From NCBI RefSeq assembly GCF_014643695.1, contig NZ_BMJY01000001.1, positions 310,001-374,000 of the forward strand: DNA of 64,000 nt. Direction: 5' to 3'. The DNA is from Microbacterium album. Lineage in GTDB: Bacteria > Actinomycetota > Actinomycetes > Actinomycetales > Microbacteriaceae. Under the pieces are notes generated by a model, which ran no database searches, was not told where the DNA came from, and was given only the letters and a program-made list of their open reading frames with translations. Both the position numbers and the translations under genes were made by a program. Below are positions 1 through 64,000 of the stretch, piece by piece (position 1 is the first letter of the stretch; every line of letters starts with the position of its first letter).

Positions 1-334
1 GGTCCGCCTCCACGCGCGGGCGCGCCCGCGCCAGCGCGCGACCGAACCCGAGCACGCGGTCGAACTTCTCGGCGTCGCGGCGCGTGCGCCAATGCGGGTG
101 GTACAGGTACTGCCGGCGCCCCGCGGCGTCCGTGCCGACGGCCTGCAGGTGCCCGTTGGGGTGCGGGCACACCCAGACGTCGCGCCATGCGGGCGGGACC
201 GCGAGAGAGCGCACGCGCTCGGCGTCCTCGGGCGGCAGCCGGTCACCGTGCTCGTCGAGATAGACGAAGCCCCGGCCCGCGCGCCGGCGGGTCCAGCCCG
301 GCTGATCGGGCGACGTGCGGCGCAGACGCACCAT
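1..334 (-). CDS. DNA topoisomerase IB, N-terminal part (runs off the window)
   Basis: Type IB topoisomerases relax supercoils by nicking one strand through a tyrosine; only the first 111 or so residues lie in the window and the catalytic domain is beyond base 1. The visible part matches the poxvirus/bacterial topo IB N-terminus: WTRRRAGRGFVYLDEHG, then LAVPPAWRDVWVCPHPNGH, then QAVGTDAAGRRQYLYHP and the RRDAEKFDRVLGFGRAL helix. The start is the ATG at 334-332. It follows the histidine phosphatase stop by 14 bases on the same strand, so the two are probably cotranscribed. The family call is good; full length cannot be judged. Confidence 0.85.
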   Translation of the reverse strand, partial: MVRLRRTSPDQPGWTRRRAGRGFVYLDEHGDRLPPEDAERVRSLAVPPAWRDVWVCPHPNGHLQAVGTDAAGRRQYLYHPHWRTRRDAEKFDRVLGFGRALARARPRVEAD

Positions 335-348
335 GCGGCCGCCCGGGC

Positions 349-930
349 TCAGCCCCGGGCCTCCGCGGGCACCAGCTCGACGTGCTCGGTGAGGGCGAGC
401 TCGCCGTCGACGAAGCGGAAGACGTTGCTCGCGCCGTTCTCGACGCGCTCGCCCGGGCGCGGCAGGCGGCCGCCCGAGGCGTGCGTGAGCAGCGCCCGGA
501 TGACGCCGCCGTGTGCGACGACGATGGTCGGGACGTCGTCGTCCCGGGAGGCGATGTCGCGGACCGCGGCGAGCGCGCGCTCCGTGACGTGCTCCGGGGC
601 CTCCGCCCCGGGCACGGGGCCGGTGCCGTACGCCTCGCGATAGTCGGTCACGATCATGCCCTCGCCGTCGCCGTAGTCGCGCTCGACCAGACCCGCGTGC
701 GTCTCGGGCTCCTCCAGACCGAGGACGGCCGCGATGATCCGCGCGGTCTCGTGCGCGCGCTGGAGCGGGCTCGCGACCACGCGGCCGTAGCCGCCGTCGC
801 GCAGCCGCTCGGCGGCGTCGCGCGCCTGGCCGCGGCCGGTGTCGTTGAGGGGCACATCCGTGCGGCCCTGAATGCGCTGGGCGCGGTTCCAGTCGGTCTG
901 TCCGTGGCGCACGAGAGCGAGGATCGTCAC
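349..930 (-). CDS. Histidine phosphatase family protein (phosphoglycerate mutase-like)
   Basis: A 193-residue phosphatase of the histidine phosphatase superfamily, cytoplasmic, substrate unknown. The phospho-acceptor RHGQTDWN motif lies at residues 8-15, the second catalytic arginine is in VVASPLQRAHETA, the acid residue in the ERDYGDGEG stretch, and the second histidine in IVVAHGGVIRALL. This covers a complete domain of usual length for the small PGM-like phosphatases. The GTG start at 930-928 is chosen because a TAGGCT hexamer ends 7 bases upstream, which suggests a leaderless message. Topoisomerase IB follows 14 bases downstream. Motifs do not separate sugar-phosphate, nucleotide and other small-molecule phosphatases. 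Confidence 0.9.
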   Translation of the reverse strand: MTILALVRHGQTDWNRAQRIQGRTDVPLNDTGRGQARDAAERLRDGGYGRVVASPLQRAHETARIIAAVLGLEEPETHAGLVERDYGDGEGMIVTDYREAYGTGPVPGAEAPEHVTERALAAVRDIASRDDDVPTIVVAHGGVIRALLTHASGGRLPRPGERVENGASNVFRFVDGELALTEHVELVPAEARG

Positions 931-937
931 GCCAGCG

Positions 938-943
938 AGCCTA
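938..943 (-). promoter_or_regulatory. -10 hexamer (TAGGCT), leaderless start of histidine phosphatase
   Basis: TAGGCT on the minus strand with 7 bases to the GTG start at 930, the spacing expected of a leaderless transcript. No -35 element is obvious. Confidence 0.55.
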
Positions 944-1009
944 GGGCACGTCGCATGTGTCCTCGCCGGGAGCCGCTGCCCCGCGACGGGGGAAGGGCAG
1001 GGCGCCGCG

Positions 1010-1861
1010 TCAGCGTGCGGCGGGCAGAGCGTGCGCGAGGGACGCGAGCACCTCCGTCGCGCCGGCGTCGACCTTGACCGTCGCGCGGCCGTCGCCGCGC
1101 GTGTCGCCCCGGTTCACGATCACGACCGGCAGCCGGCGCCGGCGCGCACGCTCCAGCAGCCGGATTCCCGAGTTGACCACGAGCGACGAGCCGGCGATCA
1201 GCAGGGCCTCGCTGTCACGCACGAGCTGCTCGGCCTCGCGGAACTTCTCGGCCGGGATGAACTCGCCGAAGAAGACCACGTCCGGCTTGAGCATGCCCCC
1301 GCACACGCTGCAGTCCGGAATGGCGAAGCCCTCCGCGGACTCGGGGAGCACGTCCCCGTCGGGGCCGAGCCTGACGTTCTCCGGCACGGTGATCCACGGG
1401 TTGTCCCGCTCGAGGCGCTCGGCGATGTCGCGCCGGTCGAACACCTGGCCGCAGTGCGTGCAGAAGACCCGGCGCATGGTGCCGTGCAGCTCCACCACGC
1501 GGTGGCTGCCCGCGCGTACGTGCAGGCCGTCGACGTTCTGTGTGACGACTCCGGACACGATGCCGTCCCGTTCGAGCGCCGCGAGGGCCGTGTGCCCCTC
1601 GTTCGGCGTGGCGGCGGAGAAGGCGCGCCAGCCCAGGTGCGAGCCGACCCAGTACCGGCGTCGGGCGGCCTCGTCGCTCAGGAAGGTCTGCGCGGTCATG
1701 GGGGTGCGACGCGGCGCGCCCTGGCCCCGGTAATCCGGGATCCCCGAGTCGGTCGAGACCCCGGCTCCCGTCAGCACGGCCACGCGCAGGCCCGCGAGGG
1801 CCTCGATCGCGCGTCCGACCGCGGCCGTGGCGTCGGCATCGAGGTCGTGAGCGAGAGGCAC
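1010..1861 (-). CDS. Sir2-family NAD-dependent protein deacylase
   Basis: A 283-residue sirtuin that would remove acyl groups from lysines using NAD+. The Rossmann NAD motif GAGVSTDSGIPDYRG is at about residues 37-51. The TQNVDGLH motif and the catalytic His in VVELHGTMRR follow. A zinc ribbon is formed by CTHCGQVF and CSVCGGML, with PDVVFFGE after it and the late NAD-binding AGSSLVVNSG. All core residues are present, so it should be active. The GTG start at 1861 is favoured by TAGACT ending 6 bases upstream. The gene is divergent from the SpoU methyltransferase gene at 1942. The native substrate is not evident from context. Confidence 0.93.
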   Translation of the reverse strand: MPLAHDLDADATAAVGRAIEALAGLRVAVLTGAGVSTDSGIPDYRGQGAPRRTPMTAQTFLSDEAARRRYWVGSHLGWRAFSAATPNEGHTALAALERDGIVSGVVTQNVDGLHVRAGSHRVVELHGTMRRVFCTHCGQVFDRRDIAERLERDNPWITVPENVRLGPDGDVLPESAEGFAIPDCSVCGGMLKPDVVFFGEFIPAEKFREAEQLVRDSEALLIAGSSLVVNSGIRLLERARRRRLPVVIVNRGDTRGDGRATVKVDAGATEVLASLAHALPAAR

Positions 1862-1867
1862 GCAGCG

Positions 1868-1873
1868 AGTCTA
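1868..1873 (-). promoter_or_regulatory. -10 hexamer (TAGACT), leaderless start of sirtuin gene
   Basis: TAGACT on the minus strand, 6 bases before the GTG at 1861. Confidence 0.55.
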
Positions 1874-1941
1874 AGTCGTGGCCGGCGGGAGGGGTGCGGA
1901 GCGCGAGCGGATCGGGTCCGCGCGTGCGGGATGCTGGAGGG

Positions 1942-2769
1942 ATGAGGATCGAGCGCATCGAGGACGCCGCGGACGTGCGGCTGGCGGACTACCGGGATCT
2001 GACCGACGTCGCGCTGCGCCGCGTGCTCGAGCCGGCGCACGGGCTCTACATGGCCGAGTCCGCCAAGGTGCTCGCCCGCGCGCTGGCGGCCGGGCACGAA
2101 CCGCGCTCGGTGCTCGCGCAGGAGCGATGGCTGCCCGAGCTCCCGCAGCTCCTGGGCGACCGGGACGTCCCGGTCTACCTCGTGCCCGCCGAGGTGGCCG
2201 AGGGAGTCACGGGCTACGCCGTGCACCGGGGCGTCCTCGCCGCCATGCACCGCCCCGCGCTGCCCGCCGTCGCGGACATCCTGCGCGACGCGCGCCTGGC
2301 GGTCGTGCTCGAGGACATCGTCGACCACACCAACGTCGGGGCCGCCTTCCGGGCCGCTGCGGGCCTCGGTGCGGACGCGGTGCTCGTCACGCCCCGGTGC
2401 GCGGATCCCCTCTACCGCCGCAGCGTGCGCGTGAGCATGGGCACCGTGTTCCAGGTGCCGTGGACGCGTCTGCCCGAGTGGGACGGGGCCGACGGTGCCG
2501 GAGCGCAGCTGCACGCGGCGGGCTTACACCTCGCCGCGCTCGCGCTCGCGGACGACGCGGTCGGGCTCGACGGGTTCGCCGCTGCGCCGCCCGAGCGCGT
2601 TGCGCTCCTGATGGGCGCGGAGGGCGACGGCCTCTCGCATCGTGCTCTCGCCGCCGCCGACACGCTCGTGACCATCCCGATGGAGGGCGGCGTCGACTCG
2701 CTCAACGTGGCCGCGGCGAGCGCGGTGGCGCTGTGGGCCGTCGGCCGCGGCCAGCGAGCCCGCCGCTGA
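1942..2769 (+). CDS. TrmH/SpoU-family RNA 2'-O-methyltransferase
   Basis: A 275-residue SAM-dependent RNA ribose methyltransferase of the SPOUT fold. An N-terminal substrate-binding region of about 100 residues precedes the catalytic domain. The three SpoU motifs are clear: DHTNVGAAFRAAAGLG, LLMGAEGDGLSHRAL and IPMEGGVDSLNVAAASA, the last forming the knot and SAM pocket. The ATG at 1942 is chosen over an in-frame upstream ATG because GGAGG lies just before it and homology starts there. The target nucleotide (rRNA or tRNA) cannot be told from sequence. It is divergent from the sirtuin and its 3' end faces the SGNH hydrolase gene across 11 bases. Confidence 0.9.
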   Translation: MRIERIEDAADVRLADYRDLTDVALRRVLEPAHGLYMAESAKVLARALAAGHEPRSVLAQERWLPELPQLLGDRDVPVYLVPAEVAEGVTGYAVHRGVLAAMHRPALPAVADILRDARLAVVLEDIVDHTNVGAAFRAAAGLGADAVLVTPRCADPLYRRSVRVSMGTVFQVPWTRLPEWDGADGAGAQLHAAGLHLAALALADDAVGLDGFAAAPPERVALLMGAEGDGLSHRALAAADTLVTIPMEGGVDSLNVAAASAVALWAVGRGQRARR

Positions 2770-2780
2770 CCCCGCCGGGC

Positions 2781-3596
2781 TTACAAGCGGGGGATGGGCG
2801 TCGGCTCGGGGCGCTTGGCGCGCACGGTGTCTCCGGAGGACTGGTGGCGCAGACGCCGCAGCACCCACGGCACGAGGTGCGTGCGGGCCCAGATGAGGTC
2901 GCCGCGGCGCGCCTCCCGCCAGGTCGTGGGGGGCAGCGGGTCGGGCTGCATGGGCTGGAGATCGTTGGGCACGTTGAGCGCGCGCAGCACCATGCGGGCC
3001 ACCTCGTGATGACCCAGGGCGTTCAGGTGCAGCCGGTCGTCGTCGAAGAAGCGCGGGTCCTGGATGGCCTTGAGCGCCCACTGGTCGGCCACGATGCAGT
3101 CGTACTTGTCCGCCACCGCGCGCACGTTCTCGTTGTAGATCGCGATCTTGCCGCGGAACGGGCGGAACACGGGGGAGAAGGCCACGTCCACGCCCGTGAA
3201 GACGACGACCGTCGCTCCGTCCGCGCTCAGCCGCGCGACCGCGTCGTCGAACTGCTGAGCGATCGTGTCCGGATCCGTCCCGGGTCGGATGACGTCGTTG
3301 CCGCCCGCGCAGAAGGTGATCAGGTCCGGCCGCAGCGCCAGGGCGGGCTGCACCTGATCCGCGACGATCTGCGCGATCAGCTTGCCGCGCACGGCGAGGT
3401 TCGCGTACGCGAAGTCGTCGACCTGCCGCGAGAGCGCCTCCGCGACGCGGTCGGCCCAGCCGCGGTGGCCTCCGGGCGACCCGGGCTCGGGGTCGCCGAT
3501 CCCTTCGGTGAACGAGTCGCCGATGGCGACGAAGCGGCGCCACGGGTGCGGCCCCTCGTTGGGGACGAACGGCGAGCGGGGGATCTCGGCAGTCAT
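2781..3596 (-). CDS. SGNH/GDSL hydrolase
   Basis: A 271-residue esterase/lipase-like hydrolase. Block I GDSFTEG carries the nucleophile serine at about residue 27. Block II gly is in NLAVRGKLIAQ, block III is FCAGGNDV, and block V is DDRLHLNALGHHEVA with the Asp and His of the triad. There is no signal peptide, so it is probably cytoplasmic. The ATG at 3596 is preceded by GGAGGAAG, and a TAGTCT hexamer about 38 bases upstream (3634-3639) is a plausible -10. The substrate is unknown; the family acts on acyl or acetyl esters. Confidence 0.9.
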   Translation of the reverse strand: MTAEIPRSPFVPNEGPHPWRRFVAIGDSFTEGIGDPEPGSPGGHRGWADRVAEALSRQVDDFAYANLAVRGKLIAQIVADQVQPALALRPDLITFCAGGNDVIRPGTDPDTIAQQFDDAVARLSADGATVVVFTGVDVAFSPVFRPFRGKIAIYNENVRAVADKYDCIVADQWALKAIQDPRFFDDDRLHLNALGHHEVARMVLRALNVPNDLQPMQPDPLPPTTWREARRGDLIWARTHLVPWVLRRLRHQSSGDTVRAKRPEPTPIPRL

Positions 3597-3633
3597 CGCT
3601 TCCTCCAGCGGAACTCGGCAGGGACGCCCAGCA

Positions 3634-3639
3634 GACTAC
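3634..3639 (-). promoter_or_regulatory. Candidate -10 hexamer (TAGTCT) for SGNH hydrolase
   Basis: TAGTCT on the minus strand about 38 bases upstream of the ATG, which here has a normal GGAGG ribosome site. Confidence 0.4.
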
Positions 3640-3718
3640 GACCTGCGCGCCTTTGGCGGATCCGTCTCCGGGGGGAGATCCGCCGCGGAGGGCAGCGGCG
3701 GATGTCGCCGGGGGCGAT

Positions 3719-3724
3719 TACCCT
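3719..3724 (+). promoter_or_regulatory. -10 hexamer (TACCCT), leaderless start of helicase gene
   Basis: TACCCT 9 bases before the ATG at 3734; no Shine-Dalgarno sequence intervenes. It overlaps the TTG-initiated extension of the frame, arguing for the ATG as the real start. Confidence 0.45.
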
Positions 3725-3733
3725 GGGAACCCC

Positions 3734-5485
3734 ATGCTGTCACCGTCCTATCCGCAGAGAGCGCCCTGGGGGACCGCCGGCAAGCTCCGCGCCTGGCAGC
3801 AGGAGGCCCTCGACGCGTACTTCGCGGCCGGCAAGCGCGACTTCCTCGTCGCGGCGACCCCCGGGGCCGGCAAGACGACGTTCGCGCTCACGCTGGCGGG
3901 TGAGCTCCTGCGTGCGGGTGAGGTCGATCGCGTGATCGTCGTCGCCCCCACCGAGCACCTCAAGACGCAGTGGGCCGATGCCGCCGCCCGCGCGCACATC
4001 CGCCTCGACCCGGCCTTCCGAAACAGCCACACGACGTTCTCCCGTCAGTACCACGGCGTCGTGGTCACGTACGCGCAGGTCGCGGTGAAGGCGTCCGTGC
4101 ACCGCGCCCTCACGGAGGGCGGTCGCACGCTCGTCATCCTCGACGAGGTGCACCACGGCGGCGAGGCGCTCAGCTGGGGCGACGCGCTCCGCGAGGCGTA
4201 CGCGCCGGCCAAACGCCGGCTGCTCCTGAGCGGCACGCCCTTCCGCAGCGACGACGCCCCCATCCCGTTCGTCGAGTACGCGCCCGACGAGCGCGGATTC
4301 CGCACGTCGGTGACCGACTACGCGTACGGCTATGACCGCGCGCTCGCGGACGGCGTTGTCCGGCCCGTGCTCTTCCACGTGTACTCGGGGCACATGAAGT
4401 GGCGAACGCGCGCGGGCGACGAGCTCGAGGCGCACCTGGGGCAGGACAATCTCAAGGACGTGACCTCCCAGGCCTGGCGCACGGCGCTGGATCCGCAGGG
4501 CGAGTGGATGCCCGCGGTCCTGCGCTCGGCGGATCAGCGGCTCTCCGAGATCCGGCACCACGTGCCCGACGCGGGCGGGCTCGTCCTGGCGACGGACCAG
4601 ACCGCGGCGCGCGCCTACGCGAAGCTGCTGCACGGCATCACCGGTCAACGCGCCACGGTCGTCCTCTCGGACGACGCGGAGGCCTCGCAGCGCATCGAGC
4701 GGTTCTCGCAGAGCGACTCGCGCTGGATGGTCGCGGTGCGCATGGTCTCGGAGGGCGTGGACGTGCCTCGCCTGGCCGTGGGCGTGTATGCGACCTCCTC
4801 GTCGACGCCGCTGTTCTTCGCGCAGGCGATCGGCCGATTCGTGCGCGCACGCCGTCGCGGAGAGGCGGCGAGCGTGTTCCTCCCGCACGTGCCGGTCCTG
4901 ATGGGCCTCGCGAGCGAGATGGAACGGCAGCGGGACCACGTGCTCGGCCGGGGCGAGAAGGACGAGGACGGGCTGGACGACAGCCTGCTCGAGGCCGCCG
5001 AGCGCGAGGAGAAGGCGTCCGACGCCCTCACCGAGGAGTTCTCGTTCCAGGCGCTCGGCTCGGTGGCTCACTTCGACCGGGTCGTGTTCGACGGCAAGGA
5101 GTTCGGCGAGCTCGCCGTGCCGGGCACGGAGGAGGAGCAGGAGTTCATCGGGCTTCCGGGCCTGCTGGAACCGGAGCACGTGCACGAGCTGCTGATGCAG
5201 CGCCAGGCGCGTCAGTCGCGTCACCGGCAGGCGCGCGAGGCGCGCGAGAGCTCGGGCGAGGCGGAGCCGGTCGCGACCCTGCCACCGCCCCTGCACCGCA
5301 CCCTGCGCGAGCAGCGGCAGCTGCTCAACAGCCTCGTCGGCGTCTACGCACGCCAGACCGGCGAGCCGCACGGCGTCATCCACGCCGAGCTGCGGCGGCG
5401 GTGCGGCGGCCCCGAGGTGGCGAAGGCGACGGTCGCGCAGCTGCAGGCGCGGATCGACCTGCTGCGCAAACGCGTCCGTTCCTGA
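3734..5485 (+). CDS. DEAD/DEAH-box (superfamily 2) helicase
   Basis: A 583-residue ATP-dependent SF2 helicase or DNA translocase. Walker A is VAATPGAGKTTFALTLAG near residue 37, the DEAH-type Walker B is LVILDEVHHGG, motif III is LLSGTPFR, and the C-terminal helicase domain has the QAIGRFVRARR motif VI. A charged C-terminal extension of about 170 residues, rich in Glu and Arg, follows. It resembles the type III restriction/RecG-like ResIII group, but no methyltransferase or nuclease gene lies nearby, so a restriction role is unlikely. The frame is open back to a TTG at 3653; ATG 3734 fits the homology start and a TACCCT -10. Its partner in the cell is not evident. Confidence 0.85.
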   Translation: MLSPSYPQRAPWGTAGKLRAWQQEALDAYFAAGKRDFLVAATPGAGKTTFALTLAGELLRAGEVDRVIVVAPTEHLKTQWADAAARAHIRLDPAFRNSHTTFSRQYHGVVVTYAQVAVKASVHRALTEGGRTLVILDEVHHGGEALSWGDALREAYAPAKRRLLLSGTPFRSDDAPIPFVEYAPDERGFRTSVTDYAYGYDRALADGVVRPVLFHVYSGHMKWRTRAGDELEAHLGQDNLKDVTSQAWRTALDPQGEWMPAVLRSADQRLSEIRHHVPDAGGLVLATDQTAARAYAKLLHGITGQRATVVLSDDAEASQRIERFSQSDSRWMVAVRMVSEGVDVPRLAVGVYATSSSTPLFFAQAIGRFVRARRRGEAASVFLPHVPVLMGLASEMERQRDHVLGRGEKDEDGLDDSLLEAAEREEKASDALTEEFSFQALGSVAHFDRVVFDGKEFGELAVPGTEEEQEFIGLPGLLEPEHVHELLMQRQARQSRHRQAREARESSGEAEPVATLPPPLHRTLREQRQLLNSLVGVYARQTGEPHGVIHAELRRRCGGPEVAKATVAQLQARIDLLRKRVRS

Positions 5486-5692
5486 GCCGCGCGGACGCCG
5501 CGCCCGAAGCATGTGAGTTGCACGGGCCGGCGTAGCCATTCTGTCCGCGGGGACGTCGGAAGGCGCTTCGCCGGTCGCGGACCCGGCGCCGCCGGGAGTC
5601 GGCCGGGGCGCCTCGGCGGCGGCGGATGGCGCTGTACGACGCGCGTTCGCCGTCACATCCCCGCGGACTATGGTGCGATGCCGTGTCCTGCG

Positions 5693-5715
5693 ATATGTTC
5701 GCGGAGTCGACATAT
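5693..5715. promoter_or_regulatory. Candidate operator, ATATGT-N11-ACATAT
   Basis: A perfect 6+6 inverted repeat with an 11-base spacer, centred about 135 bases before the transporter start codon. Position and AT content suit a repressor site; the ROK regulator at the end of the operon is the obvious candidate to bind it, but this is inference. Confidence 0.45.
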
Positions 5716-5733
5716 TTGTGATTGTCCGGCGGA

Positions 5734-5761
5734 CGAGGAGGTCGCTGTGATCGCCTCCTCG
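5734..5761 (+). promoter_or_regulatory. Leader hairpin (CGAGGAGG / CCTCCTCG)
   Basis: An 8-bp perfect stem with a 12-base loop in the presumed 5' leader of the transporter mRNA. It could affect mRNA stability or sequester the internal GGAGG. No T-run follows, so it is not an obvious intrinsic terminator. Confidence 0.3.
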
Positions 5762-5838
5762 CCGGTGCCGGCGGCGGAGAACCCGTCAGGTCGTCGGCGG
5801 CACGGCACACCCGTTGCATTTCAGAGAGGAAACGCATC

Positions 5839-6948
5839 ATGTCCCCACGCAAGACCCTCGTCCTCGCGGCCGGTGCCGCTCTGGCGCTCGGCCTGACCGC
5901 CTGCGGCGGCGGGCAGGGCGGCGCAGGCGGTGACGGCCTCGCCGACTGCAACGTCGGCATCTCGATGCCCACGCGCTCGCTCGAACGGTGGATCAACGAC
6001 GGCGAACAGCTGAAGGCGCTGCTCGACGACGCGGGCTGCACGACCGACCTGCAGTACGCGGACAACCAGGTGAACCAGCAGATCAGCCAGATCCAGAACC
6101 AGATCGCGAGCGGCGCGAAGGTCCTGGTCATCGCGGCGATCGACGGCGAGGCCCTCGGCCCCGTGCTCGAGGAGGCGGCGGGCCAGGACGCCACCGTCAT
6201 CGCCTACGACCGCCTCATCAACGGCACCGAGCACGTCGACTACTACGCGACGTTCGACAACGAGCGCGTCGGCCAGCTGCAGGGCCAGTTCATCATCGAC
6301 GAGCTGGGTCTCGACGGCGGCGAGGGCCCGTTCAACCTGGAGCCGTTCGCGGGCAGCCCCGACGACAACAACGCCGCCTTCTTCTTCGGCGGGGCCTGGG
6401 ACCTGCTCCTGCCCTACATCGAGAGCGGCCAGCTCGTCGTTCCGAGCGGCAAGCAGCCGGCCTCGTCGGCCGACTGGGCGAGCATCGGCATCCCCGGCTG
6501 GTCCTCCGACACGGCGCAGGCGGAGATGGACAACCGCCTCACGTCGTTCTACACGGGTGGAGAGCGCGTCGACGTCGTGCTGTCGCCGAACGACAGCCTC
6601 GCGCTCGGCATCCAGGCGTCCCTCCGCTCCGCCGGCTACGAGCCCGACGCGGACTGGCCCCTGTTGACGGGGCAGGATGCCGACGTCGCCAACGTGCAGG
6701 CGATCCTCGCCGGCGAGCAGTCCATGACGGTGTGGAAGGACACGCGCGCGCTGGGACAGCAGGTGTTCGAGATGATCCAGTCGATCCTGAACGGGGAGGA
6801 GCCGGAGATCAACGACACCGAGACGTACGACAACGGCGTCAAGGTCGTCCCGTCCTACCTGCTCGATCCCGAGGTGGTCACGGCCGACCAGGTGGAGGAG
6901 AAGCTCGTGGACTCGGGCTTCATCCCCGCCGAGGACCTGGGCCTGTGA
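5839..6948 (+). CDS. chvE: Monosaccharide ABC transporter substrate-binding lipoprotein (ChvE type)
   Basis: A 369-residue periplasmic-binding-protein-like lipoprotein anchored on the outer face of the membrane. A signal sequence (residues 1-20) ends in the lipobox LTAC, followed by a GGGQGGAGG linker. The rest matches the ChvE/XylF sugar-binding fold: [16 protein letters not shown], the ligand-region [17 protein letters not shown], and [18 protein letters not shown]. In this family such proteins bind aldoses such as glucose, galactose, xylose or arabinose; the exact sugar is not readable here. Start ATG 5839 has an AGAGGA site and places the signal peptide correctly. It is the first gene of the mms-type operon, separated from the ATPase gene by a strong hairpin. 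Confidence 0.92.
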
Positions 6949-6953
6949 ATCGA

Positions 6954-6987
6954 GCGGGTGCCGGCGCCCAGGCGCGCCGGCACCCGC
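6954..6987 (+). terminator. Intercistronic hairpin between binding protein and ATPase genes
   Basis: A 13-bp stem, GCGGGTGCCGGCG (6954-6966) with CGCCGGCACCCGC (6975-6987), and an 8-base loop. There is no T-run. Being inside the operon it may be a partial terminator or an mRNA-stabilising structure that keeps binding-protein levels above those of the membrane components. Confidence 0.6.
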
Positions 6988-7027
6988 CGGCTCCCCTCTT
7001 GGCAATGACGCGACGAATGGAGGGCGG

Positions 7028-8566
7028 ATGAGCGAGAACCTCATCCTCCGGATGGAGTCCATCACGAAGGAGTTCGGCGGCGGTGTGAAGGCGCTCGACG
7101 GCGTCTCCCTCGAGGTGCGGCGCGGCGAGGTGCACGCCATCTGCGGCGAGAACGGTGCGGGCAAGTCGACGCTGATGAAGGTGCTCAGCGGTGTGCACCC
7201 CGCCGGCAGCTTCCGCGGCACGATCGAGTTCGAGGGTCGTCCCGTGGCCTTCAAGAGCATCAACGACAGCGAGGCCGAGGGCATCGTCATCATCCACCAG
7301 GAGCTGGCCCTCAGCCCCTACCTCTCGGTCGCGGAGAACATCTTTCTCGGTAACGAGGTCGCCCGTGGCGGCGTGATCGACTGGAACAAGACCAACCAGG
7401 AGGCCGCGAAGCTGCTTGCGCGCGTCGGCCTCGACGAGAACCCCGCGACGAGGATCTCGGACCTGGGCGTGGGCAAGCAGCAGCTCGTGGAGATCGCGAA
7501 GGCACTGTCCAAGCGCGTGAAGCTCCTCATCCTGGACGAGCCGACCGCTGCGCTCAACGATGAGGACTCGAGCCACCTGCTCGACCTGATCGCTCATCTG
7601 CGCGGGCAGGGGATCACGTGCATCATCATCTCGCACAAGCTCGGCGAGGTCATGCGGATCGCCGACGCGATCACCGTGATCCGCGACGGGCGGACGATCG
7701 AGACCATGCCGCGAGCGGATGCGACGGAGGCGCGGATCATCCGCGCGATGGTCGGCCGGGAGCTGCACACCATGTTCCCGCCCCGAGAGCCGCAGATCGG
7801 CGAGGAGCTCTTCCGCGTCGAGAACTGGACGGTGCATCACCCCCTGGATCCCGGCCGTCGCGTGGTCGACGACGTGAGCTTCCACGTGCGAGCCGGCGAG
7901 GTCGTCGGCTTCGCGGGCCTCATGGGGGCCGGGCGGACGGAGCTCGCGATGAGCCTGTTCGGCCGCTCGTACGGAACGGGCATCAGCGGGCGCGCGTACA
8001 AGTCGGGAAGGGAGGTGTCCCTCCGCACGGTCGATGAGGCGATCCGCACCGGCCTCGCGTATGCGACGGAGGACCGCAAGCGGTACGGCCTGAACCTGAT
8101 CGGCGACATCACGGGGAACGTGTCGGCTGCGGCGCTGGGACGACTCGCGAGGCTCGGCGTCGTCGACCGCCACCGCGAGTACAAGGTGGCCGACAGCTAC
8201 CGCCACAAGATGAACATCAAGGCGCCGAGCGTGTCGGCGCTCACGGGGCAGCTGTCCGGCGGAAACCAGCAGAAGGTCGTCCTCAGCAAGTGGGTCTTCT
8301 CCGGGCCCGATGTGCTCATCCTCGACGAGCCGACGCGGGGCATCGACGTGGGCGCGAAGTACGAGATCTACGGAATCATCAACGAGCTGGCGACCCAGGG
8401 GAAGGCGATCATCGTCATCTCCTCCGAGCTGCCCGAGGTCATCGGGCTCTCCGACCGGATCTACGCCATCTCCGAGGGGCGCATCACGGGCGAAGTGGCC
8501 CGGGAGGACGCCGACCAGGAGACGCTCATGCACTACATGACCATGGGAAGGAACGGAACACCGTGA
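7028..8566 (+). CDS. mmsA: Monosaccharide ABC transporter ATP-binding protein (two ATPase domains)
   Basis: A 512-residue tandem ATPase that energises sugar import (GguA/XylG/MmsA group). The N-terminal domain has a full Walker A ([13 protein letters not shown]), Q-loop region, signature [15 protein letters not shown], and Walker [12 protein letters not shown] with the switch His in IIISHKL. In the C-terminal domain Walker A is degenerate ([12 protein letters not shown]), which is normal for this family, while its signature [15 protein letters not shown] and Walker [15 protein letters not shown] are intact. The ATG start follows GGAGGGCGG. It overlaps the permease start by four bases (GTGA), implying coupled translation. 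Confidence 0.95.
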
Positions 8567-9756
8567 GCACCGCCTCGACCCCGGCTCGCCGGCGCCTGCC
8601 GAAGCTGTCGATCAACCTGCGCCAGTACGGCATCCTCGCCGCGCTGGTCATCATCGTCGTCCTCTTCCAGGTGCTCACGAACGGCCGGCTGCTGATGCCG
8701 GGCAACGTCAACAACCTCATCCAGCAGAACGCGTACGTGCTGATCCTCGCGATCGGGATGGTCATGGTGATCATCGCCGGTCACATCGACCTCTCGGTCG
8801 GATCCATCGTCGCGATGGTGGGCGCGATCACCGCAATCGCGATGATGCACTGGGGCTGGCCGGTCTGGGCCGCGGTGCTCCTGGCTCTCGTGGTGGGGGC
8901 GATCGTCGGCGCCTGGCAGGGGTTCTGGGTCGCCTTCGTGGGGATTCCGGCGTTCATCGTGACCCTCGCCGGCATGCTCCTCTTCCGAGGACTCACCCTC
9001 GTCCTCCTCACGGGTGGGACCATCGGCGGGCTCCCGCGCGACTTCACCGCGATCGGCGCAGGCTGGCTGCCGGGCTTCGGTGACGTCGCGGACGGCAGGG
9101 ACGGGCTCACGCTGCTGATCGGCCTCATCGCGGTCGCGGGACTCGTCGCGCAGCAGCTGCGCACGCGCGCGACGCTGCGCCGTCTGGAACTGCCGCGCGA
9201 GAGCGCGACGAGCTTCTGGGCGAAGACGGTGCTCGCGGGGGCGGGGATCCTCGCGCTGTCGTGGCTGCTGGCCGGTTACAGCGGGACGCCGATCATCCTC
9301 CTCATCCTCGCCGTCCTCATCCTCGTCTACACGTTCGTGCTGAACCGCACGGTGTTCGGGCGGCACGTCTACGCGATGGGCGGGAACCGCTTCGCGGCGA
9401 TCATGAGCGGCGTGAAGACGAAGTGGGTGGACTTCTTCGTCTTCGTCAACATGGGGCTGCTCGCCGGCCTCGCCGGCGTCGTGAGCACGGCGCGCGCGGG
9501 AAGCGCGGTCGCGAGCGCCGGCCAGCAGTTCGAGCTCGACGCGATCGCGGCCGTCTTCATCGGCGGCGCCGCGGTGACGGGAGGCGTCGGGACGGTCATC
9601 GGCGCGGTCATCGGCGGCCTGGTCATGGGCGTGCTGAACATGGGCCTGTCGATCCTCTCGGTCGACGCCGCGTGGCAGATGGCCATCAAGGGGCTCGTGC
9701 TGCTCGCGGCCGTGGCGTTCGACATCTTCAACAAGAAGCGAGGGGCGGCCCGGTAG
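8563..9756 (+). CDS. mmsB: Monosaccharide ABC transporter permease
   Basis: A 397-residue integral membrane permease (GguB/XylH/MmsB group) forming the sugar channel. About ten hydrophobic segments are visible, starting at [17 protein letters not shown] (about residues 25-41). The family motif [13 protein letters not shown] follows, and late in the protein comes [20 protein letters not shown], the permease loop that contacts the ATPase. The GTG start at 8563 overlaps the mmsA stop (GTGA). The positively charged tail KKRGAAR is presumably cytoplasmic. It forms one transporter with the preceding two genes; the ROK regulator gene follows after 55 bases. Confidence 0.94.
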
Positions 9757-9811
9757 CATCGTCCGGAAGAAACCGAACCCCCTTGCCCGAGATCCGGAGC
9801 GTAGCGCCGAC

Positions 9812-11038
9812 GTGACGACGACGACCGAGGACGCCGGCGACGTCGCGGCCTCGGCCGAAGCCGGCCCGTCGCCCAGCGCCCCGTCGACGAACGCGCTCGT
9901 GCGGCAGGGCAACCTGTCGGCGGTGCTCACGATGCTGCACCACGACGGACCGCACTCGCGGGCCGAACTGGTGCGGCGGACGGGGCTGACGCGGTCCACG
10001 ATGACGGTGCTGACGGCGGAGCTCATCGAGCTCGGCCTGGCGCGCGAGGGGCAGAGCCGTTCGGGCGTCGGGAGGGTGGGGCGCCCCGCGGTGAAGCTGG
10101 AGGCGAATCCGGAGGTCGCCGCGATCGCCGTGCACCCCGAGGTGGACGCCATCACGGTCGGTGTCGTCGGGCTCGGGGGCGAGGTGCTGCGGCGCGTCCG
10201 CTACGACACTCTGGCGCCGGCTTCCGCGCGTGACACCGTGCGGATCGTGCGGTCGATCGTCGAGGGCATGCGTCCCGACCTGGAGCGCGATCACCGCATC
10301 GTCGGAGCCGGAGTCGCCGTGCCGGGGCTCGTCCGTTCGCGCACGGGCAAGGTGCTCATGGCGCCGCATCTCGGCTGGCGGAACGAGGGGATCGCCGAGG
10401 CGCTCGGCAGGGCGCTGGGGGACGAGGTCGTCGCCGCGAACGATGCGAGCATCGGCGCCAAGGCCGAGGCGGTGTTCGGTGCGGGCCGCGGCGTGCGCAA
10501 CATGGTGTTCGCGAACGGCACCGCGAAGGGGATCGGCGGCGGAGTCATCATCAACGGCGAAGTGCTCAACGGCACGGAGGGCTTCGCGGGGGAGATCGGA
10601 CACACGCTGGTGGATTCGCAGGGGAGCCGGTGCTACTGCGGCCGCCGGGGGTGCCTCGAGACCGAGGTGAACCCGCGGCATCTGCTGCCGTTCCTCGGGC
10701 GACACCACATCGACGAGGACGAGCTCGACATCGCGCTCGGGCTTTCCCGCGACCCCGCCCTGCTGCGGGAGGTCGCGCGCCAGGCCGAGCTGCTCTCGGA
10801 GGCCCTCACCAACTTCGTCAATCTCTTCAGCCCCGACCTCGTGGTGCTGTCCGGCTACCTGGGCAACCTGCTGTCGGTGAGCAGGGAACGCCTCACCGAA
10901 GCGGTGCGGCTGCGCCCGCTCGGCGGGGAGGCGCGGTCGGTGCGCCTGGAGCGTGCGAGCCTGCGCTCGTCGCTCATGCTCGTGGGGGCCGCGGAACTCG
11001 TCTTCGAGCGTCGCGTGCTTCCCGTATCGGGCTCGTAG
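9812..11038 (+). CDS. ROK-family transcriptional repressor
   Basis: A 408-residue regulator of the NagC/XylR type. An N-terminal winged helix-turn-helix (about residues 35-95, with GPHSRAELVRRTGLTRSTM) precedes a sugar-kinase-like ROK domain. The ROK zinc motif is intact (CYCGRRGCLE, about residues 274-283) and the GHTLVDSQG sugar-contact region is present. It lacks a clear catalytic kinase signature beyond the fold, so a regulator rather than a glucokinase is meant. Position directly behind the sugar transporter suggests that it represses that operon and is relieved by a sugar; the operator at 5693-5715 is a candidate target. GTG 9812 is chosen as the first in-frame start after the operon. 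Confidence 0.92.
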   Translation: MTTTTEDAGDVAASAEAGPSPSAPSTNALVRQGNLSAVLTMLHHDGPHSRAELVRRTGLTRSTMTVLTAELIELGLAREGQSRSGVGRVGRPAVKLEANPEVAAIAVHPEVDAITVGVVGLGGEVLRRVRYDTLAPASARDTVRIVRSIVEGMRPDLERDHRIVGAGVAVPGLVRSRTGKVLMAPHLGWRNEGIAEALGRALGDEVVAANDASIGAKAEAVFGAGRGVRNMVFANGTAKGIGGGVIINGEVLNGTEGFAGEIGHTLVDSQGSRCYCGRRGCLETEVNPRHLLPFLGRHHIDEDELDIALGLSRDPALLREVARQAELLSEALTNFVNLFSPDLVVLSGYLGNLLSVSRERLTEAVRLRPLGGEARSVRLERASLRSSLMLVGAAELVFERRVLPVSGS

Positions 11039-11191
11039 GGCGGACCACATCGGGACGGCCTCCCGGCTGAGACGGCCGCCCTCCGTCCTGCGGTGGGCCG
11101 AAATGCTGTCAATCCGGGCCCTCGGGCGCGGCGATCGGCGGGGCGTCGGTAGCGTGGCAGGGAACCCTTTCCCTTCCTCCCTGGAGGTCGC

Positions 11192-12310
11192 TTGAGCGCG
11201 TCCGAATCCGGCCACCACGAGCCGCGCGGTTCAGAGCCCGAACCACAGCAGGGCACGAGCGCCGAGCGCCGCCGCTGGGCGCAGTACCTGGCGGACGAGC
11301 GTGCGGAGGCGCACGTGTATCGTCGCCTGGCCGCCTCGAAACGGGGGGAGGAGCGGGCGATCCTCGAGCAGCTCGCGGAGGCCGAGGGCCGCCATGAGGC
11401 GCACTGGCTGGCGCTGCTGGGCGGTGAACCCGCGCGCATGCCGCGCGCCGGCCTGCGCACGCGGATGCTCGGCTGGATGGCCGGACGCTTCGGATCGATC
11501 TTCGTGCTGGCGCTCGCGCAGAACGCCGAGGCCCGTTCGCCGTACGACGACGAGAAGCGCGCGACGGCCGCGATGCGGGCCGACGAGAAGATCCACCACG
11601 AGGTCGTGCGCGGTCTCGCGGCCCGCGGGCGGCGGCGGCTGTCGGGCACGTTCCGCGCGGCCGTGTTCGGCGCGAACGACGGGCTCGTGTCGAACCTCGC
11701 GCTCGTGCTCGGCATCGGCGCCACGGGCGTCGCGCCCCACTTCGTGCTGTTCAGCGGTATCGCCGGCCTGCTGGCGGGTGCCCTGTCGATGGCGGCGGGC
11801 GAGTTCGTGTCGGTCCGATCCCAGCGCGAGCTGCTGGACGCGACCGAGCCCGGCTCGCTCGGCGACGAGGCGCTGCCCGACCTCGACATCGACTCCAACG
11901 AGCTGGCGCTCGTCTACCGCGCGAGGGGCATGGGTGAGGAGGAGGCCGTGGCTCGGGCCCGGCGCGTCATCGCGGAGGCGCACGCAGGACGCATGCCCGC
12001 CCGCATCGCGGGCCCCGACGCCTACGAGGTCGTCGGCGGGGCCTGGCGCGCCGCCGGGTCGAGCTTCCTGTTCTTCGCGAGCGGGGCGATCATCCCCGTG
12101 CTGCCGTGGATCTTCGGGCTCACGGGTCCGGCGGCCGTCGTGGTGGCGCTGGCCCTCGTGGGCATCGCGCTCCTCGGCACGGGAGCGACCGTCGGCCTGC
12201 TCTCGGGTGCGCCGCCCCTCAAGCGCGCCCTGCGCCAGCTCGCGATCGGATACGGCGCGGCCGCCCTGACGTACATGCTCGGCCTCCTGTTCGGCGTCTC
12301 GGTCTCCTAG
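11192..12310 (+). CDS. VIT1/CCC1-family membrane protein with N-terminal ferritin-like domain
   Basis: A 372-residue two-part protein. Residues about 25-150 form a ferritin/rubrerythrin-like helical domain with Glu and His pairs suited to iron binding (ADERAEAHVYRRLA, LAEAEGRHEAHWLALL, RADEKIHHEVV). The C-terminal half is a VIT-type transporter: FGANDGLVSNLALVLGIG, LSMAAGEFVSVRSQRE, and four to five hydrophobic helices to the end. In the family such proteins move Fe2+ or Mn2+ out of the cytoplasm, with the ferritin part as sensor or metal donor. The start is TTG 11192, preceded by GGAGGT. The next feature downstream is tRNA-Leu. Confidence 0.88.
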   Translation: MSASESGHHEPRGSEPEPQQGTSAERRRWAQYLADERAEAHVYRRLAASKRGEERAILEQLAEAEGRHEAHWLALLGGEPARMPRAGLRTRMLGWMAGRFGSIFVLALAQNAEARSPYDDEKRATAAMRADEKIHHEVVRGLAARGRRRLSGTFRAAVFGANDGLVSNLALVLGIGATGVAPHFVLFSGIAGLLAGALSMAAGEFVSVRSQRELLDATEPGSLGDEALPDLDIDSNELALVYRARGMGEEEAVARARRVIAEAHAGRMPARIAGPDAYEVVGGAWRAAGSSFLFFASGAIIPVLPWIFGLTGPAAVVVALALVGIALLGTGATVGLLSGAPPLKRALRQLAIGYGAAALTYMLGLLFGVSVS

Positions 12311-12409
12311 CACGGGCGCGGTCGCCGGATCCGCCGAGAGGCGCGACGGGGCGCGGCGCCCGGGACGCGCCCGGCCCGGGTCGGATTCGTTGGCGAGTGC
12401 CGATCGTGG

Positions 12410-12415
12410 TAATGT
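12410..12415 (+). promoter_or_regulatory. Candidate -10 (TAATGT) for tRNA-Leu
   Basis: TAATGT lies about 55 bases upstream of the mature tRNA end, consistent with a precursor leader. No convincing -35 at proper spacing was found. Confidence 0.35.
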
Positions 12416-12469
12416 CTTACTTCGGCCGGTGAGGCCGACACCCCGGTCACATCGACCGGACACCCAGTT

Positions 12470-12555
12470 GCGCGGGTGGCGGAATAGGTAGACGCGCTAG
12501 CTTGAGGTGCTAGTGCCCGTATTAGGGCGTGGGGGTTCAAGTCCCCCCTCGCGCA
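12470..12555 (+). tRNA. tRNA-Leu (anticodon GAG)
   Basis: An 86-base class II tRNA. Acceptor stem GCGCGGG (12470-12476) pairs with CTCGCGC (12548-12554, one G-U), and the discriminator is A12555. The anticodon stem CTAGC/GCTAG encloses loop TTGAGGT with anticodon GAG at 12504-12506. The long variable arm is GCCC-N6-GGGC (12515-12528). The T-arm GGGGG-TTCAAGT-CCCCC ends at 12547. CCA is not encoded. It would read CTC leucine codons. Confidence 0.95.
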
Positions 12556-12569
12556 CGCGAATGAAATAG

Positions 12570-12603
12570 CCCCTGGCCTGGGATTCAGTTCCCAGGTCAG
12601 GGG
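12570..12603 (+). terminator. Intrinsic terminator after tRNA-Leu
   Basis: A 13-bp stem CCCCTGGCCTGGG / CCCAGGTCAGGGG with an 8-base loop, followed by CCGTTTT. A diverged copy of the same element occurs at 13662-13699, flanking the relic island between them. Confidence 0.8.
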
Positions 12604-12702
12604 CCGTTTTCGCTGGAAGTGCTAGAAGAGGTGCTCAGCGTTCTGCGGAGCCTTGGTGCCGTCAGGCTTCGAGGGCGTGGCGGTCGTTGTGTTCGACGGA
12701 GG

Positions 12703-12852
12703 CCGGCAGCCCGGCAGCTTGCGCGAGGCATCCGCGACGCACAGCTGCACATCATCCCCGGAGCGGGCCATCAGTGGCATGTGCCGGCTCCCGAGGAGTT
12801 CTCACGCGCGCTGAGAGCCTTCCTGACTGGGGCGGGAGCGAGCGACAAGTAG
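12703..12852 (+). pseudogene. C-terminal remnant of an alpha/beta hydrolase
   Basis: Only about 50 residues are recognisable: LARGIRDAQLHIIPGAGH followed by QWHVPAPEEFSRALRAFL, the end of an alpha/beta hydrolase with the catalytic His. The nucleophile serine elbow, the acid residue and the whole N-terminal two-thirds are absent, and the upstream part of the open frame has no homology-like features. It is interpreted as a deletion relic and not as a functional small gene. Confidence 0.6.
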
Positions 12853-12917
12853 CCGGAACCAGGAGCCGATCTGTTGAGTGCATCTGCTCCGCATGTGCGG
12901 TCTGGGAGAATGGGCGC

Positions 12918-13565
12918 ATGGCGTCACTGGAGCAGAACAGCACGACGCAAGCCCCCGAGTGGTTCGGTTCTGCGGCTCGTGGCATAGCGTTCTTCCCGGT
13001 GATGATGAGCGCTTACGCCGTCTTCTACGCCGCGTGGTGGCCGTTCGCCTGGGGCTACGCCGGGTCCGGGGTGTTCGCGCTCGTCGTCGTTCTCGCGGCG
13101 GTCTTTATCGCGCGAGGCGTCGCGCAGATTCGCCACGCTTCATCCTTCCCGAACAACCGCAACGATGAGGATCAGCGGCTCGGAAAGACAATGGGGCTGC
13201 TCAACAGCGTGACGCATCCGATCTGGATGCTCGGCTCGATCATCTTGCTCGCGTTCGGGGAGGGCCGGTGGGTGCTGCCGCTGATGGTGTTCGTGATCGG
13301 TGCGCACTTCGTGCCGATGGCCCGCATCCTCGGGCGCAGGATCGACTATGTGCTTGGCCCGGTCGCGATGGTCGGGGCGATCATTGCCGGGGTGCTCGCT
13401 CTTGATCCGCAGGTGTCATGGCTGGTGGTCTTCGCCGTCGCGGGTATCGGCGGTGCTGTTGCGACACTCTGCTACGCGGTCTACATGGCGAGGGCCTATA
13501 GGCGGCTGTGCGAACGCGCCGTAGTGCCCTTCCCGCTCACGGCCTCGGTGCCGAAGCCTCGCTAA
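12918..13565 (+). CDS. Hypothetical multi-pass membrane protein in the tRNA-Leu relic island
   Basis: A 215-residue protein that I do not recognise. Six hydrophobic segments are visible: IAFFPVMMSAYAVFYAAWW, GVFALVVVLAAVFIARGV, PIWMLGSIILLAFG, VLPLMVFVIGAHFVPMA, GPVAMVGAIIAGVLAL, and WLVVFAVAGIGGAVATLCY. A soluble loop with NNRNDEDQRLGK lies after the second. A role as a small inner-membrane protein is all that can be said. Start ATG 12918 has GGGAGAA upstream. GC content is visibly below that of neighbouring genes, suggesting acquisition. Its stop overlaps that of the recombinase-like remnant on the other strand. Confidence 0.7.
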   Translation: MASLEQNSTTQAPEWFGSAARGIAFFPVMMSAYAVFYAAWWPFAWGYAGSGVFALVVVLAAVFIARGVAQIRHASSFPNNRNDEDQRLGKTMGLLNSVTHPIWMLGSIILLAFGEGRWVLPLMVFVIGAHFVPMARILGRRIDYVLGPVAMVGAIIAGVLALDPQVSWLVVFAVAGIGGAVATLCYAVYMARAYRRLCERAVVPFPLTASVPKPR

Positions 13566-13630
13566 GCGTTGCCGAGGTGGGCGGCGAAGCGGTCTACGGC
13601 GGAGCGCTGCATGGTCGGGGTGACGTGGCA
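13562..13630 (-). pseudogene. Tail of a tyrosine recombinase/integrase (remnant)
   Basis: On the minus strand the frame ending at 13562 reads CHVTPTMQRSAVDRFAAHLG followed by NA and a stop. This resembles the last residues of tyrosine integrases, where the catalytic Tyr sits two residues before the HV; here that position is Asn and the sequence further upstream does not look like an integrase. It is interpreted as the broken end of an integrase gene left after deletion. The stretch is short, so the call is tentative. Confidence 0.4.
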
Positions 13631-13661
13631 GTTGAAGCCCCCCTCACTCAGACCGAAGAAT

Positions 13662-13699
13662 GACCCCCGACCTGGGATTCACGTTCCAGGCCGGGGGTC
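13662..13699. terminator. Second hairpin, diverged copy of the tRNA-Leu terminator
   Basis: Stem GACCCCCGACCTGG / CCAGGCCGGGGGTC with a 10-base loop containing GATTCA as in the first copy, followed by GTTCCCG. Changes in one arm are partly compensated in the other, so the structure, more than the sequence, is kept. Confidence 0.6.
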
Positions 13700-13748
13700 G
13701 TTCCCGTTGGGGCGCGAGGGCGGGCCGCAGGCGTCCGCGGCGCACGGG

Positions 13749-13754
13749 TACGGT
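13749..13754 (+). promoter_or_regulatory. -10 hexamer (TACGGT), leaderless start of M20 peptidase
   Basis: TACGGT followed by 6 bases and the ATG at 13761. Confidence 0.45.
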
Positions 13755-13760
13755 GGAGCC

Positions 13761-15062
13761 ATGCCCACCCCCGAGACGGAAGTGCCCGAGGTCGTGCGCG
13801 TCGCGCGAGACCTGATCCGGTTCGACACCACGAACTGGGGCGCCGGGCGCTCCGAGGGCGAGCGCGAGGCGGCCGAGTACGTCGGGGCGTACCTGGAGGC
13901 GCTCGGCCTGCGGCCCGAGTACTACGAGCCGGCTCCCCGCCGGACCAACGTCGCCGCCCGCGTTCCGGGCCGCGACCCGAGCCGCCCCGCCCTCGTGCTG
14001 CACGGGCACCTCGACGTCGTGCCCGCCGTCGCCGAGGACTGGTCGGTCGACCCGTTCGCCGGGGTCATCCGCGACGGCATGCTCTGGGGACGCGGCGCCG
14101 TGGACATGAAGAACATGGACGCGATGATCCTGACCGCGGTCGCGGATCTGCTCCGGGCGGGCGAACAGCCTGAGCGGGACCTGGTGCTGGCGTTCTTCGC
14201 GGACGAGGAGAACGGCGGGGTCGACGGATCGCAGCGCGTCGTGCGCGATCGGCCGGAGTGGTTCGCGGGCGCCACCGAGGCCATCAGCGAGGTCGGTGGC
14301 TACTCGATCGCCGTCGGCGGACGGCGCGCGTATCTGCTGCAGGTGGGGGAGAAGGCCCTGATGTGGATCCGGCTCGTCGCGCGCGGCCGCGCCGGCCACG
14401 GCAGCCGCGTCCACCCCGACAACGCCGTCACGCGACTCGCGGAGGCGATCGCCCGGCTCGGGGAAACCCGCTGGCCCGTCGAACTCACGGACACGACGCG
14501 CGCGCTTCTCGAGGGAATCGCGGAGCTCGCCGGCAGCGCCAGCACGGATCCGGACGAGCTGGCGTCCTGCACGGGACCGGCGGATGCGTTCATCCGCTCC
14601 ACATACCGCACCGTCGCGAACCCGACCGGTCTGACCGCGGGCTACAAGCACAACGTCATTCCCGACCGCGCCGAGGCCACCGTCGACGTGCGCGTCCTGC
14701 CCGGTACCGAGGACGCCGTGCTCGCCGAGATCCAGCGGATCGTCGGCGACGACATCGAGATCGAGATGTTCTTCCGCGACATCGGCCTCGAGATCCCGTT
14801 CGCCGGGGACCTGGTCGAACAGATGGTCGCGGCGCTCGGCCGGCACGACCCGGGAGTCCCCGTCCTGCCCTACCTCCTGGGCGCGGGCACGGACAACAAG
14901 GCGCTCTCGACCCTCGGGATCGCGGGCTACGGCTTCGCGCCCCTCAAGCTCCCCGCCGACCTCGACTTCACCGGCATGTTCCACGGCGTCGACGAGCGAG
15001 TGCCGCTCGACGCGCTGGAGTTCGGTCGACGAGTGCTCGCCGACCTGCTGCGCTCCCTCTGA
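13761..15062 (+). CDS. M20/M25/M40-family metallo-hydrolase (dipeptidase/deacylase type)
   Basis: A 433-residue zinc hydrolase related to succinyl-diaminopimelate desuccinylase and ArgE. The first metal His and its neighbouring Asp are in LVLHGHLDVVP, the bridging Asp in GRGAVDMKNMDAM, and the general-base and metal Glu pair in FFADEENGGVDG. The dimerisation insert (about residues 195-310, WIRLVARGRAGHGSR) is present, and a final metal ligand lies in DFTGMFHGVDERVPL. Complete and of usual length. The specific substrate (peptide, acyl-amino acid) is not evident. ATG 13761 is preceded by TACGGT at leaderless spacing. Confidence 0.92.
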   Translation: MPTPETEVPEVVRVARDLIRFDTTNWGAGRSEGEREAAEYVGAYLEALGLRPEYYEPAPRRTNVAARVPGRDPSRPALVLHGHLDVVPAVAEDWSVDPFAGVIRDGMLWGRGAVDMKNMDAMILTAVADLLRAGEQPERDLVLAFFADEENGGVDGSQRVVRDRPEWFAGATEAISEVGGYSIAVGGRRAYLLQVGEKALMWIRLVARGRAGHGSRVHPDNAVTRLAEAIARLGETRWPVELTDTTRALLEGIAELAGSASTDPDELASCTGPADAFIRSTYRTVANPTGLTAGYKHNVIPDRAEATVDVRVLPGTEDAVLAEIQRIVGDDIEIEMFFRDIGLEIPFAGDLVEQMVAALGRHDPGVPVLPYLLGAGTDNKALSTLGIAGYGFAPLKLPADLDFTGMFHGVDERVPLDALEFGRRVLADLLRSL

Positions 15063-15125
15063 CCCGGCCACAGCCGGGAGCGGGAATCGCCCGTGCGGCG
15101 GACGGAACCGGCAACCTCCGTCGCC

Positions 15126-15131
15126 TAGAGT
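15126..15131 (+). promoter_or_regulatory. Candidate -10 (TAGAGT) for uppP
   Basis: TAGAGT about 48 bases before the ATG; the gene has its own GAAGGA ribosome site, so a short leader is expected. Confidence 0.35.
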
Positions 15132-15179
15132 CGTGAGGTCGTGCGTCCCCGCGGCCCTCCCCGAGAAGGAAAGACCCCC

Positions 15180-16013
15180 ATGTCGTTCATCGAAGCGATC
15201 ATCCTCGGCCTCGTGCAGGGGCTCACGGAATTCCTGCCGATCTCCTCGAGCGCGCACCTGCGCATCCTCGGCGAGGTCCTGCCGTCGGCGACCGATCCCG
15301 GTGCGACGTTCACCGCGATCACGCAGATCGGCACCGAGGCCGCCGTGCTGGTCTACTTCTGGAAGAAGATCGTGCGGGTCATCTCACGATGGGCGCAGTC
15401 GCTCGCGGGCCGCGTTCCCCGCAACGACCCGGACGCGCGCATGGGGTGGCTGGTCATCATCGGCTCGATCCCCATCGGCGTGCTGGGATACCTCTTCCAG
15501 GACGTCATCCGCAACGTCTTCCGAAACCTGTGGCTCGTGGCGATCGTGCTGATCGTGTTCGGCATCCTGCTCGGCATCGCCGACCACTTCGGGCGCCGCG
15601 CCCGCGACCTCGACGACCTCACCTACCCCAGCGGCGTCGCCCTCGGCTTCGCGCAGGCGCTCGCGCTCATCCCGGGCGTGTCCCGATCCGGCGCGACGAC
15701 CACCGCGGCGCGCGCCCTCGGCTACAAGCGCACGGCCGCGGCCGAGTACGCCTTCCTGCTCGCCGTCCCCGCGGTGTTCGGCAGCGGCTTCTACGAGCTG
15801 CTGCACGCGATCCGCGAGCCCGAGACGGGTCCGTACGGGATGGGCGAGACCGTCGTGGCCACGCTCGTCGCGTTCGTCGTGGGCTGGGTCGTCATCGCCT
15901 ACCTGATGCGCTACCTCAAGACCGGCAGCTTCCTGCCGTTCGTCATCTACCGCGTGCTCCTGGGCGGCACGATCCTGGTCCTGCTGGCGACAGGCGTGTT
16001 GAGCGCGTTCTGA
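15180..16013 (+). CDS. uppP: Undecaprenyl-diphosphatase (BacA/UppP)
   Basis: A 277-residue integral membrane phosphatase that recycles undecaprenyl pyrophosphate to the monophosphate for peptidoglycan synthesis; overproduction in other bacteria gives bacitracin resistance. Both signature motifs are intact: the N-terminal [15 protein letters not shown] (about residues 12-26, catalytic Glu and Ser) and [17 protein letters not shown] (about residues 165-181). Eight hydrophobic segments are visible. ATG 15180 has GAAGGA upstream; the open frame extends further up but the motif spacing fits this start. The stop is followed by a T-rich tract and then the repeat cluster. Confidence 0.96.
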
Positions 16014-16362
16014 TTTTCTTTCTCCCACGCGTCGGGCCCCGAGGGGCCGCTCCGCGAGGGAGGCGCTTCGCTTCGCTGCGCGCGCCGGCGCTGCGCGCCT
16101 GGTGGCGGGCGCACTCGCGCCCGCACGCTCGCTTCGCTCGCACCGGGTTGAGGTGGGTGGGTGGGTCTCGGCTTCGGCTCGCTGCGCTCGCTCAGCCCGT
16201 TTCGACTTCGCTTCGCTCCGCTCAACGACCGGAGGTGATGCGACGCCCAGGTTCCGCTCGTTGAGCGGAGCGGCGGAGCCGCGGAGTCGAAACGGGTTGA
16301 GCGGAGCCGCGCAGCGGCGGAGTCGAAACCGAGTGCAACCCGCCGCGGGGTGTGAGGGCGGG
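16014..16362. repeat. Palindromic repeat cluster (REP-like) between uppP and PAC2 gene
   Basis: A 349-base gene-free stretch of low-complexity GCTTCGCT/GCGCTCGC tracts. The core unit GTTTCGAC...GCTCAAC occurs three times: forward at 16198-16226 and inverted at 16261-16294 and 16297-16330. The inverted pair can fold into a long stem with the first copy. Such GTTTCGAC/GTCGAAAC palindromes are, as I recall, common in intergenic DNA of Microbacteriaceae. No gene is seen. Confidence 0.7.
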
Positions 16363-17253
16363 TCAGCGGCGGTCGTCGCGGCCGCGGCCGTCGCTGCGGC
16401 GCAGGTAGCTCTCGAACGCCTGGGCGATCGCGTCGCCCGAGGCCTCGGGGGAGTCCCACGTGTCGCGCGCCTGCTCGAGCTGGCGGATGTACTCGCGCAT
16501 GTCGTCGTCGTCCGCCGCGGCGGCGTCGATCGTCGCCTCCCACGTGGCCGCGTCGGCCGCGAGAGTGCCGCGGGGCACCGGGGCGGCGACCAGCTCCTCG
16601 AGCCGGTCGAGAAGCGCCAGCGTCGCCTTCGGGGACGGCGTGTGGCCCGCCACGTAGTGCGGCACGCTCGCCCACAGGCTCGCGGACGGGATCCCCGCGC
16701 GCTCGGCGGCATCGCCCAGCACGCTCAGCACGCCCACGGGACCCTCGTACGAGCTGCGCTCGAGCCGCAGCTCGCCGCGCAGGGCGTCGTTGTCGCTGCC
16801 CGCGAAGATCGAGATCGGCCGCGTGTGCGGGACGTCGGCCATCATCGCGCCCAGCGTCACGAACCCGGTGACGTCCTCGCGCAGCGCCACGTCCATGAAC
16901 TCGGCGGCGAACGCCTGCCAGGCGCGCGCGGGCTCGACGCCCGTGAGCACCCACAGCTCGATCGCGTCCGCCGCGCCGTCCGCGCGGGGCACGGGGCGGT
17001 GCAGCGTCGCCTCGGGCCACCGCAGGCGCCGCCGGCCGTCGCCGTCGACCCCGACCGTGGGCCGCGTGTACTGGTAGTCGAAGTAGAGTTCGGGATCGAC
17101 GCTCACGACAGGCTCGTAATCGCGCGCCGCGAGCAGCTGGCTCACCGCGCCGGTCGCGGCCTCGCCGGCATCGTTCCAGCCGTCGAATGCGGCGACGATG
17201 ATCCGGCGGCCCAGGGTCGTCGGCGCCTCGGTCTTCTCGACCTCGCGGTCCAC
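16363..17253 (-). CDS. PAC2-family protein (proteasome assembly chaperone-like), copy 1
   Basis: A 296-residue cytoplasmic protein of the PAC2 family, named after a eukaryotic proteasome chaperone. In actinobacteria its function is not established. Typical blocks are IIVAAFDGWNDAGEAATGAV near the N-terminus, then ELWVLTGVEPARAWQAFAAE, VTLGAMMADVPHTRP, and SASLWASVPHYVAGHTPSPK. The longer open frame starts at 17337, but GTG 17253 has AAGGAG four bases before it and lies just ahead of the conserved region. A second PAC2 gene lies at 41311. A Mycobacterium PAC2 gene sits in the same neighbourhood as the proteasome locus, whose core genes are missing here. Confidence 0.88.
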   Translation of the reverse strand: MDREVEKTEAPTTLGRRIIVAAFDGWNDAGEAATGAVSQLLAARDYEPVVSVDPELYFDYQYTRPTVGVDGDGRRRLRWPEATLHRPVPRADGAADAIELWVLTGVEPARAWQAFAAEFMDVALREDVTGFVTLGAMMADVPHTRPISIFAGSDNDALRGELRLERSSYEGPVGVLSVLGDAAERAGIPSASLWASVPHYVAGHTPSPKATLALLDRLEELVAAPVPRGTLAADAATWEATIDAAAADDDDMREYIRQLEQARDTWDSPEASGDAIAQAFESYLRRSDGRGRDDRR

Positions 17254-17364
17254 TCCGCTCCTTCCCGCCCGCCGCGCCTCGCGCCCGGCGGAGCCTCGTC
17301 CCAGGATAGGCGCGTCGGGGCCCGGTGGCGCCAGCACACGGCGATTGCGAGGGAGGGCGGCCGT

Positions 17365-17370
17365 TAGGCT
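17365..17370 (+). promoter_or_regulatory. -10 hexamer (TAGGCT), leaderless start of HAD phosphatase
   Basis: TAGGCT followed by 6 bases and GTG 17377. This promoter would serve the HAD-TrmI pair. Confidence 0.55.
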
Positions 17371-17376
17371 GTCACG

Positions 17377-18096
17377 GTGACTTCGCCCCTCAACCTCCCC
17401 GCCCGCTCCGTCGGCGCGGGGCCGCGCGCCGTCCTGTGGGACATGGACGGCACGCTCGTCGACACGGAGCCGTACTGGATCGCCGCGGAGCGGCCCCTCG
17501 TGGAGGAGTACGGCGGCACGTGGACCGAGGCCGACGGGCTGCGGCTCGTGGGGCTGAGCCTGGACGCCTCCGCCCGCATCCTCCAGGAGGCGGGGGTCCG
17601 CCTGTCGACGGACGAGATCGTGTCGACGCTCACGACGCGCGTGATCCGGATGTGCGCCGAGAAAGGCGTGCCCTTCCGTCCTGGCGCCGTCGAGCTACTG
17701 CGCGACCTGCGGGCCTCGGGGATCCGCTCCGGGCTGGTCACGATGTCGATGCGCCGCATGGCGCTCGCGATCGCGGAGCTGATCGACTTCGAGGCCTTCG
17801 ACGTCGTCGTCGCCGGCGACGACGCGCGCCGGCCCAAGCCGTACCCCGATCCGTATCTGCAGGCCGCGGAGGCCCTCGGCGTCGACATCGCCGACGCCGT
17901 GGCGATCGAGGACTCGCCCAACGGGCTCCGCGCCGCACTTGCATCCGGGGCCGCCACGATCGGTGTGCCGAACATCGTGCCGCTGGACGGGTACGGCGCC
18001 GAGCTGTGGCCCACCCTCGCCGGCCGGACCGCTGCCGACATCGTCGCGTTCCACGCGGCGCACACGCCCCTGGCGGCCGAGGGCGGCGTCTCGTGA
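17377..18096 (+). CDS. HAD-superfamily phosphatase (beta-phosphoglucomutase/CbbY-like)
   Basis: A 239-residue haloacid dehalogenase-like hydrolase. Motif I with both aspartates is LWDMDGTLVDTEPYW (about residues 21-35). A helical cap follows, motif II lies around VTMSMRRM, the lysine motif is VVAGDDARRPKPYPDPYL, and motif IV is AIEDSPNGLRAALASG. All catalytic residues are present. Substrates of this group are small phosphorylated metabolites; the actual one is unknown. The GTG start is leaderless-type. The stop overlaps the trmI start by four bases (GTGA), so the two are translated together. Confidence 0.92.
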   Translation: MTSPLNLPARSVGAGPRAVLWDMDGTLVDTEPYWIAAERPLVEEYGGTWTEADGLRLVGLSLDASARILQEAGVRLSTDEIVSTLTTRVIRMCAEKGVPFRPGAVELLRDLRASGIRSGLVTMSMRRMALAIAELIDFEAFDVVVAGDDARRPKPYPDPYLQAAEALGVDIADAVAIEDSPNGLRAALASGAATIGVPNIVPLDGYGAELWPTLAGRTAADIVAFHAAHTPLAAEGGVS

Positions 18097-19133
18097 CGGC
18101 CGTGCCCCGGGGACCGTTCCGGATCGGCGACCGCGTCCAGCTGACGGGGCCGAAGGGCAAGCTCCACACCATCACGCTGCGCGAGGGCGGCGAGCTCCAC
18201 ACGCATCACGGCGTACTCCGCCACGAGCAGCTCGTCGGGCAGCCCGACGGTTCTGTCGTCGAGAACAGCTCGGGCCACGAGTACCTGGCGCTGCGACCCC
18301 TGCTGCGCGACTTCGTCATGTCGATGCCGCGCGGGGCGGCGATCGTCTACCCCAAGGACGCCGCCGCGATCGTCGCCCAGGCCGACGTCTTCCCGGGCGC
18401 CGTGGTCGTGGAGGCGGGCGTGGGATCGGGCGCTCTGTCGCTGTCGCTACTGCGCGCCGTGGGATCCGAGGGCCGCCTCATCTCGTTCGAGCGCCGCTCC
18501 GAGTTCGCGGACGTCGCGCGCGCCAACGTCGAGACGTTCTTCGGGCGCACCCCCACGACGTGGGAGGTCGTCGAGGGCGACCTGGCCGAGGAACTGCCCC
18601 GCGTCGCGCACCCGGGCTCGGTCGACCGCGTCGTGCTCGACATGCTCGCGCCCTGGGAGGTCATGGACGCGGTCGCCGACGCCCTCACGCCCGGCGGTGT
18701 CGTGATCTGCTACGTGGCGACCGCGACGCAGCTTTCCCGCGTGGCCGAGTACATCCGCGGCACCGGTGCGTTCACCGACCCCGAGGCCAACGAGACGATG
18801 GTGCGCGGATGGCACGTCGAGGGCCTCGCCGTGCGGCCCGACCACCGCATGGTCGCGCACACGGGGTTCCTCATCTCGGCCCGGCGACTGGCTCCGGGCG
18901 TGGTCCCGCCCGAGGTCAAGCGCCGCGCCTCCAAGCGCAGCTTCAGCGACGAGGACCTCGAGATCTGGACTCCCGGTGCCGTCGGGGATCGGGAGATCAC
19001 GGACAAGAACCTGCGCAAGCGCGTGCGCGAGGCGCAGAAGGCGGCCGAGGGCGCGCGCCGCGCCGCGGGAGCGGCGCCCGAGTCGTCCGGGGAGGCGTCC
19101 GCCTCGTCCGGAGCGGGCGACGACGGCGCATAG
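18093..19133 (+). CDS. trmI: tRNA (adenine-58-N1)-methyltransferase
   Basis: A 346-residue SAM-dependent enzyme that makes m1A58 in the T-loop of tRNAs. An N-terminal beta domain (FRIGDRVQLTGPKGKLH) is followed by the Rossmann fold. Motif I is VVEAGVGSGALSLSLLRAVG and the carboxylate of the next strand is in LISFERR. The catalytic-region strand VDRVVLDMLAPWEVMD corresponds to the D-x-P-x-PW of the family. The C-terminal 40 residues are a low-complexity charged tail, probably disordered. In mycobacteria the equivalent gene (Rv2118c) precedes the Pup-proteasome cluster; here the next gene begins after 10 bases. Confidence 0.93.
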   Translation: MTAVPRGPFRIGDRVQLTGPKGKLHTITLREGGELHTHHGVLRHEQLVGQPDGSVVENSSGHEYLALRPLLRDFVMSMPRGAAIVYPKDAAAIVAQADVFPGAVVVEAGVGSGALSLSLLRAVGSEGRLISFERRSEFADVARANVETFFGRTPTTWEVVEGDLAEELPRVAHPGSVDRVVLDMLAPWEVMDAVADALTPGGVVICYVATATQLSRVAEYIRGTGAFTDPEANETMVRGWHVEGLAVRPDHRMVAHTGFLISARRLAPGVVPPEVKRRASKRSFSDEDLEIWTPGAVGDREITDKNLRKRVREAQKAAEGARRAAGAAPESSGEASASSGAGDDGA

Positions 19134-19136
19134 ACT
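19131..19136 (+). promoter_or_regulatory. -10 hexamer (TAGACT), leaderless start of FKBP gene
   Basis: TAGACT shares its TAG with the trmI stop codon and is followed by 7 bases and the ATG at 19144. Confidence 0.5.
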
Positions 19137-19143
19137 GATCGAC

Positions 19144-20109
19144 ATGCGGAGAACCTCGGCCGTCCTGTCGATCGCCGCCCTCGCGGGCGTGACCCTGGTG
19201 GGCTGCACGCCCGCCGGTGCCGCGTCGCCCGACTGCGATCGCGACCCCGTGACGAACCCGGACGCGATGTCGCTCATCGAGGTGTCCGGGTCGCCCGAGC
19301 AGGTGCCGGTCGTCGACATGTACACGCCGTTCACCGTCGCGGAGAACGCCTACGCCGACATCGAGCGCGGCGACGGGCCCGCGATCACCGACCTGCGGCA
19401 GCCGGGCGTCCTCGACATCACGCTCTTCGACGGGGCGACGGGCCAGACGCTGCTGGGCACGGCCTACAGTGGCGACGTCTCGGCGCCCGGGTCGCTCGAG
19501 GGATGGATCGACCAGTTCCCCGGCCTCGAGGATGCCCTGCAGTGCGCGACCGAGGGCTCGCGCGTCGCGGTGGCCCTGTCTCAGGACGGCGTCTCGGAGC
19601 AGGCGCGCGCCTACTACGCGCAGTTCGGCGTGCCGTCGGAGGGGTCCATCGTCGCGGTGGTCGACGTGCGGCGCGTGCTGCCCCGCGCGGCCTCCGGTCA
19701 GCTCCGGTTCAACGACGGTCACGGCCTGCCGACCGTCGTGAGGGCCCCGGACGGGCGCCCCGGCATCAGCCTCCCCGGCACAGCCGCGCCGCGCGACGTC
19801 GTCGTGCAGACACTCATCGAGGGGGACGGACCCGTCCTGGGCGAGCAGACCGCCTTCGTGCAGTACACCGGCGTGACGTGGGAGGGCGGCGAGGTCTTCG
19901 ACACCACGTGGGACGACGGCACGCCCGCCCCGCTCGCGGCCGCGCAGGTCGTGCCGGGCCTCGGCGATGCGCTGCGCGACCAGCGCGTCGGGTCGCAGAT
20001 CATGGTGGTCGTGCCGCCGGACCAGGGCTACGGCGACCAGCCGCGCGGCTCGATCCCCCCGAACTCCACGCTCGTCTTCGTCGTCGACATCCTCGCCCTG
20101 CAGGAGTAG
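19144..20109 (+). CDS. FKBP-type peptidyl-prolyl isomerase lipoprotein
   Basis: A 321-residue exported folding helper. The signal sequence ends in lipobox LVGC (Cys about residue 21), so it is anchored outside the membrane. The C-terminal FKBP domain (about residues 215-321) is complete: VQYTGVTWEGGEVFDTTWDD, VVPGLGDALRDQRVG, VVPPDQGYG and SIPPNSTLVFVVDIL. The middle part (about 60-190) looks like a second, degenerate FKBP-like domain. ATG 19144 is leaderless-type. It lies between trmI and pafB, exactly where mycobacteria carry mpa, dop, pup, prcBA and pafA. Confidence 0.93.
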   Translation: MRRTSAVLSIAALAGVTLVGCTPAGAASPDCDRDPVTNPDAMSLIEVSGSPEQVPVVDMYTPFTVAENAYADIERGDGPAITDLRQPGVLDITLFDGATGQTLLGTAYSGDVSAPGSLEGWIDQFPGLEDALQCATEGSRVAVALSQDGVSEQARAYYAQFGVPSEGSIVAVVDVRRVLPRAASGQLRFNDGHGLPTVVRAPDGRPGISLPGTAAPRDVVVQTLIEGDGPVLGEQTAFVQYTGVTWEGGEVFDTTWDDGTPAPLAAAQVVPGLGDALRDQRVGSQIMVVVPPDQGYGDQPRGSIPPNSTLVFVVDILALQE

Positions 20110-20150
20110 GCGGCGTCGGCGCGCTCCGATCTCGCGCGGCCCGTGCGCCC

Positions 20151-20156
20151 TAGGAT
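20151..20156 (+). promoter_or_regulatory. -10 hexamer (TAGGAT), leaderless start of pafB
   Basis: TAGGAT followed by 6 bases and GTG 20163. It probably drives pafB-pafC. Confidence 0.55.
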
Positions 20157-20162
20157 GGGGGC

Positions 20163-21143
20163 GTGTCCCAGAGGATCCCGGCGGAAGAGCGCCAGCTGAA
20201 CCTGGTCGTGGCGCTCATGGCCACGGAGATCGGGCTGACGAAGCAGCAGATCCTCGAGACCGTCTCGGGCTACCGCCAGCGCACGACATCCTCGAGCGAC
20301 GCCCTGGAGAAGATGTTCGAGCGCGACAAGGAAGACCTGCGCGAGCTCGGCGTCCCGATCGAGACGCTCGGCGACCACGCCGATCCGCACGATCTCCGTG
20401 AGGCGCGGTACCGCATCCCGAAGGCCGAGTACGACCTCCCCTCCGACATCGACTTCACCCCCGCGGAGCTGGCGATCCTGCGCCTGGCGGGATCCGTCTG
20501 GAGCGAGGGGTCCCTGTCGAAGGATGCGCACACCGGTCTGCGCAAGATCCGAGCCCTCGGCATCGAGGTCGACGAGCCGATCATCGGGTTCGCGCCCCGC
20601 CTGACGGTGCGGGAGCCGTCGTTCGCCCCGCTCCGCGACGCGATCGAGGCGTGCCGCGTCGTGGCCTTCGACTACCTCAAGCCGGGGGAGCCGAGCCCGC
20701 GGCGACGCGTCGTCCGTCCGCTCGCGCTCGTCGACTACGAGGGCCGCTGGCACGTCTCGGCGCACGACGTCGCCGCGGACGGGGAGCGCATGTTCCTTCT
20801 GTCGCGCATCGTCAGCGACGTCGAGCCGACGGGCGAGCGCTTCGAGCCGGCGTTGCGCGACGGCGCCGGCGAGCGCGCCATGCGCGGACTGGAGGAGGTC
20901 GCGGCGCGCAACCGCGCCCTCCTGGAGGTCACTCCCGGCAGCGAGGCCGCGCTGCGCCTCACCCGGCGCAGCCTGCCGGCGCCCCAGGGCATCCTCGTGC
21001 CCTACGTCGACGCGCACATCCTCGCCGACGAACTGGCGTCCTACGGACCGGAGGTGCGCGTCGTCGAGCCGGCGCCGCTGCGGGCGGCGGTCATCGAGCG
21101 GCTGCGCGCCGCGCGGGACGTCCACCGGGACGGTGCGGCATGA
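20163..21143 (+). CDS. pafB: WYL-domain transcriptional activator PafB
   Basis: A 326-residue regulator. With PafC it forms the DNA-damage (LexA-independent) transcription activator of mycobacteria and relatives. An N-terminal winged helix (about residues 10-95, LNLVVALMATEIGLTKQQIL) is followed by the WYL domain, whose key stretch here is VVRPLALVDYEGRWHVSAHD, and a C-terminal extension domain. GTG 20163 lies 6 bases behind a TAGGAT. The stop overlaps the pafC start (ATGA). Despite the name (proteasome accessory factor), no proteasome or pupylation gene is present in the neighbourhood, in line with its separate damage-response role. Confidence 0.93.
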   Translation: MSQRIPAEERQLNLVVALMATEIGLTKQQILETVSGYRQRTTSSSDALEKMFERDKEDLRELGVPIETLGDHADPHDLREARYRIPKAEYDLPSDIDFTPAELAILRLAGSVWSEGSLSKDAHTGLRKIRALGIEVDEPIIGFAPRLTVREPSFAPLRDAIEACRVVAFDYLKPGEPSPRRRVVRPLALVDYEGRWHVSAHDVAADGERMFLLSRIVSDVEPTGERFEPALRDGAGERAMRGLEEVAARNRALLEVTPGSEAALRLTRRSLPAPQGILVPYVDAHILADELASYGPEVRVVEPAPLRAAVIERLRAARDVHRDGAA

Positions 21144-22126
21144 GACGCATGCTGACACCCGACCGGGTCGCGCTGCTGCTCACCCTCGTGCCGTATCTGC
21201 TGGAGCGGGGCGAGGTGTCGGTCGAGGAAGCGGCGCGAGAGTTCGACGTGACGCCGGACGAGATGCGTGCGATGGTCGAGAAGCTGACGGTCATCGGCAT
21301 GCCGGGTGACGGCGATTACCTGCAGATGCCGAACGAGATGTTCGACATCAACTGGGACCTGCTCGATGAGCAGGACGTCATCGAGATCACGCAGGCGGTC
21401 GCACTGGACCGCGCGCCCCGGCTGACCGCGCGCGAGGCAGCCGCGCTGCTCGCGGGCCTGCGGCTGGCCAGCTCGCTGCCGGGCGTGGCCGAGAGCGAGG
21501 TGTTCGCCGGGCTGCTCGCCAAGCTCGCCCGGGGCGCGGCGTCGGCGCCCGCCGAGGTGGTGGTCGCGCCGGCGCCCGTCGACGAGGTTCGCTCGATCGT
21601 GTCGCGGGCGCTGCGCGAGCAGGTCGCGGTCTCGTTCACCTATCGGCGGCCTGACTCCGAGCCGACGACGCGCACGGTGGATCCGGTCAAGGTGATCGTC
21701 ACCGAGGGGCAGTGGTACCTGCAGGGGTGGTGCCACCTGCGCCGCGCGATGCGCAACTTCCACCTGGAGCGCGTGTCCGACGCCCGGCTGACGGACATCC
21801 GCATCGCGCACGCGCATGAGCCGGTGCCGGAGCTGTTCGCGCCGGGCGAGCACGACCAGACCGTGGTCGTGCGCTTCGCGACCGAGCTCGCGCCCCTGCT
21901 GGGCGACTACCTGGCGGGCGCGGAGACCTCCGAGTCCGGCGGAACGACGACCGCACGTCTGCGTGTCTCCGACGCGCACAGCCTCAAGCGGCTCGCGACG
22001 CGCCGCGGCGGTCGCATCGAGATCGTCGAGCCGGCGTCGGCGCGCCGGGCCGCCGCCGAGTGGGCCGATGCAGCGCTCGCCCTGTACGGCGAGGCGTCCA
22101 GCCCGCCCCCGGGAACCGCGGGTTAG
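21140..22126 (+). CDS. pafC: WYL-domain transcriptional activator PafC
   Basis: A 328-residue partner of PafB with the same plan: winged helix near the N-terminus (LLTLVPYLLERGEVSVEEA with DVTPDEMRAMVEKL), WYL domain around residues 145-230 (VDPVKVIVTEGQWYLQGWCH) and the C-terminal domain. The ATG at 21140 overlaps the pafB stop by four bases, so the two chains are made together, as expected for a heterodimeric activator. The downstream tatA begins 32 bases later with its own candidate -10. The assignment of PafB and PafC follows gene order. Confidence 0.92.
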   Translation: MRRMLTPDRVALLLTLVPYLLERGEVSVEEAAREFDVTPDEMRAMVEKLTVIGMPGDGDYLQMPNEMFDINWDLLDEQDVIEITQAVALDRAPRLTAREAAALLAGLRLASSLPGVAESEVFAGLLAKLARGAASAPAEVVVAPAPVDEVRSIVSRALREQVAVSFTYRRPDSEPTTRTVDPVKVIVTEGQWYLQGWCHLRRAMRNFHLERVSDARLTDIRIAHAHEPVPELFAPGEHDQTVVVRFATELAPLLGDYLAGAETSESGGTTTARLRVSDAHSLKRLATRRGGRIEIVEPASARRAAAEWADAALALYGEASSPPPGTAG

Positions 22127-22129
22127 ACT
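22124..22129 (+). promoter_or_regulatory. Candidate -10 (TAGACT) for tatA
   Basis: TAGACT overlaps the pafC stop and lies 29 bases before the tatA ATG, which has a GGAGAG ribosome site. Confidence 0.4.
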
Positions 22130-22158
22130 GACCGCACTGTCGAGCATCGGAGAGAACA

Positions 22159-22404
22159 ATGCCTCTTGGCAACGCTGGACCGTGGCAGCTGCTGCTCATC
22201 CTGGTCATCGTCCTGCTCATCTTCGGCGCTGCGCGCCTTCCGGCCCTGGCCAAGAGCCTCGGTCAGTCCGCGCGCGTGTTCCGCGGCGAGATGAAGCAGA
22301 TGAAGGACGACGGCAAGACGGAGTCGAAGTCCGCCGACGACGAGGCCGGCGCCGGTTCGACGTCCGCCGAGCCGCGCACGGGTTCGCCCGAATCCAAGCC
22401 CTGA
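22159..22404 (+). CDS. tatA: Twin-arginine translocase subunit TatA
   Basis: An 81-residue subunit that oligomerises to form the pore of the Tat pathway, which exports folded proteins. One hydrophobic helix (about residues 8-24, GPWQLLLILVIVLLIFG) is followed by the conserved hinge AARLPALAKSLGQSARVF, an amphipathic helix with FRGEM, and an acidic tail. ATG 22159 has GGAGAG upstream. It is followed after 7 bases by tatC. The order pafB-pafC-tatA-tatC-helY is the one known from mycobacteria. Confidence 0.95.
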   Translation: MPLGNAGPWQLLLILVIVLLIFGAARLPALAKSLGQSARVFRGEMKQMKDDGKTESKSADDEAGAGSTSAEPRTGSPESKP

Positions 22405-22411
22405 CGCTCTC

Positions 22412-23221
22412 GTGGCCACGACCGATGCGGACGTGACCTCACGGGACGACCAGCCCTACCGCGATCGGAGGATGTCGCTCGCGGGGCACCTGATGGAGCT
22501 CCGTCGCCGGCTGATGATCGCGGCTATCGGTCTCGTCGTCGGCATGGTGATCGCGTTCATCGTCACCGACCCGGTCATCGACTTCCTGCTCCGACCCATC
22601 GAGCTCGTCGCGGGCGAGCTCGGCGACGACTTCACGCGGCTGACCTACACGGGGCCGACGAGCGCATTCGACATGCGCCTGCGCATCTCGTTCGCGATCG
22701 GGATCGTGCTGTCCGCGCCCGTCTGGCTCTGGCAGATCTGGGCATATGTGATGCCCGGGCTCACGCGGCGCGAGGTGCGCTACACGGTCGGTTTCATGGC
22801 GGCCGCGATCCCCCTGTTCTTCGGCGGATGCGTCGTCGCGGTGATGCTGCTGCCGAACGTGCTGCTCGTCATGGCGTCGTTCGTGCCCGATGCGCAGTTC
22901 GCGTCGCAGTTCTACGAGTCGTCCGGCTACTACGACTTCGTGTTCAAGATGATCACGATCGTCGGCATCGCGTTCGTGCTGCCGGTGTTCCTCGTGGCGC
23001 TCAACCTCGCCGGCGTCGTCGATGGGCGCGCCGTGCTGAAGGGGTGGCGTCCCGCGTTCGTGATCGCCCTCGTGTTCGGCATGCTCGCCTCGCCGCCCGC
23101 CGACATGGTGACCATGCTGATCCTCGCCGTCATCCTGTTCGCGCTGTACATGGCGGCGGCGGTCGTGTGCCTGGCCTTCGACCGGCGCAAGCGCAAGCGG
23201 GATCCGGAGCTCGCCCCGTGA
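22412..23221 (+). CDS. tatC: Sec-independent translocase subunit TatC
   Basis: A 269-residue integral membrane receptor for twin-arginine signal peptides. The N-terminal recognition motif MSLAGHLMELRRRL is present at about residues 22-35, followed by six hydrophobic segments with the conserved FGTLWLWQIW-type region here as VLSAPVWLWQIWAYVMPGL and the late motif FVLPVFLVALNLAGVV. The GTG start at 22412 follows tatA by 7 bases. The stop overlaps the helicase start (GTGA). Together with TatA, and usually a TatB-like protein elsewhere, it forms the translocase. Confidence 0.95.
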   Translation: MATTDADVTSRDDQPYRDRRMSLAGHLMELRRRLMIAAIGLVVGMVIAFIVTDPVIDFLLRPIELVAGELGDDFTRLTYTGPTSAFDMRLRISFAIGIVLSAPVWLWQIWAYVMPGLTRREVRYTVGFMAAAIPLFFGGCVVAVMLLPNVLLVMASFVPDAQFASQFYESSGYYDFVFKMITIVGIAFVLPVFLVALNLAGVVDGRAVLKGWRPAFVIALVFGMLASPPADMVTMLILAVILFALYMAAAVVCLAFDRRKRKRDPELAP

Positions 23222-25665
23222 GCGCGGCGGCCGGGCCCTCTCCCGCCGAGCGCTACGCCGCGGCGCGCGACCGGCGCGCGCACCCGGAGACGCACGCGTT
23301 CGCCGAGGCGCAGCGGTTCACGCTCGACGACTTCCAGATCGCGGGCTGCCGGGCACTGGAGGACGGGCGCAGCGTGCTCGTGGCGGCGCCCACCGGCGCG
23401 GGCAAGACGATCGTCGGCGAGTTCGCGGTGCACCTGGCGATGCGGACGCCGGATCAGAAGGCCTTCTACACGACGCCCATGAAGGCCCTGTCGAACCAGA
23501 AGTTCCGGGAGCTCCAGGACGTCTACGGCGAGGACGACGTCGGGCTGCTGACGGGCGACACCAACATCAACGGGTCGGCTCGGGTGCTCGTCATGACGAC
23601 CGAGGTGCTCCGCAACATGCTCTACGCGGACTCGCCGGCGCTGCGCGGGCTCCGCTACGTCGTCATGGACGAGGTCCACTACCTCGCGGACCGTTTCCGC
23701 GGCGCCGTGTGGGAAGAGGTCATCATCCACCTCCCCGCCGACGTGCGGCTCGTGTCCCTGAGCGCCACCGTGTCGAACGCCGAGGAGTTCGGCGACTGGC
23801 TCGACACCGTGCGCGGCGACACCGAGGTGATCGTGTCCGAGACGCGCCCCGTGCCGCTCGAGCAGCACGTCCTGGTGCGCGGCGACCTGCTGCCGCTGTT
23901 CGACGACCGCGCGGGGGCGGCGACGACGCAGGTCAACCAGGAGCTGCTGCGCGTGCGCAGCTCGTTCGCCGCGGCCAGCGGCGGCTTCTCGGCCGTCCAC
24001 CGGGGCGGCCGGCGCCGCAGCGGCCCGCGTCGACCCCCGCCACCGCGTCGCATGGAGCGCATCGACCGGCCCGACGTCGTGCAGCTGCTCGAGCGCTCCA
24101 ACCTGCTGCCGGCGATCTTCTTCATCTTCAGCAGGGCCGGCTGCGACGCGGCCGTCCAGCAGGTGCGGCGGTCGGGTCTCCGGCTGACGACCGCGGAGGA
24201 GCGCGCGGAGATCCGCGAGATCGTCGAGGCTCGCACGGCCGCACTTCCCGACGAGGACCTCGGTGCGCTCGGCTACTGGGAATGGGTCGAGAACCTCGAA
24301 CGCGGCGTCGCGTCGCACCACGCGGGTCTGCTTCCCGCGTTCAAAGAGGTCGTCGAAGAGCTGTTCCAGCGCAAGCTCGTCCGAGTCGTGTTCGCGACCG
24401 AGACGCTGGCGCTCGGCATCAACATGCCGGCACGAACCGTCGTGCTGGAGAAGCTCGAGAAGTTCAACGGCGAGGCGCGCGTCGCGATCACCTCCGGCGA
24501 GTACACGCAGCTCACCGGCCGGGCCGGGCGGCGCGGCATCGATGTCGAGGGCCACGCGGTCGTGCAGTGGACGGAGGGCCTCGATCCGCAGGCCGTCGCC
24601 GCGCTCGCCTCACGGCGCACGTACCCCCTGAACTCGAGCTTCCGCCCCACCTACAACATGGCCGTCAACCTGATCGACCAGTTCGGGCGCGCCCGGGCCC
24701 GCGAGGTGCTCGAGTCGTCGTTCGCGCAGTTCCAGGCGGACCGGGCCGTGGTCGGGCTCGCACGGCAGGTCAAGGACGCCGAGGAGTCCCTCGCCGGCTA
24801 CGAGAAGGCCATGACGTGCGAGCACGGGGACTTCACCGAGTATTCGGCCATCCGGCGGGACCTCAGCGATCTCGAGAAGCTCAACCGGAAGGACCAGGGC
24901 GCCTCCCGCGGCACGCGCGAGAAACGCCAGCGCGAGATCAACGGCCTGCGCCGTCGCATGCAGCGCCACCCGTGCCACCGGTGCCCGGACCGTGAGAAGC
25001 ACGCGCGCTGGGCCGAGCGCTACTGGAAGCTGCGCCGGCAGACCGACAAGACCCGCCGACAGATCGAGAGCCGCACGGGCACCGTGGCGCGCGTCTTCGA
25101 CCGCATCATCGACGTCCTCGTCGCGCTCGACTACGTGCGCCTGGAGGGCGACGAGGCGACGCTGACCGACGCGGGCCGCCGCATGCGGCGCATCTACGGC
25201 GAGCGGGATCTGCTCGTCGCGGAGGCGCTGCGCACCGGGATCTGGAGGAACCTGGACGCCGCCTCGCTCGCGGCGCTCGCGTGTGCGCTCGTGTACGAGC
25301 CGCGACGCGACGACGCGGGCGCCGACCCCCGTTCGCTCCCTCGCGGGGCGTTCCGGATCGCCCTGAGCGAGACCGAGGACCTCTGGGCGCGCCTCGACGA
25401 CCTGGAGCAGGAGCACCACCTGCCCGGCACGGAGCCCGTCTCCACCGGGCTCGCGGCGGCGATGCACATGTGGGCGCGCGGCGCGCTGCTCGACCGGGTC
25501 CTGACCGAGGCCGACATGGCGGCGGGCGACTTCGTGCGCTGGGCGAAGCAGACCATCGACCTGCTGGACCAGCTCTCGCTCGTCGCCGAGGGTGAGCTCG
25601 CCCGCACCGCTCGCCGCGCGCTCGACGCCGTCCGGCGCGGCATCGTCGCGTACAGCTCGGTGTGA
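23218..25665 (+). CDS. HelY-type DEAD/DEAH-box RNA helicase (Ski2/Mtr4-like)
   Basis: An 815-residue ATP-dependent RNA helicase of the Ski2-like group. Q-motif region FTLDDFQIAGCRALEDG, Walker A VAAPTGAGKTIVGEFAVHL (about residue 57), motif Ib VMTTEVLRNML, Walker B VVMDEVHYLADRFRG, motif III LSATVSN. The C-terminal helicase part has VFATETLALGINMPARTV and motif VI QLTGRAGRRGIDVEGH. A Cys-rich short loop, HPCHRCPDREKHARW, and a helical C-terminal domain follow. GTG 23218 overlaps the tatC stop. In mycobacteria the orthologue helY sits in the same place. The likely role is RNA turnover or structured-RNA handling. Confidence 0.92.
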   Translation: MSAAAGPSPAERYAAARDRRAHPETHAFAEAQRFTLDDFQIAGCRALEDGRSVLVAAPTGAGKTIVGEFAVHLAMRTPDQKAFYTTPMKALSNQKFRELQDVYGEDDVGLLTGDTNINGSARVLVMTTEVLRNMLYADSPALRGLRYVVMDEVHYLADRFRGAVWEEVIIHLPADVRLVSLSATVSNAEEFGDWLDTVRGDTEVIVSETRPVPLEQHVLVRGDLLPLFDDRAGAATTQVNQELLRVRSSFAAASGGFSAVHRGGRRRSGPRRPPPPRRMERIDRPDVVQLLERSNLLPAIFFIFSRAGCDAAVQQVRRSGLRLTTAEERAEIREIVEARTAALPDEDLGALGYWEWVENLERGVASHHAGLLPAFKEVVEELFQRKLVRVVFATETLALGINMPARTVVLEKLEKFNGEARVAITSGEYTQLTGRAGRRGIDVEGHAVVQWTEGLDPQAVAALASRRTYPLNSSFRPTYNMAVNLIDQFGRARAREVLESSFAQFQADRAVVGLARQVKDAEESLAGYEKAMTCEHGDFTEYSAIRRDLSDLEKLNRKDQGASRGTREKRQREINGLRRRMQRHPCHRCPDREKHARWAERYWKLRRQTDKTRRQIESRTGTVARVFDRIIDVLVALDYVRLEGDEATLTDAGRRMRRIYGERDLLVAEALRTGIWRNLDAASLAALACALVYEPRRDDAGADPRSLPRGAFRIALSETEDLWARLDDLEQEHHLPGTEPVSTGLAAAMHMWARGALLDRVLTEADMAAGDFVRWAKQTIDLLDQLSLVAEGELARTARRALDAVRRGIVAYSSV

Positions 25666-27317
25666 GAGCCATGCGAGATCGTCCGGCCGCGGCCTCGCCG
25701 CGCCCCCTCCTGCCCCTCTGGGCCGCCGTGCCCGCGGCCGCGGCGGGCGGGCTGGCGCTGGACGCGGCCTTTCCCGAGCTCGGGATCTGGCCGCTCGCCT
25801 TCCTCGCTGTGGGGCTCTCGCTCGCCTCGCTCATCGGACGCCGAGTCGGCGGCGCGCTGCTCGTCGGACTCGCCTTCGGCGCCGCGTTCTGGTTCCCGCA
25901 CCTCGACTGGGCGGCCCGCTTCCTCGGCGACCACCCGCTCGCCTGGGTGCCGTGGACCGCTCTCGCCGGAGTCCAGACCCTGTTCTCGGCGCTCGGGGCG
26001 ATCCCGATCTCCCTGGCCTATCGGTGGTTCCCCGACCGGCGCGTGCCCCGGCTCACGCTGCTGCCGCTCCTGGTCGGAGCGGTCTGGACCGCGCGCGAGC
26101 TGGTGATGGGGAACTGGCCATACGGGGGATTCCCCTGGGCCAGGCTCGGGATGACGCAGTCGGAGGGGCCCTTCGCCGCCGTCGCGTCGTGGCTCGGCGT
26201 GAGCGGCCTGTCGTTCCTCATGGCGGTGCTCACGGCCGCGCTGCTCGAGCTCGCGCGCGTCCGCCCGGTTCGCCTGCGGTCGCTGCTGCCGGCGGTCGCG
26301 CTCGCTCTCGTCCTGGTCCTCACGCCGCAGTGGCAGACGGGCACCGCCGGGACCATGCGCGTGGGCGCCGTGCAGGGCAACGGGCCCGCGGCGTACTTCG
26401 ACGAGCGCAGCCGGGGCGACATCCTGGCGGCGCAGCTGGAGGCGTCCCAGCCGTTGCGGCACGAGGACGTGGACGTCGTCCTCTGGCCCGAGGGAGGCGT
26501 CGACTCCGACCCCCGCGCGGACCGGGCCACGGCCCTGACCCTGAGGGTGGCGTCGCGCGCGTTCGGCGCGCCGATCCTGCTCAACGCCGCCTCGGAGGAG
26601 GGGGACCTCGTCTACAACACGTCGATGCTGTGGACCGAGGACGGCCTCGACGCCGACGGCGGCCTGCAGACCCACGCGAAGCGGCATCCCGTCCCGTTCG
26701 GCGAGTACGTGCCGGACCGCGAATTCTACGGCGCGATCGTGCCCGACCTGATCGGCCTCATCGGGCGCGAGTACACGCCGGGAACGGACGCGCCCGTGGT
26801 CGACGTCGACGCGGTCCGCATCGGCCTCGCGATCTGCTTCGACGTCATCTACGACGACGTCATCCGCGAGGGAGCCCGCGAGGGCGCGCAGGTCTTCATG
26901 TTCCAGACGAACAACGCCGACTTCCGCGGCACGGACGAGAACCTGCAGCAGCTCGCGTTCGCGCGCATGCGCGCGATCGAAACGGGTCGCACCGTCGTGA
27001 ACCTCTCCACCGTCGGCACGAGCCAGGTGATCGCTCCCGACGGTACGACGATGTCGGCGCTGGGCGTGGACGAGGCGGGGCTCCTCGTGTCCGAGCTCGA
27101 GCTGCGCGAGGGCCTCACGCCCGCGGTCGTGCTCGGACCCTGGGTGCAGGCCGCGCTGCTCGCCGGCAGCCTCGCCGCGCTGGTGCTGCTCGGTCTCGCC
27201 CGGGCCTTCCGCAGAGGAGGAGCCCGGGACGGACGCGGAGGATCCCGCCGACGGCCGCGCGCCGCGCCGCGACGTCCCCGGAGCGACGTCGACCGCGTCG
27301 TCGCGATGTTCCGCTGA
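25662..27317 (+). CDS. lnt: Apolipoprotein N-acyltransferase
   Basis: A 551-residue inner-membrane enzyme adding the third acyl chain to lipoproteins. Six hydrophobic segments fill about residues 18-225, then comes a nitrilase-fold domain. The catalytic triad is visible: Glu in VLWPEGGVD, Lys in HAKRHPVPFGEYVP, and Cys in LAICFDVIYDD. A final transmembrane helix (AALLAGSLAALVLLGLA) and a basic Arg-rich tail close the protein. GTG 25662 overlaps the helicase stop (GTGA); an ATG at 25671 is an alternative. Substrates would include lipoproteins like those encoded at 5839 and 19144. Confidence 0.93.
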   Translation: MRAMRDRPAAASPRPLLPLWAAVPAAAAGGLALDAAFPELGIWPLAFLAVGLSLASLIGRRVGGALLVGLAFGAAFWFPHLDWAARFLGDHPLAWVPWTALAGVQTLFSALGAIPISLAYRWFPDRRVPRLTLLPLLVGAVWTARELVMGNWPYGGFPWARLGMTQSEGPFAAVASWLGVSGLSFLMAVLTAALLELARVRPVRLRSLLPAVALALVLVLTPQWQTGTAGTMRVGAVQGNGPAAYFDERSRGDILAAQLEASQPLRHEDVDVVLWPEGGVDSDPRADRATALTLRVASRAFGAPILLNAASEEGDLVYNTSMLWTEDGLDADGGLQTHAKRHPVPFGEYVPDREFYGAIVPDLIGLIGREYTPGTDAPVVDVDAVRIGLAICFDVIYDDVIREGAREGAQVFMFQTNNADFRGTDENLQQLAFARMRAIETGRTVVNLSTVGTSQVIAPDGTTMSALGVDEAGLLVSELELREGLTPAVVLGPWVQAALLAGSLAALVLLGLARAFRRGGARDGRGGSRRRPRAAPRRPRSDVDRVVAMFR

Positions 27318-27353
27318 CTCCGCAAGCCCCTCCACCGGAGCGGCGGGCCTGCC

Positions 27354-27359
27354 TAGGAT
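27354..27359 (+). promoter_or_regulatory. -10 hexamer (TAGGAT), leaderless start of small protein gene
   Basis: TAGGAT followed by 7 bases and ATG 27367. Confidence 0.5.
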
Positions 27360-27366
27360 CGGGCAC

Positions 27367-27612
27367 ATGAGTTCTGACACCACGCGATTCGACGGTTCCT
27401 TCGGCGAGCCGGAGGAGAAGTACTGGTTCAACATGCGCACGCGCGAGGTCGAGCACGGGCCCGAGTCGCCCGCTCCGGACCGCGTGGGCCCGTTCGACTC
27501 CCGGGAGGAGGCGGCTCGCGCGCCGGAACGGCTCCAGGATCGGGCGAAGGCCTGGGCCGAGGACGAGGAGCGGGAGCGCGAGGCCGACTGGCCTACCGGC
27601 AACCCGGGATGA
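27367..27612 (+). CDS. Small acidic SPOR-like actinobacterial protein
   Basis: An 81-residue protein of a conserved actinobacterial type often labelled SPOR-domain-like. The recognisable block is EKYWFNMRTREVEHGPESP followed by RVGPFDSREEAARAPERL, and the C-terminus is a charged helix rich in Glu and Asp. There is no signal peptide or membrane segment. Function unknown; in the family the block resembles the repeat of SPOR peptidoglycan-binding domains but is too short for a full one. It lies upstream of glnA2, 90 bases away, and has its own leaderless-type promoter. Confidence 0.75.
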   Translation: MSSDTTRFDGSFGEPEEKYWFNMRTREVEHGPESPAPDRVGPFDSREEAARAPERLQDRAKAWAEDEEREREADWPTGNPG

Positions 27613-27650
27613 CGCGGCCCGCGCGACGCTGTCGACGCCACCGCGGGCAG

Positions 27651-27656
27651 TAGGCT
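27651..27656 (+). promoter_or_regulatory. Candidate -10 (TAGGCT) for glnA2
   Basis: TAGGCT lies 46 bases before the glnA2 ATG; the leader carries an AGAGGGGA ribosome site. I looked for a GlnR box here and saw none. Confidence 0.4.
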
Positions 27657-27702
27657 GAGCGGGCGGGGACGCCCCGTCACCTGTTCCTGCAGAGGGGAAT
27701 CG

Positions 27703-29037
27703 ATGGACAAGCAGAGGGACTTCGTGCTGCGCACGATCGAGGAGCGCGGCGTCAAGTTCGTGCGGCTCTGGTTCACGGACGTGATCGGCACCCTGAAGTC
27801 GGTCGCGATCGCGCCGGCCGAGGTCGAGGGCGCGTTCACCGAGGGGATCGGCTTCGACGGCTCGGCGATCGAGGGACTCACGCGCACGTACGAGTCGGAC
27901 CTGCTCGCGCATCCCGACCCGACGACGTTCCAGATCCTGCCGTGGCGCGGCGAGATCGATCCCACGGCGCGGATGTTCTGCGACATCACGACGCCGGACG
28001 GTCAGCCGGCGGTCGCGGACCCCCGTAACGTGCTCAAGCGCACGCTCGCCAAGGCCGCCGACGCCGGCTTCACGTTCTACACTCACCCCGAGATCGAGTT
28101 CTACCTCCTGAAGGCCGGTGCGAGCCCCGAGGCGATCGAGCCGGTCGACCACGCCGGGTACTTCGACAACGTCCCCGGCGGCACGGCGCACGACTTCCGG
28201 CGGCGGTCGGTGCGCATGCTGGAGGACCTCGGCATCTCGGTCGAGTACAGCCACCACGAGGGCGGGCCGGGCCAGAACGAGATCGACCTGCGCTACGCCG
28301 ACGGCCTGACCATGGCCGACAACATCATGACGTTCCGCACCGTGGTCAAGGAGGTGGCGATCGAGCAGGGCGTCCACGCGACGTTCATGCCCAAGCCCCT
28401 CTACGGCGAGCCGGGCAGCGGCATGCACACGCACATGTCACTGTTCGAGGGAGACACCAACGCGTTCTACGAAGAGGGCGCCGAGTACCAGCTCTCCAAG
28501 GTCGGGCGGCAGTTCATCGCGGGACTGCTGCAGCACGCCAACGAGATCGCGGCCGTCACGAATCAGTTCGTCAACTCGTACAAGCGCCTGTGGGGCGGCG
28601 ACGAGGCGCCGAGCTACATCACGTGGGGGCACAACAACCGCTCGGCCCTCGTACGGGTGCCCATGTACAAGCCCGGCAAGAGCCAGTCGGCGCGCGTCGA
28701 GCACCGCGGCATCGACTCGGCGGCGAACCCGTACCTCGCGTACGCGCTGATGCTCGCGGCGGGGCTGAAGGGCATCCAGGAGGAGTACGAGCTGCCGGCG
28801 GAGGCGGAGGACAACGTGTGGGCCCTCAGCGAGGGGGAACGGCGCGCCCTCGGCTACCGGCCGCTGCCCTCGAGCCTCGAGGACGCGGTCGAGTACATGG
28901 AGGAGAGCGAGCTGGTCGCCGAGACCCTCGGTGAGCAGGTGTTCCGCTACGTGCTCAGCAACAAGCGCCGCGAGTATCAGCAGTACCGCTCGCAGGTCAC
29001 GCATTTCGAGTTGAAGCACAGCCTCGACATCATCTGA
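27703..29037 (+). CDS. glnA2: Glutamine synthetase, GlnA2 type
   Basis: A 444-residue type I glutamine synthetase that makes glutamine from glutamate, ammonia and ATP. The beta-grasp N-domain contains GFDGSAIEGLTR, the metal-binding strand is FYTHPEIEFYLL, the ammonia/glutamate region is HHEGGPGQNEIDLRYADGL, and the ATP region is FMPKPLYGEPGSGMHTHMSL followed by SYITWGHNNRSALVRVP. It is about 30 residues shorter than GlnA1 and more like mycobacterial GlnA2. It is followed after 43 bases by glnE, as in mycobacteria. ATG 27703 has AGAGGGGA upstream. Confidence 0.93.
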   Translation: MDKQRDFVLRTIEERGVKFVRLWFTDVIGTLKSVAIAPAEVEGAFTEGIGFDGSAIEGLTRTYESDLLAHPDPTTFQILPWRGEIDPTARMFCDITTPDGQPAVADPRNVLKRTLAKAADAGFTFYTHPEIEFYLLKAGASPEAIEPVDHAGYFDNVPGGTAHDFRRRSVRMLEDLGISVEYSHHEGGPGQNEIDLRYADGLTMADNIMTFRTVVKEVAIEQGVHATFMPKPLYGEPGSGMHTHMSLFEGDTNAFYEEGAEYQLSKVGRQFIAGLLQHANEIAAVTNQFVNSYKRLWGGDEAPSYITWGHNNRSALVRVPMYKPGKSQSARVEHRGIDSAANPYLAYALMLAAGLKGIQEEYELPAEAEDNVWALSEGERRALGYRPLPSSLEDAVEYMEESELVAETLGEQVFRYVLSNKRREYQQYRSQVTHFELKHSLDII

Positions 29038-29080
29038 TGCGGCCCGAGAGCGGCGCACCGGGCGAGCGTAGCGGGTCGAC

Positions 29081-32080
29081 GTGAGCACGCGCGATCGTTC
29101 GTCGGTGCTGACGGAGCTGGCGCGGCTGGGGTTCTCCCGGCTGGGTGAGGCCGAGGTCGCCATCCAGGAGCTGCGCGAACTGGTCGGCCTCGACCGGAGC
29201 GAACTGCTCGCCGAGGCCGCGGGAGCGGCCGATCCGGACGAGGCGCTGGCCGGTCTGGTGCGCATCGCCCGGCGGCGGGCCGAGCCGGTGCGCGACGTGC
29301 TCGCGGATCCCCGGGGGCAGCGGGTCGCGTGGCGGCTCCTGGGCGCCTCGCGCGGCTTCGCCGACTTCTACCTGCGACGCCCCGAGCGCTTCGAGGCGCT
29401 CCGCGGGGCGGGCGAACGGCTCCCCGGCGCCGACGAGCTGCGCCGCGTGCTGCTCGCCTCCGTCGGCGCCGACGCGGAGGGCTTCGCCGCATCGGGCGAC
29501 GACTCCGCGTGGGTGGGGCTGCGCGTGGCGTATCGCGCCGAGCTCGCCGGCATCGCGGCGTACGACCTCCTGCATCCGGAGCCGGTCGCCGCGGTCGACG
29601 GTGTGACGGCGGCGCTCGCGGACGCGGCGGGGGCCGCGCTGGAGGCCTCGCTCGCCGTCGCGCGTGCCAAGGTCGCGGGCGCCGGGGCCTCGCGCTCGGA
29701 GGTCGCGGCGACGCGCCTGGCGATCATCGGCATGGGCAAGGCCGGTGCGCGGGAGCTGAACTACGTCAGCGACGTCGACGTGATCTTCGTCGCCGGCGTG
29801 GACGCCCAGGGGGCCGGCGACGACGGCGTGGGCGAGGGTCGCGCCATCGAGATCGCGACACGGCTCGCCGTGCAGACCATGCGCGGGATCGACGGGATCG
29901 AGGCGGAGCCGCCGCTGTGGGAGGTGGACCCCAACCTGCGTCCCGAGGGGAAGCAGGGTGCGCTCGTCCGCACCCTCGAGTCGCACGTGGCGTATTACGA
30001 GCGCTGGGCGAAGAGCTGGGAATTCCAGGCGCTGCTCAAGGCGCGGCCGTTGGCGGGCGACCCCGCGCTGGGGGAGGCGTACGTCGCGGCCATGCAGCCG
30101 CGCGTCTGGGCGAGCAGTGCGCGCGAGGACTTCGTGGACAGCGTCCAGGCCATGCGCGAGCGGGTGATGGAGCACATCCCCGCGGAGGACGTGCCGTTCC
30201 AGCTCAAGCTCGGCCCGGGTGGCATCCGGGACATCGAGTTCGCCGTGCAGCTCCTCCAGCTGGTGCACGGACGTGTCGACGAGTCGGTGCGCCAGCGCGG
30301 GACGCTCGGGGCGATCGCGGCGCTCGAGGAGGGCGGGTACATCGGGCGTGCGGAAGCGGCCGCGTTCGGGAGGGACTATCGCACGCTGCGGCTCCTGGAG
30401 CACCGGCTTCAGCTGGCCGGCCTGTCCCGCACCCATCTCATGCCGCGCGACGACGACGGACTGCGCGCGCTCGCGCGGGCGACGGGACTGGCCGAGTCAG
30501 CCGAGGGCCTCCAGCGCGTGTGGGACGACATCCGGCGCGAGGTGCGCGAGATCCACGTGCGCCTGTTCTATCGCCCGCTGCTGGCGGCGGTCGCGCGGTT
30601 GCCGCAGGACGAGGCCTCGCTCACGCCGGACCAAGCGCGCGACCGTCTCGCCGCGATCGGCTTCCGCGAACCGGCGGTCGCGCTGCGGCACATCGCGGCC
30701 GTGACGAGCGGGCTGAGCCGGAAGTCGACCATCCAACGCCACCTGATGCCCGTCATGCTCCGGATGTTCGCCGAGGGCGTCGATCCGGACTCGGGGCTGA
30801 TCTCCTTCCGGCGCGTCAGCGAGCGGCTGGGTGAGACGCCGTGGTTCCTGCGCATGCTGCGCGATTCCTCCGGAGCGGCCGAGCGGCTGACGAAGCTGCT
30901 GTCGGGGTCACGCTACGTGGGCGAGCTGATGGAGTGGATCCCCGAGTCCGTAGCCTGGCTCGACAGCGACGACCAGCTGCTGCCCCGCGCGTCCGCCTCG
31001 CTGCAGGAGGAGGCCCGGGCGATTCAGACCCGGCACGCCACGATCGAGGACGCGATGCGCGCCGTGCGGGCCCTGCGGCGCCGTGAGACGCTCCGCGCCG
31101 CGATGGGGGCGATGCTCGGCGTGACCACGATCGAGCAGCTGAGCGCGGCGCTCACGGGCATCACGGAGGTGACCCTCCAGGCGACGCTGCGCGCCGTGCG
31201 GCGCGAGGTCGTGCCCGCCGACGCCGACGACCTCGACTTCGCGATCATCGGCATGGGGCGGTTCGGCGGCGCGGAGCTCGGCTTCGGCTCCGACGCCGAC
31301 GTGCTGTACGTGTATCGCCCCGAGTCCGTCGAGCCGCAGCGCGCGGAGAGCCTCGCACGCAAGATCGTGGCCGAGCTGAGACGGGTCTCGGAGGACCTGC
31401 GCCTGCCGCTCGAGCTCGATGCCGATCTGCGTCCGGAGGGCCGCAAGGGGCCCATCGTGCGGTCGCTCGACGCGTACGGCGAGTACTACCGGCGCTGGTC
31501 CCTGTCATGGGAGGCGCAGGCGCTTCTGCGCGCGCGGGGCGTTGCGGGCTCGACCAAGCTCATCCAGGCGTTCGAGGAGCTCGCCGACGCCGTTCGCTAT
31601 CCCGCGGAGGCCGACCCGCAGGCGCTGCGGGAGATCCGGCGCATCAAGGCCAGAGTCGAGGCGGAGCGCCTGCCGCAGGGCGTCGACCGCTCGCGCCATC
31701 TCAAGCTCGGCCCCGGCGGTCTGAGCGATGTCGAATGGCTCGTGCAGCTGTTGCAGCTGCAACACGCCCACGACGTCCCGGCGCTGCGCACGACGTCGAC
31801 CCTCGGCGCGCTGGGCGCAGCCGTCGACGCGGGCCTCGTGGGGGAGGAGGACGCGGGACTGCTGACGGACGCGTGGATGCTCGCGGCGCGTCTGCGCTCC
31901 GCCAACACGCTCCTGTCGGGCCAGACGAGCGACGTGCTCCCGCTCGACCGCCGCCGCCTCGACGGCATCGGCCGCATCCTCGGCTACCCGCCGCGCAGCG
32001 CGACGCGCGTCGAGGACGACTGGCTGCGCACGGCCCGCCGCGCCCGCCGCGTCTTCGACCGCCTCTTCTACGGCGACTGA
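29081..32080 (+). CDS. glnE: Bifunctional glutamine synthetase adenylyltransferase/adenylyl-removing enzyme
   Basis: A 999-residue enzyme that adenylylates glutamine synthetase to switch it off under nitrogen excess and removes the AMP when nitrogen is short. It has two nucleotidyltransferase domains. The N-terminal (removing) domain carries GMGKAGARELNYVSDVDVIF at about residue 218, and the C-terminal (adenylylating) domain GMGRFGGAELGFGSDADVLY at about residue 724. Each is followed by a helical GlnD/GlnE-type domain with LKLGPGGIRDIEF and LKLGPGGLSDVEW. The likely target is GlnA1 encoded convergently downstream, which keeps the DLYELP adenylylation site. GTG start. Confidence 0.95.
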   Translation: MSTRDRSSVLTELARLGFSRLGEAEVAIQELRELVGLDRSELLAEAAGAADPDEALAGLVRIARRRAEPVRDVLADPRGQRVAWRLLGASRGFADFYLRRPERFEALRGAGERLPGADELRRVLLASVGADAEGFAASGDDSAWVGLRVAYRAELAGIAAYDLLHPEPVAAVDGVTAALADAAGAALEASLAVARAKVAGAGASRSEVAATRLAIIGMGKAGARELNYVSDVDVIFVAGVDAQGAGDDGVGEGRAIEIATRLAVQTMRGIDGIEAEPPLWEVDPNLRPEGKQGALVRTLESHVAYYERWAKSWEFQALLKARPLAGDPALGEAYVAAMQPRVWASSAREDFVDSVQAMRERVMEHIPAEDVPFQLKLGPGGIRDIEFAVQLLQLVHGRVDESVRQRGTLGAIAALEEGGYIGRAEAAAFGRDYRTLRLLEHRLQLAGLSRTHLMPRDDDGLRALARATGLAESAEGLQRVWDDIRREVREIHVRLFYRPLLAAVARLPQDEASLTPDQARDRLAAIGFREPAVALRHIAAVTSGLSRKSTIQRHLMPVMLRMFAEGVDPDSGLISFRRVSERLGETPWFLRMLRDSSGAAERLTKLLSGSRYVGELMEWIPESVAWLDSDDQLLPRASASLQEEARAIQTRHATIEDAMRAVRALRRRETLRAAMGAMLGVTTIEQLSAALTGITEVTLQATLRAVRREVVPADADDLDFAIIGMGRFGGAELGFGSDADVLYVYRPESVEPQRAESLARKIVAELRRVSEDLRLPLELDADLRPEGRKGPIVRSLDAYGEYYRRWSLSWEAQALLRARGVAGSTKLIQAFEELADAVRYPAEADPQALREIRRIKARVEAERLPQGVDRSRHLKLGPGGLSDVEWLVQLLQLQHAHDVPALRTTSTLGALGAAVDAGLVGEEDAGLLTDAWMLAARLRSANTLLSGQTSDVLPLDRRRLDGIGRILGYPPRSATRVEDDWLRTARRARRVFDRLFYGD

Positions 32081-32179
32081 CGCCCCGCCGCGACAATTCG
32101 TCCTCGCGCCGACAATCCCTCCCCGCGCCGACAATGCGTGTGCTCGACGCATTCTGGGCGCACGGACGGATTGTCGCGG
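32079..32179. repeat. Three 19-bp-period direct repeats ending in GACAAT plus an inverted copy
   Basis: GACAAT ends at 32097, 32116 and 32135, an exact 19-base period, each preceded by CCGCG or GCGCC. A perfect inverted counterpart of the first (CCGCGACAAT, 32088-32097) is ATTGTCGCGG at 32170-32179. It lies in the 157-base gap between convergent glnE and glnA1. Function unknown. Confidence 0.6.
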
Positions 32180-32196
32180 GATGCAGGGACGGCGAA

Positions 32197-32222
32197 GGCC
32201 CCGCTCCCGAGGGAGCGGGGCC
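32197..32222. terminator. Bidirectional terminator between glnE and glnA1
   Basis: A 12-bp perfect stem GGCCCCGCTCCC / GGGAGCGGGGCC with a minimal loop, between two convergent genes. No T-run, as is usual in high-GC actinobacteria. Confidence 0.75.
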
Positions 32223-32237
32223 CGAGGCACGGCGGGG

Positions 32238-33662
32238 TCAGACGCCGTAGTACAGCTCGAACTCGAAGGGGTGCGGGCGCTGCGCCATCGGCAGGATCTC
32301 GTTCTCGTACTTGTACTCGATCCAGGTGTCGATGAGCTCGTCCGTGAAGACGCCGCCCGCGGTCAGGAACTCGCGGTCCTTGTCGAGCGCGTCGAGCGAG
32401 TCGACGAGCGAGTTCGGCACCTGCGGGATGCCCTTGGCCTCCTCGGCCGGCAGCTCGTACAGGTCCTTGTCGACCGGCTCGTGCGGCTCGATGCGGTTCT
32501 TGATGCCGTCGATGCCGGCCATCAGCTGCGCCGCGAACGCCAGGTACGGGTTGCCCGAGGAGTCGGGGGCGCGGAACTCGATGCGCTTGGCCTTCGGGTT
32601 CGAGCCCGTGATCGGGATGCGGATCGCCGCCGAGCGGTTGCCGGCCGAGTAGACGAGGTTGACCGGCGCCTCGAAGCCCTTCACCAGGCGGTGGTAGCTG
32701 TTGAGGGTCGGGTTGGTGAACGCCAGGACGGCGGGGGCGTGCTTCAGCAGGCCGCCGATGTACCAGCGGGCGATGTCCGAGAGCTGCGCGTAGCCCTTCT
32801 CGTCGTAGAACAGCGGCTTGCCGTCGCTCCACAGCGACTGGTGGGTGTGCATGCCCGAGCCGTTGTCGCCGAACAGGGGCTTCGGCATGAACGTGGCCGT
32901 CTTGCCCCACTCCTGCGCGGTGTTCTTGACGATGTACTTGAACTTGAGGATGTCGTCCGCGGCGTGGACCATCGTGTCGAACTTGTAGTTGATCTCGGCC
33001 TGGCCTGCGGTGCCCACCTCGTGGTGCGAGCGCTCGACCTCGAGGCCGACCTCGATGAGCTTGAGCACGATGTCGTCGCGGATGTCGGCCTGCTTGTCGA
33101 CGGGGGAGACGGGGAAGTAGCCACCCTTGAACGGCGTCTTGTTGCCGAGGTTGCCGCCCTCCTCCTCGCGGCCGGAGTTCCACGCGGCCTCCTCGGAGTC
33201 GACCGCGTAGAAGCTCTTGCCCTGCGAGACCTCGTAGCGCACGTCGTCGAAGATGAAGAATTCAGCCTCGGGGGCGAAGAACGCCGTGTCCGCGATGCCG
33301 GTCGAGGCGAGGTACTTCTCCGCCTTCTTGGCGACCTGACGCGGGTCCTTCGCGTAGATCTCGCCGTTGCGCGGGTTGTAGATGTCGAACACCATCACGA
33401 GCGTCTTGGCCTCGCGGAACGGGTCGAGGTACGCCGTGGTCACGTCGGGGATGAGCTGCATGTCCGACTCGTTGATGTTCGCGAAACCGCGGATCGACGA
33501 GCCGTCGAAGAGCTGGCCAACCGTGAAGAACTCCTCGTCGACGGTCGAGGCCGGGATGTTGAAGTGCTGCTGCACGCCCGGCAGATCGGTGAAACGGATG
33601 TCGAGGAACTTGACATCGTTCTCCTTGATGAAGGTGAGCACCTCGGACGAGTCGTTGAACAT
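32238..33662 (-). CDS. glnA: Glutamine synthetase type I (GlnA1)
   Basis: The main 474-residue glutamine synthetase. Visible are [18 protein letters not shown] in the N-domain, [64 protein letters not shown] and [16 protein letters not shown]. The adenylylation tyrosine is in [11 protein letters not shown], so it should be controlled by the convergent glnE product. The open frame continues to 33758, but ATG 33662 has GGAG upstream and matches family N-termini. Upstream are a strong leader hairpin and a GlnR-type box, implying induction when nitrogen is limiting. Confidence 0.96.
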
Positions 33663-33688
33663 TGAGACTCCAGGTTGGTGGGACTTTG

Positions 33689-33719
33689 GTGGCATCACCC
33701 CGAGGAGGGGTGACGCCAC
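33689..33719 (-). promoter_or_regulatory. Hairpin in the glnA1 5' leader
   Basis: GTGGCATCACCCC (33689-33701) pairs with GGGGTGACGCCAC (33707-33719), 12 of 13 positions, loop of 5. It lies 27 bases before the ATG and begins near the predicted transcription start, so the mRNA would start with this stem. A stabilising 5' structure or a translational control element are both possible. Confidence 0.5.
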
Positions 33720-33720
33720 G

Positions 33721-33726
33721 ACGCTA
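33721..33726 (-). promoter_or_regulatory. Candidate -10 (TAGCGT) of glnA1
   Basis: TAGCGT on the minus strand between the GlnR-type box and the leader hairpin; a start about 8 bases downstream would fit. Confidence 0.4.
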
Positions 33727-33758
33727 CCGGCGCGGGATTGCCCGAGGGTGTCCCTCAT

Positions 33759-33774
33759 GTTTCCGGGATGTTAC
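33759..33774 (-). promoter_or_regulatory. GlnR-type box upstream of glnA1
   Basis: On the minus strand GTAAC (33774-33770), 6 bases, GAAAC (33763-33759) is an exact match to the gTnAc-N6-GaAAc half of the actinobacterial GlnR box. A weaker GACAC and GCAAT continue the 6-base-spaced pattern. It lies about 35 bases upstream of the candidate -10, suiting activation. Confidence 0.65.
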
Positions 33775-33789
33775 GCGGGGCGCTCCGCC

Positions 33790-33795
33790 TAAGCT
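33790..33795 (+). promoter_or_regulatory. -10 hexamer (TAAGCT), leaderless start of RDD gene
   Basis: TAAGCT followed by 6 bases and GTG 33802; the region is shared with the divergent glnA1 control region. Confidence 0.5.
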
Positions 33796-33801
33796 GTTTC
33801 G

Positions 33802-34206
33802 GTGACCTCCGATGCTGCTGCCCAGGAATACCCCGGCCGTGATCTCGGCCTTCCCGCGACCGGACGGGGGAGCATCGGTCGACCGGGGCGGCGCTTCGCG
33901 GCGCTCGCGATCGACCTCGCGAGCGCGGTCCTGATCGGCGTGGCGTTCTTCGACTACAACCCCATCGCCACGAACGTCACGTTCGCCCTGCTGCAGATCC
34001 TCTTCATCCCCACGATCGGTGGCAGCCCGGGGCACCGCATCATGCGCATGTACGTCGCGCCTCTGCGCGGCGGCTGGGTCGGCCTGTGGCGACCGATCGT
34101 GCGGACGGCGCTGCTGTTCCTCATCATCCCCGCTGTCGTGTGGGACAGCGATCAGCGCGGCCTGCACGACAAGATCGCGGGTACCGTGCTCCTGCGGTCG
34201 TCCTGA
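33802..34206 (+). CDS. RDD-family membrane protein
   Basis: A 134-residue membrane protein of the RDD family. The family's Arg-Asp-Asp-type start is seen as RPGRRFAALAIDLASAVLIG. Hydrophobic segments are LAIDLASAVLIGVAFF, ATNVTFALLQILFIPTIG and TALLFLIIPAVVW, and the final motif is QRGLHDKIAGTVLLR, typical of the family's C-terminus. Function unknown, possibly transport. Start GTG 33802 is leaderless-type. In mycobacteria an RDD protein gene also lies beside glnA1, so the neighbourhood is conserved. It is divergent from glnA1 and may be co-regulated through the intervening 139 bases. Confidence 0.87.
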   Translation: MTSDAAAQEYPGRDLGLPATGRGSIGRPGRRFAALAIDLASAVLIGVAFFDYNPIATNVTFALLQILFIPTIGGSPGHRIMRMYVAPLRGGWVGLWRPIVRTALLFLIIPAVVWDSDQRGLHDKIAGTVLLRSS

Positions 34207-34235
34207 GGGGCGCCCGCGGCGGCGGACGCCGGGGG

Positions 34236-34943
34236 TCAGCGGGGGCGCGGCGCGCGCACGCGGGAGGGGTCGATGCCCTTGGGAATGGGCAGTGACGCGA
34301 GCGACTGCGACACCGACTCGATGCGCTGGACGACCGCTGCCATGGTGGCGCGGTCGATCGCCTTGGGGAGCGACTTGATCGTCTTCACGAGCTGCGAGAT
34401 CGGCACGTCCTCGGGCTCATTGCCGACGTAGAACTCGTGCACCGGCACGCCCGAGGCGACACGGGCCACCTTCATCCGCTCGTCGCGCATCAGCCGACCG
34501 AGCCGGCTGCGTGAGCCCTCGCCGACGAGCACGACGCCGCCACGCCCGACGGCGCGGTAGACCGCCTCCTGCGTCTTCGGGTTGACCCCGACGGGCATCT
34601 CGCCGCTGCGCCAGCTCCGGCCCAGCATGGTCGACAGCACGTGACCGGTGGCACCCGGCATTCCCTCGATGCGACGGTACATCGCGCGCGTGGAGATCCG
34701 CGTGAGCGTGATCATCGCCGCGAGCACGCCGAGCATGAGGCCCGACAGCGCCCAGAGGATGATGCTCCAGACCACGGGGTTCAGCAGGAAGCCCAGGAGC
34801 ACGCCGAGGCCCAGGCCGGCGATCAGGATGCCCAGCAGCAGCCATCCGAGCCAGGGGAACGCCTCGCGCGTGAAGCTGTACAGGGACCTGATCTGCCGGA
34901 TGAGGCCCGGGCGCTTCTCGGCCTCGGGGGTGCGTGCTGCCAT
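34236..34943 (-). CDS. DUF4191 membrane protein
   Basis: A 235-residue actinobacterial protein of unknown function. After a basic N-terminus (RQIRSLYSFTREAFPWL) two transmembrane helices follow (WLLLGILIAGLGLGVLLGFLL and SIILWALSGLMLGVLAAMI), then a cytoplasmic domain with RGGVVLVGEGSRSRLGRLM. The pattern is that of the DUF4191 family found beside glnA1 and lipoyl synthase genes in other actinobacteria. ATG 34943 is preceded by TAGGCT at 7 bases, suggesting leaderless expression. Convergent with the RDD gene (29-base gap). Confidence 0.88.
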   Translation of the reverse strand: MAARTPEAEKRPGLIRQIRSLYSFTREAFPWLGWLLLGILIAGLGLGVLLGFLLNPVVWSIILWALSGLMLGVLAAMITLTRISTRAMYRRIEGMPGATGHVLSTMLGRSWRSGEMPVGVNPKTQEAVYRAVGRGGVVLVGEGSRSRLGRLMRDERMKVARVASGVPVHEFYVGNEPEDVPISQLVKTIKSLPKAIDRATMAAVVQRIESVSQSLASLPIPKGIDPSRVRAPRPR

Positions 34944-34950
34944 GCCTTCC

Positions 34951-34956
34951 AGCCTA
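34951..34956 (-). promoter_or_regulatory. -10 hexamer (TAGGCT), leaderless start of DUF4191 gene
   Basis: TAGGCT on the minus strand, 7 bases before ATG 34943. Confidence 0.55.
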
Positions 34957-35132
34957 CCGAGTCACCGCCTGGACGCGGACCGCGACGTCGCCCGGAGACG
35001 GGCCGGGACCCGTCGTGCACAGGACCGCGACGGCGCCGTGTATCCCCAAAGTCCGCATCCGCGGGCGCACGTGACGTGCCGCACGCCGAGGATGTGGACA
35101 TGGAGGACACGACCGGCTCCGAGGAGCGTCCG

Positions 35133-36476
35133 ATGACCGCAGCGGCCCTGACGCACGCCTACCGGGCGATACGGTGCGTGGAGCCGCCGCAGGCGCCCGT
35201 CCGCGGGCTGCTCGCCGCTCAGGGGGACCGGCGGGTGCTGCTCGCCGACATCGCGGACGCAGCGCCGGCGATGCTGTCCGGCGGAGCCGGAGCGTCCGCC
35301 GCGGCTTCCCCACAGCACGTGCTCGTGCCGCTGGATCTCGTACGCCGCCCGGACGGACACGACGTCGAACTGCCCTGGTGCCGCGAACGACTCGACCGAC
35401 TGATGGCCGCCCGGGCGACGGCCGGTCCGCCGCTGTCGGGCGGCGAGCTGGTGACGCTCACGGTGAGCGTGCTGCGGGGAACGTGCGAGGCGTGGGCTCG
35501 AGGCCCGCAGGACGACGCGGGGCCGCGCGGGGTCTGGTGGGTGACCGAGGAAGGCAGGCCGATGTTCGCGGCCGATCGCGAGCATGGGGAGCCGGCCGAG
35601 GTCGCGGCACGGGGCATCCTGGGTCTCGCGCTCGAGCAGACGTCGGATCGGGTGCTCGTGCGGAGCATCGAGGAGGCACGCGCGGCGCTCGAACGGCCGC
35701 GGGGGCTCGCGCGGACGCTGCAGCGCCTGGAGGACGCGCTGTTCGACGCCTGCGCTCCGCAGCCGGTGCAGCGTCCGCACGCCCGCGACGCGGTCGACGC
35801 GGCGGACAGCGCACCGGACGTCCGGGCGACCGCATCTGCGCCGCCGCCGGCCCTCTTGACCGGCCTGATCGAGCGGTTCGTCGACGCGGGCGTCGCCGAG
35901 CTGGTGCGCGACGCGCTCGATCGCCTCCGCGACGGCGCCCGTCGCCTGCTCGCAGGACGTCGTCGTGCGCCGCTCGTCGTCGGCGGCGCTGCGGCGGCGC
36001 TCGTGCTGGTCGGAGGAGCGCTGTGGCCCTCGGACGCGGGGCCCGCCGCAGGCGACGCACTCCCCGCGAGCGCGGAGACCGGAACCGTCGGCGGTGACCG
36101 GAGCCAGCCGGGCGGCGCGGAGGGCGGGGCTCTCCGCGACGAGGATCCCGCGCGCGGGGATCACGCCGAACGCGCGGGGGAGGACCCCGTGGCGGCGACC
36201 GGGCGGCTGCTCGCCGAGGTGGCGGCGTGTGCGGCCGCCGGGGACGATTCGTGCGGCCGGGCACGGGACGTGGAAGCCGAGCCCGTCGCGGAGGAGGCGC
36301 TCGAGGCCGCGTCGGTGCCGCGCGACGTGCACCTCTTGGACGACTACGGCGACGTGGCCGTCACGCGGGCGGACGACCCGTCGGGCGAGCGTGCGGCGCT
36401 GCTCGTGCAGCTGGTACGGCTCGACGGACGGTGGCTGCTGCGCGCTGTGCACCCCCTCGCGGGCGCGGACGGCTGA
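35133..36476 (+). CDS. Unrecognised membrane-anchored protein with cytoplasmic N-domain and extracytoplasmic C-domain
   Basis: A 447-residue protein that I cannot assign. The first 280 or so residues are soluble, with a compact region (AYRAIRCVEPPQAPVRGLLA to about residue 190, including GVWWVTEEGRPMFAAD). There is one hydrophobic helix, APLVVGGAAAALVLVGGALW, at about residues 278-298. An Ala/Gly/Glu-rich linker and an outer domain ending LLVQLVRLDGRWLLRAVHPL follow; the outer domain contains paired cysteines (AACAAAGDDSCG). Single-pass topology suggests a regulator or scaffold linking both sides of the membrane. ATG 35133 has GAGGAG at good spacing; the frame is open much further upstream, and ATG 35100 is an alternative. 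It is flanked by DUF4191 (divergent) and a terminator. Confidence 0.75.
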   Translation: MTAAALTHAYRAIRCVEPPQAPVRGLLAAQGDRRVLLADIADAAPAMLSGGAGASAAASPQHVLVPLDLVRRPDGHDVELPWCRERLDRLMAARATAGPPLSGGELVTLTVSVLRGTCEAWARGPQDDAGPRGVWWVTEEGRPMFAADREHGEPAEVAARGILGLALEQTSDRVLVRSIEEARAALERPRGLARTLQRLEDALFDACAPQPVQRPHARDAVDAADSAPDVRATASAPPPALLTGLIERFVDAGVAELVRDALDRLRDGARRLLAGRRRAPLVVGGAAAALVLVGGALWPSDAGPAAGDALPASAETGTVGGDRSQPGGAEGGALRDEDPARGDHAERAGEDPVAATGRLLAEVAACAAAGDDSCGRARDVEAEPVAEEALEAASVPRDVHLLDDYGDVAVTRADDPSGERAALLVQLVRLDGRWLLRAVHPLAGADG

Positions 36477-36490
36477 GCCGACCGAAACGG

Positions 36491-36528
36491 ATCGGGCCGC
36501 CCGTGCGCGAACGCGCGGGCGGCCCGAT
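36491..36528. terminator. Bidirectional terminator between the membrane-anchored protein gene and sucB
   Basis: ATCGGGCCGCCCG (36491-36503) pairs perfectly with CGGGCGGCCCGAT (36516-36528), between convergent genes. Confidence 0.75.
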
Positions 36529-36540
36529 GTCGGCTGCTCG

Positions 36541-38244
36541 TCAGATGCCGAGGTCGGCGGCGAAGGCCGCCTCCTCCAGCCGCGACTTGACGGCCGACAG
36601 GAAGCGCGCGGCGTCCGCTCCGTCGATCGTGCGGTGGTCGTAGGACAGCGCGAGGTAGACGTACGAGCGGATGCCGATCGCCTCCACGCCGTCGACCTTC
36701 ACGACACCCGGGCGCTTGAACACGACGCCCGTGCCGAGAATCGCGGACTGCGGCAGGAACACCACGGGGGTGTCGAACAGCGCGCCGCGCGATCCGGTGT
36801 TCGTCAGCGTGAACGTGCCGCCGGCCAGCTCGTCGGGCTTCAGCTTGTTCTCCCGCGTACGCGCCGCGAGGTCGGCGATCTCGTGCGCGATCTGCGCGAG
36901 GTTCTTCGAGCCGGCGTCGCGGACGACGGGCGTCAGCAGACCGCGCTCGGTGTCGACCGCGATGGACAGGTTCTCCGTCGGCGGGTACACGATGTTCTCG
37001 CCGTCGAGCGTCGCATTCACGATCGGGTACGCCTGCAGCGCCTCCGCGGCCGCGAGCGCGAAGAACGGCAGGAACGACAGCTTGTCGCCCGTCTTCGCCT
37101 GGAAGTCGCCCTTCACCTGGTCGCGGAACGCGGCGAGCTTCGTGACGTCGACCTCGACGACCGTGGTCAGCTGCGCGGTCGACTGCATCGACTCGACGGC
37201 GCGCGACGCGAGCACCTTGCGCAGGCGCGACATCGGCTGCGTCGTGCCGCGCAGCGGCGAGGTCTCGGGCTTCGTCGCGGCGGGCGCGTCCTGCTCGGCC
37301 GGCGCCGCCGCGGCGCCCTTCGAGGCCTCGGCGGCCTTCAGGACGTCCTCCTTGCGGATCCGTCCGCCCACGCCCGTGCCCGTGACGGCCGCGAGGTCCA
37401 CGCCGTGCTGCGCAGCGAGACGGCGAACGAGCGGGGTCACGTACACCTTGTCGTCGTCGCCGGCGGGAGCCGCGGGCTCTTCCGCCGCGGGCGCCTCCGC
37501 CTCCGGTGCCGGGGCCTTCGGCTCGGCCGGCTGTGCGGGGGCCGGCGCGGCCGGCTCCTCCTGGGCGGCGGGCTCCTCGGCGGCCGGCTCCGCGGGCGCC
37601 GAGGCCTGCTGGTCCGGCGCGGGCGCGCCGCTGCCGACGCGCGCGAGGACCGCGCCGACCTCGACGGTCTCGTCCTCCTGGACGAGGATCTCCTGGATCA
37701 CGCCGGCGACCGGGGAGGGGATCTCGGTGTCGACCTTGTCGGTGGAGATCTCCAGCAGGGCCTCGTCGACGGCGATCTCGTCGCCGGCCTTCTTCAGCCA
37801 GCGGGTGACCGTCCCCTCGGTCACGCTCTCGCCGAGCTCGGGGAGCACGATGTCGGTGCTGTCGCCGCCGCCGCTCGCGGTCTCGGCGGCCGGCGCCTGC
37901 TGCTCATCCGCCTCGCCCGCGTCGGAGGGCTCCGGCTCGGCCTGCTCGGCCTGGGCCTGGCCGCTCTCCTCGGCTGCGGGCTCTTCGTCGGAGGGCGCGG
38001 CGCCCGAGCCGTCGCCGATCTTGGCGAGGACGGCGCCGACCTCGACGGTCTCGTCCTCCTGGACGAGGATCTCCTCGATCACCCCGGCGACGGGGGAGGG
38101 GATCTCGGTGTCGACCTTGTCGGTGGAGATCTCCAGCAGAGCCTCGTCGACGGCGATCTCGTCGCCGACCTTCTTCAGCCAGCGGGTGACCGTTCCCTCG
38201 GTGACGCTCTCGCCGAGCTCGGGGAGGACCACGGAAGTGCTCAT
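36541..38244 (-). CDS. sucB: 2-oxo acid dehydrogenase E2 component, succinyl/acyltransferase with two lipoyl domains
   Basis: A 567-residue E2 subunit that carries acyl groups on lipoyl-lysine and passes them to CoA. Two lipoyl domains (about residues 3-78 and 130-205) each have the lipoylation site EISTDKVDTEIPSP; they are joined by Ala/Pro/Glu-rich linkers. The E3/E1-binding domain (YVTPLVRRLAAQHGVDLA with GVGGRIRKEDVL) and the catalytic acyltransferase domain follow, with the active-site His and Asp in YDHRTIDGADAARFL. In actinobacteria the same E2 often serves both pyruvate and 2-oxoglutarate complexes, so the symbol is by convention. The two lipoyl domains are nearly identical at DNA level. 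ATG with GAAGGAG. Confidence 0.93.
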   Translation of the reverse strand: MSTSVVLPELGESVTEGTVTRWLKKVGDEIAVDEALLEISTDKVDTEIPSPVAGVIEEILVQEDETVEVGAVLAKIGDGSGAAPSDEEPAAEESGQAQAEQAEPEPSDAGEADEQQAPAAETASGGGDSTDIVLPELGESVTEGTVTRWLKKAGDEIAVDEALLEISTDKVDTEIPSPVAGVIQEILVQEDETVEVGAVLARVGSGAPAPDQQASAPAEPAAEEPAAQEEPAAPAPAQPAEPKAPAPEAEAPAAEEPAAPAGDDDKVYVTPLVRRLAAQHGVDLAAVTGTGVGGRIRKEDVLKAAEASKGAAAAPAEQDAPAATKPETSPLRGTTQPMSRLRKVLASRAVESMQSTAQLTTVVEVDVTKLAAFRDQVKGDFQAKTGDKLSFLPFFALAAAEALQAYPIVNATLDGENIVYPPTENLSIAVDTERGLLTPVVRDAGSKNLAQIAHEIADLAARTRENKLKPDELAGGTFTLTNTGSRGALFDTPVVFLPQSAILGTGVVFKRPGVVKVDGVEAIGIRSYVYLALSYDHRTIDGADAARFLSAVKSRLEEAAFAADLGI

Positions 38245-38278
38245 GTCGGAGTCTCCTTCAGGATGTGATGACGTTTAC

Positions 38279-38284
38279 AGCTTA
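38279..38284 (-). promoter_or_regulatory. Candidate -10 (TAAGCT) for sucB
   Basis: TAAGCT on the minus strand in the 94-base gap after lpdA, 34 bases before the sucB start codon, suggesting that sucB has a promoter of its own. Confidence 0.4.
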
Positions 38285-38338
38285 GTGAGTCGGGGGCTCG
38301 GGTCAGCCCCCAGCGGCGGATGCGCCGGGCCGGCGGGG

Positions 38339-39706
38339 TCAGAGGGAATGCAGCGGCTTGCCGGCGAGCGCGAGGAACGCCTCGCCGAGCGCCTCGCTCT
38401 GGGTCGGGTGGGCGTGGATCAGCGGGGCGATGTCCTCGGGGTGCGCGTCCCATGCCACGGCGAGCTGGCCCTCGGTGATGAGCTCGCCGACGCGGTCGCC
38501 GACGAGGTGCACGCCCAGCACGGGGCCGGCGGTGCGCCGCACGACCTTCACGAGACCACTCGTGCCGAGGATCTCGCTGCGCGCGTTGCCGGCCAGGTTG
38601 TACTCGTAGGACGTCACGGCGTCCCCGCCGTACTGGGATACCGCCTGCGCCTCCGTCAGGCCGACCGACGCCACCTCCGGCCGCGAGTACGTCACGCGCG
38701 GGATGTGGGTCTCGGGGACCGGTGTGGGGTCCAGGCCCGCGATGGTCTCGGCGACGAACACGCCCTGCTGGAACCCGCGGTGCGCGAGCTGCAGCCCGGG
38801 CACGATGTCGCCCACGGCCCACACTCCCGGCGCGCTGGTGCCCAGCCGCTCGTCCACGACCACGTGGCCGCCCTCGAGCCGCACGCCGGCCTCCTCCAGC
38901 CCGAGACCGGCGGTCGCGGGGGCGCGACCGACGGACACGAGCAGGTAGTCGGCGCGCAGCTCGTCGCCGCCGTCCAGCGTGACGGTCACCCCGGCCGCGT
39001 CCTGCTCGGCGCGGGAGAAGCGGGTCGCGAGCCGCACCTGGATCCCGCGTTTGCGGTACGCGCGTTCGAGCGCCTTGCTCAGCGCGGCGTCCTCCTGCGG
39101 GACGAGGTGCTCCAGCGCCTCGACGATCGTCACCTCGGCGCCGAGCGAGCGCCACGCGCTGGCGAACTCGACGCCGATGACGCCCCCGCCCAGCACGATC
39201 GCGCTGCGAGGGATCTCCTCGAGGGCGAGGGCGGTGTCGCTCGTAAGGATGCGCCCGCCCGGCTCGAGCCCCGGCAGGGTCCGGCTGTGCGATCCCGTGG
39301 CCAGCACCACGTCCGTGCCGGTGTACGCCGCATCGCCCACGCGCACCGTGCGGTCGGCCTCGAGCCGTCCCTCGCCGGTGACGACCGTGATGCCGCGGCG
39401 TGCGATGAGCCCCTCGAGCCCCTTCGCCTTCTTCGCGACGACGCCCTCGCGGTAGGCGCGCAGGGCCCGCGCATCGATCCCCGTAAGGGAGGCTTCGACG
39501 CCGTACGCCGCCGAGTCCCGCACGGTGTCCGCGACCTCTGCGGCGTGGAGGAGTGCCTTGGTGGGGATGCATCCCCGGTGCAGGCACGTGCCGCCCAGCC
39601 GGTCCTTCTCGACGAGTGCGACGCTCTTGCCCAGCTCCGCCGCGCGAAGCGCCGCGGCGTAGCCGCCGCTGCCGCCGCCCAGGACGACGACGTCGAAGGC
39701 GGTCAC
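38339..39706 (-). CDS. lpdA: Dihydrolipoyl dehydrogenase (E3)
   Basis: A 455-residue flavoenzyme that reoxidises the dihydrolipoyl groups of E2, passing electrons to NAD+. The FAD motif VVLGGGSGGYAAALRAAELG is at the N-terminus. The redox disulfide is GGTCLHRGCIPTKALLH (about residue 41). The NAD motif is AIVLGGGVIGVEFAS, the second FAD motif GVWAVGDIVPG, and the catalytic His-Glu pair HAHPTQSEALGEAF at the C-terminal dimer interface. GTG 39706 overlaps the pepA stop by four bases, so pepA and lpdA are coupled. It works with the E2 encoded just downstream. Confidence 0.95.
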   Translation of the reverse strand: MTAFDVVVLGGGSGGYAAALRAAELGKSVALVEKDRLGGTCLHRGCIPTKALLHAAEVADTVRDSAAYGVEASLTGIDARALRAYREGVVAKKAKGLEGLIARRGITVVTGEGRLEADRTVRVGDAAYTGTDVVLATGSHSRTLPGLEPGGRILTSDTALALEEIPRSAIVLGGGVIGVEFASAWRSLGAEVTIVEALEHLVPQEDAALSKALERAYRKRGIQVRLATRFSRAEQDAAGVTVTLDGGDELRADYLLVSVGRAPATAGLGLEEAGVRLEGGHVVVDERLGTSAPGVWAVGDIVPGLQLAHRGFQQGVFVAETIAGLDPTPVPETHIPRVTYSRPEVASVGLTEAQAVSQYGGDAVTSYEYNLAGNARSEILGTSGLVKVVRRTAGPVLGVHLVGDRVGELITEGQLAVAWDAHPEDIAPLIHAHPTQSEALGEAFLALAGKPLHSL

Positions 39707-41196
39707 TGCACCTCTCCGCCCGCGGCCACGAAGTCGATCAGGGCACGCACGGTGGCCCCCGTCGGTCCCTTGTCCGTGAAGCCGTACGCGCCGGTCGCGC
39801 TCATGGCCGAGCCCGCGATGTCGAGATGGACCCACGGGATCCGGGGGGCGTCCTCGCCCTCGCCCGTGCGGCCCACGAAACGCTGTAGGAAGAGCCCGGC
39901 GTAGAGAGATCCGCCCGCGCGCGACCCCATGTTGGCGTTGCGCAGGTCGGCGATCCGCGACTCGAGCTCCTCGCCGATGTACTCCGGCAGAGGGAGCGGC
40001 CAGGCCAGCTCGCCCGTGCAGTCGGCAGCGCGCAGGAACGCGTCCACGGCGTCGCCGTGACCCATGACGCCGGTGTGTCGCGTGCCGAGAGCCACGAGGA
40101 TGGCGCCCGTGAGCGTCGCGACGTCGACGATCACGTCGGGGTGCTCGCGGCTCGCCGCGACGAGACCGTCGGCCAGCACGAGCCGGCCCTCCGCGTCGGT
40201 GTTGGTGATCTCCACGGTGGTGCCGTCGAGCACACGGAGCACGTCGCCGGGGCGGGTGGCGCGGCCCGACGGCATGTTCTCGGCGATGCACATCCATGCC
40301 GTCACGTGCACCGGCAGGCGCAGCTCGGCCGCGGCGCGCACCACGGCGAGCACCTCCGCGGCGCCCGTCATGTCCTCGTTCATGCCCATCATGGATGCGG
40401 CGGGCTTGAGCGAGAGCCCGCCGGTGTCGAAGGTGATGCCCTTGCCCACGAGCGCGACGTGGCGCTGCGCCCCGTCGGGGGCGTAGTCGAGGCGCACGAG
40501 ACGCGGCGGCCGATCCGAGCCGCGTCCCACGCCGAGGATGCCCCCGAAGCCGCCCTCCTCGAGGTCCTTCTCGTCGTAGACGGTGACGTCGATGTCGAGT
40601 CCGGCGACCGCGTCGACGGCGGCCTCGGCGAGCTGCGCCGGGCTCTGCCGGTCGGCGGGGGTCGACACCAGATCCTTCACGAGCGCGACGGCGGCGGCGC
40701 CGGCGCGCACCGCGTCGAGCGCGCGGTCGTCGGCGTGCGGGGCGCCGTGCACCAGCACCTTCGCCGCTCGGCGCCGCTTCGCGGCCTTCTCCTCGTCGTC
40801 GGACTTGAACGAGTCGAACGAGTAGCCGCCGAGGGCCGCTCCCTCGGCGGCCGCGCGCCAGGCGTCGTCGACGTCGGCGGCCACCATCACCGACACGGTG
40901 TCGAAACCGGTCAGCTGTCGCGCCGCGGTGCCGACGGCCTCGCGGACCGCGGCGGCGTCGGGGGACGAGCCCAGGCCGACGACGGCGAGGGGACGGTCCG
41001 TCACGTCGGGGGCGTAGACCCGTGCGTACGCGTTGCGCGACCCCGTGAACCCGATGGCGTCGAGCACGGGGCGAAGGCCGGTGAACCCGCTCGGCTCGTC
41101 GCGGTCGTCGCCGAGCGCGGGCAGGGCCAGGATCGCGGCATCCGCGCTGTCGGACGGGAACGGGTCGGCGGTCAGCGCGAGAGCGGGGAAAGGCAT
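39703..41196 (-). CDS. pepA: Leucyl aminopeptidase (M17)
   Basis: A 497-residue dizinc peptidase removing N-terminal residues from peptides. The C-terminal catalytic half has the metal-binding LVGKGITFDTGGLSLKP and the signature NTDAEGRLVLADGL; the N-terminal half is the usual macro-like domain. An upstream in-frame ATG exists at 41205, but a TACGAT -10 would overlap it and sits exactly 7 bases before ATG 41196, so the second ATG is preferred. The stop overlaps the lpdA start. pepA-lpdA-sucB order is common in actinobacteria. Confidence 0.93.
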   Translation of the reverse strand: MPFPALALTADPFPSDSADAAILALPALGDDRDEPSGFTGLRPVLDAIGFTGSRNAYARVYAPDVTDRPLAVVGLGSSPDAAAVREAVGTAARQLTGFDTVSVMVAADVDDAWRAAAEGAALGGYSFDSFKSDDEEKAAKRRRAAKVLVHGAPHADDRALDAVRAGAAAVALVKDLVSTPADRQSPAQLAEAAVDAVAGLDIDVTVYDEKDLEEGGFGGILGVGRGSDRPPRLVRLDYAPDGAQRHVALVGKGITFDTGGLSLKPAASMMGMNEDMTGAAEVLAVVRAAAELRLPVHVTAWMCIAENMPSGRATRPGDVLRVLDGTTVEITNTDAEGRLVLADGLVAASREHPDVIVDVATLTGAILVALGTRHTGVMGHGDAVDAFLRAADCTGELAWPLPLPEYIGEELESRIADLRNANMGSRAGGSLYAGLFLQRFVGRTGEGEDAPRIPWVHLDIAGSAMSATGAYGFTDKGPTGATVRALIDFVAAGGEVQ

Positions 41197-41203
41197 GCCG
41201 TCC

Positions 41204-41209
41204 ATCGTA
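41204..41209 (-). promoter_or_regulatory. -10 hexamer (TACGAT), leaderless start of pepA
   Basis: TACGAT on the minus strand, 7 bases before ATG 41196. Its last bases overlap the alternative upstream ATG, which decides the start. Confidence 0.5.
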
Positions 41210-41298
41210 GGCGCCGCTCGCGGGGCGAGCCGCGACCGGCCGGGACGAGCCGAGCGCGGACGTCACAGCGGAAAGGCCCGCGGAGCCGCCGCGGCTCG

Positions 41299-41304
41299 TA
41301 GCAT
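41299..41304 (+). promoter_or_regulatory. -10 hexamer (TAGCAT), leaderless start of PAC2 copy 2
   Basis: TAGCAT followed by 6 bases and ATG 41311. Confidence 0.55.
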
Positions 41305-41310
41305 GGTGGC

Positions 41311-42243
41311 ATGCCCTCGACTGGTGACATCTACGAGCGGGTCGCGAACGGCCCGGTCGTGCCGCGCGGTCTCCCGCTGGTCGTGCTGATGACCGGCTTC
41401 ACCGACGCGGGCGGCGCGGTGTCGGGCCTCATCGACTTCACGCGCGAGCAGCTCGATCCGCGTCCCGTCGCCGTGTTCTCCAACGACGTGCTGCTGGACT
41501 ACCGCGCGCGTCGCCCGATCGTCACGTTCGAAGAGGACCACCTGACCGACTACCGTCCGCCGCGGCTCGAGCTCTCCCTCGTGCACGACACGCTCGGGCA
41601 GCCGTTCCTGCTGCTCTCGGGGTACGAGCCCGACTTCGCGTGGGACGCGTTCGCTGCCGCCGCACTCGACTTCGCCGAGCTGTACGACGTCGCCTCGATG
41701 ACGTGGCTGCACGCGATCGCGATGCCGGTGCCGCACACGCGCACCCTGGGCGTGACGGTGAGCGGCAACCGGGCGGACCTGATCGAGGCGCACTCCATCT
41801 GGCATCCGCGCACGCAGGTCCCCGCCACGGTCGGGCACCTGCTGGAGTACCGCTTCGTGGAGGCCGGCCTCGACGTGGCCGGCTTCGTCCTCCTCGTGCC
41901 GCACTACCTCGCGGAGACCGATTACCCCGCCTCGACCATCGCCGGCCTCGACAAGCTGATGGCCGCGACCGGTCTGGTCTTCACGATGGACGAGCTCTAC
42001 GCCGACAATCGCGACTATCTCGGAAAGGTCGAGGACCAGATCGCCGGCAACGAGGAGCTCGGCCGCATGGTGCAGGGGCTCGAGGAGCGGTACGACGCGT
42101 ATGCCGCGGGCCTGTCGACGGGCGGCGCGACCGCGATGGGCATTCCCGAGGGGGAGCTGCCCAGTGCCGACGAGCTGGCCGCCGAGCTCGAGCGATACCT
42201 CGCCTCCCGCCGCAACGGCGACGAGGACAAGCGCGGATCCTGA
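41311..42243 (+). CDS. PAC2-family protein (proteasome assembly chaperone-like), copy 2
   Basis: A 310-residue cytoplasmic PAC2 protein. Characteristic stretches are LVVLMTGFTDAGGAVSGLID, IVTFEEDHLTDYRPPRLELS, FLLLSGYEPDFAWDAFAAA, and SIWHPRTQVPATVGHLLEYR; the C-terminal part has a helical NRDYLGKVEDQIAGNEEL region. It is distinct from copy 1 at 16363 and not a recent duplicate. PAC2 proteins are widespread in actinobacteria near sigA; their function is not settled. ATG 41311 is leaderless-type. The sigma factor gene follows after 232 bases with an intervening hairpin. Confidence 0.87.
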   Translation: MPSTGDIYERVANGPVVPRGLPLVVLMTGFTDAGGAVSGLIDFTREQLDPRPVAVFSNDVLLDYRARRPIVTFEEDHLTDYRPPRLELSLVHDTLGQPFLLLSGYEPDFAWDAFAAAALDFAELYDVASMTWLHAIAMPVPHTRTLGVTVSGNRADLIEAHSIWHPRTQVPATVGHLLEYRFVEAGLDVAGFVLLVPHYLAETDYPASTIAGLDKLMAATGLVFTMDELYADNRDYLGKVEDQIAGNEELGRMVQGLEERYDAYAAGLSTGGATAMGIPEGELPSADELAAELERYLASRRNGDEDKRGS

Positions 42244-42280
42244 CGGTCGGAGACGCTCGTCCGGCCCGGCCGGGGAATAC

Positions 42281-42312
42281 CGGAGCGGTCCCGGGAGTTG
42301 ATCCCTGGCAGG
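42281..42312 (+). terminator. Possible terminator between PAC2 copy 2 and the sigma factor gene
   Basis: An imperfect hairpin with outer stem CGGTCC/GGACCG and inner GGGA/TCCC in the 232-base gap; weak, no T-run. The rest of the gap presumably holds the promoter and a long leader of the sigma factor gene, but I could not place a convincing -10/-35 pair. Confidence 0.35.
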
Positions 42313-42475
42313 ACCGTTCGCGCGCGTCCGGCGTGCGGCCGGACCTGTGAGACAATGGACGTCCGACCCGTTGTCGAGACGGCGCACGACGCGGCGCCGG
42401 ACTTGACAAGGGTCGTACTAGTGCCCGAACACACCCGGGGGCGCGGCGCGAGGCGCCGCCGGTGAAAGGCGAAAC

Positions 42476-43857
<1,382 letters not shown>

Positions 43858-43858
<1 letters not shown>

Positions 43859-44556
43859 TGCCGGCCGCGGCGAACGAGGGGAAGGCCCTCGAGGTCGAGG
43901 TCGACGGCCGGCGCTTCCAGCGCATCCCGCTGCGGACGCGCGTGGTCATGCCGGACGACGATCTCGACGCGATCGTCACCGAGTACGCGCGCGACGCCGT
44001 GCAGCCGGGCGATCTGCTGTTCGTGACCGAGAAGATCGTCGCGATCACCCAGGGCCGGTCGTACCTGCTGTCGGAGATCCGGCCCCGCAAGCTCGCTCGG
44101 TTCCTGTCGCGCTATGTGGTCAAGACGCCGCACGGCATCGGCCTCGGGATGCCCGAGACGATGGAGATGGCGCTGCGCGAGTGCGGCACGCCCCGCATCC
44201 TCTTCGCGGCGGCCGTCGCCGCGGTGACGAAGAAGCTCGGGCGCAAGGGCGATTTCTACCGCATCGCGGGGGAGCGGGCGCGCGCGATCGACGGGCCGAC
44301 GAGCGGCACGATCCCGCCGTACAACCAGGCGGTCGTGCTCGGACCCGAGCGACCGCGCGAGGTGGCGAGGCACCTGCAGGCTCTCCTCGGCGGCGGCATC
44401 GAGGTGGCCGTGGTCGACATCAACGACATCGGCGGCAACGTGCTGGGCTCCACGGTCGACAAGGCCGAGGAACGCCGTCTCGTGCGGATCCTCCGCGACA
44501 ACCCGCTCGGCCAGGGCCACCAGTCCACGCCGATGGGCATCGTCCGCTCGATCTGA
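43858..44556 (+). CDS. CofE-like protein (coenzyme F420-0:gamma-glutamyl ligase family)
   Basis: A 232-residue protein of the F420 ligase family, which in methanogens and mycobacteria adds glutamate to coenzyme F420-0. Visible blocks: PLRTRVVMPDDDLDAIVTEY, DLLFVTEKIVAITQGR, KTPHGIGLGMPETMEMAL, IDGPTSGTIPPYNQAVVLGP and VVDINDIGGNVLGSTVDK. ATG 43858 overlaps the sigma factor stop. No other F420 gene (CofC, CofD, FbiC) is in the window, so participation in F420 synthesis is not supported by context. It could ligate glutamate to another substrate. Followed by a bidirectional terminator. Confidence 0.75.
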
Positions 44557-44565
44557 CGCCCGCCC

Positions 44566-44587
44566 GCCCGGGGCCCTGTCCCCGGGC
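44566..44587. terminator. Bidirectional terminator between the CofE-like and ATP-grasp genes
   Basis: GCCCGGGG / CCCCGGGC, an 8-bp perfect stem with loop ccctgt, between convergent genes. Confidence 0.7.
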
Positions 44588-44596
44588 AGGCGTCGG

Positions 44597-45619
44597 TCAG
44601 AAGCCGATCGCGCGGCGGTAGCGCGGCTTGTGGCCCGTGCGGATGCCCGTGACGCTCGGCTTGTTCTCGTAGACGCCCGCGCCCCAGTTGCCCTCGACGA
44701 GCACGGGACCGTCGGGGGACACGACGACGTCCCACCCGACGTACTGCACCTCGGGGACCACGCGGGCCACCTCGTCGATGAACGCGCGCACCTCGTCCAC
44801 GAGAGGCAGGCGGAAGTCGGCGATGCGGAATCCCGTGTCGGGGTGCTTCTCGTGCACGTGTCCGTGTGAGTCGTAACCGGGTCCGAACGCGCGGCCGTCG
44901 TCGTGGAGCATCGTGTAGAAGCCGCCGTACGACATCTGGTCGCTCACGGCGCCGCGGCCGAATTTCTGCGCGGTCGCGAGGACGTGGACGTCCCTGCCGT
45001 CGAAGAACGCGGTGATGCGGGTCGTGTTGACCGTGCCCGGACAGACCGCGGCGAGGTCCGGGTGCTGCCGGATGACCTCCTCCAGCAGCAGCTCGTCGCG
45101 CTCGAGCAGACCGCGGTGGAAGGTCACCCAGTCCGTGACGTCGGCCGCGTGATAGCGCCGGACGCCGAGCCCCATGTGGCTCACCGGCACCTTCGCGATG
45201 ATCGTGCCATGCCGCTGCGCGAACTCACGCACGGCGTCGGCGTTCCCGGGCTCGACGACGAGCCAGTCGCGCTTCAGGAAGCGCGAGAACACGCGGTTGA
45301 ACTCGATCTTGTTCTCGAACAGGACGCGCTTGTCCTTGCGGGCGTAGCGCGCCGCAAGCTGCATCGACACGGGGTGCGTCATGTACGTGGCCCGCTCCTG
45401 CTTGGACAGGATGGCGAAGTCGTAGTCGACGTAGTCCTGGAAGGCGACGTCGTGGCGCGCGGCCGACCACAGCATGTCCGCGAACACCCGCGGCGTCCAG
45501 GCGCCGTGCTGTTCGTGCACCTCCCGAGCGCGCTCGGCCACCGACTTGATGTCGATGCGACGGGCCCGCTCCGCGAGGTAGCGGAGCTTGGGGCCGATGG
45601 CGAGGCCTTTGGCGGGCAT
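44597..45619 (-). CDS. ATP-grasp protein (sugar-transfer-associated type)
   Basis: A 340-residue protein resembling the sugar-transfer-associated ATP-grasp family (ATPgrasp_ST). These enzymes ligate a carboxylate to an amine or thiol at the expense of ATP. The ATP-grasp core starts at about residue 118. The ATP-binding lysine is probably in GTIIAKVPVSHMG, the hinge region is ELLLEEVIRQHPDLA, and the magnesium ligands are in VVSPDGPVLVEGNWGAG. The N-terminal 110 residues are helical. Family members sit in polysaccharide or cell-envelope loci; the substrate is unknown. ATG 45619 has GGAGGT upstream. It is divergent from the alanine-racemase-like pair, a context compatible with a cell-wall role but not proof. 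Confidence 0.75.
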   Translation of the reverse strand: MPAKGLAIGPKLRYLAERARRIDIKSVAERAREVHEQHGAWTPRVFADMLWSAARHDVAFQDYVDYDFAILSKQERATYMTHPVSMQLAARYARKDKRVLFENKIEFNRVFSRFLKRDWLVVEPGNADAVREFAQRHGTIIAKVPVSHMGLGVRRYHAADVTDWVTFHRGLLERDELLLEEVIRQHPDLAAVCPGTVNTTRITAFFDGRDVHVLATAQKFGRGAVSDQMSYGGFYTMLHDDGRAFGPGYDSHGHVHEKHPDTGFRIADFRLPLVDEVRAFIDEVARVVPEVQYVGWDVVVSPDGPVLVEGNWGAGVYENKPSVTGIRTGHKPRYRRAIGF

Positions 45620-45675
45620 GGAACCTCCGGTTCGGGGCGGCGCGCCGACAGGGCGGCCGGGAATGCAATGCGCCC

Positions 45676-45681
45676 TAGTCT
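45676..45681 (+). promoter_or_regulatory. -10 hexamer (TAGTCT), leaderless start of the alanine-racemase-like pair
   Basis: TAGTCT followed by 7 bases and GTG 45689; it would drive both overlapping genes. Confidence 0.55.
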
Positions 45682-45688
45682 AGATCGG

Positions 45689-46396
45689 GTGGATCCGACG
45701 ACCCTCAGCACGCACGGAGCCAGCGCCCCGCTGGCCCGCGTGTCGCGCACGGCGCTCGAGCGGAACGCCCGCCGGGCTCGAGAACGCGGCACGACGGCGG
45801 TGGATCTGCGCCGCGACGGCTGGGGACACGGCGCCGATGCGGTCGCGCGCGCGGCCGCGGCGGTCGGGCTCACGCACGCGGTCGTGGATGCGACGTCCGC
45901 GGCGGCCGCGCGGGAGGCGGGTCTTGCTCCCGCGCCTGGCGCGGACGCGTCGGGAAGCAACCTGGACGCGGCGCTCCTCTTCGGGTTTCCGGGCTCGGGA
46001 GGCACCCCCGTGCTGTCGCTGACGGCGCCCGTCCTGTCCGTCAAGGAACTGCGCGCGGGGGAGGGCGTGTCGTACGGCTACATCCACCGCGCCCCCGCCG
46101 ACACGCGCGTCGCGCTCGTGGCCGGCGGGTACGCGGAAGGCGTGGTGCGCGCGCTCGGCAGCCGGGTCGACGTCGAGATCGCCGGCCGCCTGCACCCCAT
46201 CGTCGGGCGTGTCGCGATGGACGTCTGCGTCGTGGACCTCGGCGACGCGGACGTGTCGCGCGGTGCCACGGTCACCTACTTCGGCGCGGGGCTGCGCCGC
46301 GACGCGATCGCCGAATGGGCGGCGGCCACGGGACTCAGCGCCGCGGAGCTCGTCGCCGCCGTGGGGCTGCACGTGCGGCGGGAGGTCGTCGAGTGA
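45689..46396 (+). CDS. Alanine racemase-like subunit A: C-terminal domain intact, PLP barrel mostly missing
   Basis: A 235-residue protein. Residues 15-80 align with the first two barrel units of alanine racemase, but the PLP-lysine position is Arg (TAVDLRRDGWGHG, residues 41-42 against VVKADAYGHG). About 150 barrel residues that normally hold the Arg136, His166, Ser204 and Arg219 equivalents are absent. From residue 107 the C-terminal domain is complete and well conserved: LSLTAPVLSVKELRAGEG, catalytic Tyr129 in GVSYGYIHRAP, GGYAEGVVRAL, and Met177-Asp178 in GRVAMDVCVVDLGD. Alone it cannot be a racemase. GTG 45689 is leaderless-type and the stop overlaps the next gene (GTGA). It is suspected to pair with subunit B. 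Confidence 0.85.
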   Translation: MDPTTLSTHGASAPLARVSRTALERNARRARERGTTAVDLRRDGWGHGADAVARAAAAVGLTHAVVDATSAAAAREAGLAPAPGADASGSNLDAALLFGFPGSGGTPVLSLTAPVLSVKELRAGEGVSYGYIHRAPADTRVALVAGGYAEGVVRALGSRVDVEIAGRLHPIVGRVAMDVCVVDLGDADVSRGATVTYFGAGLRRDAIAEWAAATGLSAAELVAAVGLHVRREVVE

Positions 46397-47427
46397 ACGC
46401 CGAGCTGCGGGTCGATCTCGCGCGATTGCGCGCGAACATCACGGCGGTGCAGGACCGGCTTCGACCGGCGGAGCTGATGATGGTCGTGAAGGACGACGCG
46501 TACGGTCACGGACTGGAGCCGGTGGTCGATTCCGCCCTCGCGGTCGGCGTCACGTGGTTCGGAGCCTTCGACGTGCCCACGGCCGTGAGGACCGCGGCGG
46601 TCACGGGCTCGCGCGCGCGGGTGTTCGCGTGGCTGACCGTGGGGGAGGACGAGATCGCCGCGGCGCTGGCAGCGGGAATCGAGCTCGGCGTCGGCGATGC
46701 GGACTATCTCGAGCGCATCGCCCGTGTCGCACCCGCGCCGGCCGCCGTCCACCTCAAGATCGACACCGGCCTGCACCGCAACGGAGTCAGGCCCGAGGCG
46801 TGGCCGGCCTTCGTGCAGCGCGCGGCAGCCCTGGAGGCAGCTGGACGCGTGCGCGTCGCGGGGATCTGGAGCCACATCGCCGAGGCGAGCGACGCGGAGG
46901 ACGATGTGTCGCGCGCGCTCTTCGACACCGCGGTCGCGGCCGCCCACTCCGCCGGTCTGGCTCCCGAGGTCCTGCACCTCGCCGCGAGCGCCGCGGGCTG
47001 GGCGCGCCCGGAGTTCCGCTACGACGTCGTCCGCGTGGGCGCGTTCTGCTACGGCGTGCGCTCGGCAGGCGGGCCCGATCTCGACGGCATCGCGCCCGCA
47101 GCCGCGCTCGTGGCGCGCGTGGAGGCGGTCGGGGCCGATTCCGTGCGTATCGGGGTCGGCGCGCTGGACGGTGTGCCCTCGACCCTCGGTGGCCGCATCG
47201 ATGTCGGAACCCCGGCTGGCGCGCGCGAGCTGCGGGCCGTGGGGCCGGTCGAATGCGTCGTCGCGTCGTGGCCCGGCGCGGCCGTCGGGGACGAGGTGAC
47301 GATCTTCGGACCGGGCACCGCGGGGGAGGGATCGGCCACCGACCTCGGTGAGGCGATCGACACCGTGGGGGAGGAGCCGCTCCTGCGGCTGTCCCCGCTC
47401 ATCCCGCGCGCGTACGAGAACCGCTGA
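46393..47427 (+). CDS. Alanine racemase-like subunit B: PLP barrel intact, C-terminal catalytic Tyr and Met-Asp missing
   Basis: A 344-residue fold-type III PLP protein. The barrel (residues 1-225) keeps PLP-Lys33 and Tyr37 (MMVVKDDAYGHG), Arg129 in KIDTGLHRNGV, His161 in WSHIAEASD, Ser199 in LAASAAGW, and Arg214 in YDVVRVGAFCYGV. The C-terminal domain is degenerate. The GEGVSYG-type loop with the catalytic Tyr is deleted (AVGADSVRIGVGALDGVPS), the Met-Asp pair is replaced (RAVGPVECVVASW), and the Tyr354 equivalent is Glu327. Asn203 is Ala. GTG 46393 overlaps the subunit A stop. Annotation pipelines would call this plain alanine racemase; the missing Tyr makes that doubtful unless subunit A supplies it. 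Confidence 0.87.
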   Translation: MNAELRVDLARLRANITAVQDRLRPAELMMVVKDDAYGHGLEPVVDSALAVGVTWFGAFDVPTAVRTAAVTGSRARVFAWLTVGEDEIAAALAAGIELGVGDADYLERIARVAPAPAAVHLKIDTGLHRNGVRPEAWPAFVQRAAALEAAGRVRVAGIWSHIAEASDAEDDVSRALFDTAVAAAHSAGLAPEVLHLAASAAGWARPEFRYDVVRVGAFCYGVRSAGGPDLDGIAPAAALVARVEAVGADSVRIGVGALDGVPSTLGGRIDVGTPAGARELRAVGPVECVVASWPGAAVGDEVTIFGPGTAGEGSATDLGEAIDTVGEEPLLRLSPLIPRAYENR

Positions 47428-47448
47428 CCCTGTCACAGGGAAAAGCGC

Positions 47449-47482
47449 CGCGCCCGCCGGCCTGGGAGGCACGGCGGGCGCG
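47449..47482 (+). terminator. Terminator after the alanine-racemase-like pair
   Basis: CGCGCCCGCCG (47449-47459) with CGGCGGGCGCG (47472-47482), an 11-bp perfect stem, between convergent genes. Confidence 0.7.
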
Positions 47483-47500
47483 AAAGCCTGCGGGCTGCGC

Positions 47501-47716
47501 TCAGACGGTCTCGTCGAGCCGCGCCGTCTCGTCGTGCCACGAGGTCGCGACGGCGCGCAGCTTCTCCTCGTACTTGCGGCCGTGGTGAGCGCAGAACAGC
47601 AGCTCGCTGCCGTTGACCTCGGCGGCGATGTAGGCCTGCGCTCCGCAGGAGTCGCAGCGGTCCATCGCCGTGAGGCGGTAGGAGACAGCGGGGGCTTCGG
47701 TCGTGGTCGTCGTCAT
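47501..47716 (-). CDS. Small zinc-ribbon-like actinobacterial protein (DUF7455 type)
   Basis: A 71-residue conserved actinobacterial protein of unknown function. One metal-binding pair is in MDRCDSCGAQAYIAAEV and a second Cys-His-His cluster in LLFCAHHGRKYEEKL, so it probably binds one zinc. No membrane segment or signal peptide. The frame is open to ATG 47743, but ATG 47716 has GAGGAGG upstream and homology-like sequence starts there. It is commonly found near sigA in actinobacteria. Divergent from parE. Confidence 0.75.
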   Translation of the reverse strand: MTTTTTEAPAVSYRLTAMDRCDSCGAQAYIAAEVNGSELLFCAHHGRKYEEKLRAVATSWHDETARLDETV

Positions 47717-47910
47717 GTCTGCCTCCTCGTTCATTCGATCCATGCGTACGTGCCGGAGTCGTCACATATAACCACGACGCCCTGACAATCCTGCCCGAGA
47801 GGGGCCCCGTTTCGCTCTGCGCGTACGCGGGCGGGAAGGGCTTGCGCGCGGGCCCGCGCGCACCCCCGCGACGCTGGGAGTGTCAGCGCGGTCGCACGGC
47901 CGGCGGCGGA

Positions 47911-47916
47911 TAGCAT
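47911..47916 (+). promoter_or_regulatory. -10 hexamer (TAGCAT), leaderless start of parE
   Basis: TAGCAT followed by 8 bases and GTG 47925. Confidence 0.5.
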
Positions 47917-47924
47917 CGAGGATC

Positions 47925-50012
47925 GTGACTGCCGAGTACTCCGCCCATCATCTCCAGGTCCTGGAGGGCCTCGAGGCCGTCCGCAAGCGGCCGGGAATGT
48001 ACATCGGATCGAACGGCTCGCCCGGGCTCATGCACTGCCTGTGGGAGATCATCGACAACGCGGTCGACGAGGCCGTCGCGGGCAACGGCGACCGGATCGA
48101 CGTCATCCTGCACGCGGACGGCAGCGTCGAGGTGCACGACCGGGGTCGCGGCATCCCCGTCGACGTCGAACCGCGCACCGGCCTGACGGGCGTCGAGGTC
48201 GTCTTCACCAAGCTCCACGCGGGCGGCAAGTTCGGCGGCGGCTCGTATGCGGCCTCCGGCGGCCTGCACGGCGTCGGAGCGTCGGTCGTGAACGCCCTGT
48301 CGGAGCGGCTCGACGTCGAGGTCGACCGCGGCGGCAAGACCTACGCCATGTCGTTCCACCGCGGCGAGCCGGGCGTGTTCGCCGACGAGGGCGAGAAGCG
48401 GCCGGACGCGCCGTTCACGCCGTTCGACGAGCGGAGCGAGCTGCGCGTGGTCGGCAAGGCGGCCAAGTCGGCCACCGGCACGCGCGTGCGCTACTGGGCC
48501 GACAGGCAGATCTTCACGAAGGACGCCGCGTTCCAGCTCGACGACCTCGTCACCCGCGCGCGGCAGACGGCGTTCCTCGTGCCGGGCCTCGAGCTCGTGA
48601 TCCGCGACGAGCGCAGCCTCCCGGACGGGGAGCCCGTCGAGACGTCCTTCCGGTACGAGGGCGGCATCTCGGAGTTCGTGGACTTCCTCGCGACCGATGC
48701 CCCGGTCACCGACACGTGGCGGCTCACCGGCTCGGGCACCTTCACCGAGACGGTCCCGACCCTCCAGCCGGACGGATCGATGCGCGCGACCGAGGTGGAG
48801 CGCGAGTGCGCCGTGGACATCGCGCTGCGATGGGGAACCGGCTACGACACGGCCGTGCGCTCGTTCGTCAACATCATCGCCACGCCCAAGGGCGGCACCC
48901 ACCAGCAGGGCTTCGAGCAGGAGCTGCTCAAGCAGCTGCGGGCCCAGGTCGAGGCGAACGCCCGGCGGCTGAAGGTCGGCAACGACAAGCTCGAGAAGGA
49001 CGACGTGCTCGCGGGACTCAGCGCTGTGCTCACCGTGACGGTTCCCGAGCCGCAGTTCGAGGGGCAGACCAAGGAAGTGCTCGGCACACCCGCCGTGCGC
49101 GCGATCGTGGCCAAAGTCGTGCGGGAGCAGCTCAAGGCCCGCTTCGCGTCGACCAAGCGCGACGACAAGAACCAGACGTCGATGCTGCTGGACAAGGTCG
49201 TCGCCGAGATGAAGGCGCGCGTGTCGGCGCGCGCGCACAAGGAGACGCAGCGTCGCAAGAACGCCCTCGAGAGCTCGTCGTTGCCCGTCAAGCTGGTCGA
49301 CTGCCGCACGCAGGACGTCGCCCAGTCGGAGCTGTTCATCGTCGAGGGCGACTCGGCGCTCGGCACGGCGAAGCACGCGCGCAACAGCGAGTACCAGGCG
49401 CTCCTGCCGATCCGCGGCAAGATCCTCAACGTGCAGAAGGCCTCGATCAGCGACATGCTGTCGAACGCCGAGTGCGCGTCCATCATCCAGGTCGTGGGTG
49501 CCGGGTCCGGGCGGACGTTCGATCTCGACGCCGCGCGCTACGGCAAGGTGATCATGATGAGCGACGCCGACGTCGACGGCGCGCACATCCGGACCCTGCT
49601 GCTGACGCTGTTCTACCGGTACATGCGTCCGCTCGTGGAGGCCGGGCGCGTGTTCTCGGCCGTGCCCCCGTTGCACCGTGTGGTCGTCATCCACCCCGGC
49701 TCGAAGCCCAACGAGACCATCTACACGTACAGTGAAGCCGAGCTGCACCGGCTGCTGTCGCGGCTGCGCAAGGCCGGACGCCGGTGGCAGGAGCCGATCC
49801 AGCGGTACAAGGGCCTCGGGGAGATGGACGCCGACCAGCTCGCCGAGACCACCATGGCGCGCGAGGGGCGCCTCCTGCGCCGCGTTCGGCTCGAGGACGC
49901 CGAGGCCGCCGGGCGCGTGTTCGAGATGCTGATGGGCAACGAGGTCGCCCCCCGCCGCGAGTTCATCGTCGAGTCGGCGGACCGGCTCTCGCGGGAGGCC
50001 ATCGACGCGTGA
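47925..50012 (+). CDS. parE: DNA topoisomerase IV subunit B (ParE)
   Basis: A 695-residue ATPase subunit of a type II topoisomerase that decatenates chromosomes with ParC. The GHKL ATPase has EGLEAVRKRPGMYIGSNG, EIIDNAVDEAVAG, HDRGRGIPVD, and SGGLHGVGASVVNALS. The TOPRIM domain has FIVEGDSALGTAKHARN and MSDADVDGAHIRTLLL. GTG 47925 lies 8 bases behind a TAGCAT and fits the family start; the frame extends upstream to 47880. parC lies convergently downstream, separated by DUF6412 and a YidC-like gene. ParE rather than GyrB is inferred from this context; gyrB normally lies by dnaA/recF. Confidence 0.92.
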   Translation: MTAEYSAHHLQVLEGLEAVRKRPGMYIGSNGSPGLMHCLWEIIDNAVDEAVAGNGDRIDVILHADGSVEVHDRGRGIPVDVEPRTGLTGVEVVFTKLHAGGKFGGGSYAASGGLHGVGASVVNALSERLDVEVDRGGKTYAMSFHRGEPGVFADEGEKRPDAPFTPFDERSELRVVGKAAKSATGTRVRYWADRQIFTKDAAFQLDDLVTRARQTAFLVPGLELVIRDERSLPDGEPVETSFRYEGGISEFVDFLATDAPVTDTWRLTGSGTFTETVPTLQPDGSMRATEVERECAVDIALRWGTGYDTAVRSFVNIIATPKGGTHQQGFEQELLKQLRAQVEANARRLKVGNDKLEKDDVLAGLSAVLTVTVPEPQFEGQTKEVLGTPAVRAIVAKVVREQLKARFASTKRDDKNQTSMLLDKVVAEMKARVSARAHKETQRRKNALESSSLPVKLVDCRTQDVAQSELFIVEGDSALGTAKHARNSEYQALLPIRGKILNVQKASISDMLSNAECASIIQVVGAGSGRTFDLDAARYGKVIMMSDADVDGAHIRTLLLTLFYRYMRPLVEAGRVFSAVPPLHRVVVIHPGSKPNETIYTYSEAELHRLLSRLRKAGRRWQEPIQRYKGLGEMDADQLAETTMAREGRLLRRVRLEDAEAAGRVFEMLMGNEVAPRREFIVESADRLSREAIDA

Positions 50013-50038
50013 CCCGCGTCGCGGGCCTCTCCGCGTCG

Positions 50039-50044
50039 TAGACT
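50039..50044 (+). promoter_or_regulatory. Candidate -10 (TAGACT) for DUF6412-yidC-like pair
   Basis: TAGACT 27 bases before GTG 50072, which has a GGAGGAGGT ribosome site. Confidence 0.4.
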
Positions 50045-50071
50045 CGAGTCACCGAGCGGAGGAGGTCGAGC

Positions 50072-50371
50072 GTGTTCACACTGCTGTCCGTCCTCGCGCC
50101 GCTCGGCATCATCGCCGGCACCTACCTGCTGACGGGGCCCGAGCCGTCCGCGCTGGCCGCGGCGGCGATCCTCTCGCTCGGCGCGGCCTGGCTGCCGACG
50201 TCGACGCGCTCCCTGGCGAGCGAGCTGCTGCGCATGGTCGCGCCGCGCCCGCCCGTGCCGCGGCGTCGCTCGGCGGTCATCCCGGCCGTGGTGCTCCGCC
50301 TGGCGGAGAGCCCCGGGATCCCCGGCGCCGTGCGTTCCCGCGCGCCGTCGCGGTTCCGCGTCGCCGCCTGA
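50072..50371 (+). CDS. Small membrane protein (DUF6412 type)
   Basis: A 99-residue protein. Two hydrophobic segments are at the N-terminus (FTLLSVLAPLGIIAGTYLL and ALAAAAILSLGAAWL), followed by a basic, Arg- and Pro-rich tail. The pattern fits DUF6412, a small actinobacterial family found directly upstream of a second YidC-like gene. A role as a partner of that insertase is inference from position only. GTG 50072 has the strong GGAGGAGGT site. The YidC-like start is 166 bases further on. Confidence 0.65.
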   Translation: MFTLLSVLAPLGIIAGTYLLTGPEPSALAAAAILSLGAAWLPTSTRSLASELLRMVAPRPPVPRRRSAVIPAVVLRLAESPGIPGAVRSRAPSRFRVAA

Positions 50372-50537
50372 TCGTCGCGCTCTCCTCCGACCGCCGGACG
50401 TCGCTCCGGCCGTCGCCCGCGCGCCCGTTCACGGCGACGCGATCCGGATGATCTCGCGCCGTTCGCGCGGGGGCGGAGCGTCGCGTGCCGACGACTCCGA
50501 CCTTCACGACGGCGCTCGTCTCGACGTGAAGGAACCC

Positions 50538-51278
50538 GTGAACATCTACGAATTCGCGCCCGTCCAGGTGCTGTTGTCCGCCGCCTCCTGGGTCGTCACG
50601 GCTCTCGGCGACCTGCTCGAGCCGGTCGCGGGCGGCGCAGCCTCCGCCCTCGCCGTGGTCATCCTGACGCTGCTCGTCCGCGTCGCGCTGATCCCCGTCG
50701 GCGTCTCCCAGGCCCGCGCAGCCGTGACGAGAGAGCGGCTCGCGCCCAAGATCGCGGAGCTGCGGCGACGCTACGCCAAGCGGCCCGAGGAACTGCAGCG
50801 CCGGCTCATGGAGCTGTATGCGCAGGAGAAGGCGTCGCCGCTGCAGGGCTGCCTGCCGGTGCTCGCCCAGGCCCCCGTGCTGCTCGCCGTGTACGGCATC
50901 TTCGCGCACCCCGCGATCGGCGACGCCCCGAACGACCTGCTGGCGCACGACCTGCTCGGTGTGGGGCTGGGAGACGCCCTCGCGTCGCAGCTCGTGACGG
51001 GCACCGTCACGATCGGCTCGGGAGCGGTCTTCGGCGCGCTCATGATCGTCATCGCGGTGGTGGCGCAGCTCTCGCGCCGGCTGCTGCCGATCGTGCCGCC
51101 GGCCCCTGCCGGGGATGGTCCCGACCTGTCGGGCGTGTTCCGCGCGATGACCCTGCTGCCGTTCGTCACCGCGGTCGTCGCGGCGTTCGTCCCGCTCGCC
51201 GCCGCGGTCTACCTCGCGACGACGACGACCTGGACGCTCGCCGAGCGGCTCGTGCTCAAGCGCCTGATCCACCCGTAG
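50538..51278 (+). CDS. YidC/Oxa1-family membrane insertase, short paralogue
   Basis: A 246-residue YidC/Oxa1/Alb3 insertase-like protein. Five hydrophobic segments are visible: VQVLLSAASWVVTALG, ALAVVILTLLVRVALIPV (with the positively charged groove Arg of the family), GCLPVLAQAPVLLAVYGIF, VFGALMIVIAVVAQL and LLPFVTAVVAAFVPLAAAV. The cytoplasmic coiled-coil region LAPKIAELRRRYAKRPEELQ is present. It is shorter than the housekeeping YidC normally found near rnpA, so it is probably an extra copy. GTG 50538 has AAGGA at suitable spacing; the frame extends further up without YidC-like sequence. Confidence 0.85.
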   Translation: MNIYEFAPVQVLLSAASWVVTALGDLLEPVAGGAASALAVVILTLLVRVALIPVGVSQARAAVTRERLAPKIAELRRRYAKRPEELQRRLMELYAQEKASPLQGCLPVLAQAPVLLAVYGIFAHPAIGDAPNDLLAHDLLGVGLGDALASQLVTGTVTIGSGAVFGALMIVIAVVAQLSRRLLPIVPPAPAGDGPDLSGVFRAMTLLPFVTAVVAAFVPLAAAVYLATTTTWTLAERLVLKRLIHP

Positions 51279-51326
51279 CGCGCGTCGTCCCGTCTCAGCC
51301 GGAGTCGACCCGGCCGGCGATGCCCG

Positions 51327-53783
51327 TCAGACGAGTGTGCGCCCGATCGAGCCGACCACGGCCTCGAGAGGCTGCCCCGAGGCGTCGCGGCGGGCGAGGG
51401 TCTCGGGCAGCTTCCGGACCGCGCCGGTCGGGTCCACGGCGCGCGCCGGATCCGGCCCGACCCAGGCGAGCGTGAGCCGGTCCTCGCCCTTCAGGAACGC
51501 GTGCGCGCGCACGCCGCCGGTGGCGCGTCCCTTCGCCGGGAACTCGGAGAAGTCGGTGATCTTCGCGCGGCCGGCGTCGGCCCCGGGGATCGTCCCGGAT
51601 GCCCCCGAGACGGTGACGACGACGTTCTCGTCGCCCGTGGCGGCCCCGAAGAAGACGACGGAGGCGTCTGCGCCGAGCTTGATGCCGGCCATGCCTCCCG
51701 CGGGCGCGCCCTGGGGACGCACCGCGGAGGCGGCGAACCGCAGCAGCTGCGCATCGGACGTGACGAACACGAGCTCCGCGTCCTCGCCGGCCCGCGCGGC
51801 CCCTACGACCGTGTCGGACGGCTTCAACCCGATGATCTCGAGCTCGGTCTTGGGTGGCAGGGCCGCGGGAACGATCCTCTTGACGACTCCCTGCGCCGTT
51901 CCGAGCGCGAGGGGGGTGTCGTCGTCGAGGCGCATGAGCGCGACCACGCGCTCGGAGCGATCCGTCAGCCCGAGGTAGTCGTGCAGCTTCGCCCCCGCCC
52001 CCAGCTGAACGGAGTTGGCCGGCACGGAGGGCAGGTCGACGGGGCTGAACCGCACCAGGCGCCCGCGCGAGGTCACGGCGCCGATCTCGCCCCGCACGGT
52101 GGCCTCGACCGTCGCGAGGATCGCGTCGTGCTTGCTGCGCCGCGCCGGAGCCGCCAGTCGCTGCCCCTCGGGAACCTCGATCCGCACCGCGCGTCCCGTC
52201 GTCGACAGCGCCACGACCGTCGGCGCGTCGGCGATCTGCAGGTCGGGTGCGCCCTTCTTCGCCCGGGGAGCCGCGGGCTTGGCGTTCATCAGCAGCGTCC
52301 GGCGCGGCGTGCTGTACTTGTCGGCCGTCTGCTCGAGCTCGCGCGCCACCTGCTGGCGCAGCAGGGCGTCCGAGCCGAGCAGTTCCTCGAGCCGCGCGAT
52401 CTCGGCGAGCAGGGCGTCGCGCTCCTGCTCCAGCTCGATGCGCGAGAACTTGGTGAGGCGGCGCAGCCGCAGCTCGAGGATGTACTCGGCCTGCACATCG
52501 TCGAGGTCGAAGACCGTGCACAGGCGGGTGCGCGCCTCCTCGGAGGTCTCGGACGAGCGGATCACCTGGATCACCTCGTCGACGTCGAGGATCGCGATCA
52601 GCAGACCCGCGACGAGGTGCAGGCGCTCACGGCGACGCGCGAGCCGGTGGCGCGAGCGGCGGGTAACCACGTCCAGGCGGTGGTCGATGTACACGCGCAG
52701 CAGCTCCTTGAGGCCGAGCGTGCGGGGCTGTCCGTCGACGAGTGCGACGTTGTTGATGTTGAACGAGTCCTCGAGCGGGGTGAGCTTGTACAGCAGCTCC
52801 AGGACCGCCTCGGGGTCGAAGCCCGTCTTGATGCCGATGACGAGCCGCAGGCCGTTGTGACGATCGGTCAGATCCACCACGTCGCTGATGCCCTGCAGCC
52901 GCTTGGACTGCACGGCGTCCTTGAGTTTCTCGATGACCCGTTCGGGGCCGACCATGTAGGGCAGCTCCGTGATGACGATCCCGGTGCGGCGCGGCGCGAC
53001 CGGCTCGATCGACGCCTTGGCGCGCAGCTTGAACGCGCCTCGGCCGGTCTCGTACGCGTCTCGGACGCCGTCCAGGCCCAGCAGGATGCCGCCGGAGGGG
53101 AAGTCGGGACCGGGCACGAACTCCATGAGCTCGGCGGTGGTGGCCTCGGGATGCTCGAGGAGATGCGTGGCCGCCGCGATGACCTCGCTCAGGTTGTGCG
53201 GCGCCATGTTCGTGGCCATGCCCACGGCGATGCCGCTGGCCCCGTTGACGAGCAGGTTCGGGTACGCGGCCGGCAGCACGGCCGGCTGCTGGAACTGGCC
53301 GTCGTAGTTGGGCACGAAGTCGACGACGTCCTCGTCGAGGTTCTCCGTGAGGGACAGGGCCGGCGCCGCGAGCCGCGCCTCCGTGTAACGCGCGGCGGCC
53401 GGACCGTCGTCGAGGGAGCCGAAGTTGCCGTGCCCGTCGATGAGCGGGACGCGCAGCGCCCAGTCCTGGGCGAGGCGCACCAGGGCGTCGTAGATCGCCG
53501 AGTCACCGTGGGGGTGGAGCTTTCCCATGACCTCGCCGACGACGCGCGCGCTCTTGACGTGGCCGCGGTCGGGGCGCAGGCCCATCTCGGCCATCTGGTA
53601 CAGGATGCGGCGCTGCACCGGCTTGAGCCCGTCGCGCGCGTCGGGCAGCGCGCGCGAGTAGATCACGGAGTAGGCGTACTCGAGGTACGACCCCTGCATC
53701 TCCGTCTCGAGGTCGATGTCCTCGATGCGCTCCTCGACCGGGGGGCCGGGGGGATTCGGGGATGCGGAACGGGTGCGCGCCAT
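51327..53783 (-). CDS. parC: DNA topoisomerase IV subunit A (ParC)
   Basis: An 818-residue cleavage-religation subunit partnering ParE. The breakage-reunion domain has [34 protein letters not shown] (the quinolone-pocket helix, with Ser95 and Asp94), and the catalytic Tyr133 in AARYTEARL. The C-terminal half is a beta-pinwheel without the GyrA-box QRRGGKG, which supports ParC rather than GyrA. There is an unusual basic linker (RAKKGAPD) before the pinwheel. ATG 53783 has GAAAGAG upstream. It is convergent with the YidC-like gene and divergent from the phosphodiesterase-like gene. Confidence 0.94.
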
Positions 53784-53860
53784 ACTGCTCTTTCGACTCG
53801 ATTGCGTCTCTCGGGCGGGACGCCGATGCGGGCGAAGCGCACTGTGCGAGACTTGCCCGG

Positions 53861-54988
53861 ATGCCCTCCATCGTACCGACGGGTCCGCGTGCGGCCCGGA
53901 GCCTCACCGGAGTTGCGGCCGACCTCCTGTCCTCGCTCGGCGGCGACGCCGCTGAGCTTCCCGCGGCGCGCTCGGCCGTGCTGATCGTCATCGACGGGCT
54001 GGGCGCGCTCCAGTTGCGGGGGCACGCGGGTCACGCCCGGCGACTCGCGGCGCTGATGGGCAAGAAGGACGTGGCACGCACCGTCTTCCCCTCGACGACG
54101 GCCGCGGCGCTCACGTCGACCCTCACGGGCGTCGCGCCGGGCGAGCACGGTCTCGTGGGCTATCGCACGCTCGATCCCGCGCAGGGGCGCCTGGCGAATC
54201 AGCTCAACGGCTACGAGCGGGACGGGCTCGATCCGGCGACGTGGCAGCGCATGCCCACGGTCTTCGAGCGCGCCGCGGCGCATGGGCGGCGCACGTTCGC
54301 CGTCGGGCTCGCCGAGTACGCCCGCAGCGGCTTCACGGCGGCGATCCTGCGCGGCGCCGAGTACGTGCCCGCCGACGACACGCGGATGCGCGTGCGGCTG
54401 GCGTACGACCTGGCGGCGCGCGAGCCGGGGTCGCTCGTGTACTGCTACTTGCCCGAGGTGGACAAGGCGGGCCACCGGTACGGCATCGCGTCGGAGGAGT
54501 GGCTCGCGGCGCTCGAGGACGTGGACGCGGCGTTCGGCGTGGAGCCCCACGGCGACGTGGGTGTGCTCGTCACCGCCGACCACGGCATGGTGGACGTCCC
54601 GCGGCACCGGCACGTGCTGCTGGCCGACGGGGATCCGCGCCTCGACGGCGTCGCTCACCTGGGCGGCGAGCCGAGGCTGCTGCACGTCTACCTCGCCCCC
54701 GGCGTCGACGCGCGGGCCGCGGCGCGGGTGTGGTCCGCCGAGTCCGGGCGGGCCGCCGACGTGTCGACGCGCGAGCAGGCGATCGCCGACGGGCTCTTCG
54801 GCGACGTGCACGCGGACGTGCGGGCCCGCATCGGCGACGTGATCGTGGCCGCGCGCGGGACGTGGGCGTTCTACGACGATCGTCTCGAGGACAAGCACGC
54901 GCAGGACATGATCGGTCAGCACGGCTCGACGACGCCCGAGGAGACGATCGTGCCCTATCTGCGGCTGGGAGCGTACGCCGTCGGCTGA
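53861..54988 (+). CDS. Alkaline-phosphatase-superfamily phosphodiesterase/pyrophosphatase-like protein
   Basis: A 375-residue protein of the nucleotide pyrophosphatase/phosphodiesterase group. Metal ligands: first Asp in [14 protein letters not shown], nucleophile Thr in [22 protein letters not shown], Asp and His in [12 protein letters not shown], Asp-His in [12 protein letters not shown], and the final His in [14 protein letters not shown]. All are present, so an active two-metal hydrolase is expected. It has no signal peptide, thus probably cytoplasmic. The start ATG 53861 is chosen because a GAGACT (one off TAnnnT) ends 7 bases upstream; the frame opens earlier at 53762. In mycobacteria a similar gene lies near sepH. 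Confidence 0.88.
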
Positions 54989-54997
54989 CGCCGTGGC

Positions 54998-56104
54998 TCA
55001 GTCGTCGCTGCGGGCGCCGAAGACGATCTCGTCCCACGAGGGCATGGACGTCCGGCCTCGGCGCCGCGGCGACTCCTCGTGCTCGCGCGCCTCGGCGGAT
55101 CCCCCCGCGGGGTGATCGGACGCGGCATGCCCGGCGGGACGCTCATCGGCGTGGCGTTCGGCCTGGCCTTCGGCGGATGTCTGCCGACTCGCCGAGCGTT
55201 CGACGGCGTCGAACAGCGTGACGGGCGCGACCGGCGTCGCGGGTGCGGGCGTGTCCGAGCCGGACCCGCCCGGCTCGGCGGTCGGGGGTGCCTCGCGCTG
55301 ACCGCGGCGACGACGCAGAGCCTCCAGCAGGTCCGCGGTGTCGGGGTTGGCGACCTCGGCGCCGGGCGCCCGGTTGGTGGCGCGCTCGCGCGCGACCGGG
55401 GACGAATCGGGCGCCGGCTCGGGCTCGGGCAGGCGCCGGGGCCCGAACGCCGCGGGGTCGAAGCGGTCCTCCTCGGCGGGTGTCGGCTCCGTGGGGGCGA
55501 CCGTGTCGAGGGCGCGCAGCCGGGGGATCAGCCCCTCCGGCATGGGGCCCTGGCGGGAGAGCTGGGTGGCATCGCCGTTGAGCGGCGAGAGCGCGCCGCG
55601 TCGCGGCTCGAAGCTCCAGCGCGCGTCGTGGTCGACGTCGTTCGCGGTGAACTCGAGCTTGACGATCCAGCCCGACGACTCTTTCCAGCTCGTCCAGCGT
55701 TCGCCTCTCGCGCCGAGGTCGGCGAGCTTGGCGCGGATGGCGACCCCGAAGGTGGGGTTCTCGTCCTGGCCGAGCTCGACTCCCATGAGCACGGGCACGG
55801 CCAGCGCCTGCGCGACGATGTGCTCGCGTTCGGCGATCACCGGGCCCTCGAAGCGCCGGATGTCCTCGATCCGCGCGCCGAGCAGCTGCGCGACCTCTTC
55901 GGCCGAGAGGCCCGAGCGGATGTGTGCCTGGATCTCCCGCGGGCTCGGCAGTGGCGGACGGTTCTCGGCGGGGGTGTCATCCCGGCGGGCGCGCCGGATC
56001 TCGGAGCGGAGGACGTCGTCGACGGCGAGCGTGAAGCGCTGACCCGACTCGGTCGCCAGGACGAGACGGCCGTCCTCGGTTCCGACGATGGTGAGCTGAT
56101 CCAT
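54998..56104 (-). CDS. sepH: Septation protein SepH
   Basis: A 368-residue actinobacterial cell-division protein (DUF3071), known in Streptomyces to bind FtsZ and promote its assembly. The N-terminal conserved domain (MDQLTIVGTEDGRLVLATES) includes a helix-turn-helix-like stretch PSPREIQAHIRSGLSAEEVA and the ALAVPVLMG core; the C-terminal half is a long low-complexity Pro/Glu/Ala linker ending in the conserved tail PSWDEIVFG. Two close ATGs exist (56110 and 56104); GAGGAG is 7 bases from the second, which is preferred. Divergent from the DUF4193 gene. Confidence 0.93.
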   Translation of the reverse strand: MDQLTIVGTEDGRLVLATESGQRFTLAVDDVLRSEIRRARRDDTPAENRPPLPSPREIQAHIRSGLSAEEVAQLLGARIEDIRRFEGPVIAEREHIVAQALAVPVLMGVELGQDENPTFGVAIRAKLADLGARGERWTSWKESSGWIVKLEFTANDVDHDARWSFEPRRGALSPLNGDATQLSRQGPMPEGLIPRLRALDTVAPTEPTPAEEDRFDPAAFGPRRLPEPEPAPDSSPVARERATNRAPGAEVANPDTADLLEALRRRRGQREAPPTAEPGGSGSDTPAPATPVAPVTLFDAVERSASRQTSAEGQAERHADERPAGHAASDHPAGGSAEAREHEESPRRRGRTSMPSWDEIVFGARSDD

Positions 56105-56323
56105 GCCCATGCTCCTCTGGCTCCCTGGTGCCGCTGGCGTTCACGACGCACACATGGTTTCACGCGGCGGTCGGATCCCCGGGAATACCGCGGGCGTGCC
56201 GCGAGTTTGGACGGCAGCAGACCGGGTGCATTTGCTAAACGTTCACCGGTCATGCAAACTATCGCCGCCCGCCGCCCGGCGCGGACGCACCACCCCCGTA
56301 CGAAAGAAGCGTGACCCACTCAC

Positions 56324-56620
56324 ATGGCAACCGACTACGACGCCCCACGCAAGACCGAGGACGACGGCAACGAGTCGATCGAGGCTCTCAAGGCGCGTGT
56401 GCCCGACAACCTCTCGGGGTCGGTGGACGTGGAGGATGCCGACAACCCCTCGAGCTTCGACCTGCCCGGCGCCGACCTCTCGAACGTCGAGCTCGACGTC
56501 GTGGTGCTCCCGCCGCAGGAGGACGAGTTCACGTGCATGGACTGCTTCCTGGTGAAGCACCGCTCCCAGATCGACCACGAGGGCCCGTCGGGGCCTATCT
56601 GCCGCGACTGCGCAGCCTGA
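56324..56620 (+). CDS. DUF4193 zinc-binding-like protein
   Basis: A 98-residue conserved actinobacterial protein of unknown function. The acidic N-terminus (MATDYDAPRKTEDD) is followed by DLPGADLSNVELDVVVLPPQ and a C-terminal Cys cluster, FTCMDCFLVKHRSQ and PICRDCAA, fitting a four-cysteine zinc ribbon. In Mycobacterium the orthologous gene lies between sigA and dut, as here. The start ATG fits family members; the 219-base gap to sepH holds the promoter, but I see no clear TAnnnT. The 3' end overlaps that of the convergent DUF3093 gene by 26 bases. Confidence 0.9.
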   Translation: MATDYDAPRKTEDDGNESIEALKARVPDNLSGSVDVEDADNPSSFDLPGADLSNVELDVVVLPPQEDEFTCMDCFLVKHRSQIDHEGPSGPICRDCAA

Positions 56621-57134
56621 GCCGCTGGGCGTGACGCACCGCCGCCGCGAGACGGTCGGGGGTGCGTGACGACAGCGTCCACGACCTCACGGGATCGGCG
56701 GGATCGACGTTCGGAAGGACGACGATCCCGCCGATCCCTCCGCGTATCAGGTGCCATCCCTGCGAGTCCAGCCGCGGGCCGCGCGCGGCGTGCGCCTCGT
56801 CGTCCGTGAGCGGCACCGGCTCGCCCAGGAGCGTGACGTCGATGTGCGCCCGGCCGGCGCGAAGCTCCCCGTCGGCGACCTCGACGACCGGGGACGAGAG
56901 CATGAGCGCCGCGATCACGACGACCGCGACGGCCAGCCCGATCGCGAGGGACAGGGCGGGATCGACGCGCACGAACACGAGCGCCGCCATCGGGGCCACG
57001 ATGGCGGCGGAGCCCAGGATCCACAGCGAGGGGGAGAGGCGCTCGCGGTACACGCGCGACGCGGGCGCGCCTCGCGTCGCGGACCGGGCGCCCGTGGATT
57101 GCCCGGCCGTGGATTGCCCGTCCGTCGATTGCAT
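56595..57134 (-). CDS. DUF3093 membrane protein
   Basis: A 179-residue actinobacterial protein of unknown function. After a Gln/Ser/Thr-rich start, two adjacent transmembrane helices (SPSLWILGSAAIVAPMAALV and LSLAIGLAVAVVVIAALML) precede a small PH-like soluble domain with LRAGRAHIDVTLLGEPVPL and GIGGIVVLPNVDPADPVRSW. ATG 57134 is chosen because GGTAAT, a weak -10, lies 10 bases upstream and would overlap an earlier ATG at 57146. It is divergent from dut with overlapping promoters, and the 3' end overlaps the DUF4193 gene. The same arrangement is known from mycobacteria. Confidence 0.85.
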   Translation of the reverse strand: MQSTDGQSTAGQSTGARSATRGAPASRVYRERLSPSLWILGSAAIVAPMAALVFVRVDPALSLAIGLAVAVVVIAALMLSSPVVEVADGELRAGRAHIDVTLLGEPVPLTDDEAHAARGPRLDSQGWHLIRGGIGGIVVLPNVDPADPVRSWTLSSRTPDRLAAAVRHAQRLRLRSRGR

Positions 57135-57144
57135 CGTGTTCTGC

Positions 57145-57152
57145 ATTACCCT
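57145..57152. promoter_or_regulatory. Overlapping -10 elements of divergent dut and DUF3093 genes
   Basis: TACCCT (57147-57152, plus) ends 6 bases before the dut GTG at 57159. GGTAAT (57150-57145, minus) reads toward the DUF3093 gene. They share four bases, so the two promoters should compete for polymerase. Confidence 0.45.
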
Positions 57153-57158
57153 CGTGGA

Positions 57159-57653
57159 GTGACCGAAACCGTGGACGTCCCCATTATCGCCCCGGCGCTG
57201 CCTGCTTACGCGCACCCGGGGGACGCGGGGGCGGATCTGGTGGCGGCGGAGGCCGTGCGGCTGGAGCCCGGTGAGCGGGCGCTCGTGGGCACGGGGGTGC
57301 GCATCGCGCTGCCGGAGGGCTTCGCGGCGTTCGTGGTTCCGCGCAGTGGGCTCGCCGCCAAGCACGGCATCACGGTCGTGAACGCGCCGGGGACGATCGA
57401 CGCCGGTTATCGCGGCGAGATCAAGGTGGCGTTGCTGAACACCGACCGTCGCGCGGCGTACGACATCGCGGTGGGCGACAGGATCGCCCAGTTGATCGTG
57501 ATGCCCGTGCCGCGGGCACGGTTCGTCGCGGTCGAGGAGCTGCCCGACAGCGTGCGCGGCGCCGGCGGGTTCGGCTCCACCGGCTACACCGGCGACGGGT
57601 CCCGGACAGACGGGTCGCCGTCGGCGACCGGATCGAGTGAGGAATCGAAGTGA
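57159..57653 (+). CDS. dut: dUTP diphosphatase
   Basis: A 164-residue trimeric dUTPase that hydrolyses dUTP to dUMP, keeping uracil out of DNA and feeding thymidylate synthesis. All five motifs are visible: HPGDAGADLVAAE (I), VPRSGLAAKHGI (II), NAPGTIDAGYRGEIKVALLN (III), GDRIAQLIVMPV (IV) and GAGGFGSTG (V). The Ser/Thr/Gly-rich C-terminal tail after motif V is about 15 residues longer than the minimal enzyme. GTG 57159 is leaderless-type. The stop overlaps the DUF3710 start (GTGA). Confidence 0.96.
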   Translation: MTETVDVPIIAPALPAYAHPGDAGADLVAAEAVRLEPGERALVGTGVRIALPEGFAAFVVPRSGLAAKHGITVVNAPGTIDAGYRGEIKVALLNTDRRAAYDIAVGDRIAQLIVMPVPRARFVAVEELPDSVRGAGGFGSTGYTGDGSRTDGSPSATGSSEESK

Positions 57654-58252
57654 CCGAGTCGAATTCACGCGGCGACGAGCTCGAGCCGGCGCGCAAGTCC
57701 GCCCCGGCCGACCGGGCGACGTCCGGGCCCTTCGACGACGCCGAGGCGAATCCCGTACGCCCGTACATCGACCTGGGCGGCATCAAGGTGCTGCCGCGGG
57801 ACGGCCTGAACCTCCGGCTGGAGGTCGAGGAGCAGACCAAGCGCATCGTCGCCGTGGGACTGGACTACGCCGGGTCCACCCTGCAGGTGCAGCCCTTCGC
57901 CGCGTCGCGCTCCACCGGCCTGTGGGATGAGACCCGCGCCCAGATCCGGGATCAGGTCCGCCAGCAGGGCGGTCGCGTCGAGGAGCGCGAGGGGCCGCTG
58001 GGCGCCGAACTCCTGGCGGAGGTGCCGGTCGCGGGGGACGAGGGCCAGAAGCGCCTCGCCCGGTTCGTGGGCGTCGACGGACCCCGCTGGTTCCTGCGCG
58101 GCGTGATCGGCGGCGCGGCGACGAGCGATCCCGCGGCGGCCGAGCAGATCGAGGACCTGTTCCGCTCGATCGTCGTGGTGCGGGGCGGGGCGCCCATGCC
58201 CCCGCGCGATCTCATCCCCCTCAAGATGCCGTCGACGCCCGCGTCGGCCTGA
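57650..58252 (+). CDS. DUF3710 protein
   Basis: A 200-residue soluble actinobacterial protein of unknown function. The conserved core runs from RPYIDLGGIKVLPRDGLNLR through VGLDYAGSTLQVQPFAASRS, TRAQIRDQVRQQGGRVEERE, and FVGVDGPRWFLRGVIGGAA to the VVVRGGAPMPPRDLIPLKMP tail, as in the mycobacterial protein encoded behind dut. The GTG start overlaps the dut stop by four bases, so it is cotranslated with dut. A link to nucleotide metabolism is only suggested by this coupling. Confidence 0.9.
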   Translation: MTESNSRGDELEPARKSAPADRATSGPFDDAEANPVRPYIDLGGIKVLPRDGLNLRLEVEEQTKRIVAVGLDYAGSTLQVQPFAASRSTGLWDETRAQIRDQVRQQGGRVEEREGPLGAELLAEVPVAGDEGQKRLARFVGVDGPRWFLRGVIGGAATSDPAAAEQIEDLFRSIVVVRGGAPMPPRDLIPLKMPSTPASA

Positions 58253-58263
58253 GGAGGATCGCG

Positions 58264-59061
58264 ATGGGCGAGGGGCGCCACGAGGCGCCGCACGGGCACG
58301 GCGCCGCCGGAGCGGCACCGGACGGGCGCCGGGCCGCCGAGGACGCGACGCGGGACGAGACCGAGGCGGAGACGCCGGAGCCGTCCGCGTCGGAGCTGCT
58401 CGGAGCCGCGGTCGGCGGAATGGCGCGCAAGGCGGGCATCGATCCGAGCGCGGAGGACACGACCGGGGGCGTCGTCTGGAAGGCCATGGGCGGCGTGCGG
58501 GGCGTGCTGGAGTCGGTCCTGCCGAGTCTGGCGTTCGTGATCGTCTACACCCTTCGTCCCGAGCCGCTGGTGCTCTCGCTCGGCATCTCCGTGGGGCTGG
58601 CGGCGGTCTTCACGGTCGTGCGGCTGGCCCAGAAGTCCCCGCCCGCGGCCGCGCTCGGGGGCCTGTTGGCCGCGGGGGCGGCGGCGGGGCTCGCGCTCCT
58701 GACCGGGCAGGGGCGCGACAACTTCGTGCTGGGGCTCGTCACGAACGGCGTGTACGGCACGGCCTTCCTGGTCTCGGCCCTGCTGGGCTGGTCGCTCATC
58801 GGGCTCGCCGCCGGCTTCCTGATGGGCGAGGGCACCGCGTGGCGAGACGACCGCCGCAAGCGGCGCGTCTTCTTCTGGCTCGCGATCGCGTGGGCGACGC
58901 TGTTCTTCGCTCGCCTGGCGGTCCAGCTCCCGCTGTACCTCGCGGACGAGACGACGCTGCTGGGCACGCTCAAGCTCGTGATGGGGCTGCCGCTGTTCGC
59001 GCCCCTGGTCGCCGTGACCTGGCTCGCGGTGCGTCCGCTCTACCCGCAGCGGGCCTCCTGA
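58264..59061 (+). CDS. DUF3159 multi-pass membrane protein
   Basis: A 265-residue membrane protein of unknown function. The N-terminal 60 residues are charged and probably disordered. Then come five to six hydrophobic segments, including VLPSLAFVIVYTL, LSLGISVGLAAVFTVV, ALGGLLAAGAAAGLALLTG, VSALLGWSLIGLAAGFLMG and VFFWLAIAWATLFFARL. The pattern LVTNGVYGTAFLVS is typical of DUF3159. It is the last gene of the dut-DUF3710-DUF3159 operon, as in mycobacteria. ATG 58264 has GAGGAGG upstream. Confidence 0.88.
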   Translation: MGEGRHEAPHGHGAAGAAPDGRRAAEDATRDETEAETPEPSASELLGAAVGGMARKAGIDPSAEDTTGGVVWKAMGGVRGVLESVLPSLAFVIVYTLRPEPLVLSLGISVGLAAVFTVVRLAQKSPPAAALGGLLAAGAAAGLALLTGQGRDNFVLGLVTNGVYGTAFLVSALLGWSLIGLAAGFLMGEGTAWRDDRRKRRVFFWLAIAWATLFFARLAVQLPLYLADETTLLGTLKLVMGLPLFAPLVAVTWLAVRPLYPQRAS

Positions 59062-59082
59062 CCCGTCACGGGAGTCGTGGTA

Positions 59083-59108
59083 GATTTATCTCGATATCAA
59101 GATAAATC
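59083..59108. promoter_or_regulatory. 26-bp AT-rich palindromic operator upstream of aconitase
   Basis: GATTTATCT (59083-59091) and AGATAAATC (59100-59108) flank a GATATC centre (59093-59098); only the 59092/59099 pair breaks the symmetry. Very AT-rich within high-GC DNA and 121 bases upstream of the acn GTG. It resembles TCTTGATATCAAGA-type sites of MarR-family (UrtR group) regulators. Confidence 0.7.
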
Positions 59109-59228
59109 GAACGCCACGCGCGCCGCGTCCGTCGGCCCCGGCGGGTTAGGTCGGCCTTGCTGGCCCAACCGCGCCGCCGGGGGCAAGATGAGAGCGCAAG
59201 TGCGCGGTCGACCAGGAGGAGACAGCCG

Positions 59229-62045
<2,817 letters not shown>

Positions 62046-62056
62046 ACACGTCACGC

Positions 62057-62089
62057 GGACGGCCCCCGGTGCGGAACCGGGGGCCGTCC
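62057..62089 (+). terminator. Intrinsic-type terminator after acnA
   Basis: GGACGGCCCCCGGT (62057-62070) pairs perfectly with ACCGGGGGCCGTCC (62076-62089), loop gcgga; a 14-bp stem starting 12 bases after the stop. Confidence 0.8.
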
Positions 62090-62120
62090 GTCGTTCGTGG
62101 GAATCCCAGCGGAGCGGGCG

Positions 62121-62126
62121 TAGGCT
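62121..62126 (+). promoter_or_regulatory. -10 hexamer (TAGGCT), leaderless start of dxs
   Basis: TAGGCT followed by 7 bases and ATG 62134. Confidence 0.55.
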
Positions 62127-62133
62127 CGGACGC

Positions 62134-64000
62134 ATGAGTGTTCTCGACGGGATCCGGGGTCCGCGCGACCTGGACGCGCTGTCCGCGGCGCAGCTCAAGG
62201 AACTGGCGGCGGAGATCCGGGGATTCCTCGTCGACAACGTCTCGCGCACCGGCGGCCACCTCGGGCCGAACCTGGGCGTCGTCGAGCTCACCATCGCGCT
62301 GCACCGCGTGTTCGACTCCCCGAACGACCCGATCATCTTCGACACGGGGCACCAGTCGTACGTCCACAAGCTGCTCACGGGACGCCAGGACTTCTCGGCG
62401 CTGCGCGCGCGCGGGGGTCTGGCGGGCTATCCCCAGCGGGCCGAGAGCCCGCACGATGTCGTGGAGTCCTCCCACGCGTCGAGCTCGCTCAGCTGGGCGG
62501 ACGGCATCTCGCGCGCGTTCGGCCGCACGGGCCGCAGCGACCGCCACGTCGTCGCGGTCGTCGGCGACGGGGCGCTCACGGGCGGGATGACGTGGGAGGC
62601 CCTCAACAACATCACCGACGACAACGACCGGAACCTGGTCATCGTCGTCAACGACAACGGCCGCTCGTACGCGCCCACGATCGGCGGCATGGCCCGCCAC
62701 CTGAACCGCGTGCGGATGGCCGAGGCGTACCGCGACATCTCGCAGCGATCCTCCCGCATGGCCGGCCGCTTCGGAGCGGTCGGACGGGCTCTCTACCGCG
62801 GCGTCCGCGGCGGCACGCACGGCTTCCTGTCCCGGTTCACGAACAACTCTTCGCTGTACTCCAACCTCGACATCAAGTACCTCGGACCCGTGGACGGCCA
62901 CGACCTGCCGGCGCTGATCGAGACGCTGCAGCTGGCGAAGTCGTACGGCGCCCCGGTGATCGTCCACGCCATCACCGAGAAGGGCCGCGGCTATCAGCCC
63001 GCGCTGGACGACGAGGCCGACCAGTTCCACGCGGTCGGGCGCATCGATCCCGCCACCGGCGGCTCGCTCGGCGCCTCCGCGCAGGGCTGGACGGACGTCT
63101 TCGCGGACGAGCTCGTCCGGATCGGCGAGCGGCGCCCGGACGTGATCGCGATGACGGCCGCCATGCTGCGCCCCACCGGACTCGCGCCCTTCGCCGAGCG
63201 GTTCCCGGACCGGGTGTACGACGTCGGCATCGCGGAGCAGCACGCGGTCGCGTCCGCCGCGGGTCTGGCGTACGGCGGGCTGCACCCCGTGGTCGCCCTC
63301 TACTCCACGTTCATGAACCGCGCGTTCGATCAGCTGCTGATGGACGTCGCCCTGCACCGGGCGGGCGTCACCTTCGTGCTCGACCGGGCCGGCGTCACGG
63401 GCCCGGACGGGCCGAGCCATCACGGCATGTGGGATCTCGCGCTGCTGCACATCGTGCCGCAGGTGCGCATCGCCGCGCCGCGCGACGCGGCGCGGCTGCG
63501 CGAGGAGCTGGCCGAGGCTGTCGCCGTCCGCGACGCGCCGACCGTCGTGCGTTTCCCCAAGGGTGCCGTGGCCGAGGAGATCCCGGCGATCGAGCGCCTG
63601 CAGGACGGCGTCGACGTCCTCTCGCGCGGCGACGCGGAGGACGTCCTGATCGTCGGCATCGGGCCGTTCGCGCGGCTCGGGCTGGACGTCGCCGAGCGCC
63701 TGCGCGCGCAGGGAATCGGCGCGACCGTCGTCGACCCGCGCTGGGTCGTGCCGATCGCCGGGTCCATCGTTGAGCTCGCCGCGCGGCACCGCCTCGTCAT
63801 CACGCTCGAGGACGGCATCCGCGTCGGCGGCATCGGCACGCGCGTGCGCCAGGTACTGCGGGAGGCCGGCATCGACACCGCCGTCGACGAGCTGGGTCTG
63901 CCCGACCGGTTCCTCGACCACGCCTCGCGCGAGCAGATCCTCGAGGACGCCGGGCTCACACCCGCGAAGATCGCGCAGGACGTCGTCTCCCAGGTGCTCG
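62134..64000 (+). CDS. dxs: 1-deoxy-D-xylulose-5-phosphate synthase (runs off the window)
   Basis: The first 622 residues of DXS, which condenses pyruvate and glyceraldehyde-3-phosphate using thiamine diphosphate, the first step of the MEP isoprenoid pathway. Motifs: substrate His region SRTGGHLGPNLGVVELTIAL, FDTGHQSYVHKLLTGR, the ThDP motif VGDGALTGGMTWEALNN with its distal NDNGRSYAP, the transketolase-like DVGIAEQHAVASAAGLAYGG, and GVTGPDGPSHHGMWD. The frame is still open at base 64000, so about 10-30 residues are missing. ATG 62134 has a TAGGCT -10 at leaderless spacing. In actinobacteria dxs commonly follows acn, as here. Confidence 0.95.
   Translation, partial: MSVLDGIRGPRDLDALSAAQLKELAAEIRGFLVDNVSRTGGHLGPNLGVVELTIALHRVFDSPNDPIIFDTGHQSYVHKLLTGRQDFSALRARGGLAGYPQRAESPHDVVESSHASSSLSWADGISRAFGRTGRSDRHVVAVVGDGALTGGMTWEALNNITDDNDRNLVIVVNDNGRSYAPTIGGMARHLNRVRMAEAYRDISQRSSRMAGRFGAVGRALYRGVRGGTHGFLSRFTNNSSLYSNLDIKYLGPVDGHDLPALIETLQLAKSYGAPVIVHAITEKGRGYQPALDDEADQFHAVGRIDPATGGSLGASAQGWTDVFADELVRIGERRPDVIAMTAAMLRPTGLAPFAERFPDRVYDVGIAEQHAVASAAGLAYGGLHPVVALYSTFMNRAFDQLLMDVALHRAGVTFVLDRAGVTGPDGPSHHGMWDLALLHIVPQVRIAAPRDAARLREELAEAVAVRDAPTVVRFPKGAVAEEIPAIERLQDGVDVLSRGDAEDVLIVGIGPFARLGLDVAERLRAQGIGATVVDPRWVVPIAGSIVELAARHRLVITLEDGIRVGGIGTRVRQVLREAGIDTAVDELGLPDRFLDHASREQILEDAGLTPAKIAQDVVSQVL

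Follow-up and report, generated by a model that had tools for sequence, protein, structure and literature searches.

In alanine racemase (Alr), an active site draws Lys39 from one chain and Tyr265 from its partner, as described in PMC3485190. Tyr354 restricts the enzyme to alanine. In lysine-preferred racemases it is replaced by Thr or Ala, according to the same source. Positions are given here in the numbering of the G. stearothermophilus alanine racemase; Lys39, Tyr43, Lys129, Arg136, Ser204, Arg219, Tyr265' and Tyr354 are numbered after PMC3485190. In peptidoglycan synthesis, the alpha-carboxyl of D-isoglutamate in the precursor is amidated by MurT/GatD, according to PMC6113224 and PMC3266927, and a C94G substitution in S. 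aureus GatD was reported to abolish glutamine-dependent, but not ammonia-dependent, amidation (PMC3266927). In Clavibacter, which belongs to the same family as the organism considered below, D-diaminobutyrate is described as bridging D-Glu and D-Ala (PMC9603630).

The DNA analysed is a stretch of 64,000 nucleotides from Microbacterium album (the window), in which two adjoining genes, A and B, each code for part of an alanine-racemase-like protein. Gene A (45689..46396, plus strand; 235 aa, GTG start, TGA stop) specifies a C-terminal-domain subunit with a remnant barrel, and gene B (46393..47427, plus strand; 344 aa, GTG start, TGA stop) specifies a barrel subunit. The stop of A and the start of B overlap by four bases, GTGA (46393..46396, plus strand). 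The coordinates, lengths and four-base overlap claimed in an earlier note on this DNA all proved correct on re-reading. Promoter and terminator scans yielded no result.

In Pfam searches, protein A matched Ala_racemase_C at E 1.9e-30 over profile positions 1-126 of 127, and Ala_racemase_N was absent from it at E <= 0.1. Protein B matched Ala_racemase_N at E 1.9e-47 (profile 1-219 of 220), and its C-terminal domain match was limited to the tail (Ala_racemase_C 75-127, E 0.0012). The alr equivalog TIGR00492 gave scores of 109.2 bits for A and 110.5 bits for B, both under the cut-off of 168. Single-chain AlphaFold2 models had a mean pLDDT of 90.0 for A and 95.8 for B. The best PDB match of the A model was M. 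tuberculosis Alr (8b8h; Z 20.9, rmsd 2.0, 220 aligned residues), and that of the B model was S. coelicolor Alr (5fag; Z 41.6, rmsd 1.7, 344 aligned residues); B is nearest to actinobacterial Alr in sequence as well as in fold. The predicted models have the Alr fold (barrel plus C-terminal beta domain), with only a partial barrel in A, where the first barrel segments leave a conserved remnant (D43, G46, H47 and G48 in 33/33 sequences).

Catalytic residues were compared across the genus. From same-genus genomes 124 loci were kept, and 87 distinct pairs, a set that favours high-scoring loci, were obtained once identical pairs had been removed; one fusion of the two genes, in genome G090, scored below the threshold and lies outside the 87. 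The pairs were aligned with 24 canonical Alr proteins. B was found to have Lys39 and Tyr43 in 85/85 readable sequences (two of the 87 being unreadable there), Lys129 and Arg136 in 86/86 (one being unreadable), and His166, Ser204 and Arg219 in 87/87. The position of Tyr265 was deleted from B in all 87 pairs and Met312-Asp313 was unconserved, while A had Tyr265, Met312 and Asp313 in 87/87. (The numbers of Met312 and Asp313 are those of the earlier note.) Lys39 was present in none of the 87 A proteins, 62 of which have Arg there. Of the PLP lysine and the catalytic tyrosine, B has the lysine only and A the tyrosine only. At the position of Tyr354, Glu was present in 87/87 B proteins versus Tyr in 24/24 canonical Alr. 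In the window, A has Arg at the place of the PLP lysine. The corresponding residues there, all on the plus strand, are Tyr129 of A (Tyr265; codon 46073-46075), Met177-Asp178 of A (Met312-Asp313; codons 46217-46222), the PLP lysine Lys33 of B (codon 46489-46491), and Glu327 of B, which takes the place of Tyr354 (codon 47371-47373).

Most of what the earlier note had read from the two proteins of the window held in their relatives. Tyr129, Met177 and Asp178, which it saw as retained in A, were invariant in 33/33 aligned relatives, and Lys33, Tyr37, Arg129, His161, Ser199 and Arg214, which it saw as retained in B, were invariant in 32/32, as was Glu327. The absence of the PLP lysine from A is general, as the count of 0/87 indicates. 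Concerning the losses ascribed to B, those of the catalytic-Tyr loop and of the Met-Asp pair stand; Tyr354 is not simply lost, being replaced by Glu throughout. A missing Asn203 is no peculiarity of B, since Ala occupies that position in the 24 canonical Alr proteins of the comparison too. The proposal that residues were lost non-randomly agrees with the complementary pattern observed in 87/87 pairs, and co-occurrence, gene order, overlap and residue retention all speak against chance. We conclude that the reading of A and B as complementary halves is supported.

The pair occupies a conserved locus. Its left border is a gene at 42476..43858 (plus strand), placed by conserved order, which we take from its sequence to be sigA. 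To the right, a DUF7455 protein (47501..47743, minus strand) is followed by the right border, a type II topoisomerase B subunit gene (parE/gyrB-like; 47880..50012, plus strand), both recognised by Pfam and conserved order. Between sigA and A lie, according to Pfam, a CofE-like gene of the F420 gamma-glutamyl ligase family (PF01996; 43855..44556, plus strand, start approximate) and a divergently oriented ATP-grasp gene (PF14397, E 5.6e-29; 44597..45619, minus strand), which is 69 bases from A and codes for a putative cross-bridge ligase. A search of this ATP-grasp protein against PDB sequences revealed no relative at E <= 0.1. Out of 12 same-genus regions read, 11 had the order LAP-PAC2-sigA-module-DUF7455-parE, with a CofE-like gene after sigA in most of them and parC past parE where the stretch was long enough. 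The twelfth region (L104) is a different ATP-grasp site.

The variable module was then classed in the best 80 of 487 genus records with a PAC2 alignment, of which 74 had both sigA and parE; loci lacking either border (6/80 in the genus and 15/40 in the family) were left out. Among the 74 loci, A-B accompanied CofE and one ATP-grasp in 38, CofE and two ATP-grasps in three, MurT and a GatD-like gene in ten, and CofE without an ATP-grasp in one. Loci without A-B had CofE and one ATP-grasp (ten), CofE and two ATP-grasps (ten), CofE alone (one), or MurT and a GatD-like gene (one). MurT and GatD-like genes take the place of the CofE-like gene at this locus in other genomes, and CofE was found together with an intact MurT/GatD pair in 0/99 classed loci of genus and family, as if one replaced the other. 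An ATP-grasp homologue (E <= 1e-10) was present in 121 of 149 same-genus genomes, the genome of the window included, and none was seen at that threshold in the other 28. Given these gaps and the alternation of CofE with MurT/GatD, no single ligase is constant with the pair. The catalytic cysteine was lost from 34/34 GatD-like proteins (Gly in 26, Ala in six, Thr in two), and the catalytic His was retained in 10/34; with the cysteine lost, glutamine is an unlikely nitrogen donor. The locus holds either MurT/GatD-like proteins or a CofE-like protein with an ATP-grasp, all of them assigned by family and putative in their activity. The pair itself also occurs outside its usual site, in the genomes of L121, L123, L125, L153 and L160, and strict confinement to that site was rejected on this account.

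We consider it likely that A and B form an obligate heteromeric PLP racemase for the basic diamino acid of the type-B peptidoglycan cross-bridge, and in this organism the substrate is probably ornithine. In this model the barrel, its PLP lysine and the contacts made by the phosphate, Arg136 and Arg219 would come from B, the catalytic tyrosine and the Met-Asp pair would come in trans from A, and an A-B dimer would thereby have a single composite site with every part in place. The Glu327 that B has instead of Tyr354 would open the pocket, and the distal ammonium group of a basic diamino acid could pair with it; the Glu is compatible with a basic substrate and is not proof of it. Alanine is probably the wrong substrate, since the separate canonical alr that the earlier note had allowed for does exist elsewhere in the genome (G000:C4:24235-25308(-)), position 354 is Glu throughout, and the neighbouring genes belong to ligase and amidotransferase families. 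The same neighbours make a basic diamino acid destined for the cross-bridge likelier, as some members of their families act elsewhere on the alpha-carboxyl of D-Glu. The type-B cross-bridge begins at that carboxyl, which a MurT/GatD-like complex without glutaminase function may activate for coupling to an amino acid. That A and B form a dimer and racemise a substrate, and which substrate and product use these are, is what we infer, and so are the ligase roles of the neighbours, which follow from family and position.

The presence of the pair was compared with published wall types. Twenty-five of 26 genomes were checked genome-wide, and M. arborescens was judged by its locus only. A was found at another site in M. 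schleiferi FXH-192, in M. enclense NIO-1002 and in the genomes of L123, L125 and L160; presence was not scored in L126, where there is only a fragment at a contig end. Wall types of 11 species were taken from PMC10757982 and PMC10978784, the entry for M. oxydans following what the paper says of its cluster and of reference type strains, and the genomes of M. galbinum, M. sufflavum, M. oxydans and M. schleiferi are those of non-type strains. Seven species have both the pair and an ornithine wall (M. testaceum, M. suaedae, M. sorbitolivorans, M. galbinum, M. sufflavum, M. oxydans and M. schleiferi), and two have a lysine wall and no pair (M. arborescens, by locus only, and M. saccharophilum). 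Two species contradict the correspondence: M. enclense NIO-1002 has the pair and a wall reported as L-Lys, and M. radiodurans has no pair and a wall reported as D-Orn. Both are, by PMC10757982, outliers among the members of their own clades. With nine of 11 species in agreement and two contradictions (Fisher p = 0.15), the correlation with wall type is not established and alone proves nothing. M. hominis, M. flavum and M. paulum, all from the M. lacticum clade, are also without the pair. Walls of that clade are of the L-Lys type.

The weak correlation and its two contradictions fit an A-B heteromer with the same composite site that serves another amino acid or another purpose, such as a second alanine or serine racemase or an enzyme for a non-wall metabolite, and the complementary residues agree with such an enzyme equally well. 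We nevertheless regard this as unlikely, because the pair lies between sigA and parE with ligase or MurT/GatD-type genes in most of the loci read, the acid at position 354 is invariant, and this genome has a canonical Alr as well.

The residue split on which the cross-bridge racemase is modelled extends to other genera, where it was found in 33/33 diverged pairs, each beside sigA and/or parE. In these pairs B has the seven barrel residues and no Tyr265, and A has both Tyr265 and Met312; its Asp313 is replaced by Asn in 4/33. Position 354 is Glu or Asp in 26/26 readable diverged B proteins, the remaining 7/33 being unreadable there as their C-terminal part lies outside the extracted stretch. 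The A protein of L287 has a Lys at the Lys39 column, in a poorly aligned stretch. Stepwise erosion of the barrel can be followed in A. In L284, where Lys39 is Thr, A matches the barrel profile over positions 2-225; the match shrinks to 2-175 in L304 and to between about 2-159 and 2-148 in L289, L306, L276 and L301, and in most it is slight or missing. A different division of labour could be imagined, in which B works by itself as a homodimeric PLP enzyme whose altered chemistry dispenses with Tyr265, leaving A a prozyme-like role in regulation or structure: the PLP-binding residues checked are kept in B, and a dead paralogue acting as an activator has a precedent according to PMC5201418. This seems to us improbable, as a catalytic Tyr is not required in a pure regulator, and A holds Tyr265, Met312 and Asp313 in 87/87 pairs even though its remaining barrel erodes.

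An obligate A-B enzyme also agrees with inheritance of the two genes in the 149 same-genus genomes. A strong A match (E <= 1.7e-27) was obtained in 124 of them and a B match (E < 1e-80) in 123, all of which have A. Two genomes that were ambiguous by search, G091 and G090, have both genes on direct reading. In the G091 assembly the adjoining sigA and parE are broken as well. The pair is therefore present in 125/149 genomes and both genes are missing from 24, one of which (G046) is 81% complete. Neither A alone nor B alone was found in any of the 149 genomes, nor in any of the 99 classed loci, in keeping with the pairing proposed at the outset. In 18 of 25 genomes checked genome-wide, no pair was found and an Alr-like match was still present. 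Since A tracks B and not Alr, both being absent from 24/149 genomes, and since genomes without the pair still have an Alr-like match, we rejected the idea that A (or B) pairs with the canonical Alr and modulates D-Ala supply, which the common fold would permit and which we hold to be very improbable.

The junction of the two genes in the 87 pairs is an NTGA overlap in 80, TGATG in three, of another kind in three, and a fusion in one; the natural fusions, in G089 and G090, join A and B in a single open frame and lend indirect support to the proposed A-B dimer. The 18 nearest disjoint genome pairs out of 83 usable genomes gave dN/dS values of 0.11-0.37 for A and 0.09-0.28 for B, and this codon-level check, envisaged earlier as a way of detecting neutral decay, revealed purifying selection on both genes. 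In six genomes the search flagged one in-frame TGA within the B match; it lies 336-343 codons past the start of the match and is the normal stop of the gene. That A and B are a decaying tandem duplicate or split pseudogene, as the parts of a normal alanine racemase missing from each and the uneven erosion of the A barrel across the family might suggest, was rejected as barely credible on the purifying dN/dS (well below 1 in all 18 pairs) and the own-stop reading of the TGA marks, and is further contradicted by the invariant catalytic residues, the fusions and the many genera that keep the pair.

Possible forerunners of the A-B arrangement were found in five regions with a tandem of two full-length copies, one having Tyr or Trp and the other Asp or Glu at position 354, with Lys39, Tyr265 and Met312 in all. 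Canonical alr is also accompanied by full-length, single-chain paralogues whose residue 354 is Asp or Glu; these group with B in the N-domain tree and near canonical Alr in the C-domain tree (topology only). In seven of eight genomes of genus g78, the C-terminal domain was matched at just four places, half of them whole and half partial; these lie as two neighbouring pairs, and no full-length alanine racemase was seen. Residues were read for the first pair in G250 and G312 (L280 and L278) and for the second in all seven. The barrel subunit of the second pair has Lys39 and Tyr354, no Tyr265, and Ser for Met312, and its partner has Thr for Lys39 and keeps Tyr265, Met312 and Asp313. In the eighth genome, G515 (96% complete), full-length copies stand side by side in tandem instead, the upstream of the two with Tyr354 and the downstream with Asp354. 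In the g78 split pairs, too, the barrel subunit is upstream, and the partners from G250 and G312 sit among Asp354 paralogues in the C-domain tree (topology only). From this gene order and tree placement, the g78 partner may be the remains of a diamino-acid paralogue. An N-domain search revealed no further full Alr in G250 and G312, and a search of these two genomes and that of the window for a D-amino-acid transaminase gave none above the curated cut-off, only weaker homologues. D-alanine is normally essential. A split pair as the only visible alanine racemase is, for this reason, the best available sign that the architecture works.

The pair persists across many genera of the family. In a set of 150 family genomes, many had Alr-like matches only. 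An order-level sample of 198 genomes gave 11 with a match past E 1e-24, seven from the genus itself and four from outside the family. The latter align only over about residues 77-232 of A, within open frames of 479-1172 aa, and are provisionally read here as full-length Alr; apart from them, nothing that could be the pair was seen outside the family at E <= 1e-24 in the 198 genomes. Diverged pairs within the family are themselves missed at this threshold, so restriction to the family is unproven. We give an even chance to a wider scheme, in which a modular sigA-parE locus sets type-B cross-bridge chemistry in Microbacteriaceae, the racemase heteromer arose from tandem alr copies that lost complementary halves, and the essential alanine racemase of one genus independently turned into such a heteromer, with a former diamino-acid paralogue now serving as its tyrosine donor.

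If this is true, A and B are candidate genes for the D-diamino-acid (type B2) cross-bridge, for which no published genes were found in the open-access literature, and a chemotaxonomic character becomes testable from sequence. A graded series, running from two full copies in tandem through a partly eroded copy to the split pair and the fusion, would then record the passage from a homodimer to an obligate heteromer. No direct report of a heteromeric alanine racemase or of type-B cross-bridge genes was found in the open-access literature, which is weak evidence of novelty.

Among known enzymes, Alr (PLP fold type III; TIGR00492, PF01168 and PF00842) has the fold common to A and B, and resembles the proposed dimer in combining the lysine of one chain and the tyrosine of the other in one site, as described in PMC3485190. 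Alr is, however, a homodimer of full chains, whereas A and B each lack the catalytic half of the other, score below the TIGR00492 cut-off and, in the case of B, have Glu in place of Tyr354. The lysine-preferred and broad-specificity racemases Lyr, Bar and Bsr share the Alr fold but have another residue at the place of Tyr354 (Thr391 in Lyr and Ala393 in Bar, according to PMC3485190), and the B model superimposes on Lyr (4dza) with Z 35.4 and rmsd 2.1 over 334 aligned residues. Unlike A and B, Lyr and Bar have all catalytic residues in a single chain, and both are described in PMC3485190 as taking lysine without an acid at the place of Tyr354, where B has Glu. Homologues of the MurT/GatD lipid II isoglutaminyl synthase adjoin the pair in a subset of genomes, but the version at this locus has lost the GatD cysteine (34/34). 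Obligate heteromers of paralogues are described in the trypanosome AdoMetDC/prozyme and deoxyhypusine synthase systems (PMC5201418, PMC3663545). In those systems one subunit is a dead activator, whereas A and B each appear to supply part of one site.

The CofE-like gene that adjoins sigA in the window (43855-44556) encodes a member of the F420 gamma-glutamyl ligase family and has equivalents at related loci. Among the 99 classed loci, i.e., those containing both sigA and parE, no case was found in which the CofE-like gene was accompanied by an intact MurT/GatD pair. The CofE-like protein may be a functional substitute for this pair.

In 10 loci without A-B, the overlapping genes for complementary alanine-racemase-like halves, two tandem ATP-grasp genes lie at the sigA-parE site (L127, L138, L141, L144, L147, L148, L149, L151, L152, and L154). 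This arrangement is perhaps an L-lysine version of the cross-bridge module. At the sigA-parE site of Microbacterium sp. Root180 (L107), DUF7455 directly follows the CofE-like gene, and no ATP-grasp, A, or B gene is present; A was not found elsewhere in that genome either, where only matches resembling canonical alanine racemase were obtained.

Several loci or records were unusual. In Microbacterium sp. RU33B (L120, ca. 13900-17700), the A-B pair is inverted and MurT and GatD are diverged (46% and 39% identity, respectively, to those of locus L097); replacement from another genus is possible. A record titled Planococcus sp. APC 4015 (L123) is Microbacterium-like in gene order and similarity, and is probably mislabeled. 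The same locus appears on two scaffolds of M. stercoris NEAU-LLB (L164 and L166), whose matches agree in both coordinates and identities; one may be an assembly duplicate. In G091 (L106), a genome that is 68% complete, the A-B pair is flanked by broken sigA, parE, and parC, so a sequencing artefact may account for the divergence of B there.

In seven out of eight genomes of another genus, g78, the sole alanine racemase found is a split pair with complementary residues (L279, L281, and L331-L335).

Residue comparison of GatD homologues adjoining MurT at the sigA-parE locus (L097, 5447-6202; L105; L276-L309) revealed that the catalytic cysteine is absent from all 34 distinct sequences. In most of them it is replaced by glycine, the same change as in C94G, an engineered variant of S. 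aureus GatD (PMC3266927).
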